Origin: a virus
Virus record (IMG/VR): IMGVR_UViG_3300036823_000091
Coordinates: 1-64,000 of that record
Reading direction: 5' to 3' (one strand)
DNA length: 64,000 nt
Part shown: positions 1 through 64,000 of the stretch, piece after piece
Layout: each line of letters begins with the position of its first letter
How positions within the stretch are numbered: position 1 is the stretch's first letter
Program-made: the position numbers and the translations under genes
Notes under the pieces: generated by a model
Seen by the model: the letters and a program-made list of their open reading frames with translations, nothing else
The model's database searches: none
What the model was told of the DNA's origin: nothing

Positions 1-412
1 GATCTCTAGCTCTTCCAAGTAAAAAACGTGCCGATAGATCAAGGGCTTGCCCTAAGCGAAAACGCGTAACAAGATCTAAGGCTTTTCCTAGTCTAAAGCG
101 TGATACTAAGTCTTTTGTATTTGTTGATGATAGTCTAAATCGCGTTGCTAGGTCTCTTGCTTCTCCTAACCGGAAACGAGATAGTAAATCTAATGCCTTG
201 CCTAGTCTCAATCTACTTGAGAGATCACGTGCTCTACCTAGGCGGAATCTAGAGGCTAGATCTTTAATGTTGGTAACAGATAATCTGAAGCGTGCCGCTA
301 GGTCTAGCGCCTTTCCAAGTCGAAATCTACTTGATAAGTCTAGGGCTTTCCCAAGCCTAAATCGAGATGCTAAATCAAGCGCCTTGCCTAAGCGAAACCT
401 AGAGGACAGATC
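1..412 (-). repeat. Tandem 36-bp coding repeats with 150-bp higher-order period
   Basis: Eleven units encode DL[SAV][SAT]RFRLG[KREQ]A[LR]. Unit lengths run 12, 12, 12, 14 residues and repeat. Synonymous differences between units show the array is old enough to have diverged at DNA level while the protein is conserved. The array continues past the left edge. Confidence 0.9.
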
Positions 413-988
413 TTTGGTATTAGTGGTACCCGCCGTAAAGTCTGATGTGATAACCTGCATATCACTGGCAACACCAGCAGTTGCGCTTGTAGATTCAAAA
501 ATAATAGGCAATATAGCTTGTACTGTATCCTGAAGCCACAAATCTACATACAAGAGATCATTTGCGCCAAATGTGATAGCAGACATGCTGGTAGCAGTAA
601 ATGCATAGGCTGTCTTTGTATTGGCAGTGACGCTTTTTGAGATTGTCCCTATAGATGTGTATACGCCGCTAGAATATCGGAAGAAGCGAATAGTAAGGGT
701 AGAGGTATTGTCTCCGGTGAACGTGACTGTTGCACTCCAGTTTCCAGCAGCATACGTTCCTGATCCTGGCTTGTCATAAACCCAACCTTTTCCGGTAGGC
801 GTTGCAGGAATCGCAGTGACGGTTGCTTCCGTTCCGCCTTGAGACAAGATTTCAGAAAAATTATTTGTCCCTGTAAGCGTGGTTGTTTTCGATGTCTCTG
901 TGCCGCCTGTTGCATTCAAGGACATCTTACTAGCTGTGGCTAATGTGCCATCTAAGACTGATGAGCCTCTAATTGTCTGTGTTGCCAT
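1..988 (-). CDS. Tail fibre-like protein with a 12-residue repeat array (3' end outside window)
   Basis: The frame opens at an ATG preceded by GGAGG and runs off the left edge without a stop (about 329 codons visible). The first ~190 residues are Thr/Ser/Gly-rich and beta-like, as in virion surface proteins. After a short TNTK linker the protein becomes a perfect-register array of units like DLSSRFRLGKAL. Every fourth unit is 14 residues long and ends S-x-T-N-x-K, giving a 50-residue super-repeat. It is the last visible gene of the tail cluster, where fibres and receptor-binding proteins usually sit. A tail fibre or decoration role is inferred; I do not recognise a named family. Confidence 0.7.
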   Translation of the reverse strand, partial: MATQTIRGSSVLDGTLATASKMSLNATGGTETSKTTTLTGTNNFSEILSQGGTEATVTAIPATPTGKGWVYDKPGSGTYAAGNWSATVTFTGDNTSTLTIRFFRYSSGVYTSIGTISKSVTANTKTAYAFTATSMSAITFGANDLLYVDLWLQDTVQAILPIIFESTSATAGVASDMQVITSDFTAGTTNTKDLSSRFRLGKALDLASRFRLGKALDLSSRFRLGKALDLAARFRLSVTNIKDLASRFRLGRARDLSSRLRLGKALDLLSRFRLGEARDLATRFRLSSTNTKDLVSRFRLGKALDLVTRFRLGQALDLSARFLLGRARD

Positions 989-1028
989 TCTTTCTCACCT
1001 CCTTTCCTTGTACATTTGATGCATATGA

Positions 1029-1583
1029 TTAGGATAAGTTCAAACCAACAACAGAATGACTAATATTATGCAGAGGCGCTATACCGTCCCTCCATGTGCC
1101 AAAGTCATATATAGATGTTTTATAGGCAATGAGACCCAAGACTCGATCCCATATGTAACAATGGCATAATCCCGTTTCTTTATCCCCAACTGCTCCTACA
1201 ATCTGGCATTCAAAAGTATCTGCACTCTGTCCCATAAATCTATCCAGGGTCTTGATTTTCATCTGGAAGACACAGCCACGCTCTTTCACGGGAATTACAG
1301 CACTCCCTATCTTGCCGTCTATTCTCTGATGGATAGGGCTACCTTTCTCAATACGGGTATGGTGATATAGTTCTTTAGGAAAGTGCAACCATACCTCTTT
1401 GACTTTATTGATATCCCCTGTTGATATTAAGTCAAGAGTCCAATCTATGGGCCTAATGCCATCCCTAACTACCACACCATGCTCTGATACTTTTTTACCC
1501 GTAGTAAGAACTACTTCCCACCATGGCCGTTGTGGATTAATAACATTGCCCATGGTGGCTAAACTTGTTTGAAATTTTCCCAT
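1029..1583 (-). CDS. Hypothetical virion-region protein (184 aa)
   Basis: I do not recognise this protein. The start is the ATG of MGKFQTSL, with GGAGG 5 nt upstream; a TTG four codons earlier would use the SD itself as coding sequence and is less likely. It has mixed alpha/beta character, several Trp and Cys residues, no signal peptide and no membrane segment. Its place between two tail-region genes suggests a tail-tip, fibre-assembly or small structural role, but this rests on context only. Confidence 0.65.
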   Translation of the reverse strand: MGKFQTSLATMGNVINPQRPWWEVVLTTGKKVSEHGVVVRDGIRPIDWTLDLISTGDINKVKEVWLHFPKELYHHTRIEKGSPIHQRIDGKIGSAVIPVKERGCVFQMKIKTLDRFMGQSADTFECQIVGAVGDKETGLCHCYIWDRVLGLIAYKTSIYDFGTWRDGIAPLHNISHSVVGLNLS

Positions 1584-1634
1584 TGGAACCTCCAAAGAGG
1601 CAAGAAGAAAGCCTGCCTCTTGTGCGTGTATTAA

Positions 1635-2417
1635 TCAAGAAAATGCATATTGGAATGAGATAACAGGTGTGATTGCGCTGCCTGTGCTCATGTTGATGCC
1701 CATAAACAAAGCCATTGTCCAATACCACGTGTTAGCAGTAGTTGCTGCTGGAGTCGCAGTACAAAGTATGTATTGTGTCCATCCTTGCGCAGACTGCCAA
1801 GTTGACAACCATGCTGCACTTCCAGGTGATACTGCTCCTGCTGTTCCTGATGTAACTGCCAACGTTGAACCAGCCGCTCCTGCTGCCGGGGCTTGTGATG
1901 AACCATTGCCATAAGCATTAATCTTGAGGTAGCTTGTAGAGCTAGTGTCCGTTGCATGTCCGTTGACAATGGGACTACCCGCTTGGCCTCCAGGTTGTGT
2001 TCCTGCACTAGGAGTTGTGTGCGTGTTATCTCCAAATGCTGAGAATTGAGGAGCTGCCGCAAACGTTCCTAAATTATCCCAACTCCATTGCAAAACATTA
2101 GAATTGGTTTTGCTTCCATCATAGGTAGCAACCTTCAAACCGGTTGTGTCTGCTGTAAACGCCCACAATTCAGGGACAGCAGCCGTGCCTGCACTTGGTC
2201 TAGTGGTGTAAGGCCAGTTTGCAGATGCTATAGCTGCACCTCCTGCACTTGCAGGACACCAACGAAGCTCATTAGCCCCACTAGAGCCACCAAATGCAAG
2301 CGCCGTGTTTGTAAACGTCGGTGATGCATCTGTATTAGTGTTGTACTTGGTATTGATCGTAGTGAAATCAGAAATCGTCTTTTGCCTTTCCTCTACATAA
2401 TTGCGTTTTATACTCAT
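1635..2417 (-). CDS. Ala/Gly/Thr-rich probable tail structural protein (260 aa)
   Basis: The N-terminus (MSIKRNYVEERQ) is charged. The rest is low-complexity Ala/Gly/Ser/Thr with regularly spaced aromatic residues, as in beta-rich tail-tip or fibre proteins. No catalytic motif is visible. It follows the tail hub and a 69-aa gene in the same orientation and is followed by another structural-region gene. The family is not recognised. Confidence 0.65.
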   Translation of the reverse strand: MSIKRNYVEERQKTISDFTTINTKYNTNTDASPTFTNTALAFGGSSGANELRWCPASAGGAAIASANWPYTTRPSAGTAAVPELWAFTADTTGLKVATYDGSKTNSNVLQWSWDNLGTFAAAPQFSAFGDNTHTTPSAGTQPGGQAGSPIVNGHATDTSSTSYLKINAYGNGSSQAPAAGAAGSTLAVTSGTAGAVSPGSAAWLSTWQSAQGWTQYILCTATPAATTANTWYWTMALFMGINMSTGSAITPVISFQYAFS

Positions 2418-2445
2418 ATGTAGGCTTCAAGCTGACTGCTAACAT

Positions 2446-2655
2446 CTAATCAGTCTTGATAATATTGATAATTGCCATTGCAATGACGTTAACCGATGGA
2501 TTCACACCTTGCGTTGCTTGCAAATCCGGTGCTTGTGGATTTGTCCATAACCACACAAGAAAGTCTGGTTCAGTATCTACAAGCTTAGTGCCGATATAAC
2601 TGCTCATAGTATCTTTATCGCTCTGTGAGTTCTTTGTGACATATACGTAATTCAT
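2446..2655 (-). CDS. Small hypothetical tail-region protein (69 aa)
   Basis: A compact protein lying 15 bp downstream of the tail hub stop. It has no recognisable motif. The C-terminus is hydrophobic (AMAIINIIK), but the segment is too short for a confident membrane helix. Conserved position between hub and fibre-like genes suggests a virion component or chaperone; function unknown. Confidence 0.55.
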   Translation of the reverse strand: MNYVYVTKNSQSDKDTMSSYIGTKLVDTEPDFLVWLWTNPQAPDLQATQGVNPSVNVIAMAIINIIKTD

Positions 2656-2670
2656 CTGAAATTATCCTTT

Positions 2671-5600
2671 CTAATCAAATACACTTGCCAGAAGTTTTGA
2701 CCAGGACCCGGAATTCGGCCCACTTTCGCACGTGATAAGGCTTGTGTAAATTTGTGTTGGATTTCCGCTAGATGCATCTATTGTTGTCTGTTGTGTAACA
2801 TCTATCTCAGTGATGAGCATCAATGCATCATTCAAGCTTGTCTCTGGATTGAATACAGGAATTGATTGTCCTATAGCTAAACCTGTTCGTAGCGTGTTGA
2901 ATTGTATTTCATTGCCAATTACACCAAATCTCTGGAGAAGGTCATTCGCCATAAATGTGGCTGCTGAGATATTGAGGTTTTGGCTGCTCACGTCCTCCAC
3001 CTCCTCAACAATGCCTGTACCTCCTGAGATAGCAGCAAATTGAGCTTGTGAAGTCGTGTTAGGGAATTGTCCGGTATTGTCAACTACAACGCTTGTAGAG
3101 AACTGATAGACGTAATCAGGGAAAAACAATTCATCAGTATTTTGCAAGATTGCTCCACTGCTATCTTGATCAATTGCGGCACTATTAGGAGTCCAGTAAA
3201 AATCCTTGCCTGTATCTACACCTTTCACGCCTACGATTTGCAGTTGATTGTTTAGATAGATCGTTGGTTCTTCTACTAATATTCCACCTAATGTCCACGA
3301 TTGTGTTGTACCATCACCTGCCTTTTTTTCTGTATCCGTTCCTGTTGCAATGACTCCTGTGATTATTTGTCTGTTTCTATAGAGATCACCGCTATTCTTG
3401 AGATATAAGCCACTTACCATGATATCTTTATCGGTGAGTATCCAAGGTGCTGGATTTGCTTGATAGAGAGCAAAGATCATATTGAGATTGTTATCTATCT
3501 TCCAATAGGTATTACTCTTTTTAGACAAATCATCCATATTTGCTGAAATGTAGGTATAGAGATAAGAGGCAGTAGGTATTAATGACCCTAGTGCGATGTT
3601 GGGATGCAATGCAGCCATAACAAGATCAGTAAGAGCAGGTGTTGCAGTAGGATCGGTGCTCGTTAGGGTAACTCTTGTAAAGGAGTTGACTCCAGATAAG
3701 CTTTGTCCTTGTGGCTGCACTCTGAAGTTATAGAAGTGAGCTGAGCCCGTGACATTGATCAAGCCAGTTTTACCTGCAGCCGTGATTGAGCTATCTGTTG
3801 CTGAGAGCACGCTGTTACCATCAAAGTAGACCGTGATAGCATTGCCGATCATCGTAGCTCTAGCGCGGTATGGAGTCCCTCTTGTAAAGCCAATAGCTGT
3901 ACTTGACCCAAGTTGAGTCTTGACGTTGCTTACAATCTTAAACAGCTTCAGAACATTGGTAGAACCTGCACTGGATGCGCTATCGAAAATATCTAGCTCA
4001 TAGAAGTTGCTTGCATCCTGCTCTCTCCAGACAAGTCCAGCTTGATCGGCTCTATCACTGTCAATAATGAGATCAACATCCTTGGGGGAAGCAGACGGTT
4101 GACTTGTTAATGGTCCCACGCTATAGAAAGTAGAAGGGGAAGACTGACTGTTGTATTCAGTGCCGATCCACCCTGCAGTCCTCACTGAATTGGAATAATG
4201 CACCTCATCGATATCACCTTGAAAAAAGCCAGTAATCCAAGCTTTCCCGCCTATCCTGAGAGGATGAGTTACTGCCTGTGGAGCAACCGATGATTGAGAG
4301 GAGTCCTGTGCACCGTTAATGTACATAATAACAGTACTTGAGCTATACGTAACGGCTATGTGAGTCCAAGTGTTTAGTGGTATAGTTGCGGTTGAAAACT
4401 TGTCTTGAGATCCTGCAGGCCACCACCATAATCTACCCGTCGTATCAATACCGATAATATATCCGTTTGTGCCTCCATCCTCATTTCTGTCTATAATCGT
4501 TGCTCCATAAGATCCAAATGCGCTAGCAAAAGATGCTTGGTTAAATGCACTTGGATTAATCCAGAAGCTATATGTAAGAGTAGAAACTGTATTTAAGTTA
4601 GAAGCATTGGGAATATTTACATAATCACTTGAGCCATTATATGAGAGAGATTTACCTATTTGTCCACTAGTTGATAGGAGGTTGGTATTCTGTTGTGCAG
4701 TTCCGTCATTTGCATTAGATGTGCTGTCATTTACTGAAGTAGAAGCTGCATTATCATAAGAGTGCATAACGAGCTTGAAGTTACTGTCCCATACACCTGT
4801 AATAAATTCCTGAGATGTAGATATTGAAGGGTTGCCAACATACATATAGAACACGGTATCAACTGTATGAGAAACAGTAGCTACTGATACCCACATTGCA
4901 ATTTCACCAATGACAGGATCATAGTATTCAATCTCGAAAAAGAGTGCTCCTGTCTCTGTGCTATCGCTGAATATGATGTCGTATCCGTGAATATTTTGTA
5001 CTAATCCTCTATTTGAGACATGAGCAAGATTAGGATCAATGATATGTACAAGAACAGGAAAACTTGAAAGGTCTGCTCCTCCAACAACTTTTGTATGGTC
5101 GATTGTGAGCTTATACTTGTATGAGTATCCGGTGTTGTACCAAACTGGATTAGAAAGCTGCATGTCACTAGAGCCACCTGAGACATCTAGTCGTGAGCTA
5201 GCCGTGTTCCATGTCCAGGTGCCTGCCGATCCTCCAGTTTTGTTGAGATGGGTATAGTTGAGATGAGTATCAACTGCAAAGCTATCCAAGGATGCAAGAG
5301 GCTGTGAGGTGAGCCCAGCTATTGCTCCTCCATTGTTGACGTTTGTCCAGCTTGTTGAACCGTTTGGGCTTGTAGCGACTACAACCGACGTGTTGGGAGG
5401 CGTAATTGCCTCCCAATTCACGACGGAAGAGCCGCATACAAGTGCAGGAGACAAGGAGAGAGCAGGAGAAATACGCGTTCCAGTTGAGCTAAATCCGCCT
5501 AAAACATAGAGTGTCATATCTTGGATTTGAGGCAAGACAGTAGATGTATTGCAGCTAAAGAGCATTTGAAGCAGGAGATTAACACCGGAAAGAGACTGCC

Positions 5601-7941
5601 CAGGTGTAAGGTTTGGCAGAGGCCCTCCATTGGTGCAAAGTTGCCATGTGCTCCCGCCATTGACACTTGCCCAAAAATTGTTTGCTACCTGTGTTGTGTC
5701 AGTTGAGACATCATCCCATTGGATTACAGAATTAAGATAGGTTCCTGCTCCTGATAGGGATATTGATTGTGATGTCCAATTGCTCCCAGAAGAGAGATTC
5801 GTTGTGGAGATCCCAAAATTATCAAATGTGCCAATATATCCATCTGTTGTAGAAGTATTCGAGATCCGAACGCCCACATTGCCTGCCGCTCCATAGGTTG
5901 CATCCGTAATCTGAAATGCAAGAGTATCATCAAAATATATATTGTGACTTGATCCAACTACAACAATCTTAATATGATGCATTGCTTGTGATGTGAGCCC
6001 TACTGTTGCAGTACCTATTTGCGTTGGTGAAAAGTTACTTGAAGCCCCTGCATTATTTGAGCCTCTAAAGAGCTTAATAGATGTCCCAATGATCTCTAGA
6101 GCATAAGCAAACGTGCCATCATAGTTTGACCATCCTGTTGTCCTGTATACACTTCCAACCTTCATGAGAGTATTGTCAACTGCTACGTCGTATTCCTTTT
6201 GGAAGTCGCCCCACGTTCCAGCGAAATCCATTCTAGAACGACCTTCTGTGCTTTGATGGACTTCCATCCTGAGTTGTCTGGAGTCTACATACTGCCAGCA
6301 GCTATTCGCGTTATTTGGTCCCGTCGCACCTCCTCCAAAGAGCGTTTGTCCAGCGATGGCCCCGCTGATGCTGCCGCTATCCCAATTTCTTACAGCCCCA
6401 AATGGCGCAATAGTGTTACTTGCTGCTTGTGCGTTTGTAAATGAACCACCATTCCATTGTGCAGTAGTAGTATATTCTGCATTTATATCGCTTTTTGTAG
6501 CATTATACGATGGCTGCATAACCATCTCTACAGAATTGAGCATTGGCTGCTGTGTTGGATCGGCTCCTGCACCTTGCGTAAACGATTGAAGAAATTGAAT
6601 AGTTTTACCAGATAAGGACTGTCCAGCTAGCAAGGCAGGCAGTGACGTGTTATTTATGCATGGGGTGTAGCTATTTCCTCCATCAATGGAGTACTGTGTT
6701 GAAAAGCTATAACCTGTTGGAAGTGTTGTCTGATAGGTAAGAAAAGAGCTTTTGAGTATATTGACAGGACTAATATTATATCCTGGAGATACGCGATTTG
6801 CCGATGAACAATCATAGGTATTCACGATTGTCACGGGCGTATCATTGTATCCCTGCCTATACATCTGTTGTGGAAGATTTGAACCGAATGGTCCTCCGCT
6901 AAAGAACGTGCCGTGATTTGTACCGCCACTATCGAGCCACACTACATTTTTTGCGTACCCTGTATAGGTACCTGATGAATCGCCTTCTATGGCGAACATC
7001 GCGTATACAATTGTTTTACCAGCAAAGGTGTCCATCAGAAATGATCGGTGATACCACTGATCCGTTGCATATCCTTTTAAGTCCGTTCCTGGATGAGGAC
7101 TTTTGTTTTGTGCATCAAAATACTGTCCATTATTAGATACTGCATTATCTCGTAAAGTTGATCCATCACTAAATACAAGGTCTAGAGCGATTTTTGCTTC
7201 TGGGCTAGAAGAAGATATCCATAGGTCATAAGTGAAGTATCTGCCTGAAACGACTGTTATTGAGCCAGTCCAAAACTTGATATAGGAGTAGCTATTCGTA
7301 ACGGCTGCGATACTTTGCGTTGCCTGTATCTTCATAGCGGCAGTTGCACTAGGTCCTAGAGCACTTCCCGTAGTAGCCATATTCGTAAGCGTGCCTTGAC
7401 TAAAGGTAGATGCGCTATTTTCAAAGATCGTTATGCCATTTCCAGCAGCCGCTAATTCAAGGTCTCCTCCATTGTTACTTGTGGCAGCCGTACCTGAGAG
7501 TGTTCCCTGTGCAAAATTTGCTTGTGTATTATCTTCATCAATTGCATAATTTGCTGTTACACCTTCTAGCGCAAGAACATCATTTATCATTCCTGCTACG
7601 ACTACACCAGCGTATTGATTTGTATATGTTTTATTGGTTGTCCTCTTTAAAGCAATGAAATGATTATCTATGCATACTATTTGGTGATAGCGTACTGAAG
7701 AAGCGCCAGGAGCTTTTATAATCTCTGAAGTGTTCACATATCCTTTGAAGAGTGTCCCCAGCAATGTATCAGTAAGAGTTACTTGTTGACCTTTGCTGAA
7801 TATCCATGCACTATTTACATCAAGGACAGTGAGATCTAGCTCAGATGACTCATCAATCTTTGTGGAGAGCTTGAAGCTGCCATCATTCAATATGGGATAG
7901 GGGACTCCTGCAATAGTGAGAGTGAGAGTTGTGACCGCCAT
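2671..7941 (-). CDS. Tail hub/baseplate protein with a large carbohydrate-binding insertion (1756 aa)
   Basis: Residues 1-~125 look like the N-terminal half of a siphovirus tail hub (LTLTIAGVPYPILNDGSF, then FKGYVNTSEI). Residues ~1490-1756 look like its C-terminal half. About 1300 residues of beta-sandwich modules are inserted between them: a DUF2341-like module near residue 940 (YKYKLTIDH), a LamG/concanavalin-like domain around 1095-1280 (NIPNASNLNTVSTLTYSFWI), and three spaced GQSLSG motifs (near residues 437, 782 and 1411). Its start codon overlaps the tape-measure stop (TAATG), so the two are translationally coupled. Likely role: distal tail hub that also adheres to host surface glycans. 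The hub call rests on position and fold-like pattern. Confidence 0.75.
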   Translation of the reverse strand: MAVTTLTLTIAGVPYPILNDGSFKLSTKIDESSELDLTVLDVNSAWIFSKGQQVTLTDTLLGTLFKGYVNTSEIIKAPGASSVRYHQIVCIDNHFIALKRTTNKTYTNQYAGVVVAGMINDVLALEGVTANYAIDEDNTQANFAQGTLSGTAATSNNGGDLELAAAGNGITIFENSASTFSQGTLTNMATTGSALGPSATAAMKIQATQSIAAVTNSYSYIKFWTGSITVVSGRYFTYDLWISSSSPEAKIALDLVFSDGSTLRDNAVSNNGQYFDAQNKSPHPGTDLKGYATDQWYHRSFLMDTFAGKTIVYAMFAIEGDSSGTYTGYAKNVVWLDSGGTNHGTFFSGGPFGSNLPQQMYRQGYNDTPVTIVNTYDCSSANRVSPGYNISPVNILKSSFLTYQTTLPTGYSFSTQYSIDGGNSYTPCINNTSLPALLAGQSLSGKTIQFLQSFTQGAGADPTQQPMLNSVEMVMQPSYNATKSDINAEYTTTAQWNGGSFTNAQAASNTIAPFGAVRNWDSGSISGAIAGQTLFGGGATGPNNANSCWQYVDSRQLRMEVHQSTEGRSRMDFAGTWGDFQKEYDVAVDNTLMKVGSVYRTTGWSNYDGTFAYALEIIGTSIKLFRGSNNAGASSNFSPTQIGTATVGLTSQAMHHIKIVVVGSSHNIYFDDTLAFQITDATYGAAGNVGVRISNTSTTDGYIGTFDNFGISTTNLSSGSNWTSQSISLSGAGTYLNSVIQWDDVSTDTTQVANNFWASVNGGSTWQLCTNGGPLPNLTPGQSLSGVNLLLQMLFSCNTSTVLPQIQDMTLYVLGGFSSTGTRISPALSLSPALVCGSSVVNWEAITPPNTSVVVATSPNGSTSWTNVNNGGAIAGLTSQPLASLDSFAVDTHLNYTHLNKTGGSAGTWTWNTASSRLDVSGGSSDMQLSNPVWYNTGYSYKYKLTIDHTKVVGGADLSSFPVLVHIIDPNLAHVSNRGLVQNIHGYDIIFSDSTETGALFFEIEYYDPVIGEIAMWVSVATVSHTVDTVFYMYVGNPSISTSQEFITGVWDSNFKLVMHSYDNAASTSVNDSTSNANDGTAQQNTNLLSTSGQIGKSLSYNGSSDYVNIPNASNLNTVSTLTYSFWINPSAFNQASFASAFGSYGATIIDRNEDGGTNGYIIGIDTTGRLWWWPAGSQDKFSTATIPLNTWTHIAVTYSSSTVIMYINGAQDSSQSSVAPQAVTHPLRIGGKAWITGFFQGDIDEVHYSNSVRTAGWIGTEYNSQSSPSTFYSVGPLTSQPSASPKDVDLIIDSDRADQAGLVWREQDASNFYELDIFDSASSAGSTNVLKLFKIVSNVKTQLGSSTAIGFTRGTPYRARATMIGNAITVYFDGNSVLSATDSSITAAGKTGLINVTGSAHFYNFRVQPQGQSLSGVNSFTRVTLTSTDPTATPALTDLVMAALHPNIALGSLIPTASYLYTYISANMDDLSKKSNTYWKIDNNLNMIFALYQANPAPWILTDKDIMVSGLYLKNSGDLYRNRQIITGVIATGTDTEKKAGDGTTQSWTLGGILVEEPTIYLNNQLQIVGVKGVDTGKDFYWTPNSAAIDQDSSGAILQNTDELFFPDYVYQFSTSVVVDNTGQFPNTTSQAQFAAISGGTGIVEEVEDVSSQNLNISAATFMANDLLQRFGVIGNEIQFNTLRTGLAIGQSIPVFNPETSLNDALMLITEIDVTQQTTIDASSGNPTQIYTSLITCESGPNSGSWSKLLASVFD

Positions 7942-10721
7942 TATTTTCGTACCCCCTTAGCTCGTATTGCATTTGCTATATGAGGGCCAAGTTTTGAGGT
8001 GACTTCCTTACCATCTATGTAAATGTGGTTTTCAATTGGTTGGTTATTGCCATTGCTGTTACCAGCAGCTAGTGCAGCTAGGACTGCAGCCGATGAGTTT
8101 GAGGTACTACTACTTCCTGGATAAGGAAGCTTATTCATAGTAGAGTCGAGCTTGGACATATTCGAGAGAATGCCAGTGCTGATCTGCTCAGGGATGAGAG
8201 ACCCTTGTAGCTGGAGATCTCTAAGAGGACCAATCTTAGCTGGAGAATGAGGCAAGTGAGCAGAGATGAAATCAGTAACCGCGCCTATTGCACTTCCTAC
8301 TGCTCCTATAGCTGCTCGTATTCCATTCGCTATACCATTGACAATATTTGATCCTGCATTTGTTGCATCTGTTATAATAGTATTCCATAAATTGCTTATC
8401 ATTCCAGGAAGAGTATTCAAAAATCCCATCACTTTTCCTGGAAGCTGGGAAAACCAGTTGATAACCCCATTTACAAGACCTAGTACCTGCTGTACTGCAT
8501 CTACATTTAGTTGTATAAACCAACTAATTAAATTTGATACAAAAGCTACAACAGCCGATACGACTGCTGTCACCATATTCCCTATCCATGTGATAATACC
8601 GTTTACCATATCCGGTATGATGGAATGTCCTACCAATTGATCATAGAGGCTCACAAAGAAGCCAAGAAACCCTTGGACAAAACCTGATATAAGCCCCCAT
8701 ATAGTGCCAAATACTGTTGTAAACAGCCCTACAACTGCTGTCCATAAACCAACAAAAATGTTATAAAGTCCTTGCAGTATTTGATATAGAGCAGGGCCTA
8801 AATCGCTAAAATTACCTGTTATAAGGTCAATAATGACACGGAGTATCCCGCCTACAAACTGCACTACTCCAGTGAAAAACTGAATAATACCAGCTAAAAC
8901 AGCAGCTAACCCTGTTATCAGATAAGCAAATCCTTTCGCTAATCCTGTTATAACGCCTGTAAGTGCTGCTATTGCTGTTATGACTACTACGCCTACAATT
9001 GCTGCTAATGCTTGCCACAAGAGAGAGAGAGATGAGAGAGCAGACCCTAATTGTTGGAACATTGGCAGGAGCTGCCCTTTCCAGACTGTGTTCACAAGAT
9101 AATCCCATAGTGGTGTAAAGACAGAAGACAGGAAGCTCCCAAGGTCCTTGAGCATGTTAATCAGACCTTGTAGAGCAGCATTCCCCCCTAAAGCAGCACC
9201 TACAGCAAGGAATGCTGCTTTTAATTGATTGAAATAGATAATAACAAGAGCTATAGCACCGCCAATAAGCAAGAACGGCCAAGCAAATAGAAGAAATGCA
9301 CCAATAGCAGGCAGAGCAGCAATGGTTACGGACACAAGAGCAGCAACTAAGAGACCACCAAGAACACCAGCTAGAACAGCAGCGCCTACTTGCAGAGCTT
9401 GCATAGCAGCATGATTTTGTTGGAAGAAGGTAACAGCACCTTTCACGAAATTAGCTACATTCGTGATAGCTCCACTTAATGCATTTGTAGCATTAACCAA
9501 GATACCACTAGTTGAAATCCAATTGCCAAATGAGGTAACAATAGGCATAACAGCAGATAGAAGATTACTTACTGCTGGAAGCAAAGCTGTGCCGATCTTG
9601 ATACCCATGGTCTCCAGAGTCTCTTGCGCTTGCGATATCTTGAAATTGAAGTCTTGTTGAACGTTTGACCAACCCTGTATAGTGCTGCCACCCGATTTTA
9701 CTGAACCAGAAATATTATCAACATTTGCCTTAAATGTAGCTAAGTCTGAGCCTGTCAAGTTCATAATACCTTGCATGCTCTTTGTGCCACCGACCATGTT
9801 TGAAATAGCTGCAATATAACCAGCACTTCCAACGGGGAACTTTTTGCCTGCAGCATCAGTGATCATTTCTAATGCCGAAGGTAGAGAGACTTTCATTTCA
9901 GCAGCAACATCTTCAGATTTGAGACCAAGAGCTTTCATAGCATCAGAAGCTTTTGATGTGGGGTTTTCTATTGCCATGATGGTCTGCCTAAGATAGGTAG
10001 AGGCCTGAGAAGCAGGGATAGTTTTCGCGGTCATTGTTGCCATTGCAGCAGATACATCAGTAAGTGAAACACCAGATTTAGCGGCTATTGGCTCTACATT
10101 TGCCAATGCATGAGCCAAATCTCCCATGTTTGTCTGTCCTGATTTTACTGTTGCAACAAGGGTGTTAACAGCTTGAGATGCAGTAAGATTGGAGTCTTTG
10201 TAGTTGAGCATGGCCCCCGTAACAGCCTGCGCAGTTACCCCTAGATCCGCATTTCCTACACGAGCCCCCTCCGCTGCATTTTTCAGCACGTCAAGGCCCG
10301 TTTTACCGTGAAAGCCTGCACTTTCTATCATGTACATCCCGTCAGTGAGTTGCTTTGTGGATGTACCTGTTTGTATGGCTAAATCGAGAATACCATTGGA
10401 AACCATCTTGATATTGCTAGCTGACTCTCCTGCTCCTGTTACAAGAGTTGTCATGCCTTGTTGGAAATCACCAGCCATCTTGGTAGCAGCAATACCTCCT
10501 GCAATAGCAGCACCCGCTACAGCAGTAAAGGCAACAGCAGTAGCGCCAAGGATTTTGCTGCCTGTCCCGCCTAGATCGGCTATATTGCTCTTTGCTTGAT
10601 TTACGCCGCTTTGCAGTCCACTCACATTTGCTGTGAAGTTGACCACCATTGTACCAAGAACGCCCAAAGTGATTACTCCAACAAAAAAGGTGCTCTCTCC
10701 AGAACTATCCAGAGAAAACAC
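7941..10721 (-). CDS. Tail tape measure protein (926 aa)
   Basis: Sets tail length and is ejected with DNA. The N-terminal third matches the TP901-type tape-measure core (e.g. MYMIESAGFHGKTGLDVL, and long Ala/Thr/Ser helices). The middle has many hydrophobic helical segments, and the C-terminus ends with a short basic tail. It lies directly downstream of the frameshifted tail chaperone gene and overlaps the hub gene by 1 bp, the canonical order. The start is uncertain. The listed GTG has no clear SD. A TTG six codons before the internal ATG at 10649 has GGAG upstream, and MVVNFTANVSG at 10649 looks like the true mature N-terminus. Confidence 0.92.
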   Translation of the reverse strand: MFSLDSSGESTFFVGVITLGVLGTMVVNFTANVSGLQSGVNQAKSNIADLGGTGSKILGATAVAFTAVAGAAIAGGIAATKMAGDFQQGMTTLVTGAGESASNIKMVSNGILDLAIQTGTSTKQLTDGMYMIESAGFHGKTGLDVLKNAAEGARVGNADLGVTAQAVTGAMLNYKDSNLTASQAVNTLVATVKSGQTNMGDLAHALANVEPIAAKSGVSLTDVSAAMATMTAKTIPASQASTYLRQTIMAIENPTSKASDAMKALGLKSEDVAAEMKVSLPSALEMITDAAGKKFPVGSAGYIAAISNMVGGTKSMQGIMNLTGSDLATFKANVDNISGSVKSGGSTIQGWSNVQQDFNFKISQAQETLETMGIKIGTALLPAVSNLLSAVMPIVTSFGNWISTSGILVNATNALSGAITNVANFVKGAVTFFQQNHAAMQALQVGAAVLAGVLGGLLVAALVSVTIAALPAIGAFLLFAWPFLLIGGAIALVIIYFNQLKAAFLAVGAALGGNAALQGLINMLKDLGSFLSSVFTPLWDYLVNTVWKGQLLPMFQQLGSALSSLSLLWQALAAIVGVVVITAIAALTGVITGLAKGFAYLITGLAAVLAGIIQFFTGVVQFVGGILRVIIDLITGNFSDLGPALYQILQGLYNIFVGLWTAVVGLFTTVFGTIWGLISGFVQGFLGFFVSLYDQLVGHSIIPDMVNGIITWIGNMVTAVVSAVVAFVSNLISWFIQLNVDAVQQVLGLVNGVINWFSQLPGKVMGFLNTLPGMISNLWNTIITDATNAGSNIVNGIANGIRAAIGAVGSAIGAVTDFISAHLPHSPAKIGPLRDLQLQGSLIPEQISTGILSNMSKLDSTMNKLPYPGSSSTSNSSAAVLAALAAGNSNGNNQPIENHIYIDGKEVTSKLGPHIANAIRAKGVRK

Positions 10722-10751
10722 CTGATGCTTTAAGCATGGTCTAAGTGTTAA

Positions 10752-10938
10752 TTATTTCTTCTTTGCATCCTCTATAGCTTTTTCTTCATCTTCTTGCACT
10801 ATAGTGTAGAATGCTATCCACTCATTGAATTTTGTGTTACCTATCTCCTTTAGCATTTTGTCAGGATCTACGCGCTTCATGTCTTTTGCTAAGCGGAAAG
10901 AGAACCTTCTACGATCGTCGGATCTGAGTCTTTTTTTT
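10752..10938 (-). CDS. Tail assembly chaperone, downstream (T-like) part made by -1 frameshift
   Basis: This frame lacks its own good start. It continues the upstream chaperone if ribosomes slip back one base on the A8 run at 10938-10931 (GAA AAA AAA GAC). The shifted frame reads RRFSFRLAKDMKRV, then FNEWIAFYTIVQEDEEKA, and stops at 10752. This is the classic second half of lambda G/T-type chaperones (F-x-F-R-L-A ... FxEWxAYY). The fusion would be about 183 aa. The gene lies immediately before the tape measure gene, where gpGT always sits. Confidence 0.8.
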
Positions 10939-11302
10939 CTTCTTCAAGCTTTATATTGAGTCCACTCTGCTTGATCGCTTGTGTTGCTATTGCTACAAGC
11001 GGCCTAACGTTCTTGGCTAGCAATGGCTGCAAGAAACCGTTGCTCCAAATCGGTCCTCCATCAGGATCATCCGCATTCCTTACACTGGCAATAAGCATTT
11101 TCGCCATAAGCTTTTTCTGATCGGTGTTGCCATCCTTATCACTACAGCTATTCAGAATATTTCCTGCTGTATCGGCATCCAATTCTCGAACGACCAAGTG
11201 AACGCCTTTTCCTTGTAGTGTCTTGGGTAAGCTGCTCTCTGGAATTGGAGATTCCTCCAGAACGTCATCCATCCAAAGTGTTCTAATTTTATCGGTGTCC
11301 AT
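10889..11302 (-). CDS. Tail assembly chaperone, upstream (G-like) protein (137 aa)
   Basis: Coats the tape measure during tail assembly (known role of the family). The start is the ATG of MDTDKIRTLW with GGGAG 7 nt upstream; longer in-frame starts would run through an intergenic repeat. The charged C-terminus ends KKDSDPTIVEGSLSA. The gene contains a slippery A8 run 42-49 nt before its stop, which yields the GT-like fusion listed separately. It lies between the tail tube gene and the tape measure gene. Confidence 0.82.
   Translation of the reverse strand: MDTDKIRTLWMDDVLEESPIPESSLPKTLQGKGVHLVVRELDADTAGNILNSCSDKDGNTDQKKLMAKMLIASVRNADDPDGGPIWSNGFLQPLLAKNVRPLVAIATQAIKQSGLNIKLEEEKKDSDPTIVEGSLSA
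10931..10938 (-). other. Programmed -1 frameshift slippery site (A8)
   Basis: Eight consecutive A residues on the coding strand, in the frame GAA AAA AAA GAC, allow both P- and A-site Lys codons to re-pair after a -1 slip. The shifted frame encodes the conserved T-like domain, which supports genuine recoding rather than a sequencing error. Confidence 0.75.
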
Positions 11303-11328
11303 TGATATCTCCCTACATTTAATTTCGA

Positions 11329-11338
11329 TCATGATCAA
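11329..11338 (-). promoter_or_regulatory. TTGATCATGA motif, copy 1
   Basis: Exact decamer inside the near-palindrome GATCATGATCAA, between the tail tube stop and the tail chaperone start. Confidence 0.5.
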
Positions 11339-11344
11339 TAATTG

Positions 11345-11986
11345 CTATGAAGCAATAAAGTAGATTGCTCCATCGCTTGTAAAACTTAGATCCTCACTAG
11401 TAAGATCTTTTTCTGATATCTTGATGCTATCATCCTTCATGAGTGCAAAGCATTCATATCTTTGTTGTGCATTCCTCCCATTATAGAGGGATAGAAGCAG
11501 TCTTTGACTAAGATAGCCGAGATATGATGTATCAATCCACCATTTACCTAAACTGACATCACTATCACCTAATGTGGCTATTTTCGTTTTCCAAGGCACA
11601 GGTGGATTTGTGAATACTGTTGAGTCCATTACATCTAATTGTGTTTTGATGTCTACGCTCTTAGCATCGCCTATGAATGCGAGTGCCATGTATTTTCCGC
11701 TTACACGGGCTGACGGTGTGCCACCTGTAACAGCACTGGCAAATGTGATCATGCCTCCAACGTACTGCACCGTATAGGTAGAGGGATTGGCAGTAGTCCA
11801 GGTGCTACCATCAGGAGCAGTTTGAACCGTCAAGGCTACATCAGGGTCCCAATAGCGATGGATGTCCGTTTCTGATAATGAGAAATGGATATGATCTCCA
11901 CTATCTGTTAAGACAAGATTGGTAAAGGTGATACTTGGTTGTACAGCAAGCCAAATGCCTGCTAAGTATCCTGGTATTGCTGTCAT
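11345..11986 (-). CDS. Probable major tail protein (213 aa)
   Basis: Shares its N-terminal pattern (MTA-x-PGY-[LI]A) with the adjacent 137-aa tail-tube protein, and its length and beta-rich composition fit a tail tube or major tail subunit. It lies between the tail tube gene and the chaperone gene. It could be a second tube subunit, or a tube protein with an added surface domain (residues ~40-100 are Thr/Ser-rich). The match is by position and pattern, not by a catalytic motif. Confidence 0.65.
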   Translation of the reverse strand: MTAIPGYLAGIWLAVQPSITFTNLVLTDSGDHIHFSLSETDIHRYWDPDVALTVQTAPDGSTWTTANPSTYTVQYVGGMITFASAVTGGTPSARVSGKYMALAFIGDAKSVDIKTQLDVMDSTVFTNPPVPWKTKIATLGDSDVSLGKWWIDTSYLGYLSQRLLLSLYNGRNAQQRYECFALMKDDSIKISEKDLTSEDLSFTSDGAIYFIAS

Positions 11987-12001
11987 ATCTCTTTACCTCT
12001 C

Positions 12002-12415
12002 TTACAGCGTTCCAGACACAATTGCTCCGGTTCCCTCAAGATCGAATGACACGTTTTGTTCACTTTTCACGTCAATCTTGATACCTTCACTTTTTACCAG
12101 TACTGTACCTGAGTACTTGGGTTTGCCAGTTCCTAGTCCAAGTGGAGCAACAAGCCAAGCTGCACTCGTTCCAGGATTAGTGATGATATTGGCTTGTAGA
12201 GCCGCTTGTTCTGCATCAGTCATATCTAGATTGCCATCAAATGACATTGTGTAGTCAGCTAGACCGCCTATCTTCTTTTTCCATTGACCGTCTGCAAGAG
12301 CTGTAATATCAAGAATGTCATTGCCTATCTTGATATTGACACTCTTAATACCTGTTATAGTTGTAGGTGTTGGTCCTATTTGGATAATTGCTATATATCC
12401 AGGCTGTGCTGTCAT
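12002..12415 (-). CDS. Tail tube protein (137 aa)
   Basis: Forms the inner tail tube in siphoviruses. Features include an N-terminal strand region (MTAQPGYIAIIQIGP), D-I-T-A-L with a downstream W-K-K-K-I-G-G-L motif typical of TP901-1/lambda gpV-like tubes, and a conserved acidic D-M-T-D-A-E-Q segment. The size is standard for the family. It follows the tail terminator gene by 5 bp and precedes the larger tail protein, as in HK97-type orders. Confidence 0.78.
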   Translation of the reverse strand: MTAQPGYIAIIQIGPTPTTITGIKSVNIKIGNDILDITALADGQWKKKIGGLADYTMSFDGNLDMTDAEQAALQANIITNPGTSAAWLVAPLGLGTGKPKYSGTVLVKSEGIKIDVKSEQNVSFDLEGTGAIVSGTL

Positions 12416-12420
12416 GTGCC

Positions 12421-12843
12421 TTACTCCTCACTATAGAGCATATATTGAACGAGTCCATGTAACGTCAACCCGTCCGGGTCCGGTAAAAATTTGCTTGAAT
12501 CATACATAGTTGATACATGATCTTGTGTTGTTAGATTTAGATGTACTTGATCTAACAGTTGATTTAATCTAGCTAAAATCATTTGTGCATTTTTGTTTCC
12601 TTTTGCTCTACTCCATATATGAATAGTGAACGTTACATCATATCCTCTTCTACCTAGTGTATTGTTCGGTTTTTCTACAATGTCACCTATGGTTAGATAA
12701 TCGAATGGCTGATTTTCTGGTACAGCCATATCGTCAAACACACCAGTTATGCCTAAACTAGTAAGAGTAGCATCAAGCACATCTCCAGGTACAAGAAGTG
12801 CTGATACTGCTGTTTGTATCTCACTTGACGCTGTTTGTACCAT
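12421..12843 (-). CDS. Tail terminator/completion protein (DUF3168-like, 140 aa)
   Basis: Caps the tail tube and joins it to the head. Diagnostic pattern: PFDYLTIGDIVEKPNN followed by GYDVTFTIHIWSRAKG and a helix N-A-Q-M-I-L-A-R-L-N-Q-L-L, as in DUF3168. The gene overlaps the preceding small ORF by 23 bp, and the tail tube gene follows after 5 bp. Length and position are typical. Confidence 0.82.
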   Translation of the reverse strand: MVQTASSEIQTAVSALLVPGDVLDATLTSLGITGVFDDMAVPENQPFDYLTIGDIVEKPNNTLGRRGYDVTFTIHIWSRAKGNKNAQMILARLNQLLDQVHLNLTTQDHVSTMYDSSKFLPDPDGLTLHGLVQYMLYSEE

Positions 12844-13060
12844 TTGGCACCTCTGAACACTGGCATTTTGCTAGCTGGTTAAGCTTTACTGCTAGGAATT
12901 CCCAAGTTTCCCTCTTCAGGCTTGCATCGATAACAAATGATGATTTCCTATACCCGCAGCTTGCACAGAGAGTGAGAATGTATTCAGATCTTGAGACAAT
13001 GAGTAGTTTAGGAGTGAGAGTAAGAAAAGTCTCACCTACTTGGATGCTATTTCTTTTCAT
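12821..13060 (-). CDS. Small cysteine-containing hypothetical protein (79 aa)
   Basis: Starts in an ATGA overlap with the preceding gene and overlaps the tail terminator gene start by 23 bp, so it is embedded in a translationally coupled run. It contains C-A-S-C and C-Q-C, a possible metal-binding set. It is not recognised. It could be a small virion or assembly factor unique to this phage group. Confidence 0.55.
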   Translation of the reverse strand: MKRNSIQVGETFLTLTPKLLIVSRSEYILTLCASCGYRKSSFVIDASLKRETWEFLAVKLNQLAKCQCSEVPNGTNSVK

Positions 13061-13410
13061 AGGTCATCTTCTCTTTTCTGCCTTACCCATATGCAATTCC
13101 AGTTTTCCTCTTCATCCTCATCATCTTCTATTGTTCCATTGCCAGGAAATAAATATTTGCCATATTTTGTTGCTCCATCACTAAAAGTAAGCTTTACTCT
13201 TGTGTAAGGGCCTGCTACCATTTTTCTCCATTCGCTCTTTTTGCTAGAAACATCAATAATATCTGTCCCAATAGACCACGCTGTCACCGCGTCTGTCGAT
13301 CTGTGAAGCTTATCTAGCCATTGCTTGATATTTGTGCTAAATGAACTTTCACCTAGTCTTCCCATCAATTGCGCAAAGTTTTCACCGTTTGCATTTACAG
13401 CATTAGTCAT
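13057..13410 (-). CDS. Hypothetical head-tail region protein (117 aa)
   Basis: I chose the ATG of MTNAVNANGENF (GAGGAG upstream), which begins just after the previous gene stop; the longer frame would overlap that gene by 109 bp. It contains SFSTNIKQWLDKLHRS and an acidic stretch DDEDEEEN near the C-terminus. Position between the HK97 gp10-like and tail terminator genes suggests a connector or neck component. No family recognised. Confidence 0.6.
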   Translation of the reverse strand: MTNAVNANGENFAQLMGRLGESSFSTNIKQWLDKLHRSTDAVTAWSIGTDIIDVSSKKSEWRKMVAGPYTRVKLTFSDGATKYGKYLFPGNGTIEDDEDEEENWNCIWVRQKREDDL

Positions 13411-13412
13411 GT

Positions 13413-13781
13413 CTACAATATCTCCTCTAAGGCTGCTTGTAACTCCGTACAGCTTTCTTGAAATGCGGGTCCCAAAAATGCCTGAGATGCCATTTTTACC
13501 GTTCCTAATTCCACGTACCATGCTCTATCACCGCCATCTAGCAATCCATTCCCAAATGATACTTCATACCCGTTTTCTATTTTCGCTGTCTGTCCTGAAT
13601 CTCTTAGGTGAATATCATCATCTCTGTGATGTATCTCATCGTATGGGCAAAGATCCTGAGCTGCTACAAGTGTTCCATCTGCTGCAGACTTGAATTCAGG
13701 CATGATCTTTGCTAAGACTTCAGCAGAGATTTGACTTAATGCTGCTTCAACTGACTCTGCACCTTCAATCGTTACTGACAT
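13413..13781 (-). CDS. HK97 gp10-like neck/tail completion protein (122 aa)
   Basis: The N-terminus has the typical gp10 pattern (IEGAESVEAALSQISAEV), followed by AAQDLCPYDEI, a W-Y-V-E-L-G-T motif and the conserved A-x-x-F-L-G-P-A-F near the C-terminus. The family joins neck and tail in HK97-like phages. It sits between the head-closure gene and the terminator cluster, as expected. Confidence 0.85.
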   Translation of the reverse strand: MSVTIEGAESVEAALSQISAEVLAKIMPEFKSAADGTLVAAQDLCPYDEIHHRDDDIHLRDSGQTAKIENGYEVSFGNGLLDGGDRAWYVELGTVKMASQAFLGPAFQESCTELQAALEEIL

Positions 13782-13794
13782 AAATCACGCCTTT

Positions 13795-14178
13795 CTAGTG
13801 TGTGCTACCTGCCGCTTGCGTTTCTTCACACTGCAATAATATTTTCGTTCTACGTTCATCAGGCACGCCAGTTGATCGAATGTTAAATATACGATCTCCA
13901 TACACCACACGCTGAATATCATTTATGTTTAAATTAGGTCTATATCTAATTTCAAATACGACAAATGCACTAGGATATACCTGTTGAGCCACCCAAGACT
14001 CATCTCCTTTTCGTGGAGCAGGACTATACATCATTTTGGCTGGAACTCTAGAGCAACCTGGAAGTGTAGCCCACGTTTGTGTTACGCCTCTCTGTCCGTC
14101 AGGAGTATCTATAGGCGTCTGCAATGCAATGCGCCTATTCATTTTCCCTGATTGAACAATTGCTGGATTTGTTGGCAT
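13795..14178 (-). CDS. Head closure protein / head-tail adaptor (127 aa)
   Basis: Recognisable by M-N-R-R-I-A-L-Q-T-P, DGQRGVTQTWATL, the strand E-I-R-Y-R-P-N-L-N-I, and V-Y-G-D-R-I-F-N-I. These are the landmarks of the SPP1 gp16/HK97 gp9 adaptor family that closes the connector after packaging. It lies 3 bp after the gp6-like gene and before the gp10-like gene. Confidence 0.87.
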   Translation of the reverse strand: MPTNPAIVQSGKMNRRIALQTPIDTPDGQRGVTQTWATLPGCSRVPAKMMYSPAPRKGDESWVAQQVYPSAFVVFEIRYRPNLNINDIQRVVYGDRIFNIRSTGVPDERRTKILLQCEETQAAGSTH

Positions 14179-14181
14179 ATC

Positions 14182-14838
14182 CTACAACTCCCACACTCTA
14201 TATCTAGCAAATGCGTCAATAATATTTTGTGGTACTTCTGCGTCTTCCCTGTTGTTGTACCAATGTGAAACAAGACGCTTTAGAAGTGTCAAGGTATTTC
14301 CAGGCAAGAACTGTGAGGCTGTGTATCCGGCAACATAAGTGAGTCTATAGCGTGTTGCAGCTAATATGGTAAAAATGTTCAGCTTATTTGGATCAACATT
14401 CTGATCTAGACGATAATTGGCATTGCCTTCGTCATCCAATGCTGTAAGCTCAGTCCACTCAGGTACATCCATCTTTGTGAGCTGATACTCAACTGTTGTG
14501 AGTGTCTGCACTGGAGTCATTGGCATTTTTAAGCCGACTAGTGCATTCCCAAAGAGTGGAACATCAGGACGTTCAGCTAGTCTCCAGGAGTCGAACGGTA
14601 CGCCCACAGGACCGGACAGAGACCCTGTTGGCATTGGATCAGGCTCAATAGTAGCCTGGATAGTTTGAGTGCTCAGTGCTCGTTTCTGTATCTTCTCCGC
14701 CTCTCTCCTTGCATCTACAATGAGCTGAGCAATTAGCGTATCTTCATCATCGAAATCGACACGCATAAACGTTTTTGCATCAGCTAGTGAAAGAGGCTCG
14801 ACACTTGGTTCATTGAGCACTAGATACGATACAGGCAT
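14182..14838 (-). CDS. Head-tail connector protein (HK97 gp6-like, 218 aa)
   Basis: The N-terminal half has the gp6 signature: EPLSLADAKTFMRVDFDDED, then LIAQLIVDARREAEKIQKR. The C-terminus closes with a helix L-L-K-R-L-V-S-H-W-Y-N-N-R-E. The family forms the ring below the portal. A longer loop region than minimal gp6 proteins (residues ~60-150) is present. Order with capsid upstream and adaptor downstream is canonical. Confidence 0.87.
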   Translation of the reverse strand: MPVSYLVLNEPSVEPLSLADAKTFMRVDFDDEDTLIAQLIVDARREAEKIQKRALSTQTIQATIEPDPMPTGSLSGPVGVPFDSWRLAERPDVPLFGNALVGLKMPMTPVQTLTTVEYQLTKMDVPEWTELTALDDEGNANYRLDQNVDPNKLNIFTILAATRYRLTYVAGYTASQFLPGNTLTLLKRLVSHWYNNREDAEVPQNIIDAFARYRVWEL

Positions 14839-14858
14839 TCAAACTATCCTTCTAATTT

Positions 14859-14868
14859 TTGATCATGA
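14859..14868 (+). promoter_or_regulatory. TTGATCATGA motif, copy 2
   Basis: Exact decamer followed by CAATTTATT, in the 34-bp gap between the connector gene start and the preceding gene stop. Confidence 0.5.
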
Positions 14869-14872
14869 CAAT

Positions 14873-15271
14873 TTATTCAGCAAAGCTCCATGTGCCTTGC
14901 TTCTCACCTGTTGGATCGCACTCAACAGAAGTAACCCAAAATTGACCACTACCACCCGGATGAGCAGTGATGAAATCGTTTACATTGTCAGTAATCACCT
15001 GACCATTAATGAGAGCATCCGGTGTATCTCCCCAGACCTTGACAATGATGAGAGGTCTTTTCTCTCCAGGGTGATAACCGTCTTTGAGCACATAATCAAC
15101 AATGTTTCCACGCTTAGGCACACGCCCACTTGTAGCAACAGGAGCCCTCTTAGTAGGTGGTTGTTCTGGAGGTGTTGCACTCTTAGTTGTGGAAGTATCT
15201 CCAGTTACCACAGGTGTTTTACCTGTATCCTCTTCCACAGGAGGTGTAACCTTAGTAGGATCTACACTCAT
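14873..15271 (-). CDS. Hypothetical head-region protein with Pro/Thr-rich N-terminus (132 aa)
   Basis: The start at MSVDPTKV has GAGG 5 nt upstream; an in-frame GTG 11 codons earlier is weaker. Residues 1-55 are low complexity (Pro, Thr, Lys), and the second half is a compact domain with VDYVLKDGYHPGEKRPLIIV and GQFWVTSVECDP. Between the decoration-like protein and the connector, it may be a head accessory protein. No family assigned. Confidence 0.6.
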   Translation of the reverse strand: MSVDPTKVTPPVEEDTGKTPVVTGDTSTTKSATPPEQPPTKRAPVATSGRVPKRGNIVDYVLKDGYHPGEKRPLIIVKVWGDTPDALINGQVITDNVNDFITAHPGGSGQFWVTSVECDPTGEKQGTWSFAE

Positions 15272-15344
15272 ATTAACCTCAAAATCTATCTGTGCTGGTG
15301 TCACCCATTAAGAATGACACCGCTACTATTCATGGCAGATCAGC

Positions 15345-15761
15345 TTAGTTTGGACTACCAACTGGCAGGTTATGAGCACCGCCTACAATCCAAAGCAAGC
15401 CGTAGATTGCGCCTGATGTTGCGCCTGATACGGTATCTACAGCTTTTACATACCGTTGATTACCTAAGTATCCTACCTTTTGTACCGCATTCTGCTGACC
15501 TGTACCTGCAATAGCTGTAAATGAGCCTTGCAAGTAGGTAGCAGCTACATCAGTCCAGTTTGTGTTGTCTGGAGAGTCTTGCAATTTGAACGTGTGCGTG
15601 CCATCAGTCCAAGCGCCAACCTCTAATACAGCTACAAGTGCATCTACACCGCTTTCATAAGCCGTCCGGTCAATGCCTGTTGAGCTCACAGTTGCGGCAT
15701 GTGCAGCAGGGTTAAGATCAGGCACTACACCAATTCTGTTATATAAGTCATAAATTGCCAT
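15345..15761 (-). CDS. Probable capsid accessory/decoration protein (138 aa)
   Basis: Begins MAIYDLYNRIGVVPDLNPA and continues as a beta-rich protein with TFKLQDSPDNTNWTDV and GNQRYVKAV. Similar short proteins directly downstream of HK97-type capsid genes are usually annotated as hypothetical or decoration proteins. It follows the major capsid gene, with the TTGATCATGA motif in the 81-bp gap. The role is inferred from pattern and place. Confidence 0.6.
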   Translation of the reverse strand: MAIYDLYNRIGVVPDLNPAAHAATVSSTGIDRTAYESGVDALVAVLEVGAWTDGTHTFKLQDSPDNTNWTDVAATYLQGSFTAIAGTGQQNAVQKVGYLGNQRYVKAVDTVSGATSGAIYGLLWIVGGAHNLPVGSPN

Positions 15762-15797
15762 TTATTTATCTATCCTCTGAATGCTCCCAATTTTCAA

Positions 15798-15807
15798 TCA
15801 TGATCAA
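15798..15807 (-). promoter_or_regulatory. TTGATCATGA motif, copy 3
   Basis: Exact decamer within AATCATGATCAATAAAT, in the gap between the major capsid gene and the decoration-like gene. Confidence 0.5.
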
Positions 15808-15842
15808 TAAATCAGGAGCACTAGTTTATCTACTCCTAAAGA

Positions 15843-17156
15843 TTAGCTATGAAGCTTCATCACTTTTATTGCTTCTGCAAGCTTCACACCACCGCCAAAC
15901 CTGTAATAACCCATATAACCGACCGCATTCTGATCGGCGTATCTCTCCATTAATACCTGAATACTAACTTGCTTACGAATAACAAGCTGATAGCCAGTTT
16001 TGAAGTTACCAAATGCAACCGCAAACGCACTAGCAGCCATCTGCGGCATGTCAGGCATTTCATAGTATGGATATCCCCAGAGTTGTCCAGGAAGGTCATT
16101 CGTACCAAATGGAGTCCACAATGGTCTACCCTGAGAGTCAGTCAACCCGCGAATAGCGCCTAGGGTCTCGGTTGTGAATGCCCAAGACGCGCCTTTACGG
16201 TATCCGGTTTTCAGGCTGTGCATGAGCTTGGTGAAGTCACCCACTGCAAAGGTAGCTGCAGTAGAACTGAGAGTGAAATTGCCATTCCCAATAATGCCAG
16301 TATCAGTCAAGAAACCTTGGCATTGCCCTACTCCAGAGCCAAGACCGTTAATGACTTCATTACCTTCAAGTTTTGCAAACTGCACACCAAAGTCCTGCAT
16401 GATGAATGAGCCTAGATCAAGTTCACTATCATCAAGATCAGTTCTGGAGATTAAACAGAGTGCATAAGACTCGTAAGGAAACACCTGTACCATACCGAAC
16501 TTTGGATTTTGTGTCTCAGTACGGGTTGCTTGCTCCGTTACTCTCACAGCAGATGAGGTTTGTGTCCTCTTTGGAGTCATGACGTAAGGCTTAGTCGTTG
16601 TGCGGATATCGACAAGGCTATGCATGTCAGACACAAGCACAATGGCTTCAATAAGCTCTTGGACGTATTCTGGAATAGTTAGAAAGCCACCAGTTGTAGC
16701 ATCAGCTTCAAAAAGCGTTTTGTACTCGTTGTCCTGCCCATGACCTACTGTCATACCAGTTTCGAGACCAGCTTCTTGATCATGCTTGACGTATTTGCGC
16801 TCTTCAGAAGAGAGACGGCCCCATCCGGTCTTAAGAGCTTTCTGGAATGCGCTAACTCGAGATTTCTTCTCGGCTTCAGGATCGTTACCAGCACCTTGTC
16901 CAGGACGATTAGCAGCAGCCTGCCATGCTTTGATGACTGCCTCTTGATCCTTATTTTTCTGCGCTAAATCCTTGATCTCACCTTCAAGCTTACGGTGCTG
17001 ATTCTCAAGCCGCTCAATAAATTGTTTTGTTTCTCCTGAAAGTGCTTCCAGGGCATTTGTGCTTTCACGAATTGGCCCAACCTCTTCATCTAAAGCTTGT
17101 TTAAAGAGATGTGCCACATTCGCATTCTTTTCCTTCAGTTCTGCTAATACAGTCAT
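15843..17156 (-). CDS. Major capsid protein, HK97 fold (437 aa)
   Basis: Residues 1-~125 are a charged coiled coil, the scaffolding delta domain that the prohead protease removes. The mature part starts near ATTGGFLTIPEYVQELIE and contains YVMTPKRTQTSSAVRV, the E-loop/spine-helix region and the C-terminal VGYMGYYRFGGGVKLAEAI. Length is typical for fused-delta HK97 capsids. Lies directly downstream of the protease gene. Confidence 0.95.
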   Translation of the reverse strand: MTVLAELKEKNANVAHLFKQALDEEVGPIRESTNALEALSGETKQFIERLENQHRKLEGEIKDLAQKNKDQEAVIKAWQAAANRPGQGAGNDPEAEKKSRVSAFQKALKTGWGRLSSEERKYVKHDQEAGLETGMTVGHGQDNEYKTLFEADATTGGFLTIPEYVQELIEAIVLVSDMHSLVDIRTTTKPYVMTPKRTQTSSAVRVTEQATRTETQNPKFGMVQVFPYESYALCLISRTDLDDSELDLGSFIMQDFGVQFAKLEGNEVINGLGSGVGQCQGFLTDTGIIGNGNFTLSSTAATFAVGDFTKLMHSLKTGYRKGASWAFTTETLGAIRGLTDSQGRPLWTPFGTNDLPGQLWGYPYYEMPDMPQMAASAFAVAFGNFKTGYQLVIRKQVSIQVLMERYADQNAVGYMGYYRFGGGVKLAEAIKVMKLHS

Positions 17157-17195
17157 TGTATATATTTCCCTTATGTTCTGAAACTAAATGTTGAT

Positions 17196-18857
17196 TTAAG
17201 CAAGCAATGCTTCAAGATCATCTATTGTGATTTCAGTGCTTTTGGGCGGCTGTTTTTCGCGTGTGAGTGTCTGTGGAGGCGGCTCACGGCGCTTCTCACT
17301 TTGAATGTTCTGTGAGTTGCTTTTTCCATTGTCGTTGTCTTCAGCGAAGGCCGGACCTTGGTCTTCAGATTGATAGAGGTTCGTAAGATCGCTAGCTTTT
17401 TTCTGCAGGCTGCCAGCATTCTGCGCAAGTTCATCTGACATGTTTTGCATCTTTTTCGATACATCCATCACGCTCTTGACATGTTCAGAAAGTGCCGATT
17501 TTGTATCATCTGAGAAACGAGCACCTGACTTGATATCAGGCTTATCACCCCGTGACATTGCATCGTAGCCGCCTACGCGTAAGCTGTAAGGGACATAACA
17601 ATTGCTTGAATAGCCATAGGTGTCACTGATGTAATTAGCAAGCCCACAACCCATTGCTTTTTCAGTCCATGGGCCAATAGCTTCTTCAAATTGCTGAAGG
17701 GCAGCACTCATATCAGCTTGGGGTTGATCTCCCATGCAAAACAGCTCCATCATGGCTTGGGTAAGAGTATTGACTAAATCCCCCCAATCCTCTAGGCAAT
17801 CAGCAGCTTGTGTTGCTTGGAAAAGAGTATTGAAGTCTTTTCTTTGTGGTTTGTTCTCATTCATTTTGTCTTTATCTTCCCATGGAGGTGTCATATCCAT
17901 TTTAGAATAATATTTTGCGACTTTTGCCTTTACTCCTGCTACATCACCATCAGGTATGTTTACACCGCCCATAGAGCCTTGTAGCACACCTGCAACGCTG
18001 ATAATGCCTTGAGGAACAGCCATCATTTTGTCCCCAACCTTGGCAACAAAAGGAAGTTTACAATCCCCCAATTTGGTAGGCGGATTCTCTGCTACCCAAA
18101 AGAAGCACTGCGCAACTTTTTTCCAGTCGAGATCATCACCGTCAGCAGCATATTCTTGGATATCCTTACTGGCTTGTCCTGAGTCCCATTTGGTATCTCT
18201 GTCCGCAAGAGCCCAGGTCGTTTTGCCTGAAGCCGATTTCTCTAGCACAGCATTATCTCCTTGTATAGATAATTCAGGAACAGTAAATATCTTTGAAGCA
18301 TCTTTGGACTTTACTGATGTAACCACAGCAAGGTCATTCATTGGAAACACTACTGCACTTCCTTCCCAAATTGCTACTTCTAATAGATTTCTAATCATTT
18401 TGCCTTTTTCATTTACATATTCATAGCGTATAGTTTTATATCCCATAGATTGTTTTAACAGACCAGTATTATAAGTATCACCCTTAAAACATGAATATAC
18501 ATTTCTTGCTCTCTCTATATCCAAAATAAGCTGCGTTTTGATGAAGAGACCTGCAGGATCATCACCTTTTGCCTTTACCTCATCAGCATCAAAAATACCG
18601 CCTATTGGTGGTTCACTTGGGTCATGGTTCCACAGATAAGGCCATAGATATTCAAGACTATGAGCAGATTTATGAGCATAAGAATCATTCAAAGTCTTTT
18701 TAAAGGCATTTGCCATTGATCGATCATCGCCTTCATCGATATTGCCAATGACATTTAGAAATCCTTCAATAATACCTCGTTTATCATCAGTTGCTTTAAC
18801 CTGATAAGAAATTGCTTTGAATTCAGGAGGTCTTGGAATAAGTACATTGACCGTCAT
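17196..18857 (-). CDS. Prohead protease, HK97 family, with long C-terminal extension (553 aa)
   Basis: The N-terminal ~200 residues are a U35-type protease: GIIEGFLNVIGNIDEGDD, LWNHDPSEPPIGG with the catalytic His, and QSMGYKTIRYEY with the catalytic Ser. It is followed by LLEVAIWEGSAVVFPMN. Residues ~200-340 form a second module (WALADRDTKWD ... KLPFVAKVGDKMMAVPQGII ... KYYSKMDMTPPW) seen in some phage proteases. The rest is helical and low complexity. The gene overlaps the portal gene by 4 bp (ATGA). Function: maturation cleavage of the capsid delta domain. Confidence 0.9.
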   Translation of the reverse strand: MTVNVLIPRPPEFKAISYQVKATDDKRGIIEGFLNVIGNIDEGDDRSMANAFKKTLNDSYAHKSAHSLEYLWPYLWNHDPSEPPIGGIFDADEVKAKGDDPAGLFIKTQLILDIERARNVYSCFKGDTYNTGLLKQSMGYKTIRYEYVNEKGKMIRNLLEVAIWEGSAVVFPMNDLAVVTSVKSKDASKIFTVPELSIQGDNAVLEKSASGKTTWALADRDTKWDSGQASKDIQEYAADGDDLDWKKVAQCFFWVAENPPTKLGDCKLPFVAKVGDKMMAVPQGIISVAGVLQGSMGGVNIPDGDVAGVKAKVAKYYSKMDMTPPWEDKDKMNENKPQRKDFNTLFQATQAADCLEDWGDLVNTLTQAMMELFCMGDQPQADMSAALQQFEEAIGPWTEKAMGCGLANYISDTYGYSSNCYVPYSLRVGGYDAMSRGDKPDIKSGARFSDDTKSALSEHVKSVMDVSKKMQNMSDELAQNAGSLQKKASDLTNLYQSEDQGPAFAEDNDNGKSNSQNIQSEKRREPPPQTLTREKQPPKSTEITIDDLEALLA

Positions 18858-21421
18858 GATAATTTTGCCTCCATTAAACGTCTATATTCTTGTAACGACG
18901 ATAACGCGGGTCGATTTTCCTTAGCTGATTTGGTGCTCTCTTCTTTTTGTCGAGTGTAATCACCCTCATCCCTTTGCGGAATTCGTGTTTGGGTTGCAGT
19001 GTCTTGATATAGTTCTCTTTTTGCCTTTTCACTCTTTGCCTCATAAAGTGCTTCAATCTCCTTATCTGGCATAGTTGAGAGATAACTTTGAATATCGTTG
19101 AGGATTGCATCAATGTTCGATTTTTCTGAAGCATATTGCTCATCTCCAATAGAGAATGAATATCGGTCATCACCAACACAAAGCCATAATTCATTGAAAG
19201 AGAGATCAAGAGCAGGAATATCATTTATTGGCATAGGATCATCAGGATCAATGTAAGCTAGAGTGATATGGGGTTGGTAGTCAAAATTGCTAGCAATAGT
19301 GATATTTGATGCTTCAAGCTGTTTTACTAAATTTGCTCTCCAATCTTGCAAGCCACTGATATTGACGGCAGCCCACACTGGAGAGAGTCCATCACTTTGA
19401 TCAGAAGGACTGAAGCGACCGACTCCACTTGTTGTGCCTTCTAATGGAGCTGCTTCAGAGGCATAACCAGCTAGCAGTTTCTTGAGAGTGGGAATATTGA
19501 GATCAATCTCGTTTTTATCCCCAAGGAAAGCTAGAGTAATGTGAAGGTCTTCAGCGGGCTCTCCATCAGGGATAGCAAGCTGCTTAGATACCTTTGGATC
19601 AATGAAGAGTGCAATCATCACTCCAGTATGCTCATTGTCCTTTACGGCTCTCTGAATGCCATTGTGAGACTTACCACTATCACCATTAGAAGTATTGTCA
19701 TCTCTATTGTCTGAAGAATGAGCATCTTTTTCACGTTGTGCTGCTACGTCTCTAGCATGCCTACTTGCAAGCAAAGCTACACCGAACGCTGCAGCAAGAG
19801 TTGCAAATCCCCATCCTGAAACATGAGATGCATCAACCTCATCAGGGATGTACAAAGTGTGAGCTTGGCAACAGCAGTATTTATGGCAATCATCTGGAGT
19901 ACTACAGCCATTAGGGAATGTGTCATCAATCCCAACCATCACGCCATCATTCTCCATGCAGAAGTCGCATGCATCAGGAGCACACTTCCAAGTCTTGTAG
20001 TTTGCATCTTGACTTGATTTTCGATAGCGGCTCTTTCCTGCCTGATCCTCCTGTTGTTGTGGTTTTCCTGGAGTCGGTTTCTTTGGAGGTACGGAGTCAA
20101 CGATTTGAGCAGGCGGCAAGTTGAGAGGCTCAGGAACCGCAGGAGGTGGAGCTGCAGGCATGGTCAAGCTCTGCTCAGCATACTTATCAAAGTCTTCCTG
20201 TCTTACCAAGATCCCACCCAAGCGATAGACTTTACCATTCTTGTTGACAGGTAAAGCAAGTTGCTTTTGTGCATCGCTTTGCATCAAAAGTCCACTTTCC
20301 CACAATATGTTGATTTGATCTATTTGCGCCTGTCTTTTTGCTTGATACAATTCTTGTAGTACTTCAATATCTGCTGTGTCATATGTGTAATATGCACCCA
20401 TTTGCTTGAGATCTTTGTACATCGGCACAAGCCACATATTTATGTGATCTCTAAATCTGTCCATCTTGGGTAGAACATTATCGGTATAGAGAGATAATTT
20501 AGCTTCTTTCGCATTAGCAAAAGTCTTACCAGCACTGTCCCCAACCAACTCAGGAGCAATGTCAAAGATGCTTGCAATATCACGCGTGTTGAGCTCACGT
20601 GACTCTAGCCAATCAAGCTCATATGGGCTCATAGACATCTGTTGCCACGTCATATCACCCTCTAGAAGAAGTGGCATACCTGAATTGCGCTTACCTGAAT
20701 ACCTACGTCGTAATTCTTCCTTCATCTGACTTCTCTGCTCTGTTGTCAAGTATCCTTTAGCAAAGAAAACAGAGGCAGGTTTGCCAGCATTTTGCATGAG
20801 AGCGGTATTCCAAGCATTTCCCTCATTTTGCTGATCAATGAGGTTAGAGGCAACTTCAATAGGGGAAAGACCATAAAAATCATTATCGTAAGCAGGAAAC
20901 TTCAAGTGTAAAACTTCATTTACATCAAAGTCTTGAGCAACAGAAGTACCATATCCATAAATATATCCATCAATATCTTTTTCACCTATAACGATTTTTG
21001 TTCGATCAGGTCGCAATGTCCATAATTCTACAGGTGGTTCATTGGGATTAATACAATTTGCATAGATATAGGAATTGCCTGCTATATGCCAAAAACCAAA
21101 GATTTGCTCAATAAATGCACCTGATGCATGCTTGGGATTAGGTTTCTTCCAAAGGTCTAATAGCGCATGAGTCTTGATTTCTCTCGACATTGTTTCATCA
21201 GTATAGAGCTTCCACTTAATACCAGAGGCTACACCTGAGATCTTGTTGATGCAGTTGTAGACCGTGCCATTGCGCCTATAGCCCTCTCTTGTAAAAGCTT
21301 GATAGGATTTATCACTCCAGACAGGTTGTCCAGGTGAAAAGAATTGTGTTGCTACAGCATAGGAAGGATCATTCTTTGTCTGTCTGTTGAAGATGTTTTT
21401 TGTCCAGCTCACTATTCCCAT
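18854..21421 (-). CDS. Portal protein fused to a 2H phosphoesterase domain (855 aa)
   Basis: Residues ~1-415 are an HK97-type portal (NGTVYNCINKISGVASGIKW, W-H-I-A-G-N-S-Y-I-Y, ESRELNTRDIASIFDIAPEL). A Pro-rich linker (420-460) and a Cys-rich segment (480-518, APDACDFC ... CHKYCCC) follow, then a hydrophobic helix (~538-552). Residues ~600-757 form a 2H phosphoesterase/2'-5' RNA ligase-like domain with both HxT motifs (LHITLAFLGD at ~626 and PHITLAYIDPDD at ~717). The C-terminus is charged and helical. The gene overlaps its neighbours by 10 bp (terminase) and 4 bp (protease). The fusion is unusual; the enzymatic role is inferred from the motifs. Confidence 0.88.
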   Translation of the reverse strand: MGIVSWTKNIFNRQTKNDPSYAVATQFFSPGQPVWSDKSYQAFTREGYRRNGTVYNCINKISGVASGIKWKLYTDETMSREIKTHALLDLWKKPNPKHASGAFIEQIFGFWHIAGNSYIYANCINPNEPPVELWTLRPDRTKIVIGEKDIDGYIYGYGTSVAQDFDVNEVLHLKFPAYDNDFYGLSPIEVASNLIDQQNEGNAWNTALMQNAGKPASVFFAKGYLTTEQRSQMKEELRRRYSGKRNSGMPLLLEGDMTWQQMSMSPYELDWLESRELNTRDIASIFDIAPELVGDSAGKTFANAKEAKLSLYTDNVLPKMDRFRDHINMWLVPMYKDLKQMGAYYTYDTADIEVLQELYQAKRQAQIDQINILWESGLLMQSDAQKQLALPVNKNGKVYRLGGILVRQEDFDKYAEQSLTMPAAPPPAVPEPLNLPPAQIVDSVPPKKPTPGKPQQQEDQAGKSRYRKSSQDANYKTWKCAPDACDFCMENDGVMVGIDDTFPNGCSTPDDCHKYCCCQAHTLYIPDEVDASHVSGWGFATLAAAFGVALLASRHARDVAAQREKDAHSSDNRDDNTSNGDSGKSHNGIQRAVKDNEHTGVMIALFIDPKVSKQLAIPDGEPAEDLHITLAFLGDKNEIDLNIPTLKKLLAGYASEAAPLEGTTSGVGRFSPSDQSDGLSPVWAAVNISGLQDWRANLVKQLEASNITIASNFDYQPHITLAYIDPDDPMPINDIPALDLSFNELWLCVGDDRYSFSIGDEQYASEKSNIDAILNDIQSYLSTMPDKEIEALYEAKSEKAKRELYQDTATQTRIPQRDEGDYTRQKEESTKSAKENRPALSSLQEYRRLMEAKLS

Positions 21422-23109
21422 CCATCCACCCCACTTTCAAACCAATTACCCTCATCCTCATTGATAGATTTATGATTCGCTTGGAACACAGACGGGTATT
21501 GAGTACCATCTGCTACTTCTTGTTCCATGGAAGTATCACCATCATCATCCATAGACCAAATCATAGAACCGGATGGATTTACGATATCATCAGCAGCCAT
21601 GGAAAAAGTGTCAACAATATCATCATGAGCTGCCATGGGGAATAAAAGCAACTCTGTTTCCATGTCATTCTGATAAGAGACACCTTTACGGAAATAGATT
21701 TTTCCATTTTCCATCCATATAGATGCCATAGAGGCACGTGCCTTTTTATCTCCCTTGCCAGTAGTATTATATTCACGACATGGAACACCTTCAATAAGAG
21801 CTTGCTGGACTAATGCTACTTGGTAGGCGGTGCTTTCAATTTTAAAATAGATACCTCTATATTGAAGATTTAAAAGACGCAATTGCTTTAATTGATCAGG
21901 ATTATTAATGTGACCTCGAATCATGTCAATGAGAACAAGGTCACGTTCTGGAGTAACGGCCCATATGGAGAAGACGGTAAAATCAGCGGTTTGCTTTTTA
22001 CTAATTGCCAAGTCAACCGTTGAAAATATCCTACATCGCTCTTTGAGGATTGAACGTGTTCCCTCTGGAGTCTCTAGGATGTATGCCTCTTCAGTTTCAG
22101 TAAAGTACCGGAACCATTTCTTATTAAATTGCGTGCCGCCTGAAGGAGCTGGTGACTGTTGGTATTGAGCTGCATACCCAATACTGCCAAGATCTCTCTT
22201 GTATCGTGCAATTGTCTCCTGATTAAAGCGTTCAGGACATAATAATTCGCCTTCTTTAGTTCTGGGATCTTCCCAACCTATGGAGGTGAAACACTTTCTT
22301 GCAGGTTCAAATTCAGCAGGAAGATTAAGGTGTACCCAATCAGGCCTTTCAGACAAGATAATACCTGAAACATCCTCTTCATGAATGCGTTGTCCTATAA
22401 CCATCATTTTGTCATGGTTAGCATCATTCATGCGGTTCGACCATGTTTCTCTAAACCACCGTGTTGCTGCATCTCTATCTGCACTGCCATATGCCTCATC
22501 AGCAGCATGAGCATCATCTATAATTAAAACACTGCCACCATGTCCTGTAGCACTTGCCGCAACAGAGGTAACCATTTGATACCCTAACTTATCATTCATA
22601 AAAAATCGTTTTGCGTTTTGTTCTTTACTTAGATCAAAGTCAGGTTCTCTAGTAAATTCCATCAACCCCGTATCGGTCGCCAATGTAAAACTTTGTCCAT
22701 ATCTCTCCTGAAACCATTGTGAGTCAATAAGGTTACGTTTCTTGAGATTGTCCCTAGTAGCTAAATCCAAGCTATAAGAAGCAGAGAGAAACCTTTCATC
22801 AGGTTTTTGCAACCATCCCCACACAGGCCATATGACACTGCATATAGTGCTTTTTGAATGTCTAGGAGGAATATTGATTAATAGAAACCGTATTTTCCCT
22901 AGTGATAATGCGGTTAAATGTTCACAAATAGCGTCAAGATACCAACTGCCAATAAAAGGTGCAGGATCAACATATTTCCACGCGCCTATAACAAATTGCT
23001 TGAGATCACGTCTCATCTCTTCAGCTTCAGCAATCATTAGGAGAGTATCAGCAAGTTTTTGATTCTGAGTAGCTGGAATAGAGGGAACTGCATATCTAGG
23101 CATGAGCAT
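21412..23109 (-). CDS. terL: Terminase large subunit (565 aa)
   Basis: DNA-packaging motor and nuclease. The ATPase motifs are visible: Walker A-like PPRHSKST (81-88) and Walker B VLIIDDAH (~194-201). The RuvC-like nuclease follows, with TVDLA (Asp near 366) and AHDDIVDT near 508-515. Length and motif spacing are normal. The gene overlaps the small subunit gene by 14 bp and the portal gene by 10 bp. Confidence 0.95.
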   Translation of the reverse strand: MLMPRYAVPSIPATQNQKLADTLLMIAEAEEMRRDLKQFVIGAWKYVDPAPFIGSWYLDAICEHLTALSLGKIRFLLINIPPRHSKSTICSVIWPVWGWLQKPDERFLSASYSLDLATRDNLKKRNLIDSQWFQERYGQSFTLATDTGLMEFTREPDFDLSKEQNAKRFFMNDKLGYQMVTSVAASATGHGGSVLIIDDAHAADEAYGSADRDAATRWFRETWSNRMNDANHDKMMVIGQRIHEEDVSGIILSERPDWVHLNLPAEFEPARKCFTSIGWEDPRTKEGELLCPERFNQETIARYKRDLGSIGYAAQYQQSPAPSGGTQFNKKWFRYFTETEEAYILETPEGTRSILKERCRIFSTVDLAISKKQTADFTVFSIWAVTPERDLVLIDMIRGHINNPDQLKQLRLLNLQYRGIYFKIESTAYQVALVQQALIEGVPCREYNTTGKGDKKARASMASIWMENGKIYFRKGVSYQNDMETELLLFPMAAHDDIVDTFSMAADDIVNPSGSMIWSMDDDGDTSMEQEVADGTQYPSVFQANHKSINEDEGNWFESGVDGWE

Positions 23110-23704
23110 TGCCCTCCTTCAATCGGAGGGCAAACGACTTCATTTCTGCAAGCTGAGCAGGTGCTAGGGAACGGGTATCAATGGTCAAAGTAGTGGAATT
23201 GACTAATTGAATATTAGTATTAATTTCTGTTTCTGGTGATTGGTATTCAGAGAGATTCGCTTTAGCGTAGGCAATGGCTAGAGTATCGCTGTACTTACGA
23301 ACCATCACAGGGTTCGTCTTACGCATGAGAGGCTTTCCACGCTTGTCGTACTTTTGATCTCCATTGTCATCAGTAGCAGGTTCTTCTTCATAGACAATCT
23401 GCCCTTGGCTTACCATCGGTTCTAGCCACCCGATAACACCACGTCGGTAAATCGAGCTACGAGCTATATCCTTTGTTCGTTCTAGAGACTCGTCCCACTG
23501 CTTAGCAAATTTAGGATCTGCTTCACGCCACTTGTATACAGCCTCACGAGACATATCAATATGCTCACAAGCAAAAGAGACATTAGGATCTTCACGAAGA
23601 AATGCTATAAACTTTTCCTTCGCTTCCTTACGTGCTTGCGCTCTGCTTAACGCACGTGTATGATTGTCAACTTTGTCAACTTGCAAGCTTGTCTCTTGTC
23701 TCAA
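23096..23704 (-). CDS. terS: Probable terminase small subunit (202 aa)
   Basis: The N-terminal part carries a helix-turn-helix (DPNVSFACEHIDMSREAVYKWREADPKF, in pieces around residues 40-66) typical of small terminases that bind the packaging site. A charged middle (EEPATDDNGDQKYDKRGKP) and a beta-rich C-terminus follow. It overlaps the large subunit gene by 14 bp. The assignment relies on the HTH and position. Confidence 0.82.
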   Translation of the reverse strand: MRQETSLQVDKVDNHTRALSRAQARKEAKEKFIAFLREDPNVSFACEHIDMSREAVYKWREADPKFAKQWDESLERTKDIARSSIYRRGVIGWLEPMVSQGQIVYEEEPATDDNGDQKYDKRGKPLMRKTNPVMVRKYSDTLAIAYAKANLSEYQSPETEINTNIQLVNSTTLTIDTRSLAPAQLAEMKSFALRLKEGNAHA

Positions 23705-23714
23705 GAATAGACTC

Positions 23715-23939
23715 CTAGTCCCCTAAGTGTCTCCAGCTATGCTGCACACCATCTGCATGCCAAGGCACATCCTCAAGTGTCTTTGCCTCACCATCAATCT
23801 CAGTCTCTAGTGTTGCATGGTGGGACCCGTTCTTAGGTTCAACATGTTTAATGGTAGCCTTGTGCTTCCCCTTATAAGGATCAGTGTACTCAACTACATC
23901 CTCTACATCTGTCTGCTTCCCGTCAATCTCGTATGGCAT
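23715..23939 (-). CDS. Small hypothetical protein (74 aa)
   Basis: Hydrophilic, with repeated short strands (e.g. HKATIKHVEPKNGSHHATLE) and several His residues; HxH-rich, but no clear metal site. It lies 10 bp upstream of the small terminase gene in the same operon. A packaging accessory role is possible only by context. Confidence 0.55.
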   Translation of the reverse strand: MPYEIDGKQTDVEDVVEYTDPYKGKHKATIKHVEPKNGSHHATLETEIDGEAKTLEDVPWHADGVQHSWRHLGD

Positions 23940-23950
23940 ATATCCCTCTT

Positions 23951-24196
23951 TTACTGTGATTGGCTAGTCTCTTCTACTGGTGAAACAAGAATGTCAAACT
24001 GCCGATTGATAGGAGCATTCAAGAACACTTGTGCAGCAGCAGGGTTGACGATGAGCATTTGAATAGTCCCTTGTGGTGTAGCTGGCCCAAATGGCTCACC
24101 TTGTACAGGCGCTAATGTGATATTGGTTGCTTCAGTGTTTCCGTAGGGTACTCTTCTTACCTCTTGTAAGAAAAATCTTGCTCTCACCGATGACAT
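23951..24196 (-). CDS. Small hypothetical protein, first gene of the late operon (81 aa)
   Basis: Strand-rich protein (SVRARFFLQEVRRVPYG, then NITLAPVQGEPFG). The SD (GGAGAG) is present. It is the first reading frame after the long structured leader. No motif recognised; similar small proteins of unknown function can occur in head clusters. Confidence 0.6.
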   Translation of the reverse strand: MSSVRARFFLQEVRRVPYGNTEATNITLAPVQGEPFGPATPQGTIQMLIVNPAAAQVFLNAPINRQFDILVSPVEETSQSQ

Positions 24197-24311
24197 ATAT
24201 TCTCTCCTGCTTCAGAACAATAAAAACCGGACATCTTCCCTCGTTCATATTGATTGAAGGAAAATGCCCGGGCGTTGCGCCTATCTTGGCATTGAAATAT
24301 TCTATTGTGTA

Positions 24312-24547
24312 AGAGTGGAAAGGTGAGGATTTGCACCTCACATGGATTATGGATAGGCGTGTGCCGACGCCTGCGTTTTACTCCCTACTCCTGTGTGCTC
24401 ACGACCTTGGCTAATGTCAGTTACTCAAAGAGTAGGTTTTCCCCAGCGGCAACCTGTAGAGACTCCATAATCTGATTAGTATTCCCTTTTCTACCACTCT
24501 CCATAATCTGAGTCCTATTCCAGAACACCGGCAGTCATACGACTACC
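24312..24547 (-). ncRNA. Structured late-operon leader RNA (candidate)
   Basis: No convincing gene lies between 24197 and 24646. On the minus strand a 12-bp long-range helix (AGAGTGG and AAAGG at 24500-24485 pairing with CCTTT and CCACTCT at 24323-24312) closes a ~190-nt domain. Inside it are a TACTC/GAGTA hairpin (24422-24434), AGGCGT/ACGCCT (24355-24372) and GTGAGG/CCTCAC with a 7-nt loop (24323-24341). Just outside is a 7-bp hairpin with a 4-nt loop (24530-24547). CAGATTATGGAG occurs twice. It may be a cis-regulatory leader (antitermination) or part of the packaging site; no known RNA family matched by eye. Confidence 0.5.
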
Positions 24548-24592
24548 CCTGAACAGAGTTCTCAAAATGTTCCGAATATACTCACTACATCA

Positions 24593-24621
24593 ACTATAGC
24601 ACACACCCAAAACATAATCAA
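24593..24621 (-). promoter_or_regulatory. Putative late promoter (extended -10)
   Basis: Minus-strand TTGATT (24621-24616), 17-bp spacer, then TATAGT (24598-24593) preceded by TGC, an extended -10. Transcription would begin near 24586 and run through the structured leader into the packaging and virion genes. Confidence 0.45.
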
Positions 24622-24646
24622 GTGTCAAGAGGACAAGTGGACAAAA

Positions 24647-24799
24647 TTACGCTTTTGCTGCTGCTTGTTTCCGTTTCTGTCTAGCTCTTGCTCTTGCTCG
24701 CTTCCAGCCACGCTTCGATACAGCTTTTAAGCTGATGAGTCTTTGTCTCTCACCACGTTCTTGTTGTTCTTTCTTGTGCTTATTGTGTGATAGCGTCAA
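24647..24799 (-). CDS. Small basic hypothetical protein (50 aa)
   Basis: The TTG start follows AAGGAG with 7-nt spacing and avoids overlap with the preceding gene; upstream in-frame codons have no SD. It is highly basic, ending KRARARARQKRKQAAAKA, so nucleic-acid binding is plausible. It is the last gene of the early operon before the late leader. Confidence 0.5.
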   Translation of the reverse strand: MTLSHNKHKKEQQERGERQRLISLKAVSKRGWKRARARARQKRKQAAAKA

Positions 24800-24800
24800 T

Positions 24801-25094
24801 TTACAATCTCCTTCCACGCTTTGTCTCACTCATAATACACATTTCACCATCTGAGCTAAGCATTACATCACAAAGCAATTCTTTAGTGTGTTCTGCATTT
24901 ATACCATCCACGCTAAATTCCACTGTGTTTCTCCCTAGCACAAGAGATGTACTACCTAAAGGCTTAAGATATTCCGTCTCTGAAGAATTATCGACACGGA
25001 TAACTTGATACTCTGGATACTCCTTCTCAACAAATTCACGTACCTGTTGATGTATGTCTTCAAGTTGCTTAAAGATTGCTAGTTGATTGATCAT
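24801..25094 (-). CDS. Hypothetical protein (97 aa)
   Basis: Begins with a helical segment (MINQLAIFKQLEDIHQQVRE) followed by a small alpha/beta domain. GGAG-like SD upstream. It abuts the preceding stop (1-bp gap), so it is coupled within the operon. No family recognised. Confidence 0.6.
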   Translation of the reverse strand: MINQLAIFKQLEDIHQQVREFVEKEYPEYQVIRVDNSSETEYLKPLGSTSLVLGRNTVEFSVDGINAEHTKELLCDVMLSSDGEMCIMSETKRGRRL

Positions 25095-25454
25095 TTAATT
25101 CTCCTCTGTGAATATGCTACTTGTTGTCCATTTCTTTTTGTGTTCAATACATTTACTCATCTGATCCAAAGTCATCTTCTGAACAAAACCGTCTGTACTG
25201 CCACTTGCAGAAATGTCACTCCAATTCATCCAATCCTCTACAATATCAGCAGGACCTTGATGTATCACGGCGCTTGCTTCGATATCATGTATCATATAGC
25301 TGAATTCAAAGTCTCTCTGCAATCTCATTGTGCATACTTTTACTTCTAATGCGTTACTGAAACGTGTAACTCTAAAGGCTCCAATGACATCATCAGGACT
25401 GAAGACTTTCACCATTTCCTCGTATTCAGCTTTTGTTGGGCCTTTGCTGTCCAT
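25095..25454 (-). CDS. Hypothetical protein (119 aa)
   Basis: Start chosen at MDSKGPTKAEYEEMVK because longer frames overlap the DUF3307 gene by ~140 bp; AAAGG lies 8 nt upstream. It looks like a small alpha/beta protein with FGFVQKMTL-like strand segments (actual DGFVQKMTLDQMSK near the C-terminus). No motif assigned. Part of the tightly packed minus-strand early operon. Confidence 0.6.
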   Translation of the reverse strand: MDSKGPTKAEYEEMVKVFSPDDVIGAFRVTRFSNALEVKVCTMRLQRDFEFSYMIHDIEASAVIHQGPADIVEDWMNWSDISASGSTDGFVQKMTLDQMSKCIEHKKKWTTSSIFTEEN

Positions 25455-25468
25455 CTCTATGACCTTTC

Positions 25469-25771
25469 TTAATGTATGAACATTAGAATAATCACTATAG
25501 TTAGAATATGCAAAAGCTGATCTAGCCAAATCCATGGGATTATATGATATCGTGATTTGAGTGCATCCACAATAAAGTGAGGAACAAACAAGGCAAGAGC
25601 TTGCCAAGGAGTCACATGTGCAAAGAGCAAGAATACCCCTGTATATTCAGCACAATGGTAAAAGAGATGCTCCCATGATTTACCCTTCATGTCACTCAAG
25701 TACTGCCCTTGTAGTGGGAAATCTGCTAAGAAGTGACATGCACACCAAATAAGAAAAACAGAAAGAGTCAT
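25469..25771 (-). CDS. DUF3307-like membrane protein (100 aa)
   Basis: Almost entirely hydrophobic, with the DUF3307 pattern: F-L-A-D-F-P-L-Q-G (CHFLADFPLQGQYLSDMKG), conserved His residues in the helices (HLFYHCAEY, VPHFIVDALKSRYH) and a final D-Q-L-L-H. The family is common in phages and of unknown function, with about three membrane helices. Overlaps the preceding gene by 4 bp (ATGA). Confidence 0.8.
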   Translation of the reverse strand: MTLSVFLIWCACHFLADFPLQGQYLSDMKGKSWEHLFYHCAEYTGVFLLFAHVTPWQALALFVPHFIVDALKSRYHIIPWIWLDQLLHILTIVIILMFIH

Positions 25772-26196
25772 CTATTTACCTCTGCAACTTTTTTGCACTC
25801 AAAACAATTTCTGACTCTGCCTCTTTGCCAATCCTCTTTGGTGTATGGCTCACGATGTGGCATTGTTGCAGGCTTTTCTATGCCAGCATAGGCTATTTGT
25901 TGCCAGAAACTACCATAATCAGTGTAGCCAGTGAACTGCTCAGGATACCGCTTATTGATCTCAGCAGTCACCTCAGACGGTCTCTCAAACGGGACTGGTG
26001 GAAGGACAGATGATGCAGGACTCATGTGTACAGTTCCATGTTGGAGCACCTCTAATTCAGAAGCATCATGATGGCCTGCACTATCAATCATGTACATTCC
26101 AGCAAGGAAATGAGGTTGCTCTTTCTTCTCAAGCATCTCCTGAGTTGCCACATATGCGCCCCAATAACCATCAGTTGCTACTAATGTTGCTAGCAT
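25768..26196 (-). CDS. Hypothetical protein with a tape-measure-like motif (142 aa)
   Basis: The ATG at 26196 has GGAAGGA 6 nt upstream. Residues ~34-54 (GMYMIDSAGHHDASELEVL) closely resemble the conserved MYMIESAGFHGKTGLDVL of this phage's tape measure, although the rest is unrelated. The C-terminus carries C-F-E-C-K-K, half of a possible zinc knuckle. Whether this is a recycled structural fragment, a mimic or coincidence is unclear. It lies in the early operon, not with virion genes. Confidence 0.6.
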   Translation of the reverse strand: MLATLVATDGYWGAYVATQEMLEKKEQPHFLAGMYMIDSAGHHDASELEVLQHGTVHMSPASSVLPPVPFERPSEVTAEINKRYPEQFTGYTDYGSFWQQIAYAGIEKPATMPHREPYTKEDWQRGRVRNCFECKKVAEVNR

Positions 26197-26626
26197 TTGC
26201 ATTTCCTTCCATCTTCACTGCAAAATCTTTCATCTTATCCTTGCAATAGCTTTTAACCATGTCAATGATCTCACTATTTTTTAGCTTTTTCCCTTCTAAG
26301 TCCTCGCATGCTTGTTTAATACTCATCCATTCGTCAACGGGAAAGTTTAGATAGAGATCACACGAACCTCTAAGCTTAGGCGTGATAGTTACTCTCTTGA
26401 ATTCGTGATCATCAGGATGAGACTCTACTTTACACTCAAGATACATTTCTGGAAATTTTCCATCTGGGAAAAGGGGTACCTCATCTGACTCTACCGTAAA
26501 ATTCACCACTTCAGTTAAAAACCCGTGTTTGTTATCCTGTTCAGCTTTTACAAGTTTATAGCCTTCTGGAAGCATGAGCACATCTTTGATTGTTAATAGG
26601 TCTAGTGGCAAAATTGCTCTACCCAT
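26171..26626 (-). CDS. Hypothetical protein (151 aa)
   Basis: An alpha/beta protein with acidic strands (NFTVESDEVPLFPDGKF) and a helical C-terminal half. It overlaps the next gene by 26 bp and abuts the previous one (shared ATG/TAA region), so translation is coupled. No recognised family, membrane segment or catalytic motif. Confidence 0.6.
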   Translation of the reverse strand: MGRAILPLDLLTIKDVLMLPEGYKLVKAEQDNKHGFLTEVVNFTVESDEVPLFPDGKFPEMYLECKVESHPDDHEFKRVTITPKLRGSCDLYLNFPVDEWMSIKQACEDLEGKKLKNSEIIDMVKSYCKDKMKDFAVKMEGNANASNISSN

Positions 26627-27042
26627 TATGTTACATCTCCTTCTTTGCCTGTATATTCCATATTCACTTTAAGCTTATATATTGCCTCTTCGTACTGCTT
26701 CAGGTTTTTCTCTTTCCACTCAATAGAGCTTTTGTAGCTCGCAATATCCTTACGGCATTCTGCTGCTTCAGCTTCATACTCTCTCAACTTTTCTTGTTCG
26801 TTCTGTCCCCCAAGGATATATTTTCTTGCCCATCCTTCAGGATCTTCTAGGTATGCCTTGATATCCTTGAACACTTGACCTTGTATGATGTCTTTGTCAG
26901 TTCCCCCATAAGGTACCGTGATTTTCTTGCCATTGGTATCAGGAGAGGATAGGGTAACAGCACATTTTATGGTGTAATCCCCATCGTACCAAGACTCATC
27001 TTGATCTATGTGTATATCTACTTCAGTTTCTTCTACACTCAT
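26626..27042 (-). CDS. Hypothetical coiled-coil protein (138 aa)
   Basis: The N-terminal ~65 residues are beta-like and acidic. From about residue 80 a long charged coiled coil follows (EQEKLREYEAEAAECRKDI ... EWKEKNLKQYEEAI). The first half shares the style of neighbouring genes (DQDESWYDGDYTIKC). Possibly an oligomeric scaffold or DNA-associated accessory; function unknown. Confidence 0.6.
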   Translation of the reverse strand: MSVEETEVDIHIDQDESWYDGDYTIKCAVTLSSPDTNGKKITVPYGGTDKDIIQGQVFKDIKAYLEDPEGWARKYILGGQNEQEKLREYEAEAAECRKDIASYKSSIEWKEKNLKQYEEAIYKLKVNMEYTGKEGDVT

Positions 27043-27043
27043 G

Positions 27044-27280
27044 CTAATTCTCCTCTATCTCTTGCTTCCAGCCACACCAGCATTTATGTGACTTGGTATG
27101 AGTAAATTCATGCCCATTGCTACATTTCAGGTCCTCAGTATGGCGATTTGTATCATGATAGTGATGCTTACCTTCACTATCATAAAAAGGTGATATAAAT
27201 ACTGCCGTAACCATGCCACCTGGAAGGATATCGATCCGTTCTGGAGCTAATCCTTGCTTCTCACATTCTGGACATTTCAC
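27044..27280 (-). CDS. Small zinc-ribbon protein (78 aa)
   Basis: Two metal-binding knuckles are seen: M-K-C-P-E-C at the start and C-W-C-G near the end, plus a central C-S-N-G-H and several His. This is the size and pattern of phage zinc-ribbon accessory proteins. It may bind nucleic acid or protein partners. A 1-bp gap separates it from the coiled-coil gene. Confidence 0.6.
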   Translation of the reverse strand: MKCPECEKQGLAPERIDILPGGMVTAVFISPFYDSEGKHHYHDTNRHTEDLKCSNGHEFTHTKSHKCWCGWKQEIEEN

Positions 27281-27283
27281 ATC

Positions 27284-27613
27284 TCACCTCAATATCCATA
27301 CAAGAACAAGTGGAATAGCAACAATAATCGCAATAGTAGCTACACCAGCAAGAGCAGCCACCATTCTGTAAAAGTGATGAACAGCCATCACACTATCAAA
27401 TGCCTCGTTTAAGCTTATCGGTGATACTGTATCACTAATCAATGCTTTATCAACAGAAGGCACTAATGGAGCAGGATGGTCATTGTACTCTTGCCAGATA
27501 AGTCCCTCATCTTTGGGCTTGGCTTTGGGCTCATAGCAGACAACGGAATGCTCTTCTTGTTGTGATTCAAGAGACTTCATAAGGGAGATGAAAGCTTGAT
27601 TGCTTTGGCCCAT
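27284..27613 (-). CDS. Hypothetical protein with C-terminal membrane anchor (109 aa)
   Basis: Residues 1-~80 are soluble and acidic; the last ~25 residues form one hydrophobic helix (AALAGVATIAIIVAIPLVLV) ending in a short basic tail, a tail-anchored topology. Tail-anchored phage early proteins can act in exclusion or membrane remodelling, but there is no direct evidence here. Confidence 0.6.
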   Translation of the reverse strand: MGQSNQAFISLMKSLESQQEEHSVVCYEPKAKPKDEGLIWQEYNDHPAPLVPSVDKALISDTVSPISLNEAFDSVMAVHHFYRMVAALAGVATIAIIVAIPLVLVWILR

Positions 27614-27614
27614 A

Positions 27615-27851
27615 CTATTTCCTCACACCTGTCTTAGCCTTTATCTGCTTTACCATCTCCTCTGAAACATCTCTTGCTATTTCTTTTCTCATATTGCGAA
27701 CTTCACTCTTTACCTCATGTCTAATCGTGTATTGAAATCCCTCCATAGCCTTGTTAACAGTCTTCTGTATCATCTCTTGAATGGCTTCCAAGAGAGCATC
27801 CATACCCGCAGGCTCTTTTTCAGACCGTTCTTCTTTTACTTCGTAATCCAT
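27615..27851 (-). CDS. Small helical hypothetical protein (78 aa)
   Basis: Predominantly amphipathic helix (MDALLEAIQEMIQKTVNKAM, then EVKSEVRNMRKEIARDVSEE), consistent with an oligomerising coiled coil. Acidic N-terminus and basic C-terminus. It sits between the tail-anchored protein gene and the 341-aa gene with only a few bp on each side. Confidence 0.6.
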   Translation of the reverse strand: MDYEVKEERSEKEPAGMDALLEAIQEMIQKTVNKAMEGFQYTIRHEVKSEVRNMRKEIARDVSEEMVKQIKAKTGVRK

Positions 27852-27856
27852 GATAT

Positions 27857-28882
27857 TTATCCTCTTAAGCCCGTAATACTAACAAGACTCCAGCCGCTTT
27901 TGAGATTGATACAGCGTTTTTGGGCAAACTCCTCTACAGTCTTTCTTGATTCGTTTTCCAGCACCATACTACTGTGCTCACGTACATCCCAAGAGTTTTT
28001 CATCACATTGCATGATATTCTAAAGTTTCCAGCATGAGAAGCTGTGAACACTCTACCAAAGTGCTGCAAAACTGCTCTACCTATCACATCAAAAAGTGCT
28101 GTACTCTCCTCTTGCTTCTTGGGAGATTTGAGCTTATCAATGAGTTCAGAAAGGCTTTGTGCTCTTGCCCATGTTGCATCATCAGGCTCAGCAGGATACC
28201 AACCTTTGAAAATATCGATATCATGCATATCTACAATGTCATCAGTGTGTCTGTGCATACCTATACATTCTTTGCTCTTAAAGATGATATAACGAGCTTG
28301 ATGAGCAACATGGCATCTAACTACAATATCTCCATTAGTGATTACTGCTGGTGAATAGTATCCTTGTACTTTTCTTGCCTCTTCAATAGCATCAACAAAG
28401 GAGTGAGTCTTCTGCTTCTTGACAGTCTCTTTATTGATGAAATCCTCATAGACACGATTTAGTAGAGGATATGCCCTATCCCCAAGTTCTATCTCCCTTG
28501 GAAATGTCTCTACATACTCAAGAAGCAGTGCGTACATGTCTTTTACGCAATCATCACTGTTTACAGGAGGTTTGGAGTGTTTGTTTTCTACCTTGCCTAG
28601 TACAGTTTCTTTGAATGCTCTCTTGCCTTCTTCAGTCAAATGAACATTTATCGCAATGCTCTGATTTTGCGCCTCTCGTATCTTTTGTGTGAACTGCTTT
28701 CCGTCCATGTATATACCTGATTGATTTGGGCGTTCCTCTGCTTTGATAGTGCAACATCCTTCACTGCCACTTATAGGATAGGAGAAATCCCACTTAGGAG
28801 CTTCAAACAGCACTCTAGAGCCATTAGCTAACAGTACTTCACCTTTGAGAGGCCCGTATGGAGAGAGATTAGTTATTGCCAT
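27857..28882 (-). CDS. Hypothetical protein (341 aa)
   Basis: The start at MAITNLSPYGPLKG has AAGGAGG 6 nt upstream and overlaps the previous gene end; the longer frame is unsupported. It is the largest gene in this stretch. Features include a beta-rich first quarter with C-C-T-I, a central helical part, and an H-x-x-H-x-R / HRHTDDIVDMHDIDIF region rich in His and Asp that could bind metal. No family recognised. Confidence 0.65.
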   Translation of the reverse strand: MAITNLSPYGPLKGEVLLANGSRVLFEAPKWDFSYPISGSEGCCTIKAEERPNQSGIYMDGKQFTQKIREAQNQSIAINVHLTEEGKRAFKETVLGKVENKHSKPPVNSDDCVKDMYALLLEYVETFPREIELGDRAYPLLNRVYEDFINKETVKKQKTHSFVDAIEEARKVQGYYSPAVITNGDIVVRCHVAHQARYIIFKSKECIGMHRHTDDIVDMHDIDIFKGWYPAEPDDATWARAQSLSELIDKLKSPKKQEESTALFDVIGRAVLQHFGRVFTASHAGNFRISCNVMKNSWDVREHSSMVLENESRKTVEEFAQKRCINLKSGWSLVSITGLRG

Positions 28883-29102
28883 GTGTCTCCTCCTTGAAGA
28901 GAACAATCTTGTCTTCAGGCTTGACCTGTATCATCTTCCCACAGCCATTAGGGCAGGGAACAATCTGCTCTGTAAATTGCACGGGAGGATTTTTGCCAGC
29001 ATTCCTAACAGCTTGTCCAAGATTTTCAAACAACGTAGCAAATGCATTTACTATTGACACATCTTGCCATTTGTGGCACTTTTCGCATATATATAGGAGC
29101 AT
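28869..29102 (-). CDS. Small zinc-finger-like protein (77 aa)
   Basis: C-E-K-C-H-K-W at the N-terminus and C-P-N-G-C-G-K-M in the second half form a plausible four-Cys zinc ribbon around a helical insert. The gene is coupled to its neighbours: 14-bp overlap downstream and a start directly after the VWA gene stop. Role unknown. Confidence 0.6.
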   Translation of the reverse strand: MLLYICEKCHKWQDVSIVNAFATLFENLGQAVRNAGKNPPVQFTEQIVPCPNGCGKMIQVKPEDKIVLFKEETHGNN

Positions 29103-29753
29103 TTAGTCTCCTCCATCAAAGAAACTAAAGCTTTGACCACTTCCACCTCTAGTAGTTCTTGATGTTGCATGAGCTACATTATCAAACGTTCGTGATGTAT
29201 CACTGCTAGCATAGCTCATCGTGTTACCTTGCGATATCCCTAAATCACCTGCGATAGACCATGCATCCTGATCAGCTCCAAGGTAAACGAATGTCCAGTT
29301 TTTAGCAGCTTCTCTTTCCTTAATGCCAGTGATAACGTGCTCTTTCTTGTATTCCTTTGATGCATTTTCGTAGCCATCGGTCATGATAATCATTATCACG
29401 GGATTTTCACCGTATGGTTTGTCAGGAGTACTCCAGCTCTCTTTAGCAACTGAGAAGCCATGACCTATAGCATCATAGAGAGCTGTAGTATCCATAGGAG
29501 TGTAATTCTTGTCTGTAAGTTGAGGGACTTCCTCCAGAGACAAGTTAGCAAACAGAGGTCTTACCTTTGTACCGAACTTGATAGCAGTTAGGCTATACTT
29601 GTTCCCATCTCCTTTGAGCTTCTCAACATAGGAGTTAAATCCTCCACGTACATCCTTAGCTGCTGTGGACATCGAACCTGACTCATCGATGATGAAAATC
29701 ACGTTCGTTTGCTTGACTGCTGGAGTCTTCTTTGTCTTTTTAGTTGTTGCCAT
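29103..29753 (-). CDS. VWA-domain protein (216 aa)
   Basis: The MIDAS motif D-E-S-G-S-M (residues 23-28) follows a hydrophobic strand NVIFII. The third metal ligand is in IIMIIMTDGYENAS. A Thr in N-Y-T-P-M-D-T-T-A-L completes the site. The C-terminal tail is Ser/Gly/Arg-rich. There is no signal peptide, so it acts in the cytoplasm. VWA domains mediate metal-dependent protein binding; phage versions often resemble TerY/YegL-like proteins. Partner unknown. Confidence 0.85.
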   Translation of the reverse strand: MATTKKTKKTPAVKQTNVIFIIDESGSMSTAAKDVRGGFNSYVEKLKGDGNKYSLTAIKFGTKVRPLFANLSLEEVPQLTDKNYTPMDTTALYDAIGHGFSVAKESWSTPDKPYGENPVIMIIMTDGYENASKEYKKEHVITGIKEREAAKNWTFVYLGADQDAWSIAGDLGISQGNTMSYASSDTSRTFDNVAHATSRTTRGGSGQSFSFFDGGD

Positions 29754-29754
29754 G

Positions 29755-30192
29755 TTACCAGTTACCTTCCTTTATCTTTTTGTCTAGCTGTACATTCTGC
29801 TCACGTAACATCCTATCAGCTAGCAAGACTTCTGGTTTTTCGCCTACTGTGTAATCCCCTACTACCTCTTCATAAGTTGCAATAAATACATCTGGTTTAC
29901 ATGGATACATCTCTTGTTTAATTCCTGTAATCACCCAATCACCAGGACAGACGATGTGTCCACCTTCTAGAGTGTCAATCCAGCCATGATTATGCATTCG
30001 TATCTTGCAATGCTCACACAAACGGCCTCCATCCCCGTCTGGAGTGCGATAGTATCGAACAACTTTTCCCTCGCTCATGAAACCCGTTCCCTCGTCTGAA
30101 GCAATCGGGTAACAGGCGTCTTGTGGATGGTCTCCATTCTTGAACCATTGATTTGCCTCTATAACAATTGGCTTTTTGCGAAATTTGGGCAT
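29755..30192 (-). CDS. Conserved phage protein (145 aa)
   Basis: The opening K-F-R-K-K-P-I-V-I-E-A-N-Q-W, and then HGWIDTLEGGHIVCPGDWVI, YPCKPDVFIATYEEV, form a pattern repeated in many unrelated phages as a conserved hypothetical. C-E-H-C suggests a small metal site. It lies 1 bp from the VWA gene. Function not established. Confidence 0.75.
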   Translation of the reverse strand: MPKFRKKPIVIEANQWFKNGDHPQDACYPIASDEGTGFMSEGKVVRYYRTPDGDGGRLCEHCKIRMHNHGWIDTLEGGHIVCPGDWVITGIKQEMYPCKPDVFIATYEEVVGDYTVGEKPEVLLADRMLREQNVQLDKKIKEGNW

Positions 30193-30193
30193 A

Positions 30194-30391
30194 CTATTCC
30201 TCTTCCTCTAATCTCTCTATCAACTCCTCTAGTGCATCAGCTTTAGCCTCACGCCTTGATGCTATTATCGCCAGTTCACTTATACGTTGTGCATAGACAG
30301 ACTTAAGCGCCTGTTCTAGCGTTTCACTGGCTTTCCTGTTCCACTTGGCTTTTAGCTCTTCAGCAATCTTAATCACACGCTGTTTTTCCAT
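30194..30391 (-). CDS. Small helical hypothetical protein (65 aa)
   Basis: Nearly all helix with alternating Arg/Lys/Glu (EELKAKWNRKASETLEQALK), a likely coiled coil. It overlaps the next upstream gene by 23 bp and precedes the conserved phage protein by 1 bp. No function can be assigned. Confidence 0.55.
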   Translation of the reverse strand: MEKQRVIKIAEELKAKWNRKASETLEQALKSVYAQRISELAIIASRREAKADALEELIERLEEEE

Positions 30392-30572
30392 ACATCTCCT
30401 TCAAAACGCTTGCAAAAGCTGCATCATACTCTTCTTGACTCGCATGCTTGCTTGGGACACCCAACATAGAAGGAGTAATAGCAAACATGCTCACAATGTC
30501 TCTGGTGTTCTGATCTCTTGCTTCCTGAAATGCTTTGTCCTGTTCGGATAACTCAAGAGGTTTCCATTCCAT
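30369..30572 (-). CDS. Mini-protein resembling the core of HK97-type portals (67 aa)
   Basis: Starts with MEWKPLELSEQDKAFQEARD and continues NTRDIVSMFAITPSMLG. This is the diagnostic W-K-P-L-x-L...D...E-R...R-D-I...F-x-I-x-P-x-M-L-G core of portal proteins, and NTRDI-x-S-x-F is shared with this phage's own portal (residues 278-286). No other portal part is present. GGAG is 8 nt upstream, and the start overlaps the upstream membrane-peptide stop (TGATG). It may be a domesticated portal fragment acting as regulator or inhibitor, or a remnant. Confidence 0.65.
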   Translation of the reverse strand: MEWKPLELSEQDKAFQEARDQNTRDIVSMFAITPSMLGVPSKHASQEEYDAAFASVLKEMYGKTACD

Positions 30573-30742
30573 CAATGTGCTCCGAACAATACAAAGATAC
30601 CTAATAGAGCTATAAGTGCCAAGAGGCCATATATTATAGATCTCCATACATTACGAGCCACTATTGCACTAATAGCAATATCTCCTGAACGAATGAGAAC
30701 AAACAGGAGAAGGATGAATGTAGGTTGTAGTATTGTTGACAT
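30572..30742 (-). CDS. Small membrane protein (56 aa)
   Basis: Two hydrophobic helices (PTFILLLFVLI and IIYGLLALIALLGIFVLF) separated by a short basic turn. SD AAAGGGA upstream, stop overlapping the next start. It may be an exclusion or holin-like protein; its location in the early operon argues against a classic holin. Confidence 0.6.
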   Translation of the reverse strand: MSTILQPTFILLLFVLIRSGDIAISAIVARNVWRSIIYGLLALIALLGIFVLFGAH

Positions 30743-30754
30743 GTTGTTCCCTTT

Positions 30755-30847
30755 CTAAGGCGTATCAATCCATTTCAAGATAACAATGGTTATGCAAATG
30801 AGCCCTATGACAATCACAGTAGCCCAGGACCCATCAAGAGCAGGCAT
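30755..30847 (-). CDS. Tiny membrane peptide (30 aa)
   Basis: One hydrophobic helix (WATVIVIGLICITIVIL) flanked by short polar ends, in the operon directly after the 130-aa gene stop (3-bp gap). It is coding in context but below usual gene-calling length. Confidence 0.45.
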   Translation of the reverse strand: MPALDGSWATVIVIGLICITIVILKWIDTP

Positions 30848-30850
30848 ATG

Positions 30851-31243
30851 CTAGTCCATCCATTCAATATGCGCATTGGGTTGACCTGAAGCATCAGGAT
30901 AACAATGGATTTGCCGTAGCTGATCAATGCTCTTGTAGTACCCATTGGTTTCAGTCTTGAGCCAGAACAAGTGACAGGTGCCATCGGGCCATTGAACGCC
31001 CACTGCGATTTCACCAGTCCCAGAGATTCCGGTGATATCAGTAGACCTCACAAGCTTGAAGCGTGAAAATGTCTCTTTAGGCTGTACAGTGTTATCGTTC
31101 ATGGTATGTGCTACCTTTCTTTGAGCCTGAACAACATTAATAGAAGACTCTTCACCAAAGCTCATGGTGATATTTTGACCTTCCCCTATGCACTGCCCTA
31201 TCACATGCCCTCTATTTGTGATGTTAAATTTGTTGCTATCCAT
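30851..31243 (-). CDS. Hypothetical protein (130 aa)
   Basis: A soluble alpha/beta protein. The segment V-Q-W-P-D-G-T-C-H-L-F-W-L is typical of a short phage accessory family seen as a conserved hypothetical, with no known role. It lies 8 bp downstream of the 248-aa gene. Confidence 0.6.
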   Translation of the reverse strand: MDSNKFNITNRGHVIGQCIGEGQNITMSFGEESSINVVQAQRKVAHTMNDNTVQPKETFSRFKLVRSTDITGISGTGEIAVGVQWPDGTCHLFWLKTETNGYYKSIDQLRQIHCYPDASGQPNAHIEWMD

Positions 31244-31251
31244 TACTTACC

Positions 31252-31998
31252 TCATTCTGGATAATTGGCTCTAACTCGTCCAATTACCTCATCATAATAC
31301 TCTTGATCGAACTTCCATCCTTGTGCTTCAGAAAAGCTATCCACACGATAAGACAACTCATCTAGGCTATAAGAGTGAGCCATTCCGTATCTATCTTGAA
31401 GCCACTCAACAAAAGCTGTCAAAGCTTCTGCTGGATAGATGTTATTTCCGCGTGTCGATCTCTGGAGGTCCTGGATTTGCTTTAACTTATCAATTGAGAG
31501 GTCGAGATCAGTGTCGTTAATGGTGGTCTTGATACGGTTATCGTCTAGCTTCTTGAGGTCAGGTTTTTGTTGTCCACAGCAGGGACAACACTCTACTACT
31601 TCAGCATGAGCCACTATATCCATAACAGGAGCATACGCCCACAGAATCGCTCTAGACCAATCTTTAACATCAATGTCAATCACTCTCACATGATAGATAT
31701 GATCAATGCTTTCACCTGTATCAGCATCAGTGAGCTTAGTAGATGCTCCAATACCACCATCATTCTGGATACGAACTCCGCGGGGTCGTTTAGGAGGTTC
31801 TTGCTCTATTTCTTTTGCGTAACCTTCTAATTTTTGCCCTACTGCCTCTCTTATTTCCTTTGAAGGTAGCGTATCTCCATGATCAATTATATATGTCTTT
31901 TTGTCTTCCCAATAGCTGATATGCGTCTCCATATCAGGGAAGTCTCTCTTAAGCTTCTCCTCAATGAGCTTTGCTGTATGCTCGTTATGCTTGCTCAT
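31252..31998 (-). CDS. Hypothetical protein with a Cys cluster (248 aa)
   Basis: Contains V-V-E-C-C-P-C-C-G-Q-Q-K-P, a dense zinc-knuckle-like Cys cluster at about residue 137, between an N-terminal helical part and a C-terminal helical part (VEWLQDRYGM ... YDEVIGRVR). The N-terminus repeats charged helices. No family recognised. It overlaps the downstream 67-aa gene by 14 bp. Confidence 0.6.
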   Translation of the reverse strand: MSKHNEHTAKLIEEKLKRDFPDMETHISYWEDKKTYIIDHGDTLPSKEIREAVGQKLEGYAKEIEQEPPKRPRGVRIQNDGGIGASTKLTDADTGESIDHIYHVRVIDIDVKDWSRAILWAYAPVMDIVAHAEVVECCPCCGQQKPDLKKLDDNRIKTTINDTDLDLSIDKLKQIQDLQRSTRGNNIYPAEALTAFVEWLQDRYGMAHSYSLDELSYRVDSFSEAQGWKFDQEYYDEVIGRVRANYPE

Positions 31999-32188
31999 CT
32001 ATCACTACCTCACCACTTCTCTTGAGTGCATCCTTCAGCTTCTCTTCCCCATCATACACACAAACCTCATCATCTTTGTCTACATACGCTACTTTCCCCT
32101 TCTCGAACACCACGCCTTCATACTCATACTTCTGAAGCTTCCCAAATCCGGTTGGACGTTCAGTGTGAGTGATCTTGATCTGTTTCAT
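31985..32188 (-). CDS. Small hypothetical protein (67 aa)
   Basis: Mostly beta-strand with charged ends (KYEYEGVVFEKGKVAYVDKD), reminiscent of small SH3-like or KOW-like folds. Its SD (GAGG) lies just upstream, and the stop overlaps the next gene. Function unknown. Confidence 0.55.
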   Translation of the reverse strand: MKQIKITHTERPTGFGKLQKYEYEGVVFEKGKVAYVDKDDEVCVYDGEEKLKDALKRSGEVVIDEQA

Positions 32189-32294
32189 GAGTTACCTCAC
32201 ATAAAAATAGCATCCCCAAATACCAGCTACACTGGTAAAGAGATGCCTGACGCTTTTCGCGTTGTCTAAGCACTTGTTATTCCGTTGTTAGTTA

Positions 32295-32570
32295 CTACTT
32301 GTCATAATTAGAAGGAGCTGCATAACGCATGTCTTGCCTTCTATTGGGCTTGGCTCTTTTACGTGCCTTGTCTGTTACTGAGAAACCTTTTGTTCCAAGA
32401 CGTATCCCGTAACCGTCATCTTGAAATTTAAATTCAATCCTGCCATGTCCACCTGATTGAGCTATTAATTGCTTCTTAGCTTTATAATAAGCCCATATCT
32501 CTAAATCCTCTTCATCTATCATTTCAGGCATGGATATCTTACTTGTTATGTTATCCATGATTATGTCCAT
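32295..32570 (-). CDS. Hypothetical protein (91 aa)
   Basis: Acidic N-terminus (PEMIDEEDLEIWAYYKAKK) and a basic C-terminus (KARKRAKPNRRQDMRYA). No strong SD is seen. It is the first gene after the bidirectional terminator on its upstream side, so it may have a weak promoter of its own. No family recognised. Confidence 0.5.
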   Translation of the reverse strand: MDIIMDNITSKISMPEMIDEEDLEIWAYYKAKKQLIAQSGGHGRIEFKFQDDGYGIRLGTKGFSVTDKARKRAKPNRRQDMRYAAPSNYDK

Positions 32571-32624
32571 TTTGTATATCTAAAAGGACAATGTTATGGA
32601 GATAGAGTACCACGTGAACAACAC

Positions 32625-32670
32625 AAAATCAAGATGACCAAACAACATACTGCCAGCCATCTTGATTTTT
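32625..32670. terminator. Bidirectional terminator-like hairpin
   Basis: AAAATCAAGATG (32625-32636) pairs with CATCTTGATTTT (32658-32669). A T run follows on the plus strand, and TTTTG on the minus strand. Confidence 0.6.
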
Positions 32671-32678
32671 GATCATGA
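32669..32678 (+). promoter_or_regulatory. TTGATCATGA motif, copy 4
   Basis: Exact decamer followed by TGATTATT, next to the terminator in a gene-free stretch. Confidence 0.5.
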
Positions 32679-32936
32679 TGATTATTTGAGACAGTCAACA
32701 CACAACCTGTATGTCTTGTCGGTATCTGGCAAGGATTCGTTCCTACAACAGCCATATGAGACCGAGAAGCCTGTAAAATTGCAGGTGCCGTTGATAATCA
32801 CTCATACATGCGAAGAAGCCCTTGATGGATTGCACAGGCAGATAGAAATCTGTCGGCAGAAATTGCAGCTAAGTTGCTTTAGTCGCAGTGTATTTCAAGT
32901 ATTGTATGAAAACTCACGTAATACTAGCAACGGTTT

Positions 32937-33944
32937 TTAGCTGTTAATAGAAGTTCTTTTATATCTATCATGTGAGAGCAGTTTTACGGGCCAATATGGC
33001 TGTCCTGGGAAGGAATCCTTGCCATAGGCCTTGTCCCCTTCTCCAACCATCTCAGAGATGTGATCAGGAGCAGGCATGCTACAACAATGACAAACTGGAA
33101 TCTCGAATAGTTTGAACTTGCCAGGAATTTGCACAAACGGCATCTCTTTAATATCAGCTAGTTGCAACCCGTATTGTTCCCACACTTTCCAATCGCCATC
33201 ATCATGCCAGTCCAGAACATCTACAAGATTGCATTGCCCAGCTACACCTCCAGAAACATAGTCAGCTTTGTTCTTTGGCATGAGCCCGTAAATCTTCCTA
33301 GCGTCGTCATCACCGATCATACGACTAAAGGCGTGCCATACAGATGATGAAGCAAGCTTGCCTTTCTCAAAGAACTCACTATCAAAGCTTCCAGCTCTCA
33401 AGAAGATAGACCCTCTGTACTTCGTTGTCCAAGTGCGATTCTCTATAAGCTTGGGAGGTATGCCATGTTCCTGGAGTAGCTTGCCATTCATGATTATCCA
33501 GTACCAGGGCTCCATTATAGAGATACAGAAACCCATTCCTGGAGATGGTGTAATTCCAGGATGGACAACCTCTACATCTGGCATTGCGCCTTTAAGCAAG
33601 TCAACTATGACCTTACGGTGACAAAGCTCAAATTCAGGACAACCACAGAGTATGATGATATCATGTCCTTCATTAAGATACTGTGTCAAGCCTTTAATGC
33701 CTGTAACGGGATTAGCTAGCCTAATAGGACCTCCATTGCTATAATTGACGTTTCCTAAGAATTTACCTGCAAACCTATATCTCTCTCCATATTTGGCTTG
33801 CAAGCTTTCTTTGCGCCATTCTGGAGTGTTACGAGACCATGGCGTGTAGCGTGTATCTATCAGGAGTGTCTTACTATCCTGCATGAGTTGTTCAACTTGG
33901 CTACCTGCTCTAGATCGGTAGCCTACCGGGTAGATTCTGGGCAT
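32937..33944 (-). CDS. DUF488-domain protein (335 aa)
   Basis: Residues 1-~130 match DUF488: L-L-I-D-T-R-Y-T-P-W-S-R, LGNVNYSNGG, NPVTGIKGLTQYL, and the C-G-C-P-E-F-E-L-C-H-R-K-V-I-V core. The C-terminal 200 residues are an unrecognised domain with a Cys pair (ICHCCSMPAPDH as PVCHCCSMPAPDH). DUF488 proteins are small enzymes of unclear function, often linked to nucleic-acid or oxidative repair contexts. The fusion to an extra domain is notable. The terminator lies downstream. Confidence 0.8.
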   Translation of the reverse strand: MPRIYPVGYRSRAGSQVEQLMQDSKTLLIDTRYTPWSRNTPEWRKESLQAKYGERYRFAGKFLGNVNYSNGGPIRLANPVTGIKGLTQYLNEGHDIIILCGCPEFELCHRKVIVDLLKGAMPDVEVVHPGITPSPGMGFCISIMEPWYWIIMNGKLLQEHGIPPKLIENRTWTTKYRGSIFLRAGSFDSEFFEKGKLASSSVWHAFSRMIGDDDARKIYGLMPKNKADYVSGGVAGQCNLVDVLDWHDDGDWKVWEQYGLQLADIKEMPFVQIPGKFKLFEIPVCHCCSMPAPDHISEMVGEGDKAYGKDSFPGQPYWPVKLLSHDRYKRTSINS

Positions 33945-33953
33945 ATTCCCTCC

Positions 33954-34826
33954 TTAGAACAGTGTAGCTATCTGGTTTTCCCGTCTCATCTTTTGTTGAT
34001 ACACCGAATCAACCGGATGATATGAGTTGCTCATCACAAAATCAGGGAACTCTATCCACTGTCTACCGTCAAGTTCTGGAGTTGAGATCTTCTTCCCATC
34101 AGTACCTAGGGATTGCTTGAAGAAGAATTTGCATCCATGATACTGACAAAGATCTCTGAGATGCCTCATCCAATCCAGGCTCATTGGGCGTGCTCCATGA
34201 CCTGACTCACATCCTCCAATAATCCAAGAGATACCCATCAGATCAAGTCCAGATGGATGCCCTAGAGCAGGCTCGTAACTTACGAATGTGATAGGGATAC
34301 CTGCCATATCCTTAGCTTTCCTGAGATGCGAGATGCGCCCACGCTGTGCATAAGACTCACAAGTGACTCCAGCCCATATATGAGAGGGCCATTGACGTTC
34401 CCCTGTCTCCTCCTCAATCACATCTAGCAGTTGAGGCAACATGAGGAGCATTCTATTAGCTCTCTTTGTGAGGAGCTGATAGATATGCCAGTTACCCCTA
34501 CACATCATCCTAAACATATCTAACACAAAATCAACCGGAATATCTTCATGACACCAATCTGACATGCTATTCACAAAGTACGCTCTATGTTTCTGTTGCT
34601 TCAGAGGATAGTCGAGACGCTCAGGCCATAGCCTCAAGTCAAATCCTTGCTCATAGGGATGTCCCTTAGTACCCCTAAAACGTTCTGCTAACACTTCTGC
34701 ATAACATCTATCGCATCCAGGTGATATTTTGTCACATCCCGTTACTGAATTAATCGACTCTCCAATGAACTGGAGACCATTTGAATCGACTACATGAGTC
34801 CATTCAATCTTAGTCTTCCCTGGCAT
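33954..34826 (-). CDS. DUF5131/Gp37-Gp68-like protein (290 aa)
   Basis: The hallmark is S-V-T-G-C-D-K-I-S-P-G-C-D-R-C-Y-A-E near residues 27-44, three Cys residues in the spacing of the phage Gp37/Gp68 family, which resembles radical-SAM proteins. Further landmarks are FVNSMSDWCHEDIP, LLTKRANRMLLML and HIWAGVTCESYAQ. Probably a radical-SAM-type enzyme on DNA or a nucleotide, but substrate and activity are unproven for the family. Confidence 0.85.
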   Translation of the reverse strand: MPGKTKIEWTHVVDSNGLQFIGESINSVTGCDKISPGCDRCYAEVLAERFRGTKGHPYEQGFDLRLWPERLDYPLKQQKHRAYFVNSMSDWCHEDIPVDFVLDMFRMMCRGNWHIYQLLTKRANRMLLMLPQLLDVIEEETGERQWPSHIWAGVTCESYAQRGRISHLRKAKDMAGIPITFVSYEPALGHPSGLDLMGISWIIGGCESGHGARPMSLDWMRHLRDLCQYHGCKFFFKQSLGTDGKKISTPELDGRQWIEFPDFVMSNSYHPVDSVYQQKMRRENQIATLF

Positions 34827-35031
34827 TTAAGTCTTCTCCTATGACTATCTCACGCACTAACGCCTTATTTCCATCCACAAAATGTGCATACTCTCCACTA
34901 CTAAGCAAGATGCACAACCATTGTGAATCAGAACTTGAGTAGCGATACTCTGATTTTACAGCCCGTACTCCATCTTGATCCATGAAGATAGCGCCTTTAC
35001 GCAGATCATCTAGAGTTGTCCATTCAGGCAT
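34810..35031 (-). CDS. Small hypothetical protein (73 aa)
   Basis: Starts MPEWTTLDDLRKGAIF, an SH3-like strand pattern (EYRYSSSDSQWLCILL, SGEYAHFVDG). The start lies within the end of the upstream RHH gene, showing translational coupling, and the stop overlaps the DUF5131 gene. Function unknown. Confidence 0.6.
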   Translation of the reverse strand: MPEWTTLDDLRKGAIFMDQDGVRAVKSEYRYSSSDSQWLCILLSSGEYAHFVDGNKALVREIVIGEDLNARED

Positions 35032-35164
35032 GTTTTGTTTCTCCTTTCAATCTAGCAATCTCCCTTGCAAGGAGATCATTCACAAACCTACTTCTGTCCC
35101 CATCTGGAAGACTGTCAATAAATTCAGCAAGCTTTCGATCAAGAGAAATTTCAAGTTTCTTCAT
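35024..35164 (-). CDS. Ribbon-helix-helix-like protein (46 aa)
   Basis: Begins with a strand (MKKLEISLDRKLAEF) and two helices with the motif RSRFVNDLLAREIARLK, as in short Arc/CopG-type DNA-binding proteins. The start and stop overlap adjacent genes. A sister protein with a similar core (RSKFVEDYI) lies immediately upstream. Possible local autoregulators or plasmid-type antitoxins; no toxin gene recognised beside them. Confidence 0.6.
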   Translation of the reverse strand: MKKLEISLDRKLAEFIDSLPDGDRSRFVNDLLAREIARLKGETKHA

Positions 35165-35354
35165 GCTTCTTGCTTCTCCATTCAACGTATTGAGGATGCT
35201 GTTTAATGTAATCCTCTACAAACTTGCTACGCACTCCAGATTTCATTGACCTTAAGAAGTCTGCCACATCCATATCAAATGTCATATCAATATGAACTTT
35301 ACTTTTACCTCCTGATGGCCTGCCTCTTCCCCTTTTCTCAGGTTGCTCACTCAA
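35151..35354 (-). CDS. Ribbon-helix-helix-like protein (67 aa)
   Basis: A TTG start with GGAGG 6 nt upstream fits better than an ATG that overlaps the preceding gene. A basic N-terminus with R-G-R-G-R-P (AT-hook-like) is followed by a strand-helix-helix core (VHIDMTFDMDVADFL ... RSKFVEDYIKQ). Likely DNA binding. Overlaps the 46-aa sister gene by 14 bp. Confidence 0.6.
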   Translation of the reverse strand: MSEQPEKRGRGRPSGGKSKVHIDMTFDMDVADFLRSMKSGVRSKFVEDYIKQHPQYVEWRSKKHEET

Positions 35355-35371
35355 GAATCGCCTCCAGATTT

Positions 35372-35812
35372 CTATCTCGCAATCAAGAACTCTTCCGATT
35401 TTTCCCACATCGCTACATCTAACATTTCCCCTGCCTTTGTGCGAAGCATGCCATCTTCTTCGCGGTAGATCTCAATGCAGAGGCTTGTCCATCCTGAGAA
35501 AAGATTGATGCAAGAGCCAACGGAATCCCGCTGCCATTCCATTTCCCCTGTGCAGAGAAAGTTGATATTGTAACCTAGCTCTTTAAGCCAGATCTCGATT
35601 GGAGAGTTGCACTGATCGCCGATCTCAAATTTTCGACCATGTTTACGGATGATTTTGCGTAGCCATTTCTGGAAGTCACCCGCTGTAAGTTTCATTAGCT
35701 TAGCGGGTGTCTCTTGTTCCATAAAGAGATTTGCATTGATAGCGGGAGGTGGAACGATTTCACGGATTGACTTTACCGCTACGACTTCTTGGATGCTCAT
35801 AAGTGCTGGCAT
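35372..35812 (-). CDS. First gene of the minus-strand early operon, hypothetical (146 aa)
   Basis: A helical N-terminus (VVAVKSIREIVPPP) and a mixed C-terminal domain with E-I-W-L-K-E-L-G-Y and W-T-S-L-C-I-E-I-Y. No known motif. It is the promoter-proximal gene for the whole 35.8 to 24.6 kb block, so it is probably expressed early and strongly. Confidence 0.65.
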   Translation of the reverse strand: MPALMSIQEVVAVKSIREIVPPPAINANLFMEQETPAKLMKLTAGDFQKWLRKIIRKHGRKFEIGDQCNSPIEIWLKELGYNINFLCTGEMEWQRDSVGSCINLFSGWTSLCIEIYREEDGMLRTKAGEMLDVAMWEKSEEFLIAR

Positions 35813-35853
35813 TTGATTTGTCCTTTCAATCTATGGTTTTCTCATCTACAAGA

Positions 35854-35907
35854 ATTATAATACATATGTATTTAAAATGCAAGTAGTTTAGAGACCAATT
35901 TCCAGAC
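35854..35907 (-). promoter_or_regulatory. Early promoter A with upstream element
   Basis: TTGCAT (35882-35877), 17-bp spacer, TATAAT (35859-35854). The 25 bp directly upstream begin GTCTGGAAATTGGTCTC, an element shared in position and sequence with two other early promoters. Confidence 0.75.
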
Positions 35908-35911
35908 AAAC

Positions 35912-35948
35912 AAAAAAGACAGCTCAGACCGTGTATGTCCAAGCTGTC
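35912..35948 (-). terminator. Rho-independent terminator (minus strand)
   Basis: GACAGCT (35918-35924) pairs with AGCTGTC (35942-35948), followed on the minus strand by six T residues. Ends transcription from the 147-aa gene upstream. Confidence 0.75.
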
Positions 35949-35972
35949 CAAGGAGAAAAAGAAAGGCAAACG

Positions 35973-36416
35973 CTAGGGAGCTGTCTGTTGCGTTGCCTCT
36001 TGCGTTGGCTGTACTGGAGCTGTCTCTTGAGTTGCTAATGGCTGTGTATCCCCAAGATGTGCTCCGAGATACTGAGGTACCACTACTTGCTCTTGTGTCT
36101 GTTGTGGAGCAGGTACAACAGGTTCCATCTTCTTCTCATAGTTATTAACAATATCTAATCCAAGGTGTCTAAAAACGTCATTGAAGATAAGTTCTGCTTC
36201 TGTTTCAATACCCTTAAAACAGTGCTGTATAACTATCCACTCTTTACGAGCATCAAATACAGCTTTTTCAATGAGAGACTTGTCTTGTGTAGCTTTAGCA
36301 GCTTCAGCGTGAGCTTTGAACTTCTCAATCCTGTCTGCAGCTACTTGAAGTTGATCATTCATATCTGGAGAAACCCCTGTTAAAATTTTATGAAGATATG
36401 ATATCATACTCTGCAT
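35973..36416 (-). CDS. Hypothetical protein with Pro/Gln/Thr-rich tail (147 aa)
   Basis: Residues 1-~95 are helical (DQLQVAADRIEKFKAHAEAAK); the last ~50 are low complexity (PAPQQTQEQVVVPQ ... PTQEATQQTAP). Its start codon abuts the divergent plus-strand frame. It has its own terminator and is monocistronic. Function unknown. Confidence 0.55.
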   Translation of the reverse strand: MQSMISYLHKILTGVSPDMNDQLQVAADRIEKFKAHAEAAKATQDKSLIEKAVFDARKEWIVIQHCFKGIETEAELIFNDVFRHLGLDIVNNYEKKMEPVVPAPQQTQEQVVVPQYLGAHLGDTQPLATQETAPVQPTQEATQQTAP

Positions 36417-36740
36417 ATGTCCGAAAGACCTTTGTGGGAATTGATAATAATTCTCATTTTTATCATACTAAGCAAAAGGAGCAAGTCAGTCTTGATCACC
36501 TACCAACTACAGCACAAGTCGAACAGAAGATACACCGTATGCCAGACGTGTAAATATGATCTATACTCACCATATCACGATATGTATCATCACATATACG
36601 AATTGAAGCAAATAGCCAAGCTTAGCAATATACAGATAATAGATACTGATAAGTCAATTATAGTGGAAAGTGAATATCAAGGGAAGAAGTATAGAGGAGT
36701 GATGTATCCTGTGAAAGAGGAGGATAATGATGTACAATGA
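36417..36740 (+). CDS. Hypothetical protein, start uncertain (107 aa or 82 aa)
   Basis: The first ATG is immediately divergent from the preceding gene, so there is no room for an SD. A TTG at 36492 with AAAGGAG 10 nt upstream is a good alternative. The longer form would carry an N-terminal hydrophobic helix (LWELIIILIFIIL). C-Q-T-C follows. It overlaps the next gene by 4 bp (ATGA). No family recognised. Confidence 0.45.
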   Translation: MSERPLWELIIILIFIILSKRSKSVLITYQLQHKSNRRYTVCQTCKYDLYSPYHDMYHHIYELKQIAKLSNIQIIDTDKSIIVESEYQGKKYRGVMYPVKEEDNDVQ

Positions 36741-36949
36741 GTGATGAACTTATTATTAGGCATAGAATATATCACAGGCAAAAGCTATGGTGGATAGGCA
36801 AAGTCATTATTATAAACAACAAAAAGTGTTTTATGCCTTACACTGATATTTATAGTCCCACAGGATATGGCTATAAAGACAGAGAAATAGCGAAGAAAGT
36901 CGCTAAAGGTCTACAAGAAGCGATAGAGAAGCGAAGGATGAAATGCTGA
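36737..36949 (+). CDS. Small basic hypothetical protein (70 aa)
   Basis: Excellent SD (AGAGGAGGA) and an ATGA overlap with the preceding gene. A beta-strand pattern (KLWWIGKVIIINNKKCF) with a basic C-terminal helix (AKKVAKGLQEAIEKRRMK). Function unknown. Confidence 0.55.
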   Translation: MSDELIIRHRIYHRQKLWWIGKVIIINNKKCFMPYTDIYSPTGYGYKDREIAKKVAKGLQEAIEKRRMKC

Positions 36950-36991
36950 CTAATTCATATCCTCCATAAAATGCTGCTTCAATATCTTCTA

Positions 36992-37024
36992 AGGACAATC
37001 TCTTGAAAGATGAGAGACTGTCCT
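36992..37024. terminator. Hairpin between convergent genes
   Basis: AGGACAATCTCT pairs with AGAGACTGTCCT with one mismatch over 12 bp. It lacks a strong T run, so terminator function is likely but weak. Confidence 0.4.
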
Positions 37025-37045
37025 CTGTTATGGCAGGTAGGTTAT

Positions 37046-37294
37046 TTATTCCTCTTCCTCACTTTCATCATCATCTTCATCGTCATCATCAATCCAATTG
37101 GAACGAATAAATTCTTCCCCATTTAGAATATCTTCCCATTTCCTAATGTTTGCATACTCATCCATATTTTTGCAGTAATCTCCTAAGAAACTAGGCATAC
37201 CATCAAGAATATCAACAACCTTCTGATATGCTATATTCAGCTCTTGCAATTCTTCTTTGCTGAGGACTGCACTACCGTCTTCATTTCTGATCAT
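37046..37294 (-). CDS. Small acidic hypothetical protein (82 aa)
   Basis: The ATG at 37294 is preceded by GAGAG and limits overlap with the upstream HTH gene; a start at 37321 is possible. The C-terminus is an extreme acidic tail (DDDDEDDDESEEEE), a common DNA-mimic-like feature. Helical middle (LQELNIAYQKVVDILDG). Role unknown. Confidence 0.55.
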   Translation of the reverse strand: MIRNEDGSAVLSKEELQELNIAYQKVVDILDGMPSFLGDYCKNMDEYANIRKWEDILNGEEFIRSNWIDDDDEDDDESEEEE

Positions 37295-37499
37295 GGTTTC
37301 TCTCTTTCTTTTTTGCTGCATATGCCTCTATATCAATACGATTATATAAATTGCATCTATCATGCATCTTCACAGAGCGGACGTTCTTAATCTGATGGAT
37401 ATAGTCAACCCGTATCGGGCGGCCTAATTCTGCTGATAAAAAGCACGCCGCTTGGCTAGCAGGAATATAGTCTGAAAGTGCTGTGATTTTTTTTGGCAT
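37281..37499 (-). CDS. Excisionase/MerR-like helix-turn-helix protein (72 aa)
   Basis: The pattern S-D-Y-I-P-A-S-Q-A-A-C-F-L followed by a turn and V-D-Y-I-H-Q-I-K, then N-R-I-D-I-E-A-Y-A-A-K-K, resembles HTH_17/excisionase proteins. It lies near and divergent from the integrase, the usual place for a phage Xis or directionality factor. The downstream acidic gene overlaps it. Confidence 0.65.
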   Translation of the reverse strand: MPKKITALSDYIPASQAACFLSAELGRPIRVDYIHQIKNVRSVKMHDRCNLYNRIDIEAYAAKKKERNHDQK

Positions 37500-37596
37500 C
37501 TTTCACCTTGTATCAATGTTCTCTTGTCATGATTATATCACCAAATATTCTCTTACAAAAGCTTGCTTTTTTCGCTTATGTAAGATAAAATTGTAG

Positions 37597-37614
37597 AGTA
37601 TAGATACCGATACT
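37597..37614. promoter_or_regulatory. Imperfect palindrome upstream of the integrase operon
   Basis: AGTATAGATACCGATACT is 13/18 self-complementary and lies 29 bp before the 37643 start. A candidate operator for the nearby HTH protein; also within the region where attP would be expected. Confidence 0.3.
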
Positions 37615-37642
37615 TTAACAATATAGGAAGGAAAATCCAGCC

Positions 37643-38269
37643 ATGCATCGACTTATTGCACCACCGTTTTTAGACCCAAGACTGATGAACACCAGTCAAC
37701 AAGAGGCAAGTGTCATTAATAGTTCATCTGTTTGTATTGGAGATCAAGTATTTCATTTAGCTAATCCTGAAGAAATTGCCCTCCAATCATCGCAAAAAGT
37801 GTTTATTTTACTGTTTCAGCATTTCTATCTTGAAACTGAAGAAGAGCAAAAACAGAAGAGACGTCAAGTAGAGGAAAGACAGCAAAGAGAAAAGGAAGAG
37901 ACGAAAGTTCAGCTTAACAAATGGAGAGAGGAAGCAGAAGCATTTAATGCTCATATCTGTATTCCAGTGAAATGGGTTCCAGGCTATAAAGATGTCCTTT
38001 CCGGTCTTACAGAAAATAGCTGGGGGAATGGACGCAACAAAGCAACGGTTAACCATATCTTGTTACAAGAAGACTTAGATGATGGTAGATTGCATCGCAA
38101 GCAAGGAGACTTTCTTTGCTCCTCATCAGAAAAACAAAATGGAAAGCGATGGCACCCTTGGAATTGTGAAGACCCTATGAGTCTTGCTTATGATGGCAAT
38201 GGAAGTGAATATCAGGGGAAGATAACCTGTAAATCTTGTCTACAGATAGCAAAGAGATGGGAGAGATAG
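37643..38269 (+). CDS. Hypothetical coiled-coil protein (208 aa)
   Basis: SD AGGAAGG upstream. A charged coiled coil spans residues ~70-105 (EEQKQKRRQVEERQQREKE). The C-terminal half carries several Cys/His (W-H-P-W-N-C-E-D ... I-T-C-K-S-C), a possible zinc site, and H-R-K-Q-G-D-F-L-C. Directly upstream of and cotranscribed with the integrase (4-bp gap). Function unknown. Confidence 0.6.
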   Translation: MHRLIAPPFLDPRLMNTSQQEASVINSSSVCIGDQVFHLANPEEIALQSSQKVFILLFQHFYLETEEEQKQKRRQVEERQQREKEETKVQLNKWREEAEAFNAHICIPVKWVPGYKDVLSGLTENSWGNGRNKATVNHILLQEDLDDGRLHRKQGDFLCSSSEKQNGKRWHPWNCEDPMSLAYDGNGSEYQGKITCKSCLQIAKRWER

Positions 38270-38273
38270 CATA

Positions 38274-39266
38274 ATGGATATTATACCTATACCATCACAG
38301 CCTCTCTCAGTAGGACAACTAGCAAATGAATATGCTGCTTCAAATGTCTTTAACGACTACAAGCAAAAGCTAGCTGATAACACACTCAAGAGACAACAAG
38401 ATGATATCAAGCTGTTTTCTGCTTTCCTCAAGAATATAGGCATGCAGAGAGACAATTTGATGTCTGATCCTACAGAATGGCAAGGTATCACCTTTGGTCT
38501 TGTAGAAGCTTTCAAGAGATGGCAGTTAGATCAGGGATATGCTATTGCTTCTATAAACGCACATTTGTCTAGTGTGAAAGTATATGCAAGCCTAGCAACT
38601 ACGTCAGGAGCTATCTCAGCAGAAGATTATGCAATGATAAAGATGGTAAAGAGTTACAGACATAAGGAAGGAAGAAATGTAGATACTAAACGAGAGGTAG
38701 CACGTGTTGGCAGCAAGAAAGCCGATGCGGTGTCTCTCACACAGGAGCAAGCCAAACAGCTTAAGAGTCAACCAAACACGGCACAGGGACGACGTGACAC
38801 GTTTCTGATGTGTTTGCTCTTAGATCATGGCCTTCGATGTGGTGAAGTAGCAGGATTGTCCCCTAAATGCCTCAATCTCGCAGAAGGAACGCTTATCTTC
38901 TATCGGCAAAAGGTAGATAAGACGCAAATTCATAAGCTGACCAGGGATACACTCCTGGCCGCCATGCGTTATCTAGAGATCTGCAAACCAAGGGAGTATC
39001 TACTAATGGGTAGTAGGAAAGGCGGTAACCTGGAAGGTAGAATGAGTGAACGTGCTATCACTGATCGCGTGAGAGAGCTGGGTGAGAGAATAGGAATTAA
39101 GGGACTCTCAGCTCATGATTGTAGACACGATTGGGCTAAAGATGCTATCAAGAATACAGACATCAAATCTCTACAACAAGCTGGAGGATGGAGCAGTTCA
39201 GCTATGCCACTACGGTATGCCGATGATGCTAAGATTGCCAATGAAGGCGTAAATTTATCTAGATAG
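38274..39266 (+). CDS. int: Tyrosine recombinase / phage integrase (330 aa)
   Basis: Catalyses site-specific integration. The N-terminal part is a SAM-like core-binding domain (FSAFLKNIGM ... AIASINAHLSSVK). The catalytic domain has Arg188 in HGLRCGEV, HxxR at 281-284 (AHDCRHDW), Trp306 in place of the second His (GGWSS, common in the family) and Tyr315 (LRYADD). Length is typical. An HTH gene nearby may be the excisionase. attP was not identified. Confidence 0.93.
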   Translation: MDIIPIPSQPLSVGQLANEYAASNVFNDYKQKLADNTLKRQQDDIKLFSAFLKNIGMQRDNLMSDPTEWQGITFGLVEAFKRWQLDQGYAIASINAHLSSVKVYASLATTSGAISAEDYAMIKMVKSYRHKEGRNVDTKREVARVGSKKADAVSLTQEQAKQLKSQPNTAQGRRDTFLMCLLLDHGLRCGEVAGLSPKCLNLAEGTLIFYRQKVDKTQIHKLTRDTLLAAMRYLEICKPREYLLMGSRKGGNLEGRMSERAITDRVRELGERIGIKGLSAHDCRHDWAKDAIKNTDIKSLQQAGGWSSSAMPLRYADDAKIANEGVNLSR

Positions 39267-39278
39267 AAAGGAATCACA

Positions 39279-39800
39279 ATGCCAACAACCCTACAAGACC
39301 TACGCAAAGCCAAGTATCCTACCATCAAAGCTTTTGCTGCATCATGGGGATACTCTACTTCAAAAGCCTCATATCTCCTAAGAGGCAAGTATCAGTACAC
39401 TATAACCAAAGAAGAAGTACAAAAGCTAGCTGATATTCTTGAAGTATCATTTGATCAAGTTGTAGATGCTGCGAACAATACCTATATGGAGGATAGAGAC
39501 TTTGTTCTTGACCGTGATTGGAAGCTGAAAGATCGATGGGTACATCAAGAAAAGATCTATGAAGAGGCACGCAAATGGAGTGAGAGCAGAGATAGAGGAC
39601 ACTTCTACACCATAAATCTTCCATGGCGTGATACTTTCAGCTTCCTAGGACTAACCTCCAGCGCTACGGAAGCTGAGATCAAGCACGCTTTTCGTGATAA
39701 AGTACGTGAGATGGCAGACGGAAAAGGAGGATACAATGGGGATATGGATAAACTTGTGCAAGCAAAAGAGAAGGCTCTAGCACATGCGAGGAAAGTATGA
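39279..39800 (+). CDS. HTH protein with degenerate J-domain-like C-terminus (173 aa)
   Basis: SD AAAGG upstream. Residues 1-~65 form an XRE/phage-regulator-like HTH (TIKAFAASWGYSTSKASYLL, then ITKEEVQKLADILEVSFDQ). Residues ~120-172 resemble a DnaJ J domain (TFSFLGLTSSATEAEIKHAF ... LVQAKEKALAHA) but the HPD motif is replaced by MADGKGG, so DnaK stimulation is unlikely. Follows the integrase by 12 bp; probably a regulator or regulator-chaperone hybrid. Confidence 0.7.
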   Translation: MPTTLQDLRKAKYPTIKAFAASWGYSTSKASYLLRGKYQYTITKEEVQKLADILEVSFDQVVDAANNTYMEDRDFVLDRDWKLKDRWVHQEKIYEEARKWSESRDRGHFYTINLPWRDTFSFLGLTSSATEAEIKHAFRDKVREMADGKGGYNGDMDKLVQAKEKALAHARKV

Positions 39801-40132
39801 TGAAACTCACAAAAGCGATCTTCCACAGGAGCTATCCAGGAGCAGTCCTGTGTACGCTCTCTCCTAAGCCTGCCATTGCTCATATCTGTAGACAAGGTGG
39901 TCATGGAGGAAAGGAATATAAAGTTAAGGAATGGTACATTGTAAGTGTTGAGCCTATCCAGATTAATAGTGAAGGCTATGCAACTATCTCACCTAAAACA
40001 TGGTACGGCACATCATTCCACACACTTGATGGTTGCCTCAAGTGGTTTCGAGAGCATAAGATCGATGTCAATCAAGGCTGGTATCCAACCAGAGGAATAG
40101 AACGCTGGTATGAGCTTGGTAGCAATAAATGA
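39797..40132 (+). CDS. Hypothetical protein (111 aa)
   Basis: A beta-rich protein with W-Y-I-V-S-V-E-P-I-Q-I and a C-terminal W-F-R-E-H-K. Several Cys and His, but no clear zinc pattern. Coupled to neighbours by ATGA overlaps on both sides. Not recognised. Confidence 0.6.
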   Translation: MMKLTKAIFHRSYPGAVLCTLSPKPAIAHICRQGGHGGKEYKVKEWYIVSVEPIQINSEGYATISPKTWYGTSFHTLDGCLKWFREHKIDVNQGWYPTRGIERWYELGSNK

Positions 40133-40353
40133 ATACACCAAATACCTACACTTGTGCTATATGCCATCAAAACTTCACCAAAGGACAAGACGATGAAACA
40201 GCAATAGCAGAAACAAAAGAGTATTTTACTAGTGTTAACCTTGATGATTGCGCTATAGTATGTGAGGATTGTTTTGAGAGGATTAGACCTGAGAAACACC
40301 CAACAGAATACAAAGCATCTTTACTAGATATGTGGTTGAGAAAGAACATATAA
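40129..40353 (+). CDS. Small zinc-finger-like protein (74 aa)
   Basis: C-A-I-C-H-Q-N-F at the N-terminus and C-E-D-C-F-E-R-I in the second half form a four-Cys ribbon, with an acidic linker. It ends next to a bidirectional terminator and is the last gene of the integrase operon. Confidence 0.6.
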   Translation: MNTPNTYTCAICHQNFTKGQDDETAIAETKEYFTSVNLDDCAIVCEDCFERIRPEKHPTEYKASLLDMWLRKNI

Positions 40354-40390
40354 ATGCTCACTACCTAACATAGTGAGCATTCTTTATATT
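40353..40390. terminator. Bidirectional terminator-like hairpin
   Basis: AATGCTCACTA (40353-40363) pairs perfectly with TAGTGAGCATT (40371-40381), with a T-rich tail. It separates the convergent integrase operon and the peptide gene. Confidence 0.65.
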
Positions 40391-40393
40391 GCG

Positions 40394-40579
40394 CTATACC
40401 GATGTATTGACAACATTGATAGGCACTTGAGGTACAACATTAACAGTAGTGCCATTTAATGCTTGTACTGTGATTGGTGTACTAGTGATATTAGCGACGT
40501 TGACATCACCAATGCAAACACCGCCTAGAACCTGTTCAAGCTCCTCATCGGTTAACTCACGCTCGTTTTCGTTGGACAA
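40394..40579 (-). CDS. Peptide precursor with double-glycine leader (61 aa)
   Basis: A TTG start with AAGGAGG 5 nt upstream. Residues 1-20 end E-L-T-D-E-E-L-E-Q-V-L-G-G, the classic leader cut by C39-peptidase ABC exporters in bacteriocins and related peptides. The core (about 41 residues, VCIGDVNVANITSTPI ...) is Val/Asn/Thr-rich, with a single Cys. It has a strong promoter of its own and a terminator, so it is an independent unit. No exporter or modification gene is seen in the window; a host system would have to process it. A moron gene. Confidence 0.75.
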   Translation of the reverse strand: MSNENERELTDEELEQVLGGVCIGDVNVANITSTPITVQALNGTTVNVVPQVPINVVNTSV

Positions 40580-40606
40580 GATAACCTCCTTGTGTAATTT
40601 TGTTCT

Positions 40607-40636
40607 ATTGTCGAACAGACTGATGAGTCATGTCAA
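40607..40636 (-). promoter_or_regulatory. Promoter of the double-glycine peptide gene
   Basis: TTGACA (40636-40631), 18-bp spacer, GACAAT (40612-40607) about 30 bp before the start codon. A perfect -35 box compensates for a weak -10. Confidence 0.6.
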
Positions 40637-40651
40637 GCTCAACAATAAGAA

Positions 40652-40688
40652 AGCCACTAGAGGCAAGTTGCCAATGCCTCTAGTGGCT
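40652..40688. terminator. Long terminator-like hairpin
   Basis: AGCCACTAGAGGCA pairs perfectly over 14 bp with TGCCTCTAGTGGCT, with TTTCTTATT following on the minus strand. Ends the 40719-40925 transcript and insulates the peptide gene. Confidence 0.7.
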
Positions 40689-40718
40689 ATGCTCACTCCC
40701 CTGGAGCACTTTGAGAGA

Positions 40719-40925
40719 TTATAACACCTCATCCATAATCTCAGTCATCTCAAGAGGTGCTCCATTCTCACGATAATAGGCTATCATCTCCAGTACTGAT
40801 ACCTCTTGTATATGCTCAAACTTCACACTATCATATCTCCCATCACTTTTAATATGAAGATGCACCATAGTGTAGCTAGGCTTGTCTAAGCCACCTCTAT
40901 AACTACCCTTGTCAAATAGTGTCAC
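40719..40925 (-). CDS. Hypothetical protein (68 aa)
   Basis: A beta-rich N-terminal half (TMVHLHIKSDGRYDSVKF) and a helical C-terminus. Preceded and followed by small genes in the same orientation. No recognised family. Confidence 0.5.
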   Translation of the reverse strand: MTLFDKGSYRGGLDKPSYTMVHLHIKSDGRYDSVKFEHIQEVSVLEMIAYYRENGAPLEMTEIMDEVL

Positions 40926-40945
40926 AAATGTGCTATTTTCAGCTT

Positions 40946-41038
40946 TCAGTCCATTGGATATGCTCTATGCTTATATCGCATGTTGAAGCGATAAGCAAAA
41001 GCTTCTGTGTTTGGTGGAAAATTAGTTGTTTGTTGCAT
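40946..41038 (-). CDS. Tiny hypothetical protein (30 aa)
   Basis: AAGGAG with 6-nt spacing precedes the ATG, which lies within the end of the upstream gene. Rich in Phe/Tyr/Arg. The strong SD is the main evidence for translation. Confidence 0.4.
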   Translation of the reverse strand: MQQTTNFPPNTEAFAYRFNMRYKHRAYPMD

Positions 41039-41243
41039 TGCTATCTCCTTGCTTGATTTGTTCTAACTGTTCTATTAAGTGCTCAATACTATTAAATGTC
41101 AGATAAGTATATGGAGCACTATTAGCACGTATACACCCTGACTTATCACGATGTATCTGGAGAGACGGTACTCTTACACCATAGGTCTCTTCTTCAACTT
41201 TTTGAGCATATTCAGCAAATAGCTTGAATGCTTTCTCTAGCAT
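41022..41243 (-). CDS. Hypothetical protein (73 aa)
   Basis: Short helix-strand-helix protein (LEKAFKLFAEYAQKVEEE; YTYLTFNSIEHLIEQLEQIK). Embedded between overlapping small genes. Not recognised. Confidence 0.55.
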   Translation of the reverse strand: MLEKAFKLFAEYAQKVEEETYGVRVPSLQIHRDKSGCIRANSAPYTYLTFNSIEHLIEQLEQIKQGDSNATNN

Positions 41244-41308
41244 CTTTCCTCCAGAACCTTTCCCTTTTCTTTGCAGATATCACATCGTATAAAGCCGCCT
41301 ATTGGCAT
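41237..41308 (-). CDS. Tiny zinc-knuckle-like peptide (23 aa)
   Basis: AAGGAGG stands 5 nt before the ATG, and the peptide carries C-D-I-C and a final Cys. Its end overlaps the next start, indicating coupling. Shorter than typical gene calls but supported by the SD. Confidence 0.4.
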   Translation of the reverse strand: MPIGGFIRCDICKEKGKVLEERC

Positions 41309-41318
41309 GTTAACCTCC

Positions 41319-42089
41319 TTAATTCACTAATTTGTTGATAGCCACATCTTTACCAGCAACTAAGCCATCCACATATCCTGCTCGTTTCCTACGTTGGTCA
41401 TTGTCGAAGTAGTTATCATGCTTCCTCGTTTGTGGAAACACTTCATCTAGTTTGTCACTTACAGCCTTGTCCTGCACCACCACAAGTGCTCTCATCTTGC
41501 TAGGATCAGGGGCTTCAATCAGTCCTGCCACCTCATCAGCTTCAGCATCCTCCTGTGTTCGTTTCTGCTCAGATAGTCCCTGAGCTGCTTCAAATTGGTC
41601 ATACAGCCTCACGCTGATCATGTCGGCGCAGCCCGTGTAGAAGTTCACATTATAGGCTTGTCTGGTGATTGTCAGCTCACGTACCCTATGGAGATAGTTC
41701 CAGAAAGCACCTTCTGCTAGTGGCAAGATCTCTTTCAGGAGATACTCAAACAACTCCAGACAGAACGCAATATTAATCTCAGTGCCAAATATCCAACCAA
41801 GATTACCACGACTGCTCCATACCAGCTTACAGAAGTTTGTCTTGCAAATACTATCCAGCAATTGCTTCTGCCACTTTCGATTCGACTTGAACCGATACTC
41901 TACAAACCCGATTGTGCTACTCTCAGTATGCAGCTCGTTCTCCTGGATATTCCAGGACTGCATGAGTTGCTGAGCTTTAACAGCAAAAGCTGCTGCTAGT
42001 TGTTCGTTCTTGTTTTTGTGATCTTGCGCATTTGCCAGTAAAGACTTGACTTTGCGCATGATATCTTCTTTTGTGTATTGCGCTTGCAT
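41319..42089 (-). CDS. DUF2786-domain protein (256 aa)
   Basis: Residues ~10-50 match DUF2786 (KVKSLLANAQDHKNKNEQLA, then A-x-x-L-M-x-x-W-N-I). The rest is a helical domain typically joined to it (DUF7168-like: WKQKQLLDSICKTNFC-like region WQKQLLDSICKTN, and YNVNFYTGCADMI). The family is common in phages and plasmids near replication genes; its role is unknown. Overlaps the upstream gene by one base. Confidence 0.8.
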   Translation of the reverse strand: MQAQYTKEDIMRKVKSLLANAQDHKNKNEQLAAAFAVKAQQLMQSWNIQENELHTESSTIGFVEYRFKSNRKWQKQLLDSICKTNFCKLVWSSRGNLGWIFGTEINIAFCLELFEYLLKEILPLAEGAFWNYLHRVRELTITRQAYNVNFYTGCADMISVRLYDQFEAAQGLSEQKRTQEDAEADEVAGLIEAPDPSKMRALVVVQDKAVSDKLDEVFPQTRKHDNYFDNDQRRKRAGYVDGLVAGKDVAINKLVN

Positions 42090-42613
42090 TATGCTTTACT
42101 CCTCTCTTCCTTATCTTTCAAATAATCCCGTACATAAGATGCAATTTTCATGCAATCCATTTCATCTGTCAAAGTGCGATAGAAACCACATCTTGAAGGA
42201 TTTCCACTACTGTCCTTACTGAGTAGCCTATTGACGACTTTGTACCTCTTCTTCCATTCCTGATCAGAAACATCATCGGGTTTATCTGAGTTGCTTTGAT
42301 AATGGAAGTCCACTAGCAATCCCTCCTGTACCTCTGTCTCATACAGTGAATAATCCACACCAAAGAACTGGATATAGAGCTTTGAGGTATCAACATAGAT
42401 CACAACACTAGCATCGATGTTGAATGGAGATCTGAAACCTGCATTCGTGTGCTCCATCAACTTCTCGAAAAGATCAAAGTCAACCTTCTTTGAGAATGGA
42501 GCAACTTGATAAACAAGAGCTTCCATATGCTTCTCTTTTAGCTGCTGCAGCCACGTATCAAGCTGAACAAGGTTCATGGTTGTACGATACAGGTTATACA
42601 TCTTTGTGCTCAT
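42089..42613 (-). CDS. Hypothetical protein (174 aa)
   Basis: Start at MSTKMYNLYRT in an ATGA overlap with the preceding gene, with an SD (GGAGAG). Alpha/beta mix with V-I-Y-V-D-T-S-K-L-Y-I-Q and F-F-G-V-D-Y strands. No family recognised; part of the recombination/replication operon. Confidence 0.6.
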   Translation of the reverse strand: MSTKMYNLYRTTMNLVQLDTWLQQLKEKHMEALVYQVAPFSKKVDFDLFEKLMEHTNAGFRSPFNIDASVVIYVDTSKLYIQFFGVDYSLYETEVQEGLLVDFHYQSNSDKPDDVSDQEWKKRYKVVNRLLSKDSSGNPSRCGFYRTLTDEMDCMKIASYVRDYLKDKEERSKA

Positions 42614-43050
42614 TGCGCTATCTCTCCTATTTCTTGCCACTGCCATTCAGCAGCATTAAAATCTTGCCACTTCTCACCATCGATATACACATGCCAGACC
42701 TCTAAATCTTCCTCATCCACTAAAACGGCTATGTTCCTCTTTGAGAGCTTCTGCTCTATTTCAAGCTTCTCACGGATCAAGCTAGACGAACGAGCAAAAT
42801 CATCTTTATCTGATGCTAGATCAGAGTCGATATCACAGCTAGCCATCCTCTCTACTTGCTGCTTTATGGCCTCATCCCAAGCTGATTCCCATCCTTTGAT
42901 ATACCTCTCCTGAGAGGACTTTTCCTTATAGTCTCTCTCAATATCTGCTCTACCTTCATCCATGAAAATGCGTTTTGTGACAGTAGGGTACATTTTCAGA
43001 TACTCCAGAGCTTCTTTCTTGCCCATGTATTGCGGTGTTTTGAATGGCAT
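42610..43050 (-). CDS. Hypothetical protein (146 aa)
   Basis: A helical, charged N-terminus (KEKSSQERYIKGWESAWDE) and a small C-terminal beta domain (LVDEEDLEVWHVYIDGEKW). The gap to the next gene is zero, so it is coupled within the operon. Function unknown. Confidence 0.6.
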   Translation of the reverse strand: MPFKTPQYMGKKEALEYLKMYPTVTKRIFMDEGRADIERDYKEKSSQERYIKGWESAWDEAIKQQVERMASCDIDSDLASDKDDFARSSSLIREKLEIEQKLSKRNIAVLVDEEDLEVWHVYIDGEKWQDFNAAEWQWQEIGEIAQ

Positions 43051-43443
43051 TTAACTCTCCTCACTTTTCGCATTATTTGCTATCATCTTCCTCCAGTATG
43101 CTCCTTCATCTGGAACCAGATTAGCAATCCTAGCACCTTCAATCATCAACTTTTCTCGTACAGACTCACCATTGATAGTAACATCTAGCAGCAACCCACG
43201 TTTCAAGAGGTGTCTTAAGTACTCTTGTTGCATACCAGTAGGATATTCTGCATTCAAGCGGATATGCAGCTCTGTACACGCCTTACCATCAAATGTTGGA
43301 CTCGAGTATCCTGATGGCATTTCACCCTCCTCATAAGGGAAAGGTTTTACCATATAAGCTGAAATGTCAGGCTCAGTCCTAAAATACAACTCATCAGTTA
43401 TAACTAAACCTAATCGTGTTTCTAAGTTATCTGTCATGATCAA
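43051..43443 (-). CDS. Hypothetical protein (128-130 aa)
   Basis: Either a TTG (5 nt from AGGAGG) or the ATG two codons later is the start; both lie inside copy 5 of the TTGATCATGA motif. A beta-rich protein with E-L-H-I-R-L-N-A-E-Y-P-T-G-M and a helical C-terminus. Not recognised. Confidence 0.6.
   Translation of the reverse strand: MIMTDNLETRLGLVITDELYFRTEPDISAYMVKPFPYEEGEMPSGYSSPTFDGKACTELHIRLNAEYPTGMQQEYLRHLLKRGLLLDVTINGESVREKLMIEGARIANLVPDEGAYWRKMIANNAKSEES
43434..43443 (-). promoter_or_regulatory. TTGATCATGA motif, copy 5
   Basis: Exact decamer overlapping the start codon of the 43051-43443 gene. Confidence 0.5.
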
Positions 43444-43452
43444 TAATTCCTC

Positions 43453-43698
43453 CTAGCTTTTCTTTCCTGTTAGCCAATACCGAGCTATATCAATCAAAGC
43501 GCCTATGCCAAATTCCTTGTTAGTACTTCCATCCCACTCTTCTTCTTCACCCCAGAAACCCCACATCATTTGTGTTAACCATCGCCTCTCATCTTCTGCT
43601 AAGTCTGGGACTTCCATCTCATCACATGACCACTCCTTGACTTGCTCGTCTAACTCCTTGAGTAGAAAGAGCAGGACCTTCTTTTGTATTTTATCCAT
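43453..43698 (-). CDS. Hypothetical protein (81 aa)
   Basis: Acidic and helical, with Trp-rich segments (W-L-T-Q-M-M-W-G-F-W-G-E-E-E-E). It follows the RecT-like gene at a 52-bp distance. No function assigned. Confidence 0.55.
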   Translation of the reverse strand: MDKIQKKVLLFLLKELDEQVKEWSCDEMEVPDLAEDERRWLTQMMWGFWGEEEEWDGSTNKEFGIGALIDIARYWLTGKKS

Positions 43699-43750
43699 AA
43701 TAATCCCTTTCTAGGGACTACCCTCATTTGAAGATAGTCCCACTACTAAA

Positions 43751-44884
43751 CTATGCCGCATCTTTTGCATCTAGATACTTCTCAATTGTATCTAGTCGAG
43801 ATGGTGTAAGATGTGATGTATGGGTAACATTTGCATTAAGAATGGAGCTAGCGAACTTCAAGAATGCTGCAACATTCTTTACAGCATCCCCTTCCACAAC
43901 TTCAAATTGATTGAGAACTTTTGCACGGTCAAGAGCCGCGTTCATCCTCACTTTGAGAGCTTTTGTAAGATCGGGCTCCTCTTGCTTAGGTGCTGCAGGC
44001 TGTTCCTTTTGCACTGGCTGTACAGGCTTGGATGCTTTAGCCTGATTATACTCGCGTAAGTCAGCATTGAGTTGAGTGATGACAGCTTTGGCATCTTCAG
44101 ATGTCAATCCATCTGTCCCTAACTCAGGTTTTCCCATTTTAGCCTGAAGCATCTGGATTGTCTTGATTTGTCCAGCATTAATTGGTGCAGGATCACTGTT
44201 AGTTACTACCTCTACTTTCTGAACACGACTAGCTGTCTGCTTCAGAGCTTCATTCTCTTCATTGGACTCTACTTCAGGAACAATAGTAATCACGGTCTTT
44301 TCACTATCAGCTTGAAGCATCTCTTCATGAAGATAGAGACCTCCACATTCCTCTTCAAATGCGCCTCTTAGAGCATCAGCTAAAGCACATTTGAGAAGCA
44401 TTAGCTTGCCCATCTTCTCCCAGAAGTGAGTTAACCCACCTCCACTATTCTGGGATTTGTATTGAGCCTTTTCATCAAAGTAGGCAACTCCCCATACAGG
44501 AACTCTAAAGCCATTGCGATACACGCCTATACGAGCTGCGTAGGGATGCTTGCCTAACTTCTTAGGCCATAGCTTGTAGAAATTACCCTCTTCATCACCC
44601 CATTCAGGTTCGGTTGTACCCTCAAATTGTCCGGTTCTTAGAGCTAGAGCTCTCAATCCTCCAATAGTGATCTGAGGGGTATAAACAGTCTTTTTTTGGT
44701 TACTATCATATCTCCCTACTAGGCACATTTGACCACGCATAGGAGATAGGCGATACGTTCTACATTTCTCAATAAAGATTTGCCAAGCATCATTAGGCGT
44801 GTTTGCGGGTGCAAAGTGTTTCTTGAAGATGTCTAGCTCTTCTGTAGGATCTGTAAGAGCTAGAGATTTGGAGTCGATTGCCAT
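43751..44884 (-). CDS. RecT/Bet-type single-strand annealing protein (377 aa)
   Basis: Residues ~1-190 follow the lambda Bet pattern: FIEKCRTYRLSPMRGQMCLV, a Tyr-rich strand, TIGGLRALALRTGQFEG, V-W-G-V-A-Y-F-D-E and K-M-G-K-L-M-L-L-K-C-A-L-A-D-A-L-R-G-A-F. The C-terminal half is linker-rich, with a low-complexity segment (PVQPVQKEQPAAPKQEEP). It anneals complementary strands during phage recombination. No exonuclease partner is recognised in the window. Confidence 0.87.
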   Translation of the reverse strand: MAIDSKSLALTDPTEELDIFKKHFAPANTPNDAWQIFIEKCRTYRLSPMRGQMCLVGRYDSNQKKTVYTPQITIGGLRALALRTGQFEGTTEPEWGDEEGNFYKLWPKKLGKHPYAARIGVYRNGFRVPVWGVAYFDEKAQYKSQNSGGGLTHFWEKMGKLMLLKCALADALRGAFEEECGGLYLHEEMLQADSEKTVITIVPEVESNEENEALKQTASRVQKVEVVTNSDPAPINAGQIKTIQMLQAKMGKPELGTDGLTSEDAKAVITQLNADLREYNQAKASKPVQPVQKEQPAAPKQEEPDLTKALKVRMNAALDRAKVLNQFEVVEGDAVKNVAAFLKFASSILNANVTHTSHLTPSRLDTIEKYLDAKDAA

Positions 44885-44967
44885 TGTCTTTACCTTTCGT
44901 TCGGTTCTCTCAATGTCATACTAAATTATTCCAATACTAAATGATACAATACCTTCTTAGCCAAGCC

Positions 44968-45240
44968 TTATTGGCATATCCAATCGCGCACTACTCTAGA
45001 TCCAAGATTACTAAACATATATCCACCATTCATCTGAGTACCGAATACAAGAAGATCGTTACTTTTGTGAAGCATTGATCTCAGCTCCACATACCTCGTT
45101 ACAAGTCGAAGCCAAGCAGCATCATGCGACCATCTCCAATTGGCAATCCGAGACTTGATATCTTCATACTCTGCGATCTGTTCGGCAGTGCCGTAAAAAC
45201 TTGAGGATGCTTGCTCACAAGAAATTTTATCGATTGCCAT
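44968..45240 (-). CDS. Hypothetical protein (90 aa)
   Basis: Begins with MAIDKISCEQAS, resembling the N-terminus style of the neighbouring annealase (MAIDSKSLA). Helical, with W-R-W-S-H-D-A-A-W-L. The SD is weak (AAAGG further upstream). No family recognised. Confidence 0.55.
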   Translation of the reverse strand: MAIDKISCEQASSSFYGTAEQIAEYEDIKSRIANWRWSHDAAWLRLVTRYVELRSMLHKSNDLLVFGTQMNGGYMFSNLGSRVVRDWICQ

Positions 45241-45260
45241 GTTGTTTTACCTTTCTGGTT

Positions 45261-45503
45261 TTATATTGCATCTGCCTGAATATGGCAAATTCTACACAAT
45301 GCCGCAAGATTTTCTCTCCGAATATCATGTTTGTCGTGGCGGCCTCCTGGCTTATTAGCATAAGGAATGCCAACATGATGCGTTGAAAGCTTCGTAAACT
45401 TAACAGGTTTTTTGCAGTACTCACAATGACCATTAGCCAGTCTACGAATAATTCGTGAAACTTTAGGCCAACAAGAGGGATACTTGGCCTTATCACGTGG
45501 CAT
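45261..45503 (-). CDS. HNH-like endonuclease (80 aa)
   Basis: Start at MPRDKAKYPSCW (GGAAGGAA upstream). The metal-binding frame is C-E-Y-C ... L-C-R-I-C-H, with the catalytic-region H-H-V-G and N-L-A-A-L-C, as in small HNH proteins. Such HNH genes occur near phage packaging or as homing nucleases; here it lies in the replication block. Confidence 0.75.
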   Translation of the reverse strand: MPRDKAKYPSCWPKVSRIIRRLANGHCEYCKKPVKFTKLSTHHVGIPYANKPGGRHDKHDIRRENLAALCRICHIQADAI

Positions 45504-45520
45504 AATGACACCGTTCCTTC

Positions 45521-45700
45521 CTACCAGCCCCAAGGGCAACATCGTGGATTACCGCAGTAGCTATCTTCTGACTTGGCAACATGTCCACATATTCCCCGTA
45601 CACCCTTTTGATCATAGCTATTCAGGCAGACACTGCGGGATAGCTTCTGGCTTGTTTGCTTGCTAGTACCCTGCTTACTACTTGTCGTCTGTGTTATCAT
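45521..45700 (-). CDS. Cysteine-rich small protein (59 aa)
   Basis: SD AAAGGAC 6 nt before the ATG. Ser/Lys/Gln-rich N-terminus, and a Cys-rich second half with C-G-H and N-P-R-C-C-P-W-G-W at the end, suggesting a metal knuckle. First gene downstream of early promoter B. Not recognised. Confidence 0.5.
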   Translation of the reverse strand: MITQTTSSKQGTSKQTSQKLSRSVCLNSYDQKGVRGICGHVAKSEDSYCGNPRCCPWGW

Positions 45701-45722
45701 TACACTGTCCTTTCAGGACTAG

Positions 45723-45736
45723 GAACCCTTGGGTTC
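45723..45736. promoter_or_regulatory. Perfect 14-bp palindrome in an early leader
   Basis: GAACCCTTGGGTTC, in the leader between promoter B and its first gene. Could be an operator or a short hairpin; the GAAC...GTTC ends recall SOS boxes, but the spacing (6) is longer than the usual 4. Confidence 0.35.
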
Positions 45737-45815
45737 TGAACTATGGCCCTCGTTGCTGGTAAGTTTTGACCGACCTGTCCAGCGATGGGGGTTGTTTGTT
45801 TTCTTAACTGTCTAT

Positions 45816-45869
45816 AGTGTACGCCGTCGGATATTATTTGTCAAGGGCTTTTGAGGCCAATTTCTAGAC
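45816..45869 (-). promoter_or_regulatory. Early promoter B with upstream element
   Basis: TTGACA (45844-45839), 17-bp spacer, TACACT (45821-45816). The 25 bp upstream begin GTCTAGAAATTGGCCTC, nearly identical to the element of promoter A. Confidence 0.75.
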
Positions 45870-45892
45870 TTGCAATAATTCGTCATGATAGT

Positions 45893-47065
45893 TTATTTCT
45901 CCGCTTGTTCCTGTTGTAGCCTTGCCTGAAGACTTCTAGCTCTAGCAGGTTTCTCTATCTTCAATCGTGTATATGCTGGCGTTTGATCTAGCTTAGGGCC
46001 GTACGTTGGCTGTGGTTCTGGTTTCACAATATGGAGAGTTGGTTTTGCTTCCTGAGCAGTCTGTCCTATCCGATCTTCAGTATAGTTGGGAGTACCTGTC
46101 AAGGTTTGACGCTTAGGAGCTGCTTGACTCATCTTCCATACACGAGCCGTGAATTGGCTAGCTACTGTTGACAGCTTGCCTCTGTGTTGTTGCCAGAACG
46201 GGTCCTTGTCATTCCAGATATCATTGAAGACAAATTCCACTTGCTCAGGTGTAGCACCTTGGCTACGCAGCTCCTGAATGGCTGTATCATTCTTCTCATT
46301 GTGAGGAACCTTGAATTCAGAAGCATAGCCTTTCTGATGGCATAGGCAATCAAAGAGAGGGTAGCCCACTTCAGTAGGTTTCGTCTCCTGAGAAAGAGAT
46401 TTTTGAGAAGAGAGAGAGGGAGAAAGAACGCTCGGCCCTGGTGATGTTGGAGATTTTTGAGCAACGTTCGTCTTCTCTCTTTGCGTTTCTATGTTATGTT
46501 TCTGTGTAGATTCTATGTTGTATTCAATTTTGGACGGGTCATCGTCCATTTTTGAATGCGTTACCCGTTCAATTTTGGACGTATCAGGTTCAATTTTAGA
46601 CGCGTCCATTTTTGAACGTGTGTCTTTTTTGGACGTATCCACTTTTGGATGTACGTCTTGAATGCCTCGTTCAGGCAATTGCCTAAGCCGATTATTCAAC
46701 TCCTTACAATTCAGAATATACTTATAGGTATTTTTACCGAACATCTTGTAAGGCTCTTTGGAGAGCAATCCATCACCTAGTAACTCATCCAAGCTGTCAA
46801 TGATGACAGTCCTCCCAAACATACCATACATGGAGTCAATCCACTGCTGATATGTCATAAAAATAGCAATGTCCTCTTTCTTTCCTCTTTTGTTGTTTGT
46901 CCAGTTCTCAAGAATAGCCAAAATCAAGGCTTTACAGTGAGCAGAGGCTACGCTTTTCTTGCCCTCCCTCTTGTAGGTGCAATTTATGCATATAATAAGG
47001 AATTCCTCTCGAAACTCAACAAAGTAGTAGTTTGCCCTATGTTCAATGATACTGTTGTTGCTCAT
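45893..47065 (-). CDS. Putative replication initiator/helicase-loader-like protein (390 aa)
   Basis: The N-terminal ~120 residues look like a winged-helix replication-organiser domain (LILAILENWTNNKRGKKEDI, TYQQWIDSMYGMFGRTVIID). Residues ~148-190 repeat S-K-[IM]-[DE] (SKMDASKIEPDTSKIE), the translated form of DNA iterons. The C-terminal half is helical and Pro/Gln-rich. Downstream of the divergent promoter region and near the annealase gene, as phage replication genes often are. Initiator function is inferred. Confidence 0.6.
   Translation of the reverse strand: MSNNSIIEHRANYYFVEFREEFLIICINCTYKREGKKSVASAHCKALILAILENWTNNKRGKKEDIAIFMTYQQWIDSMYGMFGRTVIIDSLDELLGDGLLSKEPYKMFGKNTYKYILNCKELNNRLRQLPERGIQDVHPKVDTSKKDTRSKMDASKIEPDTSKIERVTHSKMDDDPSKIEYNIESTQKHNIETQREKTNVAQKSPTSPGPSVLSPSLSSQKSLSQETKPTEVGYPLFDCLCHQKGYASEFKVPHNEKNDTAIQELRSQGATPEQVEFVFNDIWNDKDPFWQQHRGKLSTVASQFTARVWKMSQAAPKRQTLTGTPNYTEDRIGQTAQEAKPTLHIVKPEPQPTYGPKLDQTPAYTRLKIEKPARARSLQARLQQEQAEK
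46523..46657 (+). repeat. Iteron-like repeats inside the replication gene (candidate origin)
   Basis: Copies of TTCAATTTTGGACG (46523, 46568 and, with one change, 46589) and of the inverted form TTCAAAAATGGACG (46543-46556, 46603-46616), plus partial copies near 46624 and 46640. Spacing is about 20-25 bp with alternating orientation. Internal origins of this type are known inside lambda O-like genes. The half-site TCAATTTTG also occurs in the promoter upstream. Confidence 0.55.
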
Positions 47066-47158
47066 ACGTGATATCCTTAATTTAAGTAGTTAGGGCGCAC
47101 AGCGGCTCGGCTAGTCGATCCCGGCAAGTTTCAACTTAGCAAAATGCTGTGTGCCTGG

Positions 47159-47446
47159 CTATGCAGCTTCCTGAGTCGGCTTATCCTTTTTAACTTCCTC
47201 CGAAGCAGGCTCTTTCTTCTTGTTGTTCTTTGACCATTTCTCGCCTCTACCCATCACCTTATATTCATCAATCTGGCTTTTTTTGTAGAGGCTGTATTTT
47301 GGCCCTAACTTAAGTCGCTCTACCTTGCCAATTTTTGCAAGAGTCCTCAAATAGGACTCGTCTATCTTCTTTCCCTCGCTGTTATCTGACAACTTTTTAA
47401 GTGCCTCTTCTGGTGTATACCACTCAGCAGGATTGTAATTTTCCAT
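47159..47446 (-). CDS. Excisionase/MerR-like DNA-binding protein (95 aa)
   Basis: The ATG is preceded by AAGGAGG. The N-terminal pattern (WYTPEEALKKLSDNSEGKKI, then YLRTLAKIGKVERLKLG, YSLYKKSQIDEYK) is like a winged HTH of the HTH_17/MerR class. The C-terminal ~25 residues are Lys/Glu-rich. It is divergent from the SWIM gene across a shared operator region, so it may autoregulate. Confidence 0.65.
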   Translation of the reverse strand: MENYNPAEWYTPEEALKKLSDNSEGKKIDESYLRTLAKIGKVERLKLGPKYSLYKKSQIDEYKVMGRGEKWSKNNKKKEPASEEVKKDKPTQEAA

Positions 47447-47470
47447 AGGTTTTTACCTCCTTACGGATCA

Positions 47471-47555
47471 ATAATATACGAGGACGATCAATTTTGTCAA
47501 GGATTCAAAATTGACCCTAAAACCTATTGACATAGTATCAATCATCGGGTATTAT
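47471..47555. promoter_or_regulatory. Divergent early promoter/operator region (includes promoter C)
   Basis: Plus promoter: TTGACA (47527-47532), 17 bp, TATTAT (47550-47555). Minus promoter: TTGACA (47500-47495), 18 bp, TATTAT (47476-47471). Between them is a perfect inverted repeat TCAATTTTG-N9-CAAAATTGA (47488-47514). The plus promoter carries the same upstream element (GATTCAAAATTGACCC) at the same 25-bp distance as promoters A and B. Confidence 0.7.
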
Positions 47556-47595
47556 ATCTATGCAAGCAAGTTAATCAACCGAAGGGAGCAATGCA

Positions 47596-48171
47596 ATGGC
47601 AACACGAACAACCACCACAAAGAAAGTCAATAATTGGTATTTAAAGTACGCTGCGAATGAAATGCTTATCGATATGGACGAGCAGGGACTCTTCTGTCAA
47701 GTACCAAGTGAGCATCATGAGGATAAGTTGTACATTGTTCGTGTTGACGAATCGGGCGTTGCTCCAGTGGCAACGAGCTGTGATTGTCCTAGTTACAAAG
47801 AGTGCAAGCACATGACAATTGTAGATACCTACTACAAGCGTATCTACAAAACAAACATTGCAAAAGCGGAAGCCAAGAAAGCCGCTGAAGTTGAGCAAAT
47901 TGCTGAAGAGCTTGATATTCCTGCTGAAGAAGTTGCCAAGATTGCTCTTATAGCTGCTGAGTACCAACAGGAGATCAAACCCAAGCATACAGATCTAGAG
48001 CTTCCAATAGGCCCTGGAGATACCCGTAAACGTAAACCTCGCAAGTATGCAACTGAGATGATGGAAGCTCAACAGCACTATGCTTCAGTGAAGAGTCAGA
48101 TGGCAGAGATTCGAGAGAGACGTGAAGCTGAAGAAGGCAATTTGTACAGGCCATACGCTTTGATGCGCTAA
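47596..48171 (+). CDS. SWIM zinc-finger protein (191 aa)
   Basis: The SWIM motif C-D-C-P-S-Y-K-E-C-K-H (Cys62, Cys64, Cys70, His72) is clear. A long charged helical C-terminal half follows (AKKAAEVEQIAEELDIPAEE ... MAEIRERREAEEG). SWIM domains bind DNA or proteins, and occur beside recombination genes. First gene of the plus-strand early operon. Confidence 0.8.
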   Translation: MATRTTTTKKVNNWYLKYAANEMLIDMDEQGLFCQVPSEHHEDKLYIVRVDESGVAPVATSCDCPSYKECKHMTIVDTYYKRIYKTNIAKAEAKKAAEVEQIAEELDIPAEEVAKIALIAAEYQQEIKPKHTDLELPIGPGDTRKRKPRKYATEMMEAQQHYASVKSQMAEIRERREAEEGNLYRPYALMR

Positions 48172-48199
48172 GGGCGAATAGCTAGAAAGGACAAATATC

Positions 48200-48391
48200 A
48201 TGACAAACAGGCAAGAATACATTGAAAACAAAATTGATCACTTTGAACGTACCTTTGAATTTGATAGTCTTGCAAGACTTAAGAAGCTTGCAAACGAGAA
48301 AGGTGTTATTGTAAACAGCCGAAGCAAGAAAGCATACATTGAGGCTCTTGTAACTTGGTATCGTCAAATCGTTGAAAAAGAAGTAGCATAG
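48200..48391 (+). CDS. Small hypothetical protein (63 aa)
   Basis: Amphipathic helices with basic character (DHFERTFEFDSLARLKKLAN), similar to small accessory proteins in phage replication clusters. SD AGAAAGGA upstream. Not recognised. Confidence 0.55.
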   Translation: MTNRQEYIENKIDHFERTFEFDSLARLKKLANEKGVIVNSRSKKAYIEALVTWYRQIVEKEVA

Positions 48392-48408
48392 TTAGAAAGA
48401 ATAAGTAT

Positions 48409-48507
48409 ATGTCAACACCAGCAATTATTGGAAGAACGATATCGACAACAGGGTGGTTTATTGAAAGATATCAACTTGTCTTTGTATCACGACCAAATGA
48501 GGGATAA
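48409..48507 (+). CDS. Tiny hypothetical protein (32 aa)
   Basis: A short frame between two genes with a modest AGAAAG SD, ending 2 bp before the next start. Sequence starts MSTPAIIGRTISTTGW. Coding status uncertain. Confidence 0.35.
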   Translation: MSTPAIIGRTISTTGWFIERYQLVFVSRPNEG

Positions 48508-48509
48508 TT

Positions 48510-48872
48510 ATGTTAGCACAAGTACGAACAAAACTCGCAAATCTAGAGGCATTCTGCCAAGTCTGTCCTCCAGACAATGAGGTGACTACATTCCTAGCAG
48601 ATCTAGGCTTTCATCTCGCATTCTCCATGCCAATTGTCAGGTATGGCAAGAGATCAGGGCAGAATGTACCTGATCTTCCTGCTCAATATCACTACGAAGA
48701 TGATCACAACACTGAGATCATCTACCTAGCCGGAAAAGACCATTCTGCACGTGATGAACCATTTTATCCACAACATGCGTCTAGATGGTGGATATACGCT
48801 GGCTCAAGTCAGTACAGCTATAATCTTGTATTGCAGGCACTTAGTGCGAGATATGGCTTGTCGTGGAAATAA
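48510..48872 (+). CDS. Hypothetical protein (120 aa)
   Basis: Contains C-Q-V-C and several Trp/Tyr residues (RWWIYAGSSQYSYNLVLQAL). Last gene before a strong terminator. No family recognised. Confidence 0.6.
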   Translation: MLAQVRTKLANLEAFCQVCPPDNEVTTFLADLGFHLAFSMPIVRYGKRSGQNVPDLPAQYHYEDDHNTEIIYLAGKDHSARDEPFYPQHASRWWIYAGSSQYSYNLVLQALSARYGLSWK

Positions 48873-48884
48873 TCCCATATCAGG

Positions 48885-48922
48885 ATAGAGCAGGTTACAA
48901 AACACAACCTGCTCTATTTTTT
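48885..48922. terminator. Bidirectional terminator between convergent genes
   Basis: ATAGAGCAGGTT (48885-48896) pairs perfectly with AACCTGCTCTAT (48906-48917), followed by T6 on the plus strand. It separates the SWIM operon from the convergent sigma factor gene. Confidence 0.8.
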
Positions 48923-49772
48923 ATGATGATAGGCATATTTTGTTGATATTAGCAACACATGCAGTAGACGTTACTGTAGACGTACTTGTAGGAGTTGCAA
49001 TAGACGTACTTGTTGCATTTGGTGTTGTCTTAGGAATGATTGACTGTATCGTAGGCGCTACATTACTTACAGGCACTTTATCTTGACGAGGTGTTGAATG
49101 TATTTCAGGACTTTTATCCTGATGGGGGAATACCACATGTTTATCTAACGGTTTGATGAAATGCGGACTGCTTGCAGGGCTTGAAAGCTGAATAACTTTG
49201 ATGGTAATCGCCAAGAAGAGGAGAATTAGTAGCGCAATTAAAATGCGCCTCATCGCGTTCAATCCCCTAAATTTCATCCTCCTCACTGCACTTGGGTCCT
49301 TACCTATCATACAACCGACTTCCTCTGTACTATACCCAAGAATGATTGTCCCACTGAGAACTTGTCTTTGCTCCTCTGTTATGGCATTAAATGCCTCTGT
49401 TGCAACACCTTGATCATCTGTTACACAAGGATTTTCTGTTACAGTCTCCAGAGGAACACATACTGGCTGTTTCTTTTGTTTGCGATAGTAGTCTGCTATA
49501 GTAATCCTTGCGACACGGAGAAGCCAAGCTCTGAAACCAACTTCATTGTTGGCTCTTACCTTGTGAACATTCTCTACCATCTTTTCAAATACGTTAGAGG
49601 TCAAATCCTCTGCTGCGTGGTAGTCCTTTACGTTATTGTAAATATACCCAAATACGCATGAAAAGAAATGCTGGTATAAATAAGTGATGCCATCAACATT
49701 TCCACTTTTCGCACTTTTGAGTGTGTTGCAAAATAAATCAACTGCTTCAGCAGACTGTCCTAGAGTAACCAT
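48921..49772 (-). CDS. Membrane-anchored ECF-type sigma factor (283 aa)
   Basis: Start at MVTLGQSAEAVDLF, with AGGAGG 6 nt upstream. Sigma2 is visible (TYLYQHFFSCVFGYIY, D-Y-H-A-A-E-D-L-T-S-N-V-F, FRAWLLRVARITIADYYRK) and sigma4 (FNAITEEQRQVLSGTIILGY, S-T-E-E-V-G-C-M-I-G). A membrane helix (~178-196) and an external Ser/Thr/Pro-rich tail follow. This sigma-TM-tail architecture suggests coupling to an extracytoplasmic or membrane signal. Carriage by a phage is unusual; it may redirect host transcription or act as a moron. Confidence 0.8.
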   Translation of the reverse strand: MVTLGQSAEAVDLFCNTLKSAKSGNVDGITYLYQHFFSCVFGYIYNNVKDYHAAEDLTSNVFEKMVENVHKVRANNEVGFRAWLLRVARITIADYYRKQKKQPVCVPLETVTENPCVTDDQGVATEAFNAITEEQRQVLSGTIILGYSTEEVGCMIGKDPSAVRRMKFRGLNAMRRILIALLILLFLAITIKVIQLSSPASSPHFIKPLDKHVVFPHQDKSPEIHSTPRQDKVPVSNVAPTIQSIIPKTTPNATSTSIATPTSTSTVTSTACVANINKICLSS

Positions 49773-49904
49773 GCTATCCCTCCTAGTTGGTTGCACCCTA
49801 ACTAATGCTGTGATAGCATCGATGATAGCGTATTTGTCAAGCATATGTAAATATTTGTATCTTGTGTAGTAATAAGCTCATCTATTGAAAGAAGGTAAAG
49901 ATGT

Positions 49905-50420
49905 ATGGAAGAAGAACAGAAGACTTTTATTGCAGAGATATTTCTTTGGCGTGCAAGATTTCTTTTCGGAATATTGCTAAATGATATCTTTGAAAAGACT
50001 GATATCAGTCAGGGAAGACTTGGGAAAGCAGCAAAGGAATATAGGAAATATCTAAAATCAAAGGGATATTTGTACTCAAAAAGTGATACAGGTACTATAG
50101 ATCAATCTGGCATATCAAGGATCATCAATGTAGAGCGTCCCCCTGGTTATGCTCAGATTTACATCTGGCTTAATGTTGTTCGCAAATATCTTGAAAGCGA
50201 AAAGTACCGCAATAAGTGCAGAATTGAAGATATAGAAGCTTTTCAGTTTACAAAGGAGCTTGAATCGGATATATACCGACTTGCTTTCTGCGGTACTCCA
50301 GAGGAGGTTGTGGCAGCTTATAAAAGGCACCAACATTTGATTGATGAAGACTCTCCTGAGTTCATTGCAGCTTATGAGAAGCATAAAGCCATGTTAGAGG
50401 AAGGTGATACCAATTTTTAG
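49905..50420 (+). CDS. Hypothetical regulator-like protein, paralogue 1 (171 aa)
   Basis: Shares a family pattern with the divergent gene at 51095-51676: F-G-x-L-L-x-x-x-x-E-x-T, a helical core, P-x-Y-x-Q-x-Y-I-W-x-x-V-V, a hydrophobic F-T-x-E-L-E block, and a P-x-E-V motif. The overall all-helical layout recalls HTH-containing switch proteins. Its partner lies in opposite orientation across a control region with XRE genes. Regulatory role inferred. Confidence 0.6.
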   Translation: MEEEQKTFIAEIFLWRARFLFGILLNDIFEKTDISQGRLGKAAKEYRKYLKSKGYLYSKSDTGTIDQSGISRIINVERPPGYAQIYIWLNVVRKYLESEKYRNKCRIEDIEAFQFTKELESDIYRLAFCGTPEEVVAAYKRHQHLIDEDSPEFIAAYEKHKAMLEEGDTNF

Positions 50421-50447
50421 CCAGTTTTCAAAATTGGCCGAGAGGCC
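50410..50447 (+). promoter_or_regulatory. Inverted repeat and hairpin at the 3' end of paralogue 1
   Basis: CCAATTTT (50410-50417) and AAAATTGG (50430-50437) are perfect inverted arms, followed by the tetraloop hairpin GGCCGAGAGGCC (50436-50447). Could be a terminator or an operator; it reuses the AAATTGG half-site of the early promoters. Confidence 0.4.
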
Positions 50448-50561
50448 GTCACAAAAGGGGATATTTTTTACATCTATGCTATCGGAAGTTTTTCAACGAG
50501 GTCGCGGACCTCCTGATGCCTGAAGGTGATTTGTATGACATATAATCTGAAAGGCAAAAGG

Positions 50562-50795
50562 ATGATTAACAACAACCAAAGTGAGGTATCACGTCTTGAG
50601 GCAGAGATTGAGTTAGAGAATGCAGCCTGCCGATACGCCTTAAATGCTCCATCTCTAGGAGTAGCAAGGCATAGTTTCATCACAAGCAAGATGGAACGTA
50701 TTGGCGAGTTGCATGAGGATTTGAAAACAAGGATAGGAGAGGAGAAGACAGCTAGGTTCATTGTGAGAACGATGAATCATGGCGACTCGAAATAG
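50562..50795 (+). CDS. Small hypothetical protein (77 aa)
   Basis: Start at MINNNQSEVSRLEAEI with AAAGG-like purines upstream. A helical protein; its 3' end overlaps the convergent XRE gene by 19 bp. Pattern E-A-E-I-E-L-E-N-A and MERIGELHEDLK resembles small conserved proteins of this phage class. Function unknown. Confidence 0.55.
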   Translation: MINNNQSEVSRLEAEIELENAACRYALNAPSLGVARHSFITSKMERIGELHEDLKTRIGEEKTARFIVRTMNHGDSK

Positions 50796-50995
50796 AAGAG
50801 TTGCCAGACAGGAACGCGCAATTCCTGCGCAATACTCTCTATTGACTCAAAACGAGGCCCAAACAGTCCTTGTTCGATCCTGTTAATTTCTTCACGCGTT
50901 AGGCCTATTTTTACGCCCAGTTGCAACTGTGTCATCCCTTTTTGTTGCCTAAGCTCTCTTAGCCGATTGCCAAACAACACTTTTAATGATGACAT
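50777..50995 (-). CDS. XRE-family helix-turn-helix protein (72 aa)
   Basis: Start at MSSLKVLFGNRLREL with GGGGAG 4 nt upstream. HTH residues: T-Q-L-Q-L-G-V-K-I-G-L-T-R-E-E-I-N-R-I-E-Q, a clear XRE motif, and a short C-terminal helix. Likely a DNA-binding regulator of the switch region, divergent from paralogue 1's side and near paralogue 2. Confidence 0.78.
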   Translation of the reverse strand: MSSLKVLFGNRLRELRQQKGMTQLQLGVKIGLTREEINRIEQGLFGPRFESIESIAQELRVPVWQLFYFESP

Positions 50996-51094
50996 TGCAC
51001 TCCCCATGGACAATTTGCCCACAGGGTAGCATAATCTAGGCCTAACGATGTGACATAAAACGTCACATTAGAAATTGAGGAGGAAAATAAGCAG

Positions 51095-51676
51095 TTAGCA
51101 TTGCAATTCAGGCTCCTGCTCTTTTATTTTAGCTAGGTCTTTTGTCACACGGTTAACTATTTGTAGATCAAAATCAGTTTGAGGAATGATTTCTGTTCCT
51201 CTAGGAAGTCTCCTAGGAACATGGTCAAAGTCCCTAAAGGCAAGAGACGCTTTAATTACTTCTTGAGGGGAGGAATAACCTGAAAGAGTCCAAAGAGCTG
51301 CTTCTAGTTCTGGAGTAAATTCTGGTATCTCAAGATTCTTGTCTTCAAATATTTTCTTGATCCTTGGATCATTGTAGTGTCGTTTCACTACAGTAATCCA
51401 AATATAGGCTTGAATGTAAGATGGCCTCTGTTTGCCTCTGAAAACCCTGGAGACAACTTCTTGAAGCATTGAGCTTACAGGATCATCAGGAGTAATAAAC
51501 CCAGCCTTTTCTAGTTGTGCATATTCAGCTTGCCCATACTTTTCAAGCAATGACTGCGTAACGCCAGTGGCTTCACATACTTGCTTTAAAAGCGTGCCAA
51601 ATCTGAATATAGGATTTCCATGCATAAGCTCATTTAAGTAGAAACCGATGTATTTATCCTCATCGTTTTCAGCCAT
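51095..51676 (-). CDS. Hypothetical regulator-like protein, paralogue 2 (193 aa)
   Basis: Start at MAENDEDKYIGFYL with GAGG 5 nt upstream. Shares with paralogue 1 the F-G-T-L-L...E-x-T-G, an R-V-F-R-G...P-S-Y-I-Q-A-Y-I-W segment, and F-T-P-E-L-E-A-A-L-W-T-L. The C-terminal ~45 residues are extra. Probably related by duplication; regulatory role inferred from helical character and location. Confidence 0.6.
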   Translation of the reverse strand: MAENDEDKYIGFYLNELMHGNPIFRFGTLLKQVCEATGVTQSLLEKYGQAEYAQLEKAGFITPDDPVSSMLQEVVSRVFRGKQRPSYIQAYIWITVVKRHYNDPRIKKIFEDKNLEIPEFTPELEAALWTLSGYSSPQEVIKASLAFRDFDHVPRRLPRGTEIIPQTDFDLQIVNRVTKDLAKIKEQEPELQC

Positions 51677-51971
51677 AGAAACCTCTTTCATTAAAAAGCC
51701 AGAAAGGAGGACAAAAGCCCTTGACAATCGGCATATAAAAATATTAAAATGCCGGAACATTAGAAGTTCTCTAGACTTCTAGAAAGAAGCCACTAAACTT
51801 CTAAATCGTTGCAGCATTCACTTGGTATGGTAAGCCAATTCCCTAACATTTGTTATTTATTTTACAAATGTCAGACCTTATATTGTCGTTGCCAATTCTA
51901 GCATATGCAAATATTCAAATGCAAGAATGGCAGATTTTATACCACGTTTCTTGTAAAGAATGGACTATCAT
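51677..51971. promoter_or_regulatory. Divergent control region with tandem palindromes
   Basis: A gene-free stretch. TTGACA at 51721-51726 heads a plus-strand promoter (weak -10 TTAAAA at 17 bp), which overlaps the inverted repeat CGGCAT/ATGCCG (51729-51754). Two tandem AGAAG...CTTCT palindromes follow (51762-51780 and 51785-51802). The 8 bp before TTGACA (AAAAGCCC) match early promoter B. Likely operators for the surrounding regulators. Confidence 0.5.
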
Positions 51972-52469
51972 ATGTCAGAGAACATTAGAAAACCGCCCAG
52001 ACTCAAGAAACCCTTTGACCCGATAACCCCTACCCACCTAGATCCAGAGGATGAGAAAATCCTTCGTGAAATCCGTGTAGCGACACTCTCAGAACAGAGA
52101 ACCAGCGAACTAAGAGCCATAACCACAGATGCATCAATGAGGGCTCTTCCTCATTATCCCCATCCTCACACTTTTTACTTTATCTCGTCTAGCGAAAATC
52201 CCTGCATATTCGGAGAATTGCAAAATGCTACTTGTGAGCATATTTGCGCATGCCGCCCTAAGTATTTTTGGAATTTTCCAAGGGAGATCATCCTACCGCC
52301 CTCGCTTCATGAGCGTCTAGAGTTCAACATGCTTGCGCCGCAAACGTTTAACGGAGTATATCTGTTTATTATTGCTCCAATGATAAACCATCGTCCAATT
52401 CCTGTGTATCTTGATAAGCACCGTGGTATCACTTTACCACATGATACTATTATGTGTCTACTGTCTTGA
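51972..52469 (+). CDS. Hypothetical protein (165 aa)
   Basis: Start at MSENIRKPPRLKKPFD. A charged N-terminus and a compact C-terminal domain with C-E-H-I-C-A-C-R-P-K-Y, a possible zinc site, and F-N-G-V-Y-L-F-I-I-A-P. It is the first plus-strand gene right of the control region. No family recognised. Confidence 0.6.
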   Translation: MSENIRKPPRLKKPFDPITPTHLDPEDEKILREIRVATLSEQRTSELRAITTDASMRALPHYPHPHTFYFISSSENPCIFGELQNATCEHICACRPKYFWNFPREIILPPSLHERLEFNMLAPQTFNGVYLFIIAPMINHRPIPVYLDKHRGITLPHDTIMCLLS

Positions 52470-52582
52470 TTGCATATACTACTCTATTAGTCGGCAAGAG
52501 TGGACATAATGTTATGTCAACTCCCAAAAAGTACTAGTGTTGTCATTTTAGTGCAGCATTAAGCTGCAAGGAGATCTTAGCA

Positions 52583-53404
52583 ATGTTAGATTTACAACAA
52601 TCCACAAACAAGCAATTCCAGTTCTTGAAGTTGATAAGACAAGAAGAGGAGGAAGAAACACAAGAAACACAACTTATGACAGCACTGCGAGTTGAAAGGA
52701 CATCTACACCAGATGTACACGCTACAGAAGAGCATTCAACTCCAGAAGAGTTAGAAGAGGACAAATGGCTTATTGAGCCATTAGAGAGTGATAAAAAACC
52801 AAATACCCCCGCATGGGAGGAACTCAAGAAGTTGGCAGATATCGCTGTGCAAAGAACCGAACAGCAGTACAGAGAAGCAGAGCAAGCAAGGAAAGCCATG
52901 CAAGAGCTGGAAGCACTTGCAAACAAACGAGAGCAACATGTGGAGGAACCAACAATGATCAAGGATGAAGAGATCACTAGTCCTGAGAAACAGCCAACAC
53001 TGTTTATGCCAGCACTGCCTAGATTGGCAAATCCAATAACGCCTATCCCTCCTTCAGTCCTGCCTACTGAAGAGCCTGCTCAAGAAAAGAGCCAGGAGAG
53101 AAATAGCGACCCTATGATGAAGCCAAACCTCTCTTACTACATGAAGGATATCAGTCCTCTCATACTGATTTGGGGTGCTATTGGTGAACATATGAGCAAA
53201 TACCGCAATAATATCCCATTGTGTGTATACGTATCCAAAAGGCTAATTACCTTGCTAGCAGATGACATAAAACGCATAATGGGTGAAGATGTTCTCTTCT
53301 ATGGTCATGTTCCATTTCCAACTCCAGAGGGGACAGTCCCTATCTCTGTTAGAATCAAGGAGTCTATGGGCATTTCTATCCATAAGGTGGAATGTATCAG
53401 TTAG
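52583..53404 (+). CDS. Hypothetical protein with acidic linker (273 aa)
   Basis: Residues 1-~180 are acidic/low complexity and coiled coil (QYREAEQARKAMQELEALAN). The C-terminal ~85 residues form a folded domain (LILIWGAIGEHMSKYRNNIP ... VYVSKRLITLLADDIKRIMG). Not recognised; may be an assembly or DNA-associated protein. Confidence 0.6.
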   Translation: MLDLQQSTNKQFQFLKLIRQEEEEETQETQLMTALRVERTSTPDVHATEEHSTPEELEEDKWLIEPLESDKKPNTPAWEELKKLADIAVQRTEQQYREAEQARKAMQELEALANKREQHVEEPTMIKDEEITSPEKQPTLFMPALPRLANPITPIPPSVLPTEEPAQEKSQERNSDPMMKPNLSYYMKDISPLILIWGAIGEHMSKYRNNIPLCVYVSKRLITLLADDIKRIMGEDVLFYGHVPFPTPEGTVPISVRIKESMGISIHKVECIS

Positions 53405-53415
53405 TTTCAGTAAAT

Positions 53416-53442
53416 GGCCCGTGCTGTTTTACGGGCCTTATA
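53416..53442 (+). terminator. Hairpin preceding the 53453 gene
   Basis: GGCCCGT pairs with ACGGGCC (7 bp) followed by TTATAT. An attenuator or weak terminator between two plus-strand genes. Confidence 0.45.
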
Positions 53443-53452
53443 TGGGGTTCTT

Positions 53453-53740
53453 ATGAATACACTTGACCCAATGAGCAGACTAAAACACTACTTTCAAGCT
53501 GAGAAAGCACGTGAAGATATAAGAGAAGAAATGCGTAAGGAAATGGAAATGCCTCTTGTGATATCAGGACCTGATATCAAGGAAGAGGAGTATATTAATG
53601 GATATACTACACACGAAATGTTTACACTCAATAACATGCTAGCTCAGACGAAAGAGCTAGGTATTAAAAAGCCAAAACACAATTACATTACCGATCTTCT
53701 TACGAGAGGCTTTAGAGTCATCAAGAACATGAAAGGATAG
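53453..53740 (+). CDS. Hypothetical protein (95 aa)
   Basis: Start at MNTLDPMSRLKHYFQA after the hairpin. A helical protein with a charged coiled coil (EKAREDIREEMRKEMEM). The C-terminus is basic. Coupled to the next gene. Function unknown. Confidence 0.55.
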   Translation: MNTLDPMSRLKHYFQAEKAREDIREEMRKEMEMPLVISGPDIKEEEYINGYTTHEMFTLNNMLAQTKELGIKKPKHNYITDLLTRGFRVIKNMKG

Positions 53741-53744
53741 CAAG

Positions 53745-54134
53745 TTGAGCATATTTCAAACGCAACGATCTAAGCAGATTGAGATCTGTATACAAGAGAT
53801 CGTGCAAAGTACTCCTACATTGCCATCAAGACTAACAATAGCAGATTGGTTAAAAGATGCTTTAGATGACAAAGGAATAAATATAACTTTGGAACAGGCT
53901 TACTACAGAGTTGTAGTTTATACCAACAAACAGGAGTCCTCACGGAACTTCAAGATAACACCATCCATCCCGTACCCGGCTACCATCAACAAGCCAGTTC
54001 AACCAAGCTTCTGGACAAAGATTACAGGTCTTTTCCATCGTGAGCCAAGTATTCAGGAATATCTGCTATCAGATGATCAAATTCACCATAGTGGTGAGAA
54101 TGAGTATTATGAGCACATTGAAGATGAGGAATAG
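53745..54134 (+). CDS. Hypothetical protein (129 aa)
   Basis: A TTG start, AAAGG 8 nt upstream. N-terminal helical domain (IQEIVQSTPTLPSRLTIADW, then AYYRVVVYTNK), then a linker and an acidic C-terminus. Immediately upstream of dnaN, so possibly replication-linked. Not recognised. Confidence 0.55.
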   Translation: MSIFQTQRSKQIEICIQEIVQSTPTLPSRLTIADWLKDALDDKGINITLEQAYYRVVVYTNKQESSRNFKITPSIPYPATINKPVQPSFWTKITGLFHREPSIQEYLLSDDQIHHSGENEYYEHIEDEE

Positions 54135-54149
54135 AGAAAGGTATTTTAC

Positions 54150-55277
54150 ATGCGCATTACATGTAAACAGCAAGATCTCAGAAAAGGTTTGTCCATTGTA
54201 GAACATGCCGTATCTGGCAAGAGTACACTGCCGATCCTCTCCAATATTTTATTGGCAACTGACCAGGGACGATTGAAGCTCTATGCAACCAACCTAGAGA
54301 TCGGTATCAGCTTTTGGGTAGATGCAGACATCATTGAGGAGGGAACTACAACCGTTCCTGCTAAGACGTTCTCAGAGCTTGTAGCTAGTCTAGCATCTGG
54401 AGATCTAGACCTAAGCAGCTCAGATGAGACTCACACCACAAACGTCAAATCTGCTAAGAGCAATGCGAACATCAGGGGACTAGACCCGTCTGAATATCCA
54501 GCAGCCCCAAATTCTGAAGGAGCTGAAGCGCCTATCTCTATAGAAGCAAATCTGCTCAAAGAAATGATCAATCAGGTTGCTTTTGCCGCAGCCAGTGATG
54601 ACTCACGTCCGGTCTTGTCTGGAGTACTTATTGAAATCAGCAACGAGAAATTGTCCTTTGCCGCAGCCGATTCTTTCCGTTTGGCACTCAGGGAGACGCC
54701 ACTTCCAGGTTATGACCATTTGGTCTATAGCAACATATTGGTACCCGCCAAGACCTTATCAGAATTAGGTAAAATTCTGCCTTCAGAGGGCACTGTAGAG
54801 ATGATCGTCACTCCAAACCGTAGTCAGGTACTCTTCCATACAGAGGCTCTAGATTTGGTTTCTCGTTTGATTGAGGGCACATTCCCAAACATACGCGCAG
54901 CCATACCTAAGCAGCCTGCCACTAAAGTCACACTGGAGACAAAGGACTTTGCTGCAGCCGTCAAGATGGTGACTCCCTTTGCTAGAGATAATTCCAATAT
55001 CACTCGTGTCAAGGTCACTAATGGAATTACAGGCGAATTGACGCTAGAAGCAAACACTGAAGACATAGGCGATAACACGGTTACTGTTAATGCATCCATT
55101 GACGGACCTGACACAAATATCATCTTTAACACAAAGTATCTTAGTGACGTTCTAGCCATCATCAATAGCCCTGAAACAACCCTACTACTCAATACCGGTG
55201 CATCCTCTGGAATTATTAGACCTGCAGATAACGAAGATTATACCTATGTCATTATGCCAATGTCAGTGAACAGATAG
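54150..55277 (+). CDS. dnaN: DNA polymerase III beta subunit / sliding clamp (375 aa)
   Basis: Full length with the three clamp subdomains. Landmarks are GKSTLPILSNILLATDQGRL near the start, TTTVPAKTFSELVASL, DPSEYPAAP, then FAAASDDSRPVLSGVLIEIS and the C-terminal YVIMPMSVNR. The usual role is a processivity ring for DNA polymerase. A phage-borne clamp suggests the phage uses its own or the host replicase. Followed by thyX with a 5-bp gap. Confidence 0.95.
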   Translation: MRITCKQQDLRKGLSIVEHAVSGKSTLPILSNILLATDQGRLKLYATNLEIGISFWVDADIIEEGTTTVPAKTFSELVASLASGDLDLSSSDETHTTNVKSAKSNANIRGLDPSEYPAAPNSEGAEAPISIEANLLKEMINQVAFAAASDDSRPVLSGVLIEISNEKLSFAAADSFRLALRETPLPGYDHLVYSNILVPAKTLSELGKILPSEGTVEMIVTPNRSQVLFHTEALDLVSRLIEGTFPNIRAAIPKQPATKVTLETKDFAAAVKMVTPFARDNSNITRVKVTNGITGELTLEANTEDIGDNTVTVNASIDGPDTNIIFNTKYLSDVLAIINSPETTLLLNTGASSGIIRPADNEDYTYVIMPMSVNR

Positions 55278-55282
55278 GATTT

Positions 55283-55292
55283 TTGATCATGA
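55283..55292 (+). promoter_or_regulatory. TTGATCATGA motif, copy 6
   Basis: Exact decamer overlapping the start of thyX (the ATG is inside it), followed by CAATTAATT as in copy 2. Confidence 0.5.
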
Positions 55293-56218
55293 CAATTAAT
55301 TCTGAAGTGCTATTCCAAGAGCTTAATGGAGAGTTTAATGCTGGCTTTCCATCTATTCCATCTCAAGTATTTCACACAAGCAAAGGCATACCATATCTTA
55401 AAAAGCCTGGAATAGCATGTATAGGTCGCACCATGACGGCTATAGATTCTATGCAAGATTTTCTCAATGGATTTGATAGCTCATTACGTTTTCCCGAATA
55501 CCTCCATGATAATGGTATCTCAGGAGGTAGAGCGTTCCTAGATGGTGCTGATATTTGCAAGATTGCAGGCCAATTGTGCTACATGAGTTTTGGGACTAAT
55601 CGCACTTGGAACAAAGATGCTGAGAAGTATTTTAATAATATTAAAGCATCAGGACATGGGAGTGTCCTTGAAGCTTTCAATATCACCATACTAGCTTATG
55701 GTGACTCAAGAAGCTTGACACATGAATGGGCACGCCATAGACACCTTTCATACTCCCAAGTGAGTCAGAGGTATGTTTCAGGTAAAACACTACGATTTGT
55801 TGAAAGACCTGAATGGCAAGCAGATGAGCATTTACATCTACGATTTGAAGATCGAATCGACCGTGCGGCACAAGAGTACAACGAATTGACTGAAATCTTG
55901 CTCCTAGATCAGCAACAAGGCAAGCAGCTATTAAGTGCTGAAGCAAAAACTGATCTCAGAAAAAAAGTCAGACAAGCAGCTCGTTCTTGTCTGCCAAATG
56001 AAACAGAGGCCCCAATCATCGTTACTGGCAATGCACGTGCCTGGAGACACTTCCTAGAGATGAGAGCATCAGAACATGCAGAGATTGAGATTAGGGAACT
56101 AGCAACAAGGATATTTCTTTGTCTTTATCAGATTGACCCTATCCTGTTTGGAGATTACAGGCTTGAAAAATTGCAAGATGGTACCCATGTAGTAAGTACA
56201 GAGTACAGAAAGGTGTAG
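55289..56218 (+). CDS. thyX: Flavin-dependent thymidylate synthase (309 aa)
   Basis: Makes dTMP from dUMP with FAD/NADPH and methylene-THF. Contains the ThyX motif R-H-R-H-L-S-Y-S-Q-V-S-Q-R (RHRxxSxxxxSxR), GHGSVLEAFN ahead of it, and the C-terminal N-A-R-A-W-R-H-F-L-E-M-R. A longer N-terminus than minimal ThyX. The TTG six bases upstream is an alternative start. It supplies dTTP for phage replication and pairs with the dnaN gene. Confidence 0.93.
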   Translation: MTINSEVLFQELNGEFNAGFPSIPSQVFHTSKGIPYLKKPGIACIGRTMTAIDSMQDFLNGFDSSLRFPEYLHDNGISGGRAFLDGADICKIAGQLCYMSFGTNRTWNKDAEKYFNNIKASGHGSVLEAFNITILAYGDSRSLTHEWARHRHLSYSQVSQRYVSGKTLRFVERPEWQADEHLHLRFEDRIDRAAQEYNELTEILLLDQQQGKQLLSAEAKTDLRKKVRQAARSCLPNETEAPIIVTGNARAWRHFLEMRASEHAEIEIRELATRIFLCLYQIDPILFGDYRLEKLQDGTHVVSTEYRKV

Positions 56219-56223
56219 CAAGG

Positions 56224-56667
56224 ATGTTAACACAACGGGAAATCGATATCCTCAAACTCTTGGCACAAGGACACAATGATACCCAAATAGCTAAGAAGAT
56301 GGCGTACATGGAGAACACAGTAAGGCATTATCTCTCAAGCATTAGGCAGAAACTTGGTTACTCGAAATATACACGTGAAGATATAGGAGCAATGCGGGTA
56401 CGGCTAGCCATATACGCAGTTAGCACAGGTCTGTACAGTCCAAAACCAGAACAATATAGCTCACCAAGTCGCACACATGTGATTGAAATGCGCCACAAAC
56501 ACGCCGCAGGCAACAGAGTACGTATTATCAACAAAGAACACAAGCTATATAAAGAGTACGGCATTATAAAGTCACTAATGCCGTATACATTCAAAAATCC
56601 TGCATACGATGTTGGATTTGGAGATAAGACGATAGCCATGTCAGAAAGCTCACTGGAGAAAGCATAA
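56224..56667 (+). CDS. LuxR-type HTH protein with C-terminal KOW-like domain (147 aa)
   Basis: A classic LuxR HTH: LTQREIDILKLLAQGHNDTQ, then I-A-K-K-M and TVRHYLSSIRQKLGYSKYTR. The second half (NRVRIINKEHKLYKEYGIIK, KNPAYDVGFGD) has KOW-like strands. There is no response-regulator receiver domain, so activation may be constitutive or by a partner. Overlaps the tiny membrane peptide by 1 bp. Confidence 0.8.
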   Translation: MLTQREIDILKLLAQGHNDTQIAKKMAYMENTVRHYLSSIRQKLGYSKYTREDIGAMRVRLAIYAVSTGLYSPKPEQYSSPSRTHVIEMRHKHAAGNRVRIINKEHKLYKEYGIIKSLMPYTFKNPAYDVGFGDKTIAMSESSLEKA

Positions 56668-56774
56668 TGCTGATCACATTCATATTTTACGCTATAATAT
56701 ATCGCAATATTATAGTAATGGTAATCATACTTATATTTGCACTTATTGGTATTATTGCAGCATTTACAACATAG
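56667..56774 (+). CDS. Tiny membrane peptide (35 aa)
   Basis: Two close hydrophobic stretches (TFIFYAIIY and VMVIILIFALIGIIAAF) in a frame whose ATG overlaps the preceding stop (TAATG). Short membrane peptides of this type often act by insertion; function unknown. Confidence 0.45.
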   Translation: MLITFIFYAIIYRNIIVMVIILIFALIGIIAAFTT

Positions 56775-56854
56775 GACAAAACATGCCATTAGGTATTCTT
56801 GCTATTTGGATTGTGCTTACAGTTATTAGATATTTTAGGAGGAGGAGCAAACAA

Positions 56855-57289
56855 ATGAACAAGTACGGATTGTCACTTATAGAGATTGGAACACTCATAT
56901 TAATATCAGAAGGCAAAAGCATTGATGAGATTGTCAAGAACGGATATCCATCAATTGAGAAGTTTGATGACACCATTAGAAACATAATGGATAAGACAAA
57001 CGCGAATACTTGGGAGGAACTAAAGGCGATTGGATCACAATTGGTGCATATATCCAAAACACCTTCTACAGTGATTGAACCGATCAAGATCGCAAATGAC
57101 TATGATGATCTCTTAAAAGAGCACATAGAAGGTTTCTGCTACCTGTATGAAAAGCTAATCGAAGAGCACAAAATGCTATGCAATCAATGCCATGAAGTTG
57201 CTCCAGGTCTTCATGCGATGTGCAATGAGCAAGGGAGATTGAGAGCTAAGAAGCTTGACTGGATGGACAGATTAATAACTAGGCTTTAG
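56855..57289 (+). CDS. Degenerate LuxR-like HTH protein (144 aa)
   Basis: The ATG at 56855 (MNKYGLSLIEIGTLIL) follows AGGAGGAGG; an upstream start at 56783 would add a membrane segment but has a weaker SD. The pattern parallels the neighbouring LuxR HTH (L-S-x-x-E-I-x-x-L...I-S-E-G-K-S...I). The C-terminus contains C-N-Q-C-H and a later C. Likely a paralogous regulator. Confidence 0.6.
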   Translation: MNKYGLSLIEIGTLILISEGKSIDEIVKNGYPSIEKFDDTIRNIMDKTNANTWEELKAIGSQLVHISKTPSTVIEPIKIANDYDDLLKEHIEGFCYLYEKLIEEHKMLCNQCHEVAPGLHAMCNEQGRLRAKKLDWMDRLITRL

Positions 57290-57309
57290 ATCGGAGGAAT
57301 ATATTTAGT

Positions 57310-57786
57310 ATGACAAAACTAGCAAACGTGATTATTCCAGTTAGTGAGGCAAAATTGCAAGAACGTCAAGTCACTGTACAAGTGCTCACAATTGGCACTA
57401 AGCAGATTACACAAGCACTGTATAAACAGCTAACAGAAGTGAACATAAGAGATGAAGACGGACTCATAAACCCCTTTACAGGCAAAGTGCAAGGGACTAT
57501 ATGGGGATGGGTTAACTTACATGATAACTGCATGTTCGATAAAAAGGATCATCTCCATGTCGTTTGGGAGAGTAATGGTGAACTAAAAAAATCAGAAGTT
57601 CATTTACCCTGGACTAAAACCTCTTCCTCATATGGCAGCATCCACATGACGAGCTACTGTACTGAATTGGCCAATAAGGGTAAAATAGATGAACTTAACC
57701 AACTAAGAGCAAATTGGCTGATAAGTTGGCAGACTTGCAAAAATGCTGGACAGCTCTTCATAGCCGTGTCTGGAGTCTGGAAATGA
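57310..57786 (+). CDS. Hypothetical protein (158 aa)
   Basis: SD CGGAGGA upstream. Mixed alpha/beta protein with NPFTGKVQGTIWGWVNLHDN and VSGVWK at the end. It is convergent with the XRE repressor gene. No family recognised. Confidence 0.6.
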   Translation: MTKLANVIIPVSEAKLQERQVTVQVLTIGTKQITQALYKQLTEVNIRDEDGLINPFTGKVQGTIWGWVNLHDNCMFDKKDHLHVVWESNGELKKSEVHLPWTKTSSSYGSIHMTSYCTELANKGKIDELNQLRANWLISWQTCKNAGQLFIAVSGVWK

Positions 57787-57794
57787 AAGACAAG

Positions 57795-58055
57795 CTATCC
57801 CTCATTCCCAAGATCAACATACACAGAGGCAATGATTTCAGCTCGTTCCTGTGGTGTACACTCCAATGCTGTACACCACGCATTCAGGGTTTCCCTCTTG
57901 GGGACAACTTGACCGATCATTGCTCTAGCCAAGGCGTTGCGCCGAAAACCATGTTGAGCGCTGAAATCAACAACGCTTTTGTACCCTTTTGCCTTTATTT
58001 TCGGATTCATCAAACCTCGAAATCGGACAGGGTTGAACTTTTTTTCTTTGACCAT
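57795..58055 (-). CDS. XRE-like repressor facing the TnpB gene (86 aa)
   Basis: SD GGGAG 7 nt before the ATG. An HTH-like core (RFRGLMNPKIKAKGYKSVVD, then FRRNALARAMIGQ and ETLNAWCTALECTPQE) fits XRE/phage-repressor proteins. Its promoter overlaps the TnpB promoter, with 15-bp operators on each -35, the expected arrangement for an autoregulated switch. It is short, without a peptidase domain, so it is not a self-cleaving CI. Confidence 0.75.
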   Translation of the reverse strand: MVKEKKFNPVRFRGLMNPKIKAKGYKSVVDFSAQHGFRRNALARAMIGQVVPKRETLNAWCTALECTPQERAEIIASVYVDLGNEG

Positions 58056-58079
58056 GAAAATACTCCCATAACAAAATTA

Positions 58080-58134
58080 TACCTTGACAGGGTACAAAAT
58101 ATACGATATAATAAATCTGTACCTCAAGAAGGTA
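58080..58134. promoter_or_regulatory. Overlapping divergent promoters with two operators
   Basis: Plus promoter: consensus TTGACA (58084-58089), 17 bp, TATAAT (58107-58112), toward TnpB. Minus promoter: TTGAGG (58127-58122), 18 bp, TATATT (58103-58098), toward the XRE gene. Operator 1, TACCTTGACAGGGTA (58080-58094), covers the plus -35. Operator 2, TACCTCAAGAAGGTA (58120-58134), covers the minus -35. Both fit TACC-N7-GGTA. Confidence 0.75.
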
Positions 58135-58196
58135 TATTATTCACATATAATACTTGGCGAAGACATAGATGTCAAGAAGCAAGGAAAAACCACAAT

Positions 58197-59393
58197 ATGG
58201 CTAAGGCAGAGAAACTCAACCTTCTCAATAAGACATACAAGTTCCGCATTTATCCGAATAAAGCAACTACTGAGAAGCTTCAGTGGACACTTGACAGGTG
58301 CAGAGAACTGTATAACGCGGCTTTGCAAGAGCGTAAAGAAGCTTGGAAGTATGCCAAGAAGTCCATTAGCTGGGTTGAGCAGTGTCGCAGCTTAACCGAG
58401 ATCAAGGCAGACGTGAGACCTGAATATAAAGAGATTGCTAGCCATGTCTTGCAAGATGTGATACTGCGAGTCGAGAAAGCCTATAAAGCTTTCTTTAGAC
58501 GGATCAAGAATGGTGAGACACCCGGCTACCCAAGATTTCAAGGTCGGAATCACTATGACAGCTTTACTTATCCAGACCTATCGAACTGGAAACTAGAGAT
58601 TGGAGAGAAAAAGAAAGGCAAGTTAATCCTCTCCAAAGTCGGCCCTATCAATGTCAAGATGCATAGACCAATTGAGGGGAAGATTAAAACAATGACGCTC
58701 AAACGAGAAGGAGATGAATGGTATGTGGTGTTCTCTTGTGAAGTGGAAACATGTAAGAAACTACCATACACTGATTTCGCAATAGGGCTAGACTTGGGGC
58801 TTTTGCACTTTGCAACCGACTCGTTTGGACAAACGATAGAGAATCCGAGGCACTACCGACGTGCCGAGCAGAAACTTAAGAATGCACAACAAGCTCTCTC
58901 TCGTAAGAAACGCAGATCGAACCGTCGTAAAAAGGCTGTTCAGAAAGTGACCAGGGCTCATAGAAAGATACGTAACCAAAGAAAAGATTTTCTGCACAAA
59001 CAATCTCGAATACTAGTAGACACCTTTGAAACAATCGTTTTTGAAGATATTCAACCTGCCAATCTTAGCAAGAGGCCAAGACCTAAGCAGGACGAGAACG
59101 GGAAATATCTTCCTAATGGAGCTAGCAAGAAGGCAGGTTTGAATAAGAGTATATTAGATGCTGGCTGGGGAATGTTCATAGCAATGTGCGAGTACAAGGC
59201 TGCGAGTGCTGGTACTCAAGTGCTACGAGTCGATCCCAGGAATACCAGCCAAGTATGCAGTGGCTGTGGCGTCAAAGGACCGCACAAGGACTTGAGTGTA
59301 CGTACACATACTTGTTCAAGTTGCGGGCTAGTTCTTGACCGTGATCACAATGCTGCTCTCAACATACTAAAACGCGGCTTAGACGCTGCATAA
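58197..59393 (+). CDS. tnpB: TnpB RNA-guided nuclease, IS200/IS605 type (398 aa)
   Basis: Start at MAKAEKLNLLN; longer frames read into the repressor region and are unsupported. The RuvC residues look intact: Asp199 (IGLDLG), Glu283 (VFEDIQ) and Asp383 (DRDHNAALN). A zinc ribbon uses Cys354, Cys357, Cys373 and Cys376. N-terminal wedge-like (KFRIYPNKATTEKLQWTLDR) and helical REC-like regions are present. No TnpA is nearby, so it is a stand-alone TnpB. Expression from a repressible promoter next to a phage-type repressor suggests domestication. Confidence 0.9.
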   Translation: MAKAEKLNLLNKTYKFRIYPNKATTEKLQWTLDRCRELYNAALQERKEAWKYAKKSISWVEQCRSLTEIKADVRPEYKEIASHVLQDVILRVEKAYKAFFRRIKNGETPGYPRFQGRNHYDSFTYPDLSNWKLEIGEKKKGKLILSKVGPINVKMHRPIEGKIKTMTLKREGDEWYVVFSCEVETCKKLPYTDFAIGLDLGLLHFATDSFGQTIENPRHYRRAEQKLKNAQQALSRKKRRSNRRKKAVQKVTRAHRKIRNQRKDFLHKQSRILVDTFETIVFEDIQPANLSKRPRPKQDENGKYLPNGASKKAGLNKSILDAGWGMFIAMCEYKAASAGTQVLRVDPRNTSQVCSGCGVKGPHKDLSVRTHTCSSCGLVLDRDHNAALNILKRGLDAA

Positions 59394-59462
59394 GCAAGAG
59401 ACTACCCCAGGAAATGGGGTTCAGAGGACGCGCCTCTGAGAAGCTACGAGACTAAGTCTCAT
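59394..59462 (+). ncRNA. Candidate omega-RNA scaffold / element right end
   Basis: Directly after tnpB are three short hairpins: TACCCC/GGGGT, CAGAGG/CCTCTG and GAGACT/AGTCTC. This is the usual place of the TnpB guide RNA scaffold and right end in IS200/IS605 elements. The guide itself would start at the element end, which I cannot locate precisely. Confidence 0.45.
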
Positions 59463-59518
59463 CAGTATTTCACTGGATGGATAAACTTATCACCAAGTTA
59501 TAGAAAGGATTTTTAATC

Positions 59519-59737
59519 ATGATTGAAAAAGCAAAAGTGCTTGACATGATCGACAAAAAGATCATGGAGCATCAGAAAAACATCACGGAGTCTCTCAGAG
59601 AAGTAAATGCAGCTATAAGCAACCTTGACACTCAAGATGCTCAAAGAAAGTCAGTTGATGTCGCTAAGCATCAAGCAAAAGTTGATGCTTTAAACGAGAT
59701 TAGAAAACAAATTAGCTTATGGTGCAAGCCACAATAG
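59519..59737 (+). CDS. Small coiled-coil protein (72 aa)
   Basis: SD AAAGGA upstream; the start region (TTAATCATGATTGA) is a variant of the TTGATCATGA motif. Nearly all helix (VLDMIDKKIMEHQKNITESL). Function unknown. Confidence 0.6.
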   Translation: MIEKAKVLDMIDKKIMEHQKNITESLREVNAAISNLDTQDAQRKSVDVAKHQAKVDALNEIRKQISLWCKPQ

Positions 59738-59749
59738 AAGGAGAATATC

Positions 59750-60262
59750 ATGAACGAGAATGCCTTAGCACAAAAATGCTTCAATGCACTTAATAAAGTA
59801 ACTAAATGGAGGACAATTTTTTGCGGGTGGCAGCTAGGGACCCGACCATTAGGAGATCCCGAATCTGATGCCGTAAGAGATCATAGGGAAGTCACGATCC
59901 TAGAGCGTCTGGAGATTTCAGCACTGAAGCAAATCCTCATAGGGGTTGAGTTCTCACAAGAGGATTTCAATCAGGCATTAACAATCTGGAGTCAAGGTAC
60001 GGACACATCAATAGACAATGCTACACAGGAGCATAGAGCTGTAACTATTTCTTTGCGAGTTGAGATCTCGGCTCTTCTACAAGTGCTTTTCCAGAAAGGC
60101 ATTTTAACCTTAGAAGACTATCAGAAAGCCCTCATCCAAGAGTGTGATTATCTGGAGATGGACTATCAGAAGCGTTTTCCAGGCATGGAATCAACGGATA
60201 CAGGCATGCACTTTTACGATGTCAACAAAGCAGCTAAAACGATGAAAAACTGGAAGCCATAG
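59750..60262 (+). CDS. Hypothetical protein with internal duplication (170 aa)
   Basis: Two related halves: D-A-V-R-D-H-R-E-V-T-I-L-E-R-L-E-I-S-A-L-K and T-Q-E-H-R-A-V-T-I-S-L-R-V-E-I-S-A-L-L, each followed by a helix (F-N-Q-A-L, Y-Q-K-A-L). The N-terminal W-Q-L-G-T-R-P-L-G-D-P-E-S-D-A-V-R-D-H pattern recurs in phage hypotheticals. Upstream of the interrupted gene. Function unknown. Confidence 0.65.
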   Translation: MNENALAQKCFNALNKVTKWRTIFCGWQLGTRPLGDPESDAVRDHREVTILERLEISALKQILIGVEFSQEDFNQALTIWSQGTDTSIDNATQEHRAVTISLRVEISALLQVLFQKGILTLEDYQKALIQECDYLEMDYQKRFPGMESTDTGMHFYDVNKAAKTMKNWKP

Positions 60263-60293
60263 GAGATATTTTATGAGCAACGAACAAAATACA

Positions 60294-60744
60294 TGACATT
60301 TATCAGATAAAATTTCGCCTCTATCAGATAACTTTTCCGACCCATTGGAGCTGTAAAGCGTGCGAAAACGGGTGTGCTTCTATCACATAACTTTTCTGCC
60401 TAATGTGTCCACCGTTTTCAAAGAGTATTTGGTACGAGTTTTCTCTGTTTTTGCCCCACAAGGAAAAGTTATCCGATAAAAACGAAAAGTTATGCGATTG
60501 AAACAACGCCGCTCTAGAAGCGCTTCCAGACGACTGGACGAAAAGTTATGTGATTAAAAACGGTGCGTTTGCCTTTTCGTTAGACGGCAACTGAGCCATG
60601 CAAACGTTTCGGCGAGGTCTGGAAAAGTTATGCGATTGAGCCGGTCATCTACTTCTAGCCTTCGATCAGCCTCACATGCCAATGTGGAGCTAGGCGACGA
60701 AAAGTTATGTGATTGAAAAGCGAAAAGTTATTCGAAAAATGTCA
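60294..60744. mobile_element. 451-bp non-autonomous Tn7/Tn5053-like element (MITE)
   Basis: Starts TGACATTTATCAG and ends ...CGAAAAATGTCA, so TGACATTT is an inverted terminus. Target duplication ATACA flanks it (60289-60293, 60745-60749). Nine subterminal ~19-bp copies of SGAAAAGTTATNYGAT are present: three inverted at the left, six direct at the right. This matches the end architecture of Mu/Tn7/Tn5053-type (TnsB/TniA) elements. It has no gene. A transposase would have to act in trans. Confidence 0.88.
60299..60739. repeat. Nine subterminal 19-bp transposase-binding-like repeats
   Basis: Inverted copies begin at 60299, 60320 and 60379. Direct copies begin at 60462, 60483, 60539, 60621, 60698 and 60721. 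Consensus SGAAAAGTTATNYGATWRA. The terminal pairs are spaced ~21 and 23 bp and give long imperfect inverted repeats at the ends. Confidence 0.88.
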
Positions 60745-60993
60745 ATACATCACCAGACAAAGACAAGATCACCATTGAGCTAGATGACACAGACAGTTAT
60801 ATTTTAGCAGAGGCAATTGCAGAACGTGTGCAAAAACTGTCAAAAGACACATCTATGACTAGCGTGTGCAAATTAGTCGTCTTGCAAGGAATTACACATC
60901 AAATACTAGAAAAGTGTATGGGCATGATCGATGAAGGATTGAGCCAAGAGGACATGCTGCTTCAAGCCCTCAAAAGAGAAAGAGAGATGAAAG

Positions 60994-61257
60994 GTGGCAA
61001 ATGAAGCAAAGGTTATTTACGTTACTGCCATGCAAGGCACTAGACTCTCTATTTGCGGCTATTGTCGCAAGGTAACCGGAAATGTAACAGCTATCATCTC
61101 AACACCATTTTATGAGCTAGTGAGTCCTGAAAGTTCTCCTAAGCCTGAAATGTTGAACATTCGGTTTAAACCAGTTGAGCACTGCACGTGTATAGAAGAA
61201 GTGCTGAAAGGGACCACGGTGAAGCAATCGAAAGGAGACCAAAGTGAATTGGGATGA
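60994..61257 (+). CDS. Small hypothetical protein with Cys residues (87 aa)
   Basis: A GTG start inside the end of the interrupted gene (...GGTGGCAAATGA). C-G-Y-C-R-K and C-T-C-I-E-E form a possible zinc site. The upstream insertion may reduce its translation by uncoupling. Function unknown. Confidence 0.6.
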   Translation: MANEAKVIYVTAMQGTRLSICGYCRKVTGNVTAIISTPFYELVSPESSPKPEMLNIRFKPVEHCTCIEEVLKGTTVKQSKGDQSELG

Positions 61258-61597
61258 TATGACACCTATTGAGAAAAATGCAATCGTCGCACAGATCGTG
61301 TTCAAACGCAAGCTTCTTGATGGGACAATACTGCTTACGGAAGGCAGAGAACTTGTACCGCATTACTCTACAGATTGGCATGCGGCATGGCAGATCTTCA
61401 AAAACATCGATGAGTTGCCAGATGATATTTGGGATGCAAAAATCAGAAAACAAATCTTCTGGAAAGCATTGGGAATCACTGACTATCTCAATCCTGATGC
61501 CCTTGTTGTTGCTTGGAAGCAGGTTGTATCTTGGACACCCAAGTTAGTTTGTAGAGCAGCATTGAAAGCGTATGGAGTAAAGAGTGATTGCACTTGA
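61244..61597 (+). CDS. Phage ABA-sandwich-like protein (117 aa)
   Basis: A GTG start (GGAG 6 nt upstream). Its pattern Y-S-T-D-W-H-A-A-W-Q-I-F, then C-R-A-A-L-K-A-Y-G at the end, resembles the phage ABA sandwich domain common in phage and prophage accessory genes. Overlaps the preceding gene by 14 bp. Role unknown. Confidence 0.65.
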   Translation: MNWDDMTPIEKNAIVAQIVFKRKLLDGTILLTEGRELVPHYSTDWHAAWQIFKNIDELPDDIWDAKIRKQIFWKALGITDYLNPDALVVAWKQVVSWTPKLVCRAALKAYGVKSDCT

Positions 61598-61751
61598 AAC
61601 AAGATTAAGACACCTAAACGCTGAGGAGCTAAAGCGCAAGTTCAAAGAGAAGCAGGACAAGGCTACTAAGTCTCAAATCAAAGAGAAAGAGCACAAACTA
61701 GTATCTATCGCAGTACAAACACCACAATATATTTGCATGGCAAGAGGCTAA
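61584..61751 (+). CDS. Small basic helical protein (55 aa)
   Basis: A GTG start with GGAG upstream, overlapping the previous stop. A strongly basic helix (LKRKFKEKQDKATKSQIKEK), a possible nucleic-acid binder. Too short for a firm assignment. Confidence 0.45.
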   Translation: MIALETRLRHLNAEELKRKFKEKQDKATKSQIKEKEHKLVSIAVQTPQYICMARG

Positions 61752-61764
61752 GGAGTAATAAAAC

Positions 61765-62031
61765 ATGAAAGACCTTCGTAAGCAAATAGAGCTATTCATG
61801 GAAGCTAGCGTGCTTCATGTCGTAGACATGGATAATCCTAGTTCAGTTGATGCATTAAAGTCTGCCCATATTAATTTAGCAAAATGTATACATCTTGAAG
61901 CTCAAACTTATCTCTTAATCCAAATACTCGACATGCTTGGCAATATCAATGAAAAGCTTGCCATGGCGAATATCAATATCCAGGATGTTGGGCAAGAGGT
62001 ATCAAAACTGAATCCGGAGTACAAGTCATGA
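61765..62031 (+). CDS. Small helical hypothetical protein (88 aa)
   Basis: SD AGGAG upstream. Amphipathic helices (LRKQIELFMEASVLHVVDMD; HLEAQTYLLIQILDMLGNIN). Overlaps the next gene by 4 bp (ATGA). Function unknown. Confidence 0.6.
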   Translation: MKDLRKQIELFMEASVLHVVDMDNPSSVDALKSAHINLAKCIHLEAQTYLLIQILDMLGNINEKLAMANINIQDVGQEVSKLNPEYKS

Positions 62032-62330
62032 CAGAAATATCCCTAAAACAGAATACACAGTTTTCAGGACACGCCAAGACTGTCTACGAAAAGCTCTATG
62101 ATCAATTCAGCAATTTAATGATACAAGAGTCTGACGGATCATATCAGGGAAGAGACAAAGAAGCTGAGCAGACAAGGCAAGGCATCATTGAGACCATTGC
62201 AGAATGTGACTATGACCTCGTAAAGCACACAGTAGAGCATATTGACCCCAAAGATCTTGACGTGCTAGGAATTGAAGAGACTGTACAGAGGATACCAGAT
62301 CTTACAACATGGTCCAAGGAGGATAACTAA
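62028..62330 (+). CDS. Hypothetical protein (100 aa)
   Basis: Charged, helical protein (YDQFSNLMIQESDG, then TRQGIIETIAECDYDLVKH). Coupled to the preceding and following genes by 4-bp and 1-bp overlaps. Not recognised. Confidence 0.6.
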   Translation: MTEISLKQNTQFSGHAKTVYEKLYDQFSNLMIQESDGSYQGRDKEAEQTRQGIIETIAECDYDLVKHTVEHIDPKDLDVLGIEETVQRIPDLTTWSKEDN

Positions 62331-62590
62331 TGCCACAATTCATCCAACTAGGGAATTTATTTATCAACACATCTGATATTGTTTATGTAGATTTTAGCGA
62401 TGACAATAGCGTTATGCTTATTTTGTCATCTATTGATAAAGAAGCATACGGAAGGCAATTCCTTGCTAGTGAGGAGATGCGGTTCTCAGCAGAGACACCA
62501 GAATACCATGCATTGCGAACATGGCTGTTAGGAAGTTGCCTAATGTTAGTGCCGTTCCCTGGAAAGGACAAGAGCACATGCACTCCCTGA
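62330..62590 (+). CDS. Hypothetical protein (86 aa)
   Basis: A beta-rich protein (MPQFIQLGNLFINTSDIVYV, S-V-M-L-I-L-S-S). 13-bp overlap with the downstream XRE gene. Function unknown. Confidence 0.6.
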   Translation: MPQFIQLGNLFINTSDIVYVDFSDDNSVMLILSSIDKEAYGRQFLASEEMRFSAETPEYHALRTWLLGSCLMLVPFPGKDKSTCTP

Positions 62591-63030
62591 AAATAGCACG
62601 CAAACAATTAAAATTATCCCAGCTTGAGGTTGCCAACGCAGTGGGAGTTACTGCTAGACAAGTTATCAGGTGGGAGCAAGGCAAATCTACACCACAACCT
62701 AGACACCGGATGAAGCTAGAGAAATTAGGACTGCTGCAGCATGCAATTGAAGAAGAGGAGCAAGAGAAAATGTTGAGGCACAGTGAGCACATGGCCTATA
62801 GGATGTACGTAGCAGATTACGAAGCAACCAATACAGAGCTTGACGGTCCTCTTCTAACTTGGGATGAGCTCACTGAGGAAGAGCAAACAGCCTACCTTAG
62901 ACACGTCGAGACGGCCTTCATCTATCTTTTTGAGCACGGCAGGATAAGCGGGTGGATTAGTCATGAAACTCTAGAGAAGCTTAGTGCTGAATATGGGACA
63001 CATATTTCAGAGCAAGTGAGTAAGCAATGA
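62578..63030 (+). CDS. XRE-family HTH regulator (150 aa)
   Basis: Start at MHSLKIARKQLKL with AAAGGA 9 nt upstream. The HTH is clear: L-S-Q-L-E-V-A-N-A-V-G-V-T-A-R-Q-V-I-R-W-E-Q-G. The C-terminal helical domain is acidic and lacks a peptidase. A third XRE-class regulator in the window; target unknown. Confidence 0.75.
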   Translation: MHSLKIARKQLKLSQLEVANAVGVTARQVIRWEQGKSTPQPRHRMKLEKLGLLQHAIEEEEQEKMLRHSEHMAYRMYVADYEATNTELDGPLLTWDELTEEEQTAYLRHVETAFIYLFEHGRISGWISHETLEKLSAEYGTHISEQVSKQ

Positions 63031-63263
63031 AAACTGAGCAAATGCTTGATTTAGCATCCAAGATTGCAACACAAGCAAATAATCTCAAGAGTGATGTACA
63101 TACTTATGCCTGCACTCCAGAAGAGGAGCAAAAGAATGCAGTACTAGCAAACATATCAGTACTTCTTGATCTTACAAACAATCTAATAGACACAGTATGC
63201 GCAAAAGAGTTGAAAGAGTACAATGCCCTATTTCAACTCTGGAAACAGGAAAAGGACAAATGA
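63027..63263 (+). CDS. Small helical hypothetical protein (78 aa)
   Basis: Helical protein with MKTEQMLDLASKIATQANNL; Ala/Leu-rich. ATGA overlaps with both neighbours show coupling. Function unknown. Confidence 0.6.
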   Translation: MKTEQMLDLASKIATQANNLKSDVHTYACTPEEEQKNAVLANISVLLDLTNNLIDTVCAKELKEYNALFQLWKQEKDK

Positions 63264-63463
63264 AACACATCAATAACGCTATCATCACTCTATTACTATT
63301 CATACTCTATATTGTCGCTATGTTCGTTGGTATACTCATCTTACTCATCGGCTATATTCCATGTTTGATACTAGACATGCTTGAAGCATACAATAAGCAC
63401 AAGCATATGAGCAGATTATGCAAAGTGGCAGATATTACTTTCATGAAGGACATAAATAGTTGA
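63260..63463 (+). CDS. Small membrane protein (67 aa)
   Basis: Start at MKHINNAIITLLL in an ATGA overlap. One long hydrophobic region (residues ~8-38, IITLLLFILYIVAMFVGILI) that can form two short helices, then a charged tail with H-K-H-M. Candidate membrane-acting phage protein. Confidence 0.6.
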   Translation: MKHINNAIITLLLFILYIVAMFVGILILLIGYIPCLILDMLEAYNKHKHMSRLCKVADITFMKDINS

Positions 63464-63526
63464 TTTATACAAGAGATGCTAGAGAGGTTCTTGCTTGGTT
63501 AGAGCTAAAGAGAAGGAGCAAGACAA

Positions 63527-63859
63527 ATGGCAGACCAATTGAACATACAGGAGCAATCTGCACAGAAGAAGGGACATGTTATTATCCCTAACTATTTACC
63601 ATTTTTAGAGCAAGAGCAGATATGGATCAACAATAAGCAAGAAAAGCTAACTATTGCTGAAGCTCTAGGATTTCGCATCTACGAACTAGAGAAGAGGATA
63701 TTTATCACACAAAAGGAGGTAGAGGAGATAAATACTTTAACTAAAATATTGAGCAGATTAGGTTATGATGTGCATGAAAAGAAGTCAGGCGAATGGACAA
63801 GAGCACATAGCAAATCTGAATTGTTTCATCGTGTCAAGAAAGAGGAGAGTGAGGCATGA
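63527..63859 (+). CDS. Hypothetical protein (110 aa)
   Basis: SD AAGGAG upstream. A mixed protein with helical middle and basic C-terminus (EWTRAHSKSELFHRVKKEE). Its end overlaps the next start (ATGA). Not recognised. Confidence 0.55.
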   Translation: MADQLNIQEQSAQKKGHVIIPNYLPFLEQEQIWINNKQEKLTIAEALGFRIYELEKRIFITQKEVEEINTLTKILSRLGYDVHEKKSGEWTRAHSKSELFHRVKKEESEA

Positions 63860-64000
63860 GCAAATGGGAAGAGACAATAGTGCCTATTTGTCAAAAACGG
63901 TTCTATCCGCTGGCTGTAGGATTTCGCACACGTAAGCGGTATGTGCCACGGAAAGTACAATTTGGCAATACTGGCAATAATCTGGTAATGATGCATGAAC
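63856..64000 (+). CDS. Hypothetical protein, 3' end outside window
   Basis: Starts MSKWEETIVPICQKRFYPLA in an ATGA overlap with the preceding gene and runs off the right edge (48 codons visible). Basic, with a strand pattern. Function unknown. Confidence 0.5.
   Translation, partial: MSKWEETIVPICQKRFYPLAVGFRTRKRYVPRKVQFGNTGNNLVMMHE

What the first reader, a model, noticed from the sequence alone, without database searches (positions are those of the whole stretch)
57795..59462. XRE repressor and TnpB nuclease form a compact divergent switch
Seen: a consensus plus promoter (TTGACA-17-TATAAT) to tnpB overlaps a minus promoter to an XRE gene. Each -35 lies in a TACC-N7-GGTA operator (58080-58094, 58120-58134). 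TnpB has intact RuvC residues and zinc ribbon, with hairpins downstream as expected for an omega-RNA; no tnpA. Known: TnpB is an RNA-guided nuclease, and phages have domesticated TnpB-like proteins as regulators. Inference: induction or loss of the repressor turns on an RNA-guided nuclease, perhaps for competition or superinfection control.
Basis: partly seen in the sequence, partly recalled or inferred. Interest (0 to 1): 0.85.

Follow-up and report, generated by a model that had tools for sequence, protein, structure and literature searches.

The report
Transposon nuclease inserted behind phage switch
A common mobile element that carries an RNA-guided DNA cutter (TnpB) most likely jumped into the leader of a phage operon just behind a repressor-controlled promoter, so the repressor probably switches the cutter too, but by accident of position and not as a conserved partnership.

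Summary
There is a perfect 12/12 sigma-70 promoter (58084-58112), two TACC-N7-GGTA dyads, a divergent XRE-like gene, and a catalytically intact TnpB without tnpA.

The tnpB gene looks like an ordinary tnpB-only IS200/IS605 element (about 58145-59473). Its right end has the family signature GAAGC-hairpin-TCAC (13 of 20 elements, 0.17 expected). Its left end begins after TTCAC and has the stem-loop form seen in three relatives. The promoter, both operators and the XRE gene lie outside it. Removing the element puts the promoter start about 70 nt before gene 59519-59737. So the switch is probably a phage device for that operon, and TnpB inserted into its leader. No other strong promoter was seen ahead of tnpB, so XRE probably does gate TnpB.

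No XRE relative was found. Sister phages carry TnpBs elsewhere, with a small ribbon-helix-helix gene instead. The predicted guide matches only its own flank, so the expected target is the uninserted allele. An empty site was not found, so the left boundary remains inferred.

The parts
57795..58055 (-). XRE/lambda-repressor-like protein gene, 86 aa; GGGAG ribosome site at 58063-58067
   Evidence: ORF; weak HTH_31/HTH_26; model and fold search
58080..58094 (.). putative operator 1, TACCTTGACAGGGTA, over the -35 of the plus promoter
58084..58112 (+). plus promoter P+, TTGACA-17-TATAAT, 12/12
   Evidence: chance density
58120..58134 (.). putative operator 2, TACCTCAAGAAGGTA, at the expected start of P+ and over the -35 of the weak minus promoter
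58140..58144 (+). TTCAC, inferred left cleavage site / TAM; identical to the last five bases of the right end
58145..58183 (+). inferred left end of the tnpB element with two-stem hairpin (CTTG/CAAG, GACA/TGTC)
   Evidence: same layout in L014, L015, L043; weak fold
58197..59393 (+). tnpB, 398 aa, RuvC D199/E283/D383 and zinc ribbon intact
59394..59473 (+). 3' hairpins and right end, omega-RNA scaffold end; signature GAAGC-hairpin-TTTCAC at 59440-59473
59474..59493 (+). predicted guide TGGATGGATAAACTTATCAC; no second match in the window
59519..59737 (+). 72-aa gene, inferred original first gene behind P+
   Evidence: P+ start would be about 70 nt upstream without the element
59750..60262 (+). 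170-aa gene, next gene of that operon, conserved in distant phages

Best explanation
A tnpB-only IS200/IS605 element (about 58145-59473) sits in the 5' leader of a phage operon. Before insertion, a small XRE repressor gene and a strong promoter P+ with two operators formed a divergent switch, with P+ starting about 70 nt ahead of the 72-aa and 170-aa genes. The element inserted right behind TTCAC, 10 nt past operator 2. TnpB has no comparable promoter of its own, so it is now probably transcribed from P+ and gated by XRE, together with the operon. The 3' part of the transcript would give an omega-RNA whose guide is the phage leader just downstream, so the nuclease would cut the uninserted allele behind a TTCAC-like TAM: normal TnpB retention/homing behaviour. 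The element's left end may also supply an outward promoter that raises XRE expression. Shown: the genes, promoter and dyad sequences, the right-end signature, the catalytic residues. Inferred: the exact left end, XRE binding, transcription, guide use.
For: Right-end signature GAAGC-hairpin-TCAC in 13 of 20 related elements against 0.17 expected, window included. Two copies of one related element lose similarity exactly after TTCAC on the right and begin behind TTAAC on the left. TTCAC occurs once between XRE and tnpB, 8 nt before a two-stem hairpin laid out as in L014, L015 and L043; that descriptor hits only 3 plus-strand places in 64 kb. Without the element the leader from P+ to the 59519 gene is about 70 nt. 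No plus promoter of 9/12 or better between the left end and tnpB. Sister phages carry their TnpB elsewhere and without this XRE. Guide matches only its own flank.
Against: No empty site found; the left-end hairpin is weak and shorter than in relatives; the descriptor was written with this region in view and misses other true elements (7 of 10 relatives tested). Related elements do carry a small regulator gene inside, so XRE inside the element cannot be excluded.
Confidence: 0.74

Rival explanations
1. XRE and tnpB travel together as one mobile unit (about 57787-59473), a transposon with its own repressor, in which XRE represses itself and tnpB, like the ribbon-helix-helix genes in related elements.
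For: XRE stands alone on the minus strand between plus-strand genes, 8 nt after the stop of the 158-aa gene. Related elements carry a small DNA-binding protein gene between left end and tnpB, with a strong promoter.
Against: No left-end-like structure upstream of XRE (57000-58080), while one fits between the operators and tnpB. The regulators in relatives are of another fold and co-directional. No XRE-tnpB pair found elsewhere.
Confidence: 0.14
2. A domesticated device: the phage keeps TnpB under XRE control as a weapon released on induction against competitors.
For: Intact catalytic residues; operator-flanked promoter as the only strong promoter of tnpB; integrase present, so an induction step is plausible.
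Against: Both element ends look intact, nothing suggests loss of mobility apart from the missing tnpA, which is common. The XRE-tnpB arrangement was seen in no other phage. The guide matches its own flank, not a gene of another phage in the data at hand.
Confidence: 0.07
3. The dyads are not operators of the XRE; promoter and dyads are chance or belong to a host regulator, and tnpB is expressed without XRE control.
Against: Same dyad, same spacing, 40 bp apart, one over the -35 and one at the start of the window's best promoter, next to an HTH gene.
Confidence: 0.15

Closest known systems
IS200/IS605-family elements with TnpB (ISDra2 TnpB; tnpB-only IS1341-type elements)
   Same: TnpB fold and catalytic residues, zinc ribbon, 3' hairpins ending in TCAC, left-end stem-loop behind a TTNAY pentamer, guide from the flank
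   Different: No tnpA; own promoter apparently absent, so expression depends on a phage promoter; left-end hairpin short
Phage repressor switches of the lambda CI/Cro, P22 C2 or C-protein type
   Same: Small HTH protein gene divergent from a strong promoter with paired operators
   Different: Only one regulator seen, no sequence relative found, binding untested; minus promoter uncertain
TldR (phage-encoded, nuclease-dead TnpB-like RNA-guided repressors, PMC13418256)
   Same: TnpB homologue in a temperate phage
   Different: Here the RuvC residues are intact and the guide matches the flank, so it is not of this type (PMC13418256 read only as abstract)

Membership tests
IS200/IS605 tnpB-only element | TnpB with RuvC triad and zinc ribbon | tested here: met
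IS200/IS605 tnpB-only element | Right end with subterminal hairpin and family-specific terminus | tested here: met
   GAAGC-hairpin-TTTCAC, 13 of 20 elements against 0.17 expected
IS200/IS605 tnpB-only element | Left end with subterminal hairpin behind a TAM-like pentamer | tested here: inconclusive
   layout matches L014, L015, L043, but the fold is weak and no empty site is known
IS200/IS605 tnpB-only element | No TnpA of its own | tested here: met
   no Y1_Tnp in the record
IS200/IS605 tnpB-only element | Omega-RNA made and guides cleavage | not testable with these tools
   no Rfam family hit; hairpins fold at z = -2.3
XRE/Cro-CI-type phage repressor | Lambda-repressor-like HTH fold | tested here: inconclusive
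   sub-threshold Pfam hits; model pLDDT 69, top fold matches are mostly HTH repressors but E >= 0.2
XRE/Cro-CI-type phage repressor | Binds paired operators over divergent promoters | not testable with these tools
   dyads present; binding not tested
TldR | Lost RuvC catalytic residues | tested here: not met
   D199, E283, D383 intact

The most novel reading that the evidence does not exclude
Some phage-borne TnpB elements are tightly switched by a small DNA-binding protein (XRE here, ribbon-helix-helix in sister phages), so that an RNA-guided nuclease is released only when the phage is active and cuts related phages that lack the insertion.
Probability: 0.13. Interest if true: 0.7.

Novelty: new member of a known kind. 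Interest (0 to 1): 0.33.

Why it matters
If right, it is a clear natural example of a selfish RNA-guided nuclease brought under a phage regulatory circuit simply by landing in a leader; its guide would let the inserted allele home into uninserted relatives when the phage is active. It also warns that a tnpB gene beside a repressor is not by itself evidence of a domesticated device. The recurring ribbon-helix-helix/TnpB pairs in related phages deserve their own survey.

Tried and rejected
Rfam at gathering and E-value thresholds gave no omega-RNA family. XRE, the upstream 158-aa gene and the downstream 72-aa gene have no relatives in viral contigs by this pattern-based search, which finds close relatives only; the 170-aa gene has 11, without conserved neighbours. 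A pattern scan for operator 1 plus promoter in viral contigs gave one hit, L069, in an unrelated phage without a second operator; taken as chance. The guide has no second match in the window. Right-end DNA had no match in plasmids. The inverted repeat 57712/59484 was not pursued: 81% over 16 nt, and IS200/IS605 elements lack terminal inverted repeats. Literature searches for TnpB with CopG or ribbon-helix-helix proteins found nothing on a regulated TnpB element judging by titles and abstracts.

Full report
Setting. The window is 64,000 of the 64,488 bases of an IMG/VR virus record. Judged from its translations it is a tailed phage; it has a tyrosine integrase at 38274-39266 (Phage_integrase E=7e-23), so it is probably temperate. 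The host is not known from these data.

The observation. The plus promoter at 58084-58112 matches TTGACA-17-TATAAT exactly and is the only 12/12 match in the window. TACC-N7-GGTA sits at 58080-58094, over its -35, and at 58120-58134, at its expected start. Three such dyads occur in the window against 0.25 expected; the third is in a tail gene. The two sites agree at 11 of 15 positions. A repeated dyad of any kind arises in 6% of random copies of the region, this one in none of 4000. The 86-aa minus-strand protein has weak HTH_31/HTH_26 hits below the cut-offs and a five-helix model whose nearest structures are mostly lambda-repressor-like. It starts at 58055 behind GGGAG.

TnpB. The 398-aa protein matches NF040570 guided_TnpB at 3e-95 and the ISDra2 TnpB structures at about 1e-63. 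D199, E283 and D383 align with D191, E278 and D361, and the zinc ribbon is complete. No Y1 transposase is in the record, which holds one tnpB. The Cas12f/Cas12u hits in PADLOC reflect shared ancestry.

Ends of the element. In relatives the right end reads GAAGC, hairpin, TCAC. A search for this form around the end of tnpB finds it in 13 of 20 elements, window included, against 0.17 expected from randomised sequence. In the window it is GAAGCTACGAGACTAAGTCTCATCAGTATTTCAC, ending at 59473. Two copies of one related element, L014 and L015, stay similar up to exactly this TTCAC and share a TTAAC at the left. Upstream of the window's tnpB, TTCAC occurs once, at 58140-58144. It is followed by an outer stem CTTG/CAAG, a GCGAA loop and an inner stem GACA/TGTC, the same layout as in L014, L015 and L043; the layout occurs at three plus-strand places in the window. 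The hairpin is weak, the descriptor was written with the region in view, and it misses several relatives, so this boundary is likely, not proven.

What follows. With ends at 58145 and 59473, XRE, P+ and both operators are outside the element. Removing it leaves the start of P+ about 70 nt ahead of the gene at 59519, a normal leader. The simplest history is a repressor-controlled promoter for the 59519-60262 operon into whose leader the element inserted. No plus promoter of 9/12 or better lies between the left end and tnpB, so tnpB probably depends on P+ and is gated by XRE. The strong minus promoter lies inside the left end and would read out into XRE, so the insertion may even raise repressor levels (inference). 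The guide, from 59474, matches only its own flank; its natural target would be the uninserted allele.

Relatives. The terminase finds phages 63-74% alike. Of these, G013 has a TnpB 64% identical and G012 one about 29% identical, both at unrelated positions. Neither shows an XRE relative. XRE itself has no relative found in the viral or phage collections. Directly ahead of tnpB, G013, G012 and L046 instead have a small ribbon-helix-helix gene; the Arc model passes its cut-off in L046 and G012, and the G013 protein has only a weak hit. Their best promoters score 11, 10 and 12 of 12, and in G013 a 10-bp dyad surrounds the -10. In G012 (L043) a left end lies ahead of the regulator gene, so that gene rides inside the element. 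This raises the chance of regulated TnpB units in general, but not of an XRE-TnpB pair.

Verdict. The sequence features are real. The device reading is partly right in consequence (the nuclease is likely under repressor control) but probably wrong in kind: an ordinary insertion behind a phage switch.

Noticed in passing
L038:2515-2688 (G013), L046:2835-3032, L043:2798-2950 (G012): Small ribbon-helix-helix (Arc-like) genes directly ahead of tnpB in three phage-borne TnpB elements, with 10-12/12 promoters; in L047/G013 a 10-bp dyad TCATAGTAGT/ACTACTATGA surrounds the -10. In L043 the gene lies between the left end and tnpB, so the element seems to carry its own regulator.
   Followed up: partly
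window 60317-60739: Array of at least eight AAAAGTTATNNGAT repeats in both orientations in a non-coding stretch (11 matches in the window with one mismatch against 0.66 expected); looks like iterons of a replication origin or a protein-binding array.
   Followed up: partly
window 47500-47555: Two strong promoters (11/12) back to back, minus 47500 and plus 47527, between divergent genes; may be the phage's main divergent control region.
   Followed up: no
window 59750-60262: 170-aa protein of an undescribed family (motif WR-F-GWQLGTR-GDPESDAVRDHRE) present in unrelated phages at 35-43% identity; the window copy is longer and seems to hold an internal duplication of the RDHRE...EISAL stretch.
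   Followed up: partly
L046:2797-2807 and 4238-4248: An 11-nt repeat AAAGTCGATTA stands on both sides of the ribbon-helix-helix/tnpB unit, the second copy directly after the right end; unexpected for IS200/IS605 elements, which make no target duplication.
   Followed up: no
window 57851-57880: Perfect 10-bp inverted repeat GTGGTGTACA-N9-TGTACACCAC inside the 3' part of the XRE coding sequence.
   Followed up: no
L052:2407-4143: A tnpB-like reading frame continuous with an ISL3-like transposase start, apparently a fusion or an insertion scar.
   Followed up: no
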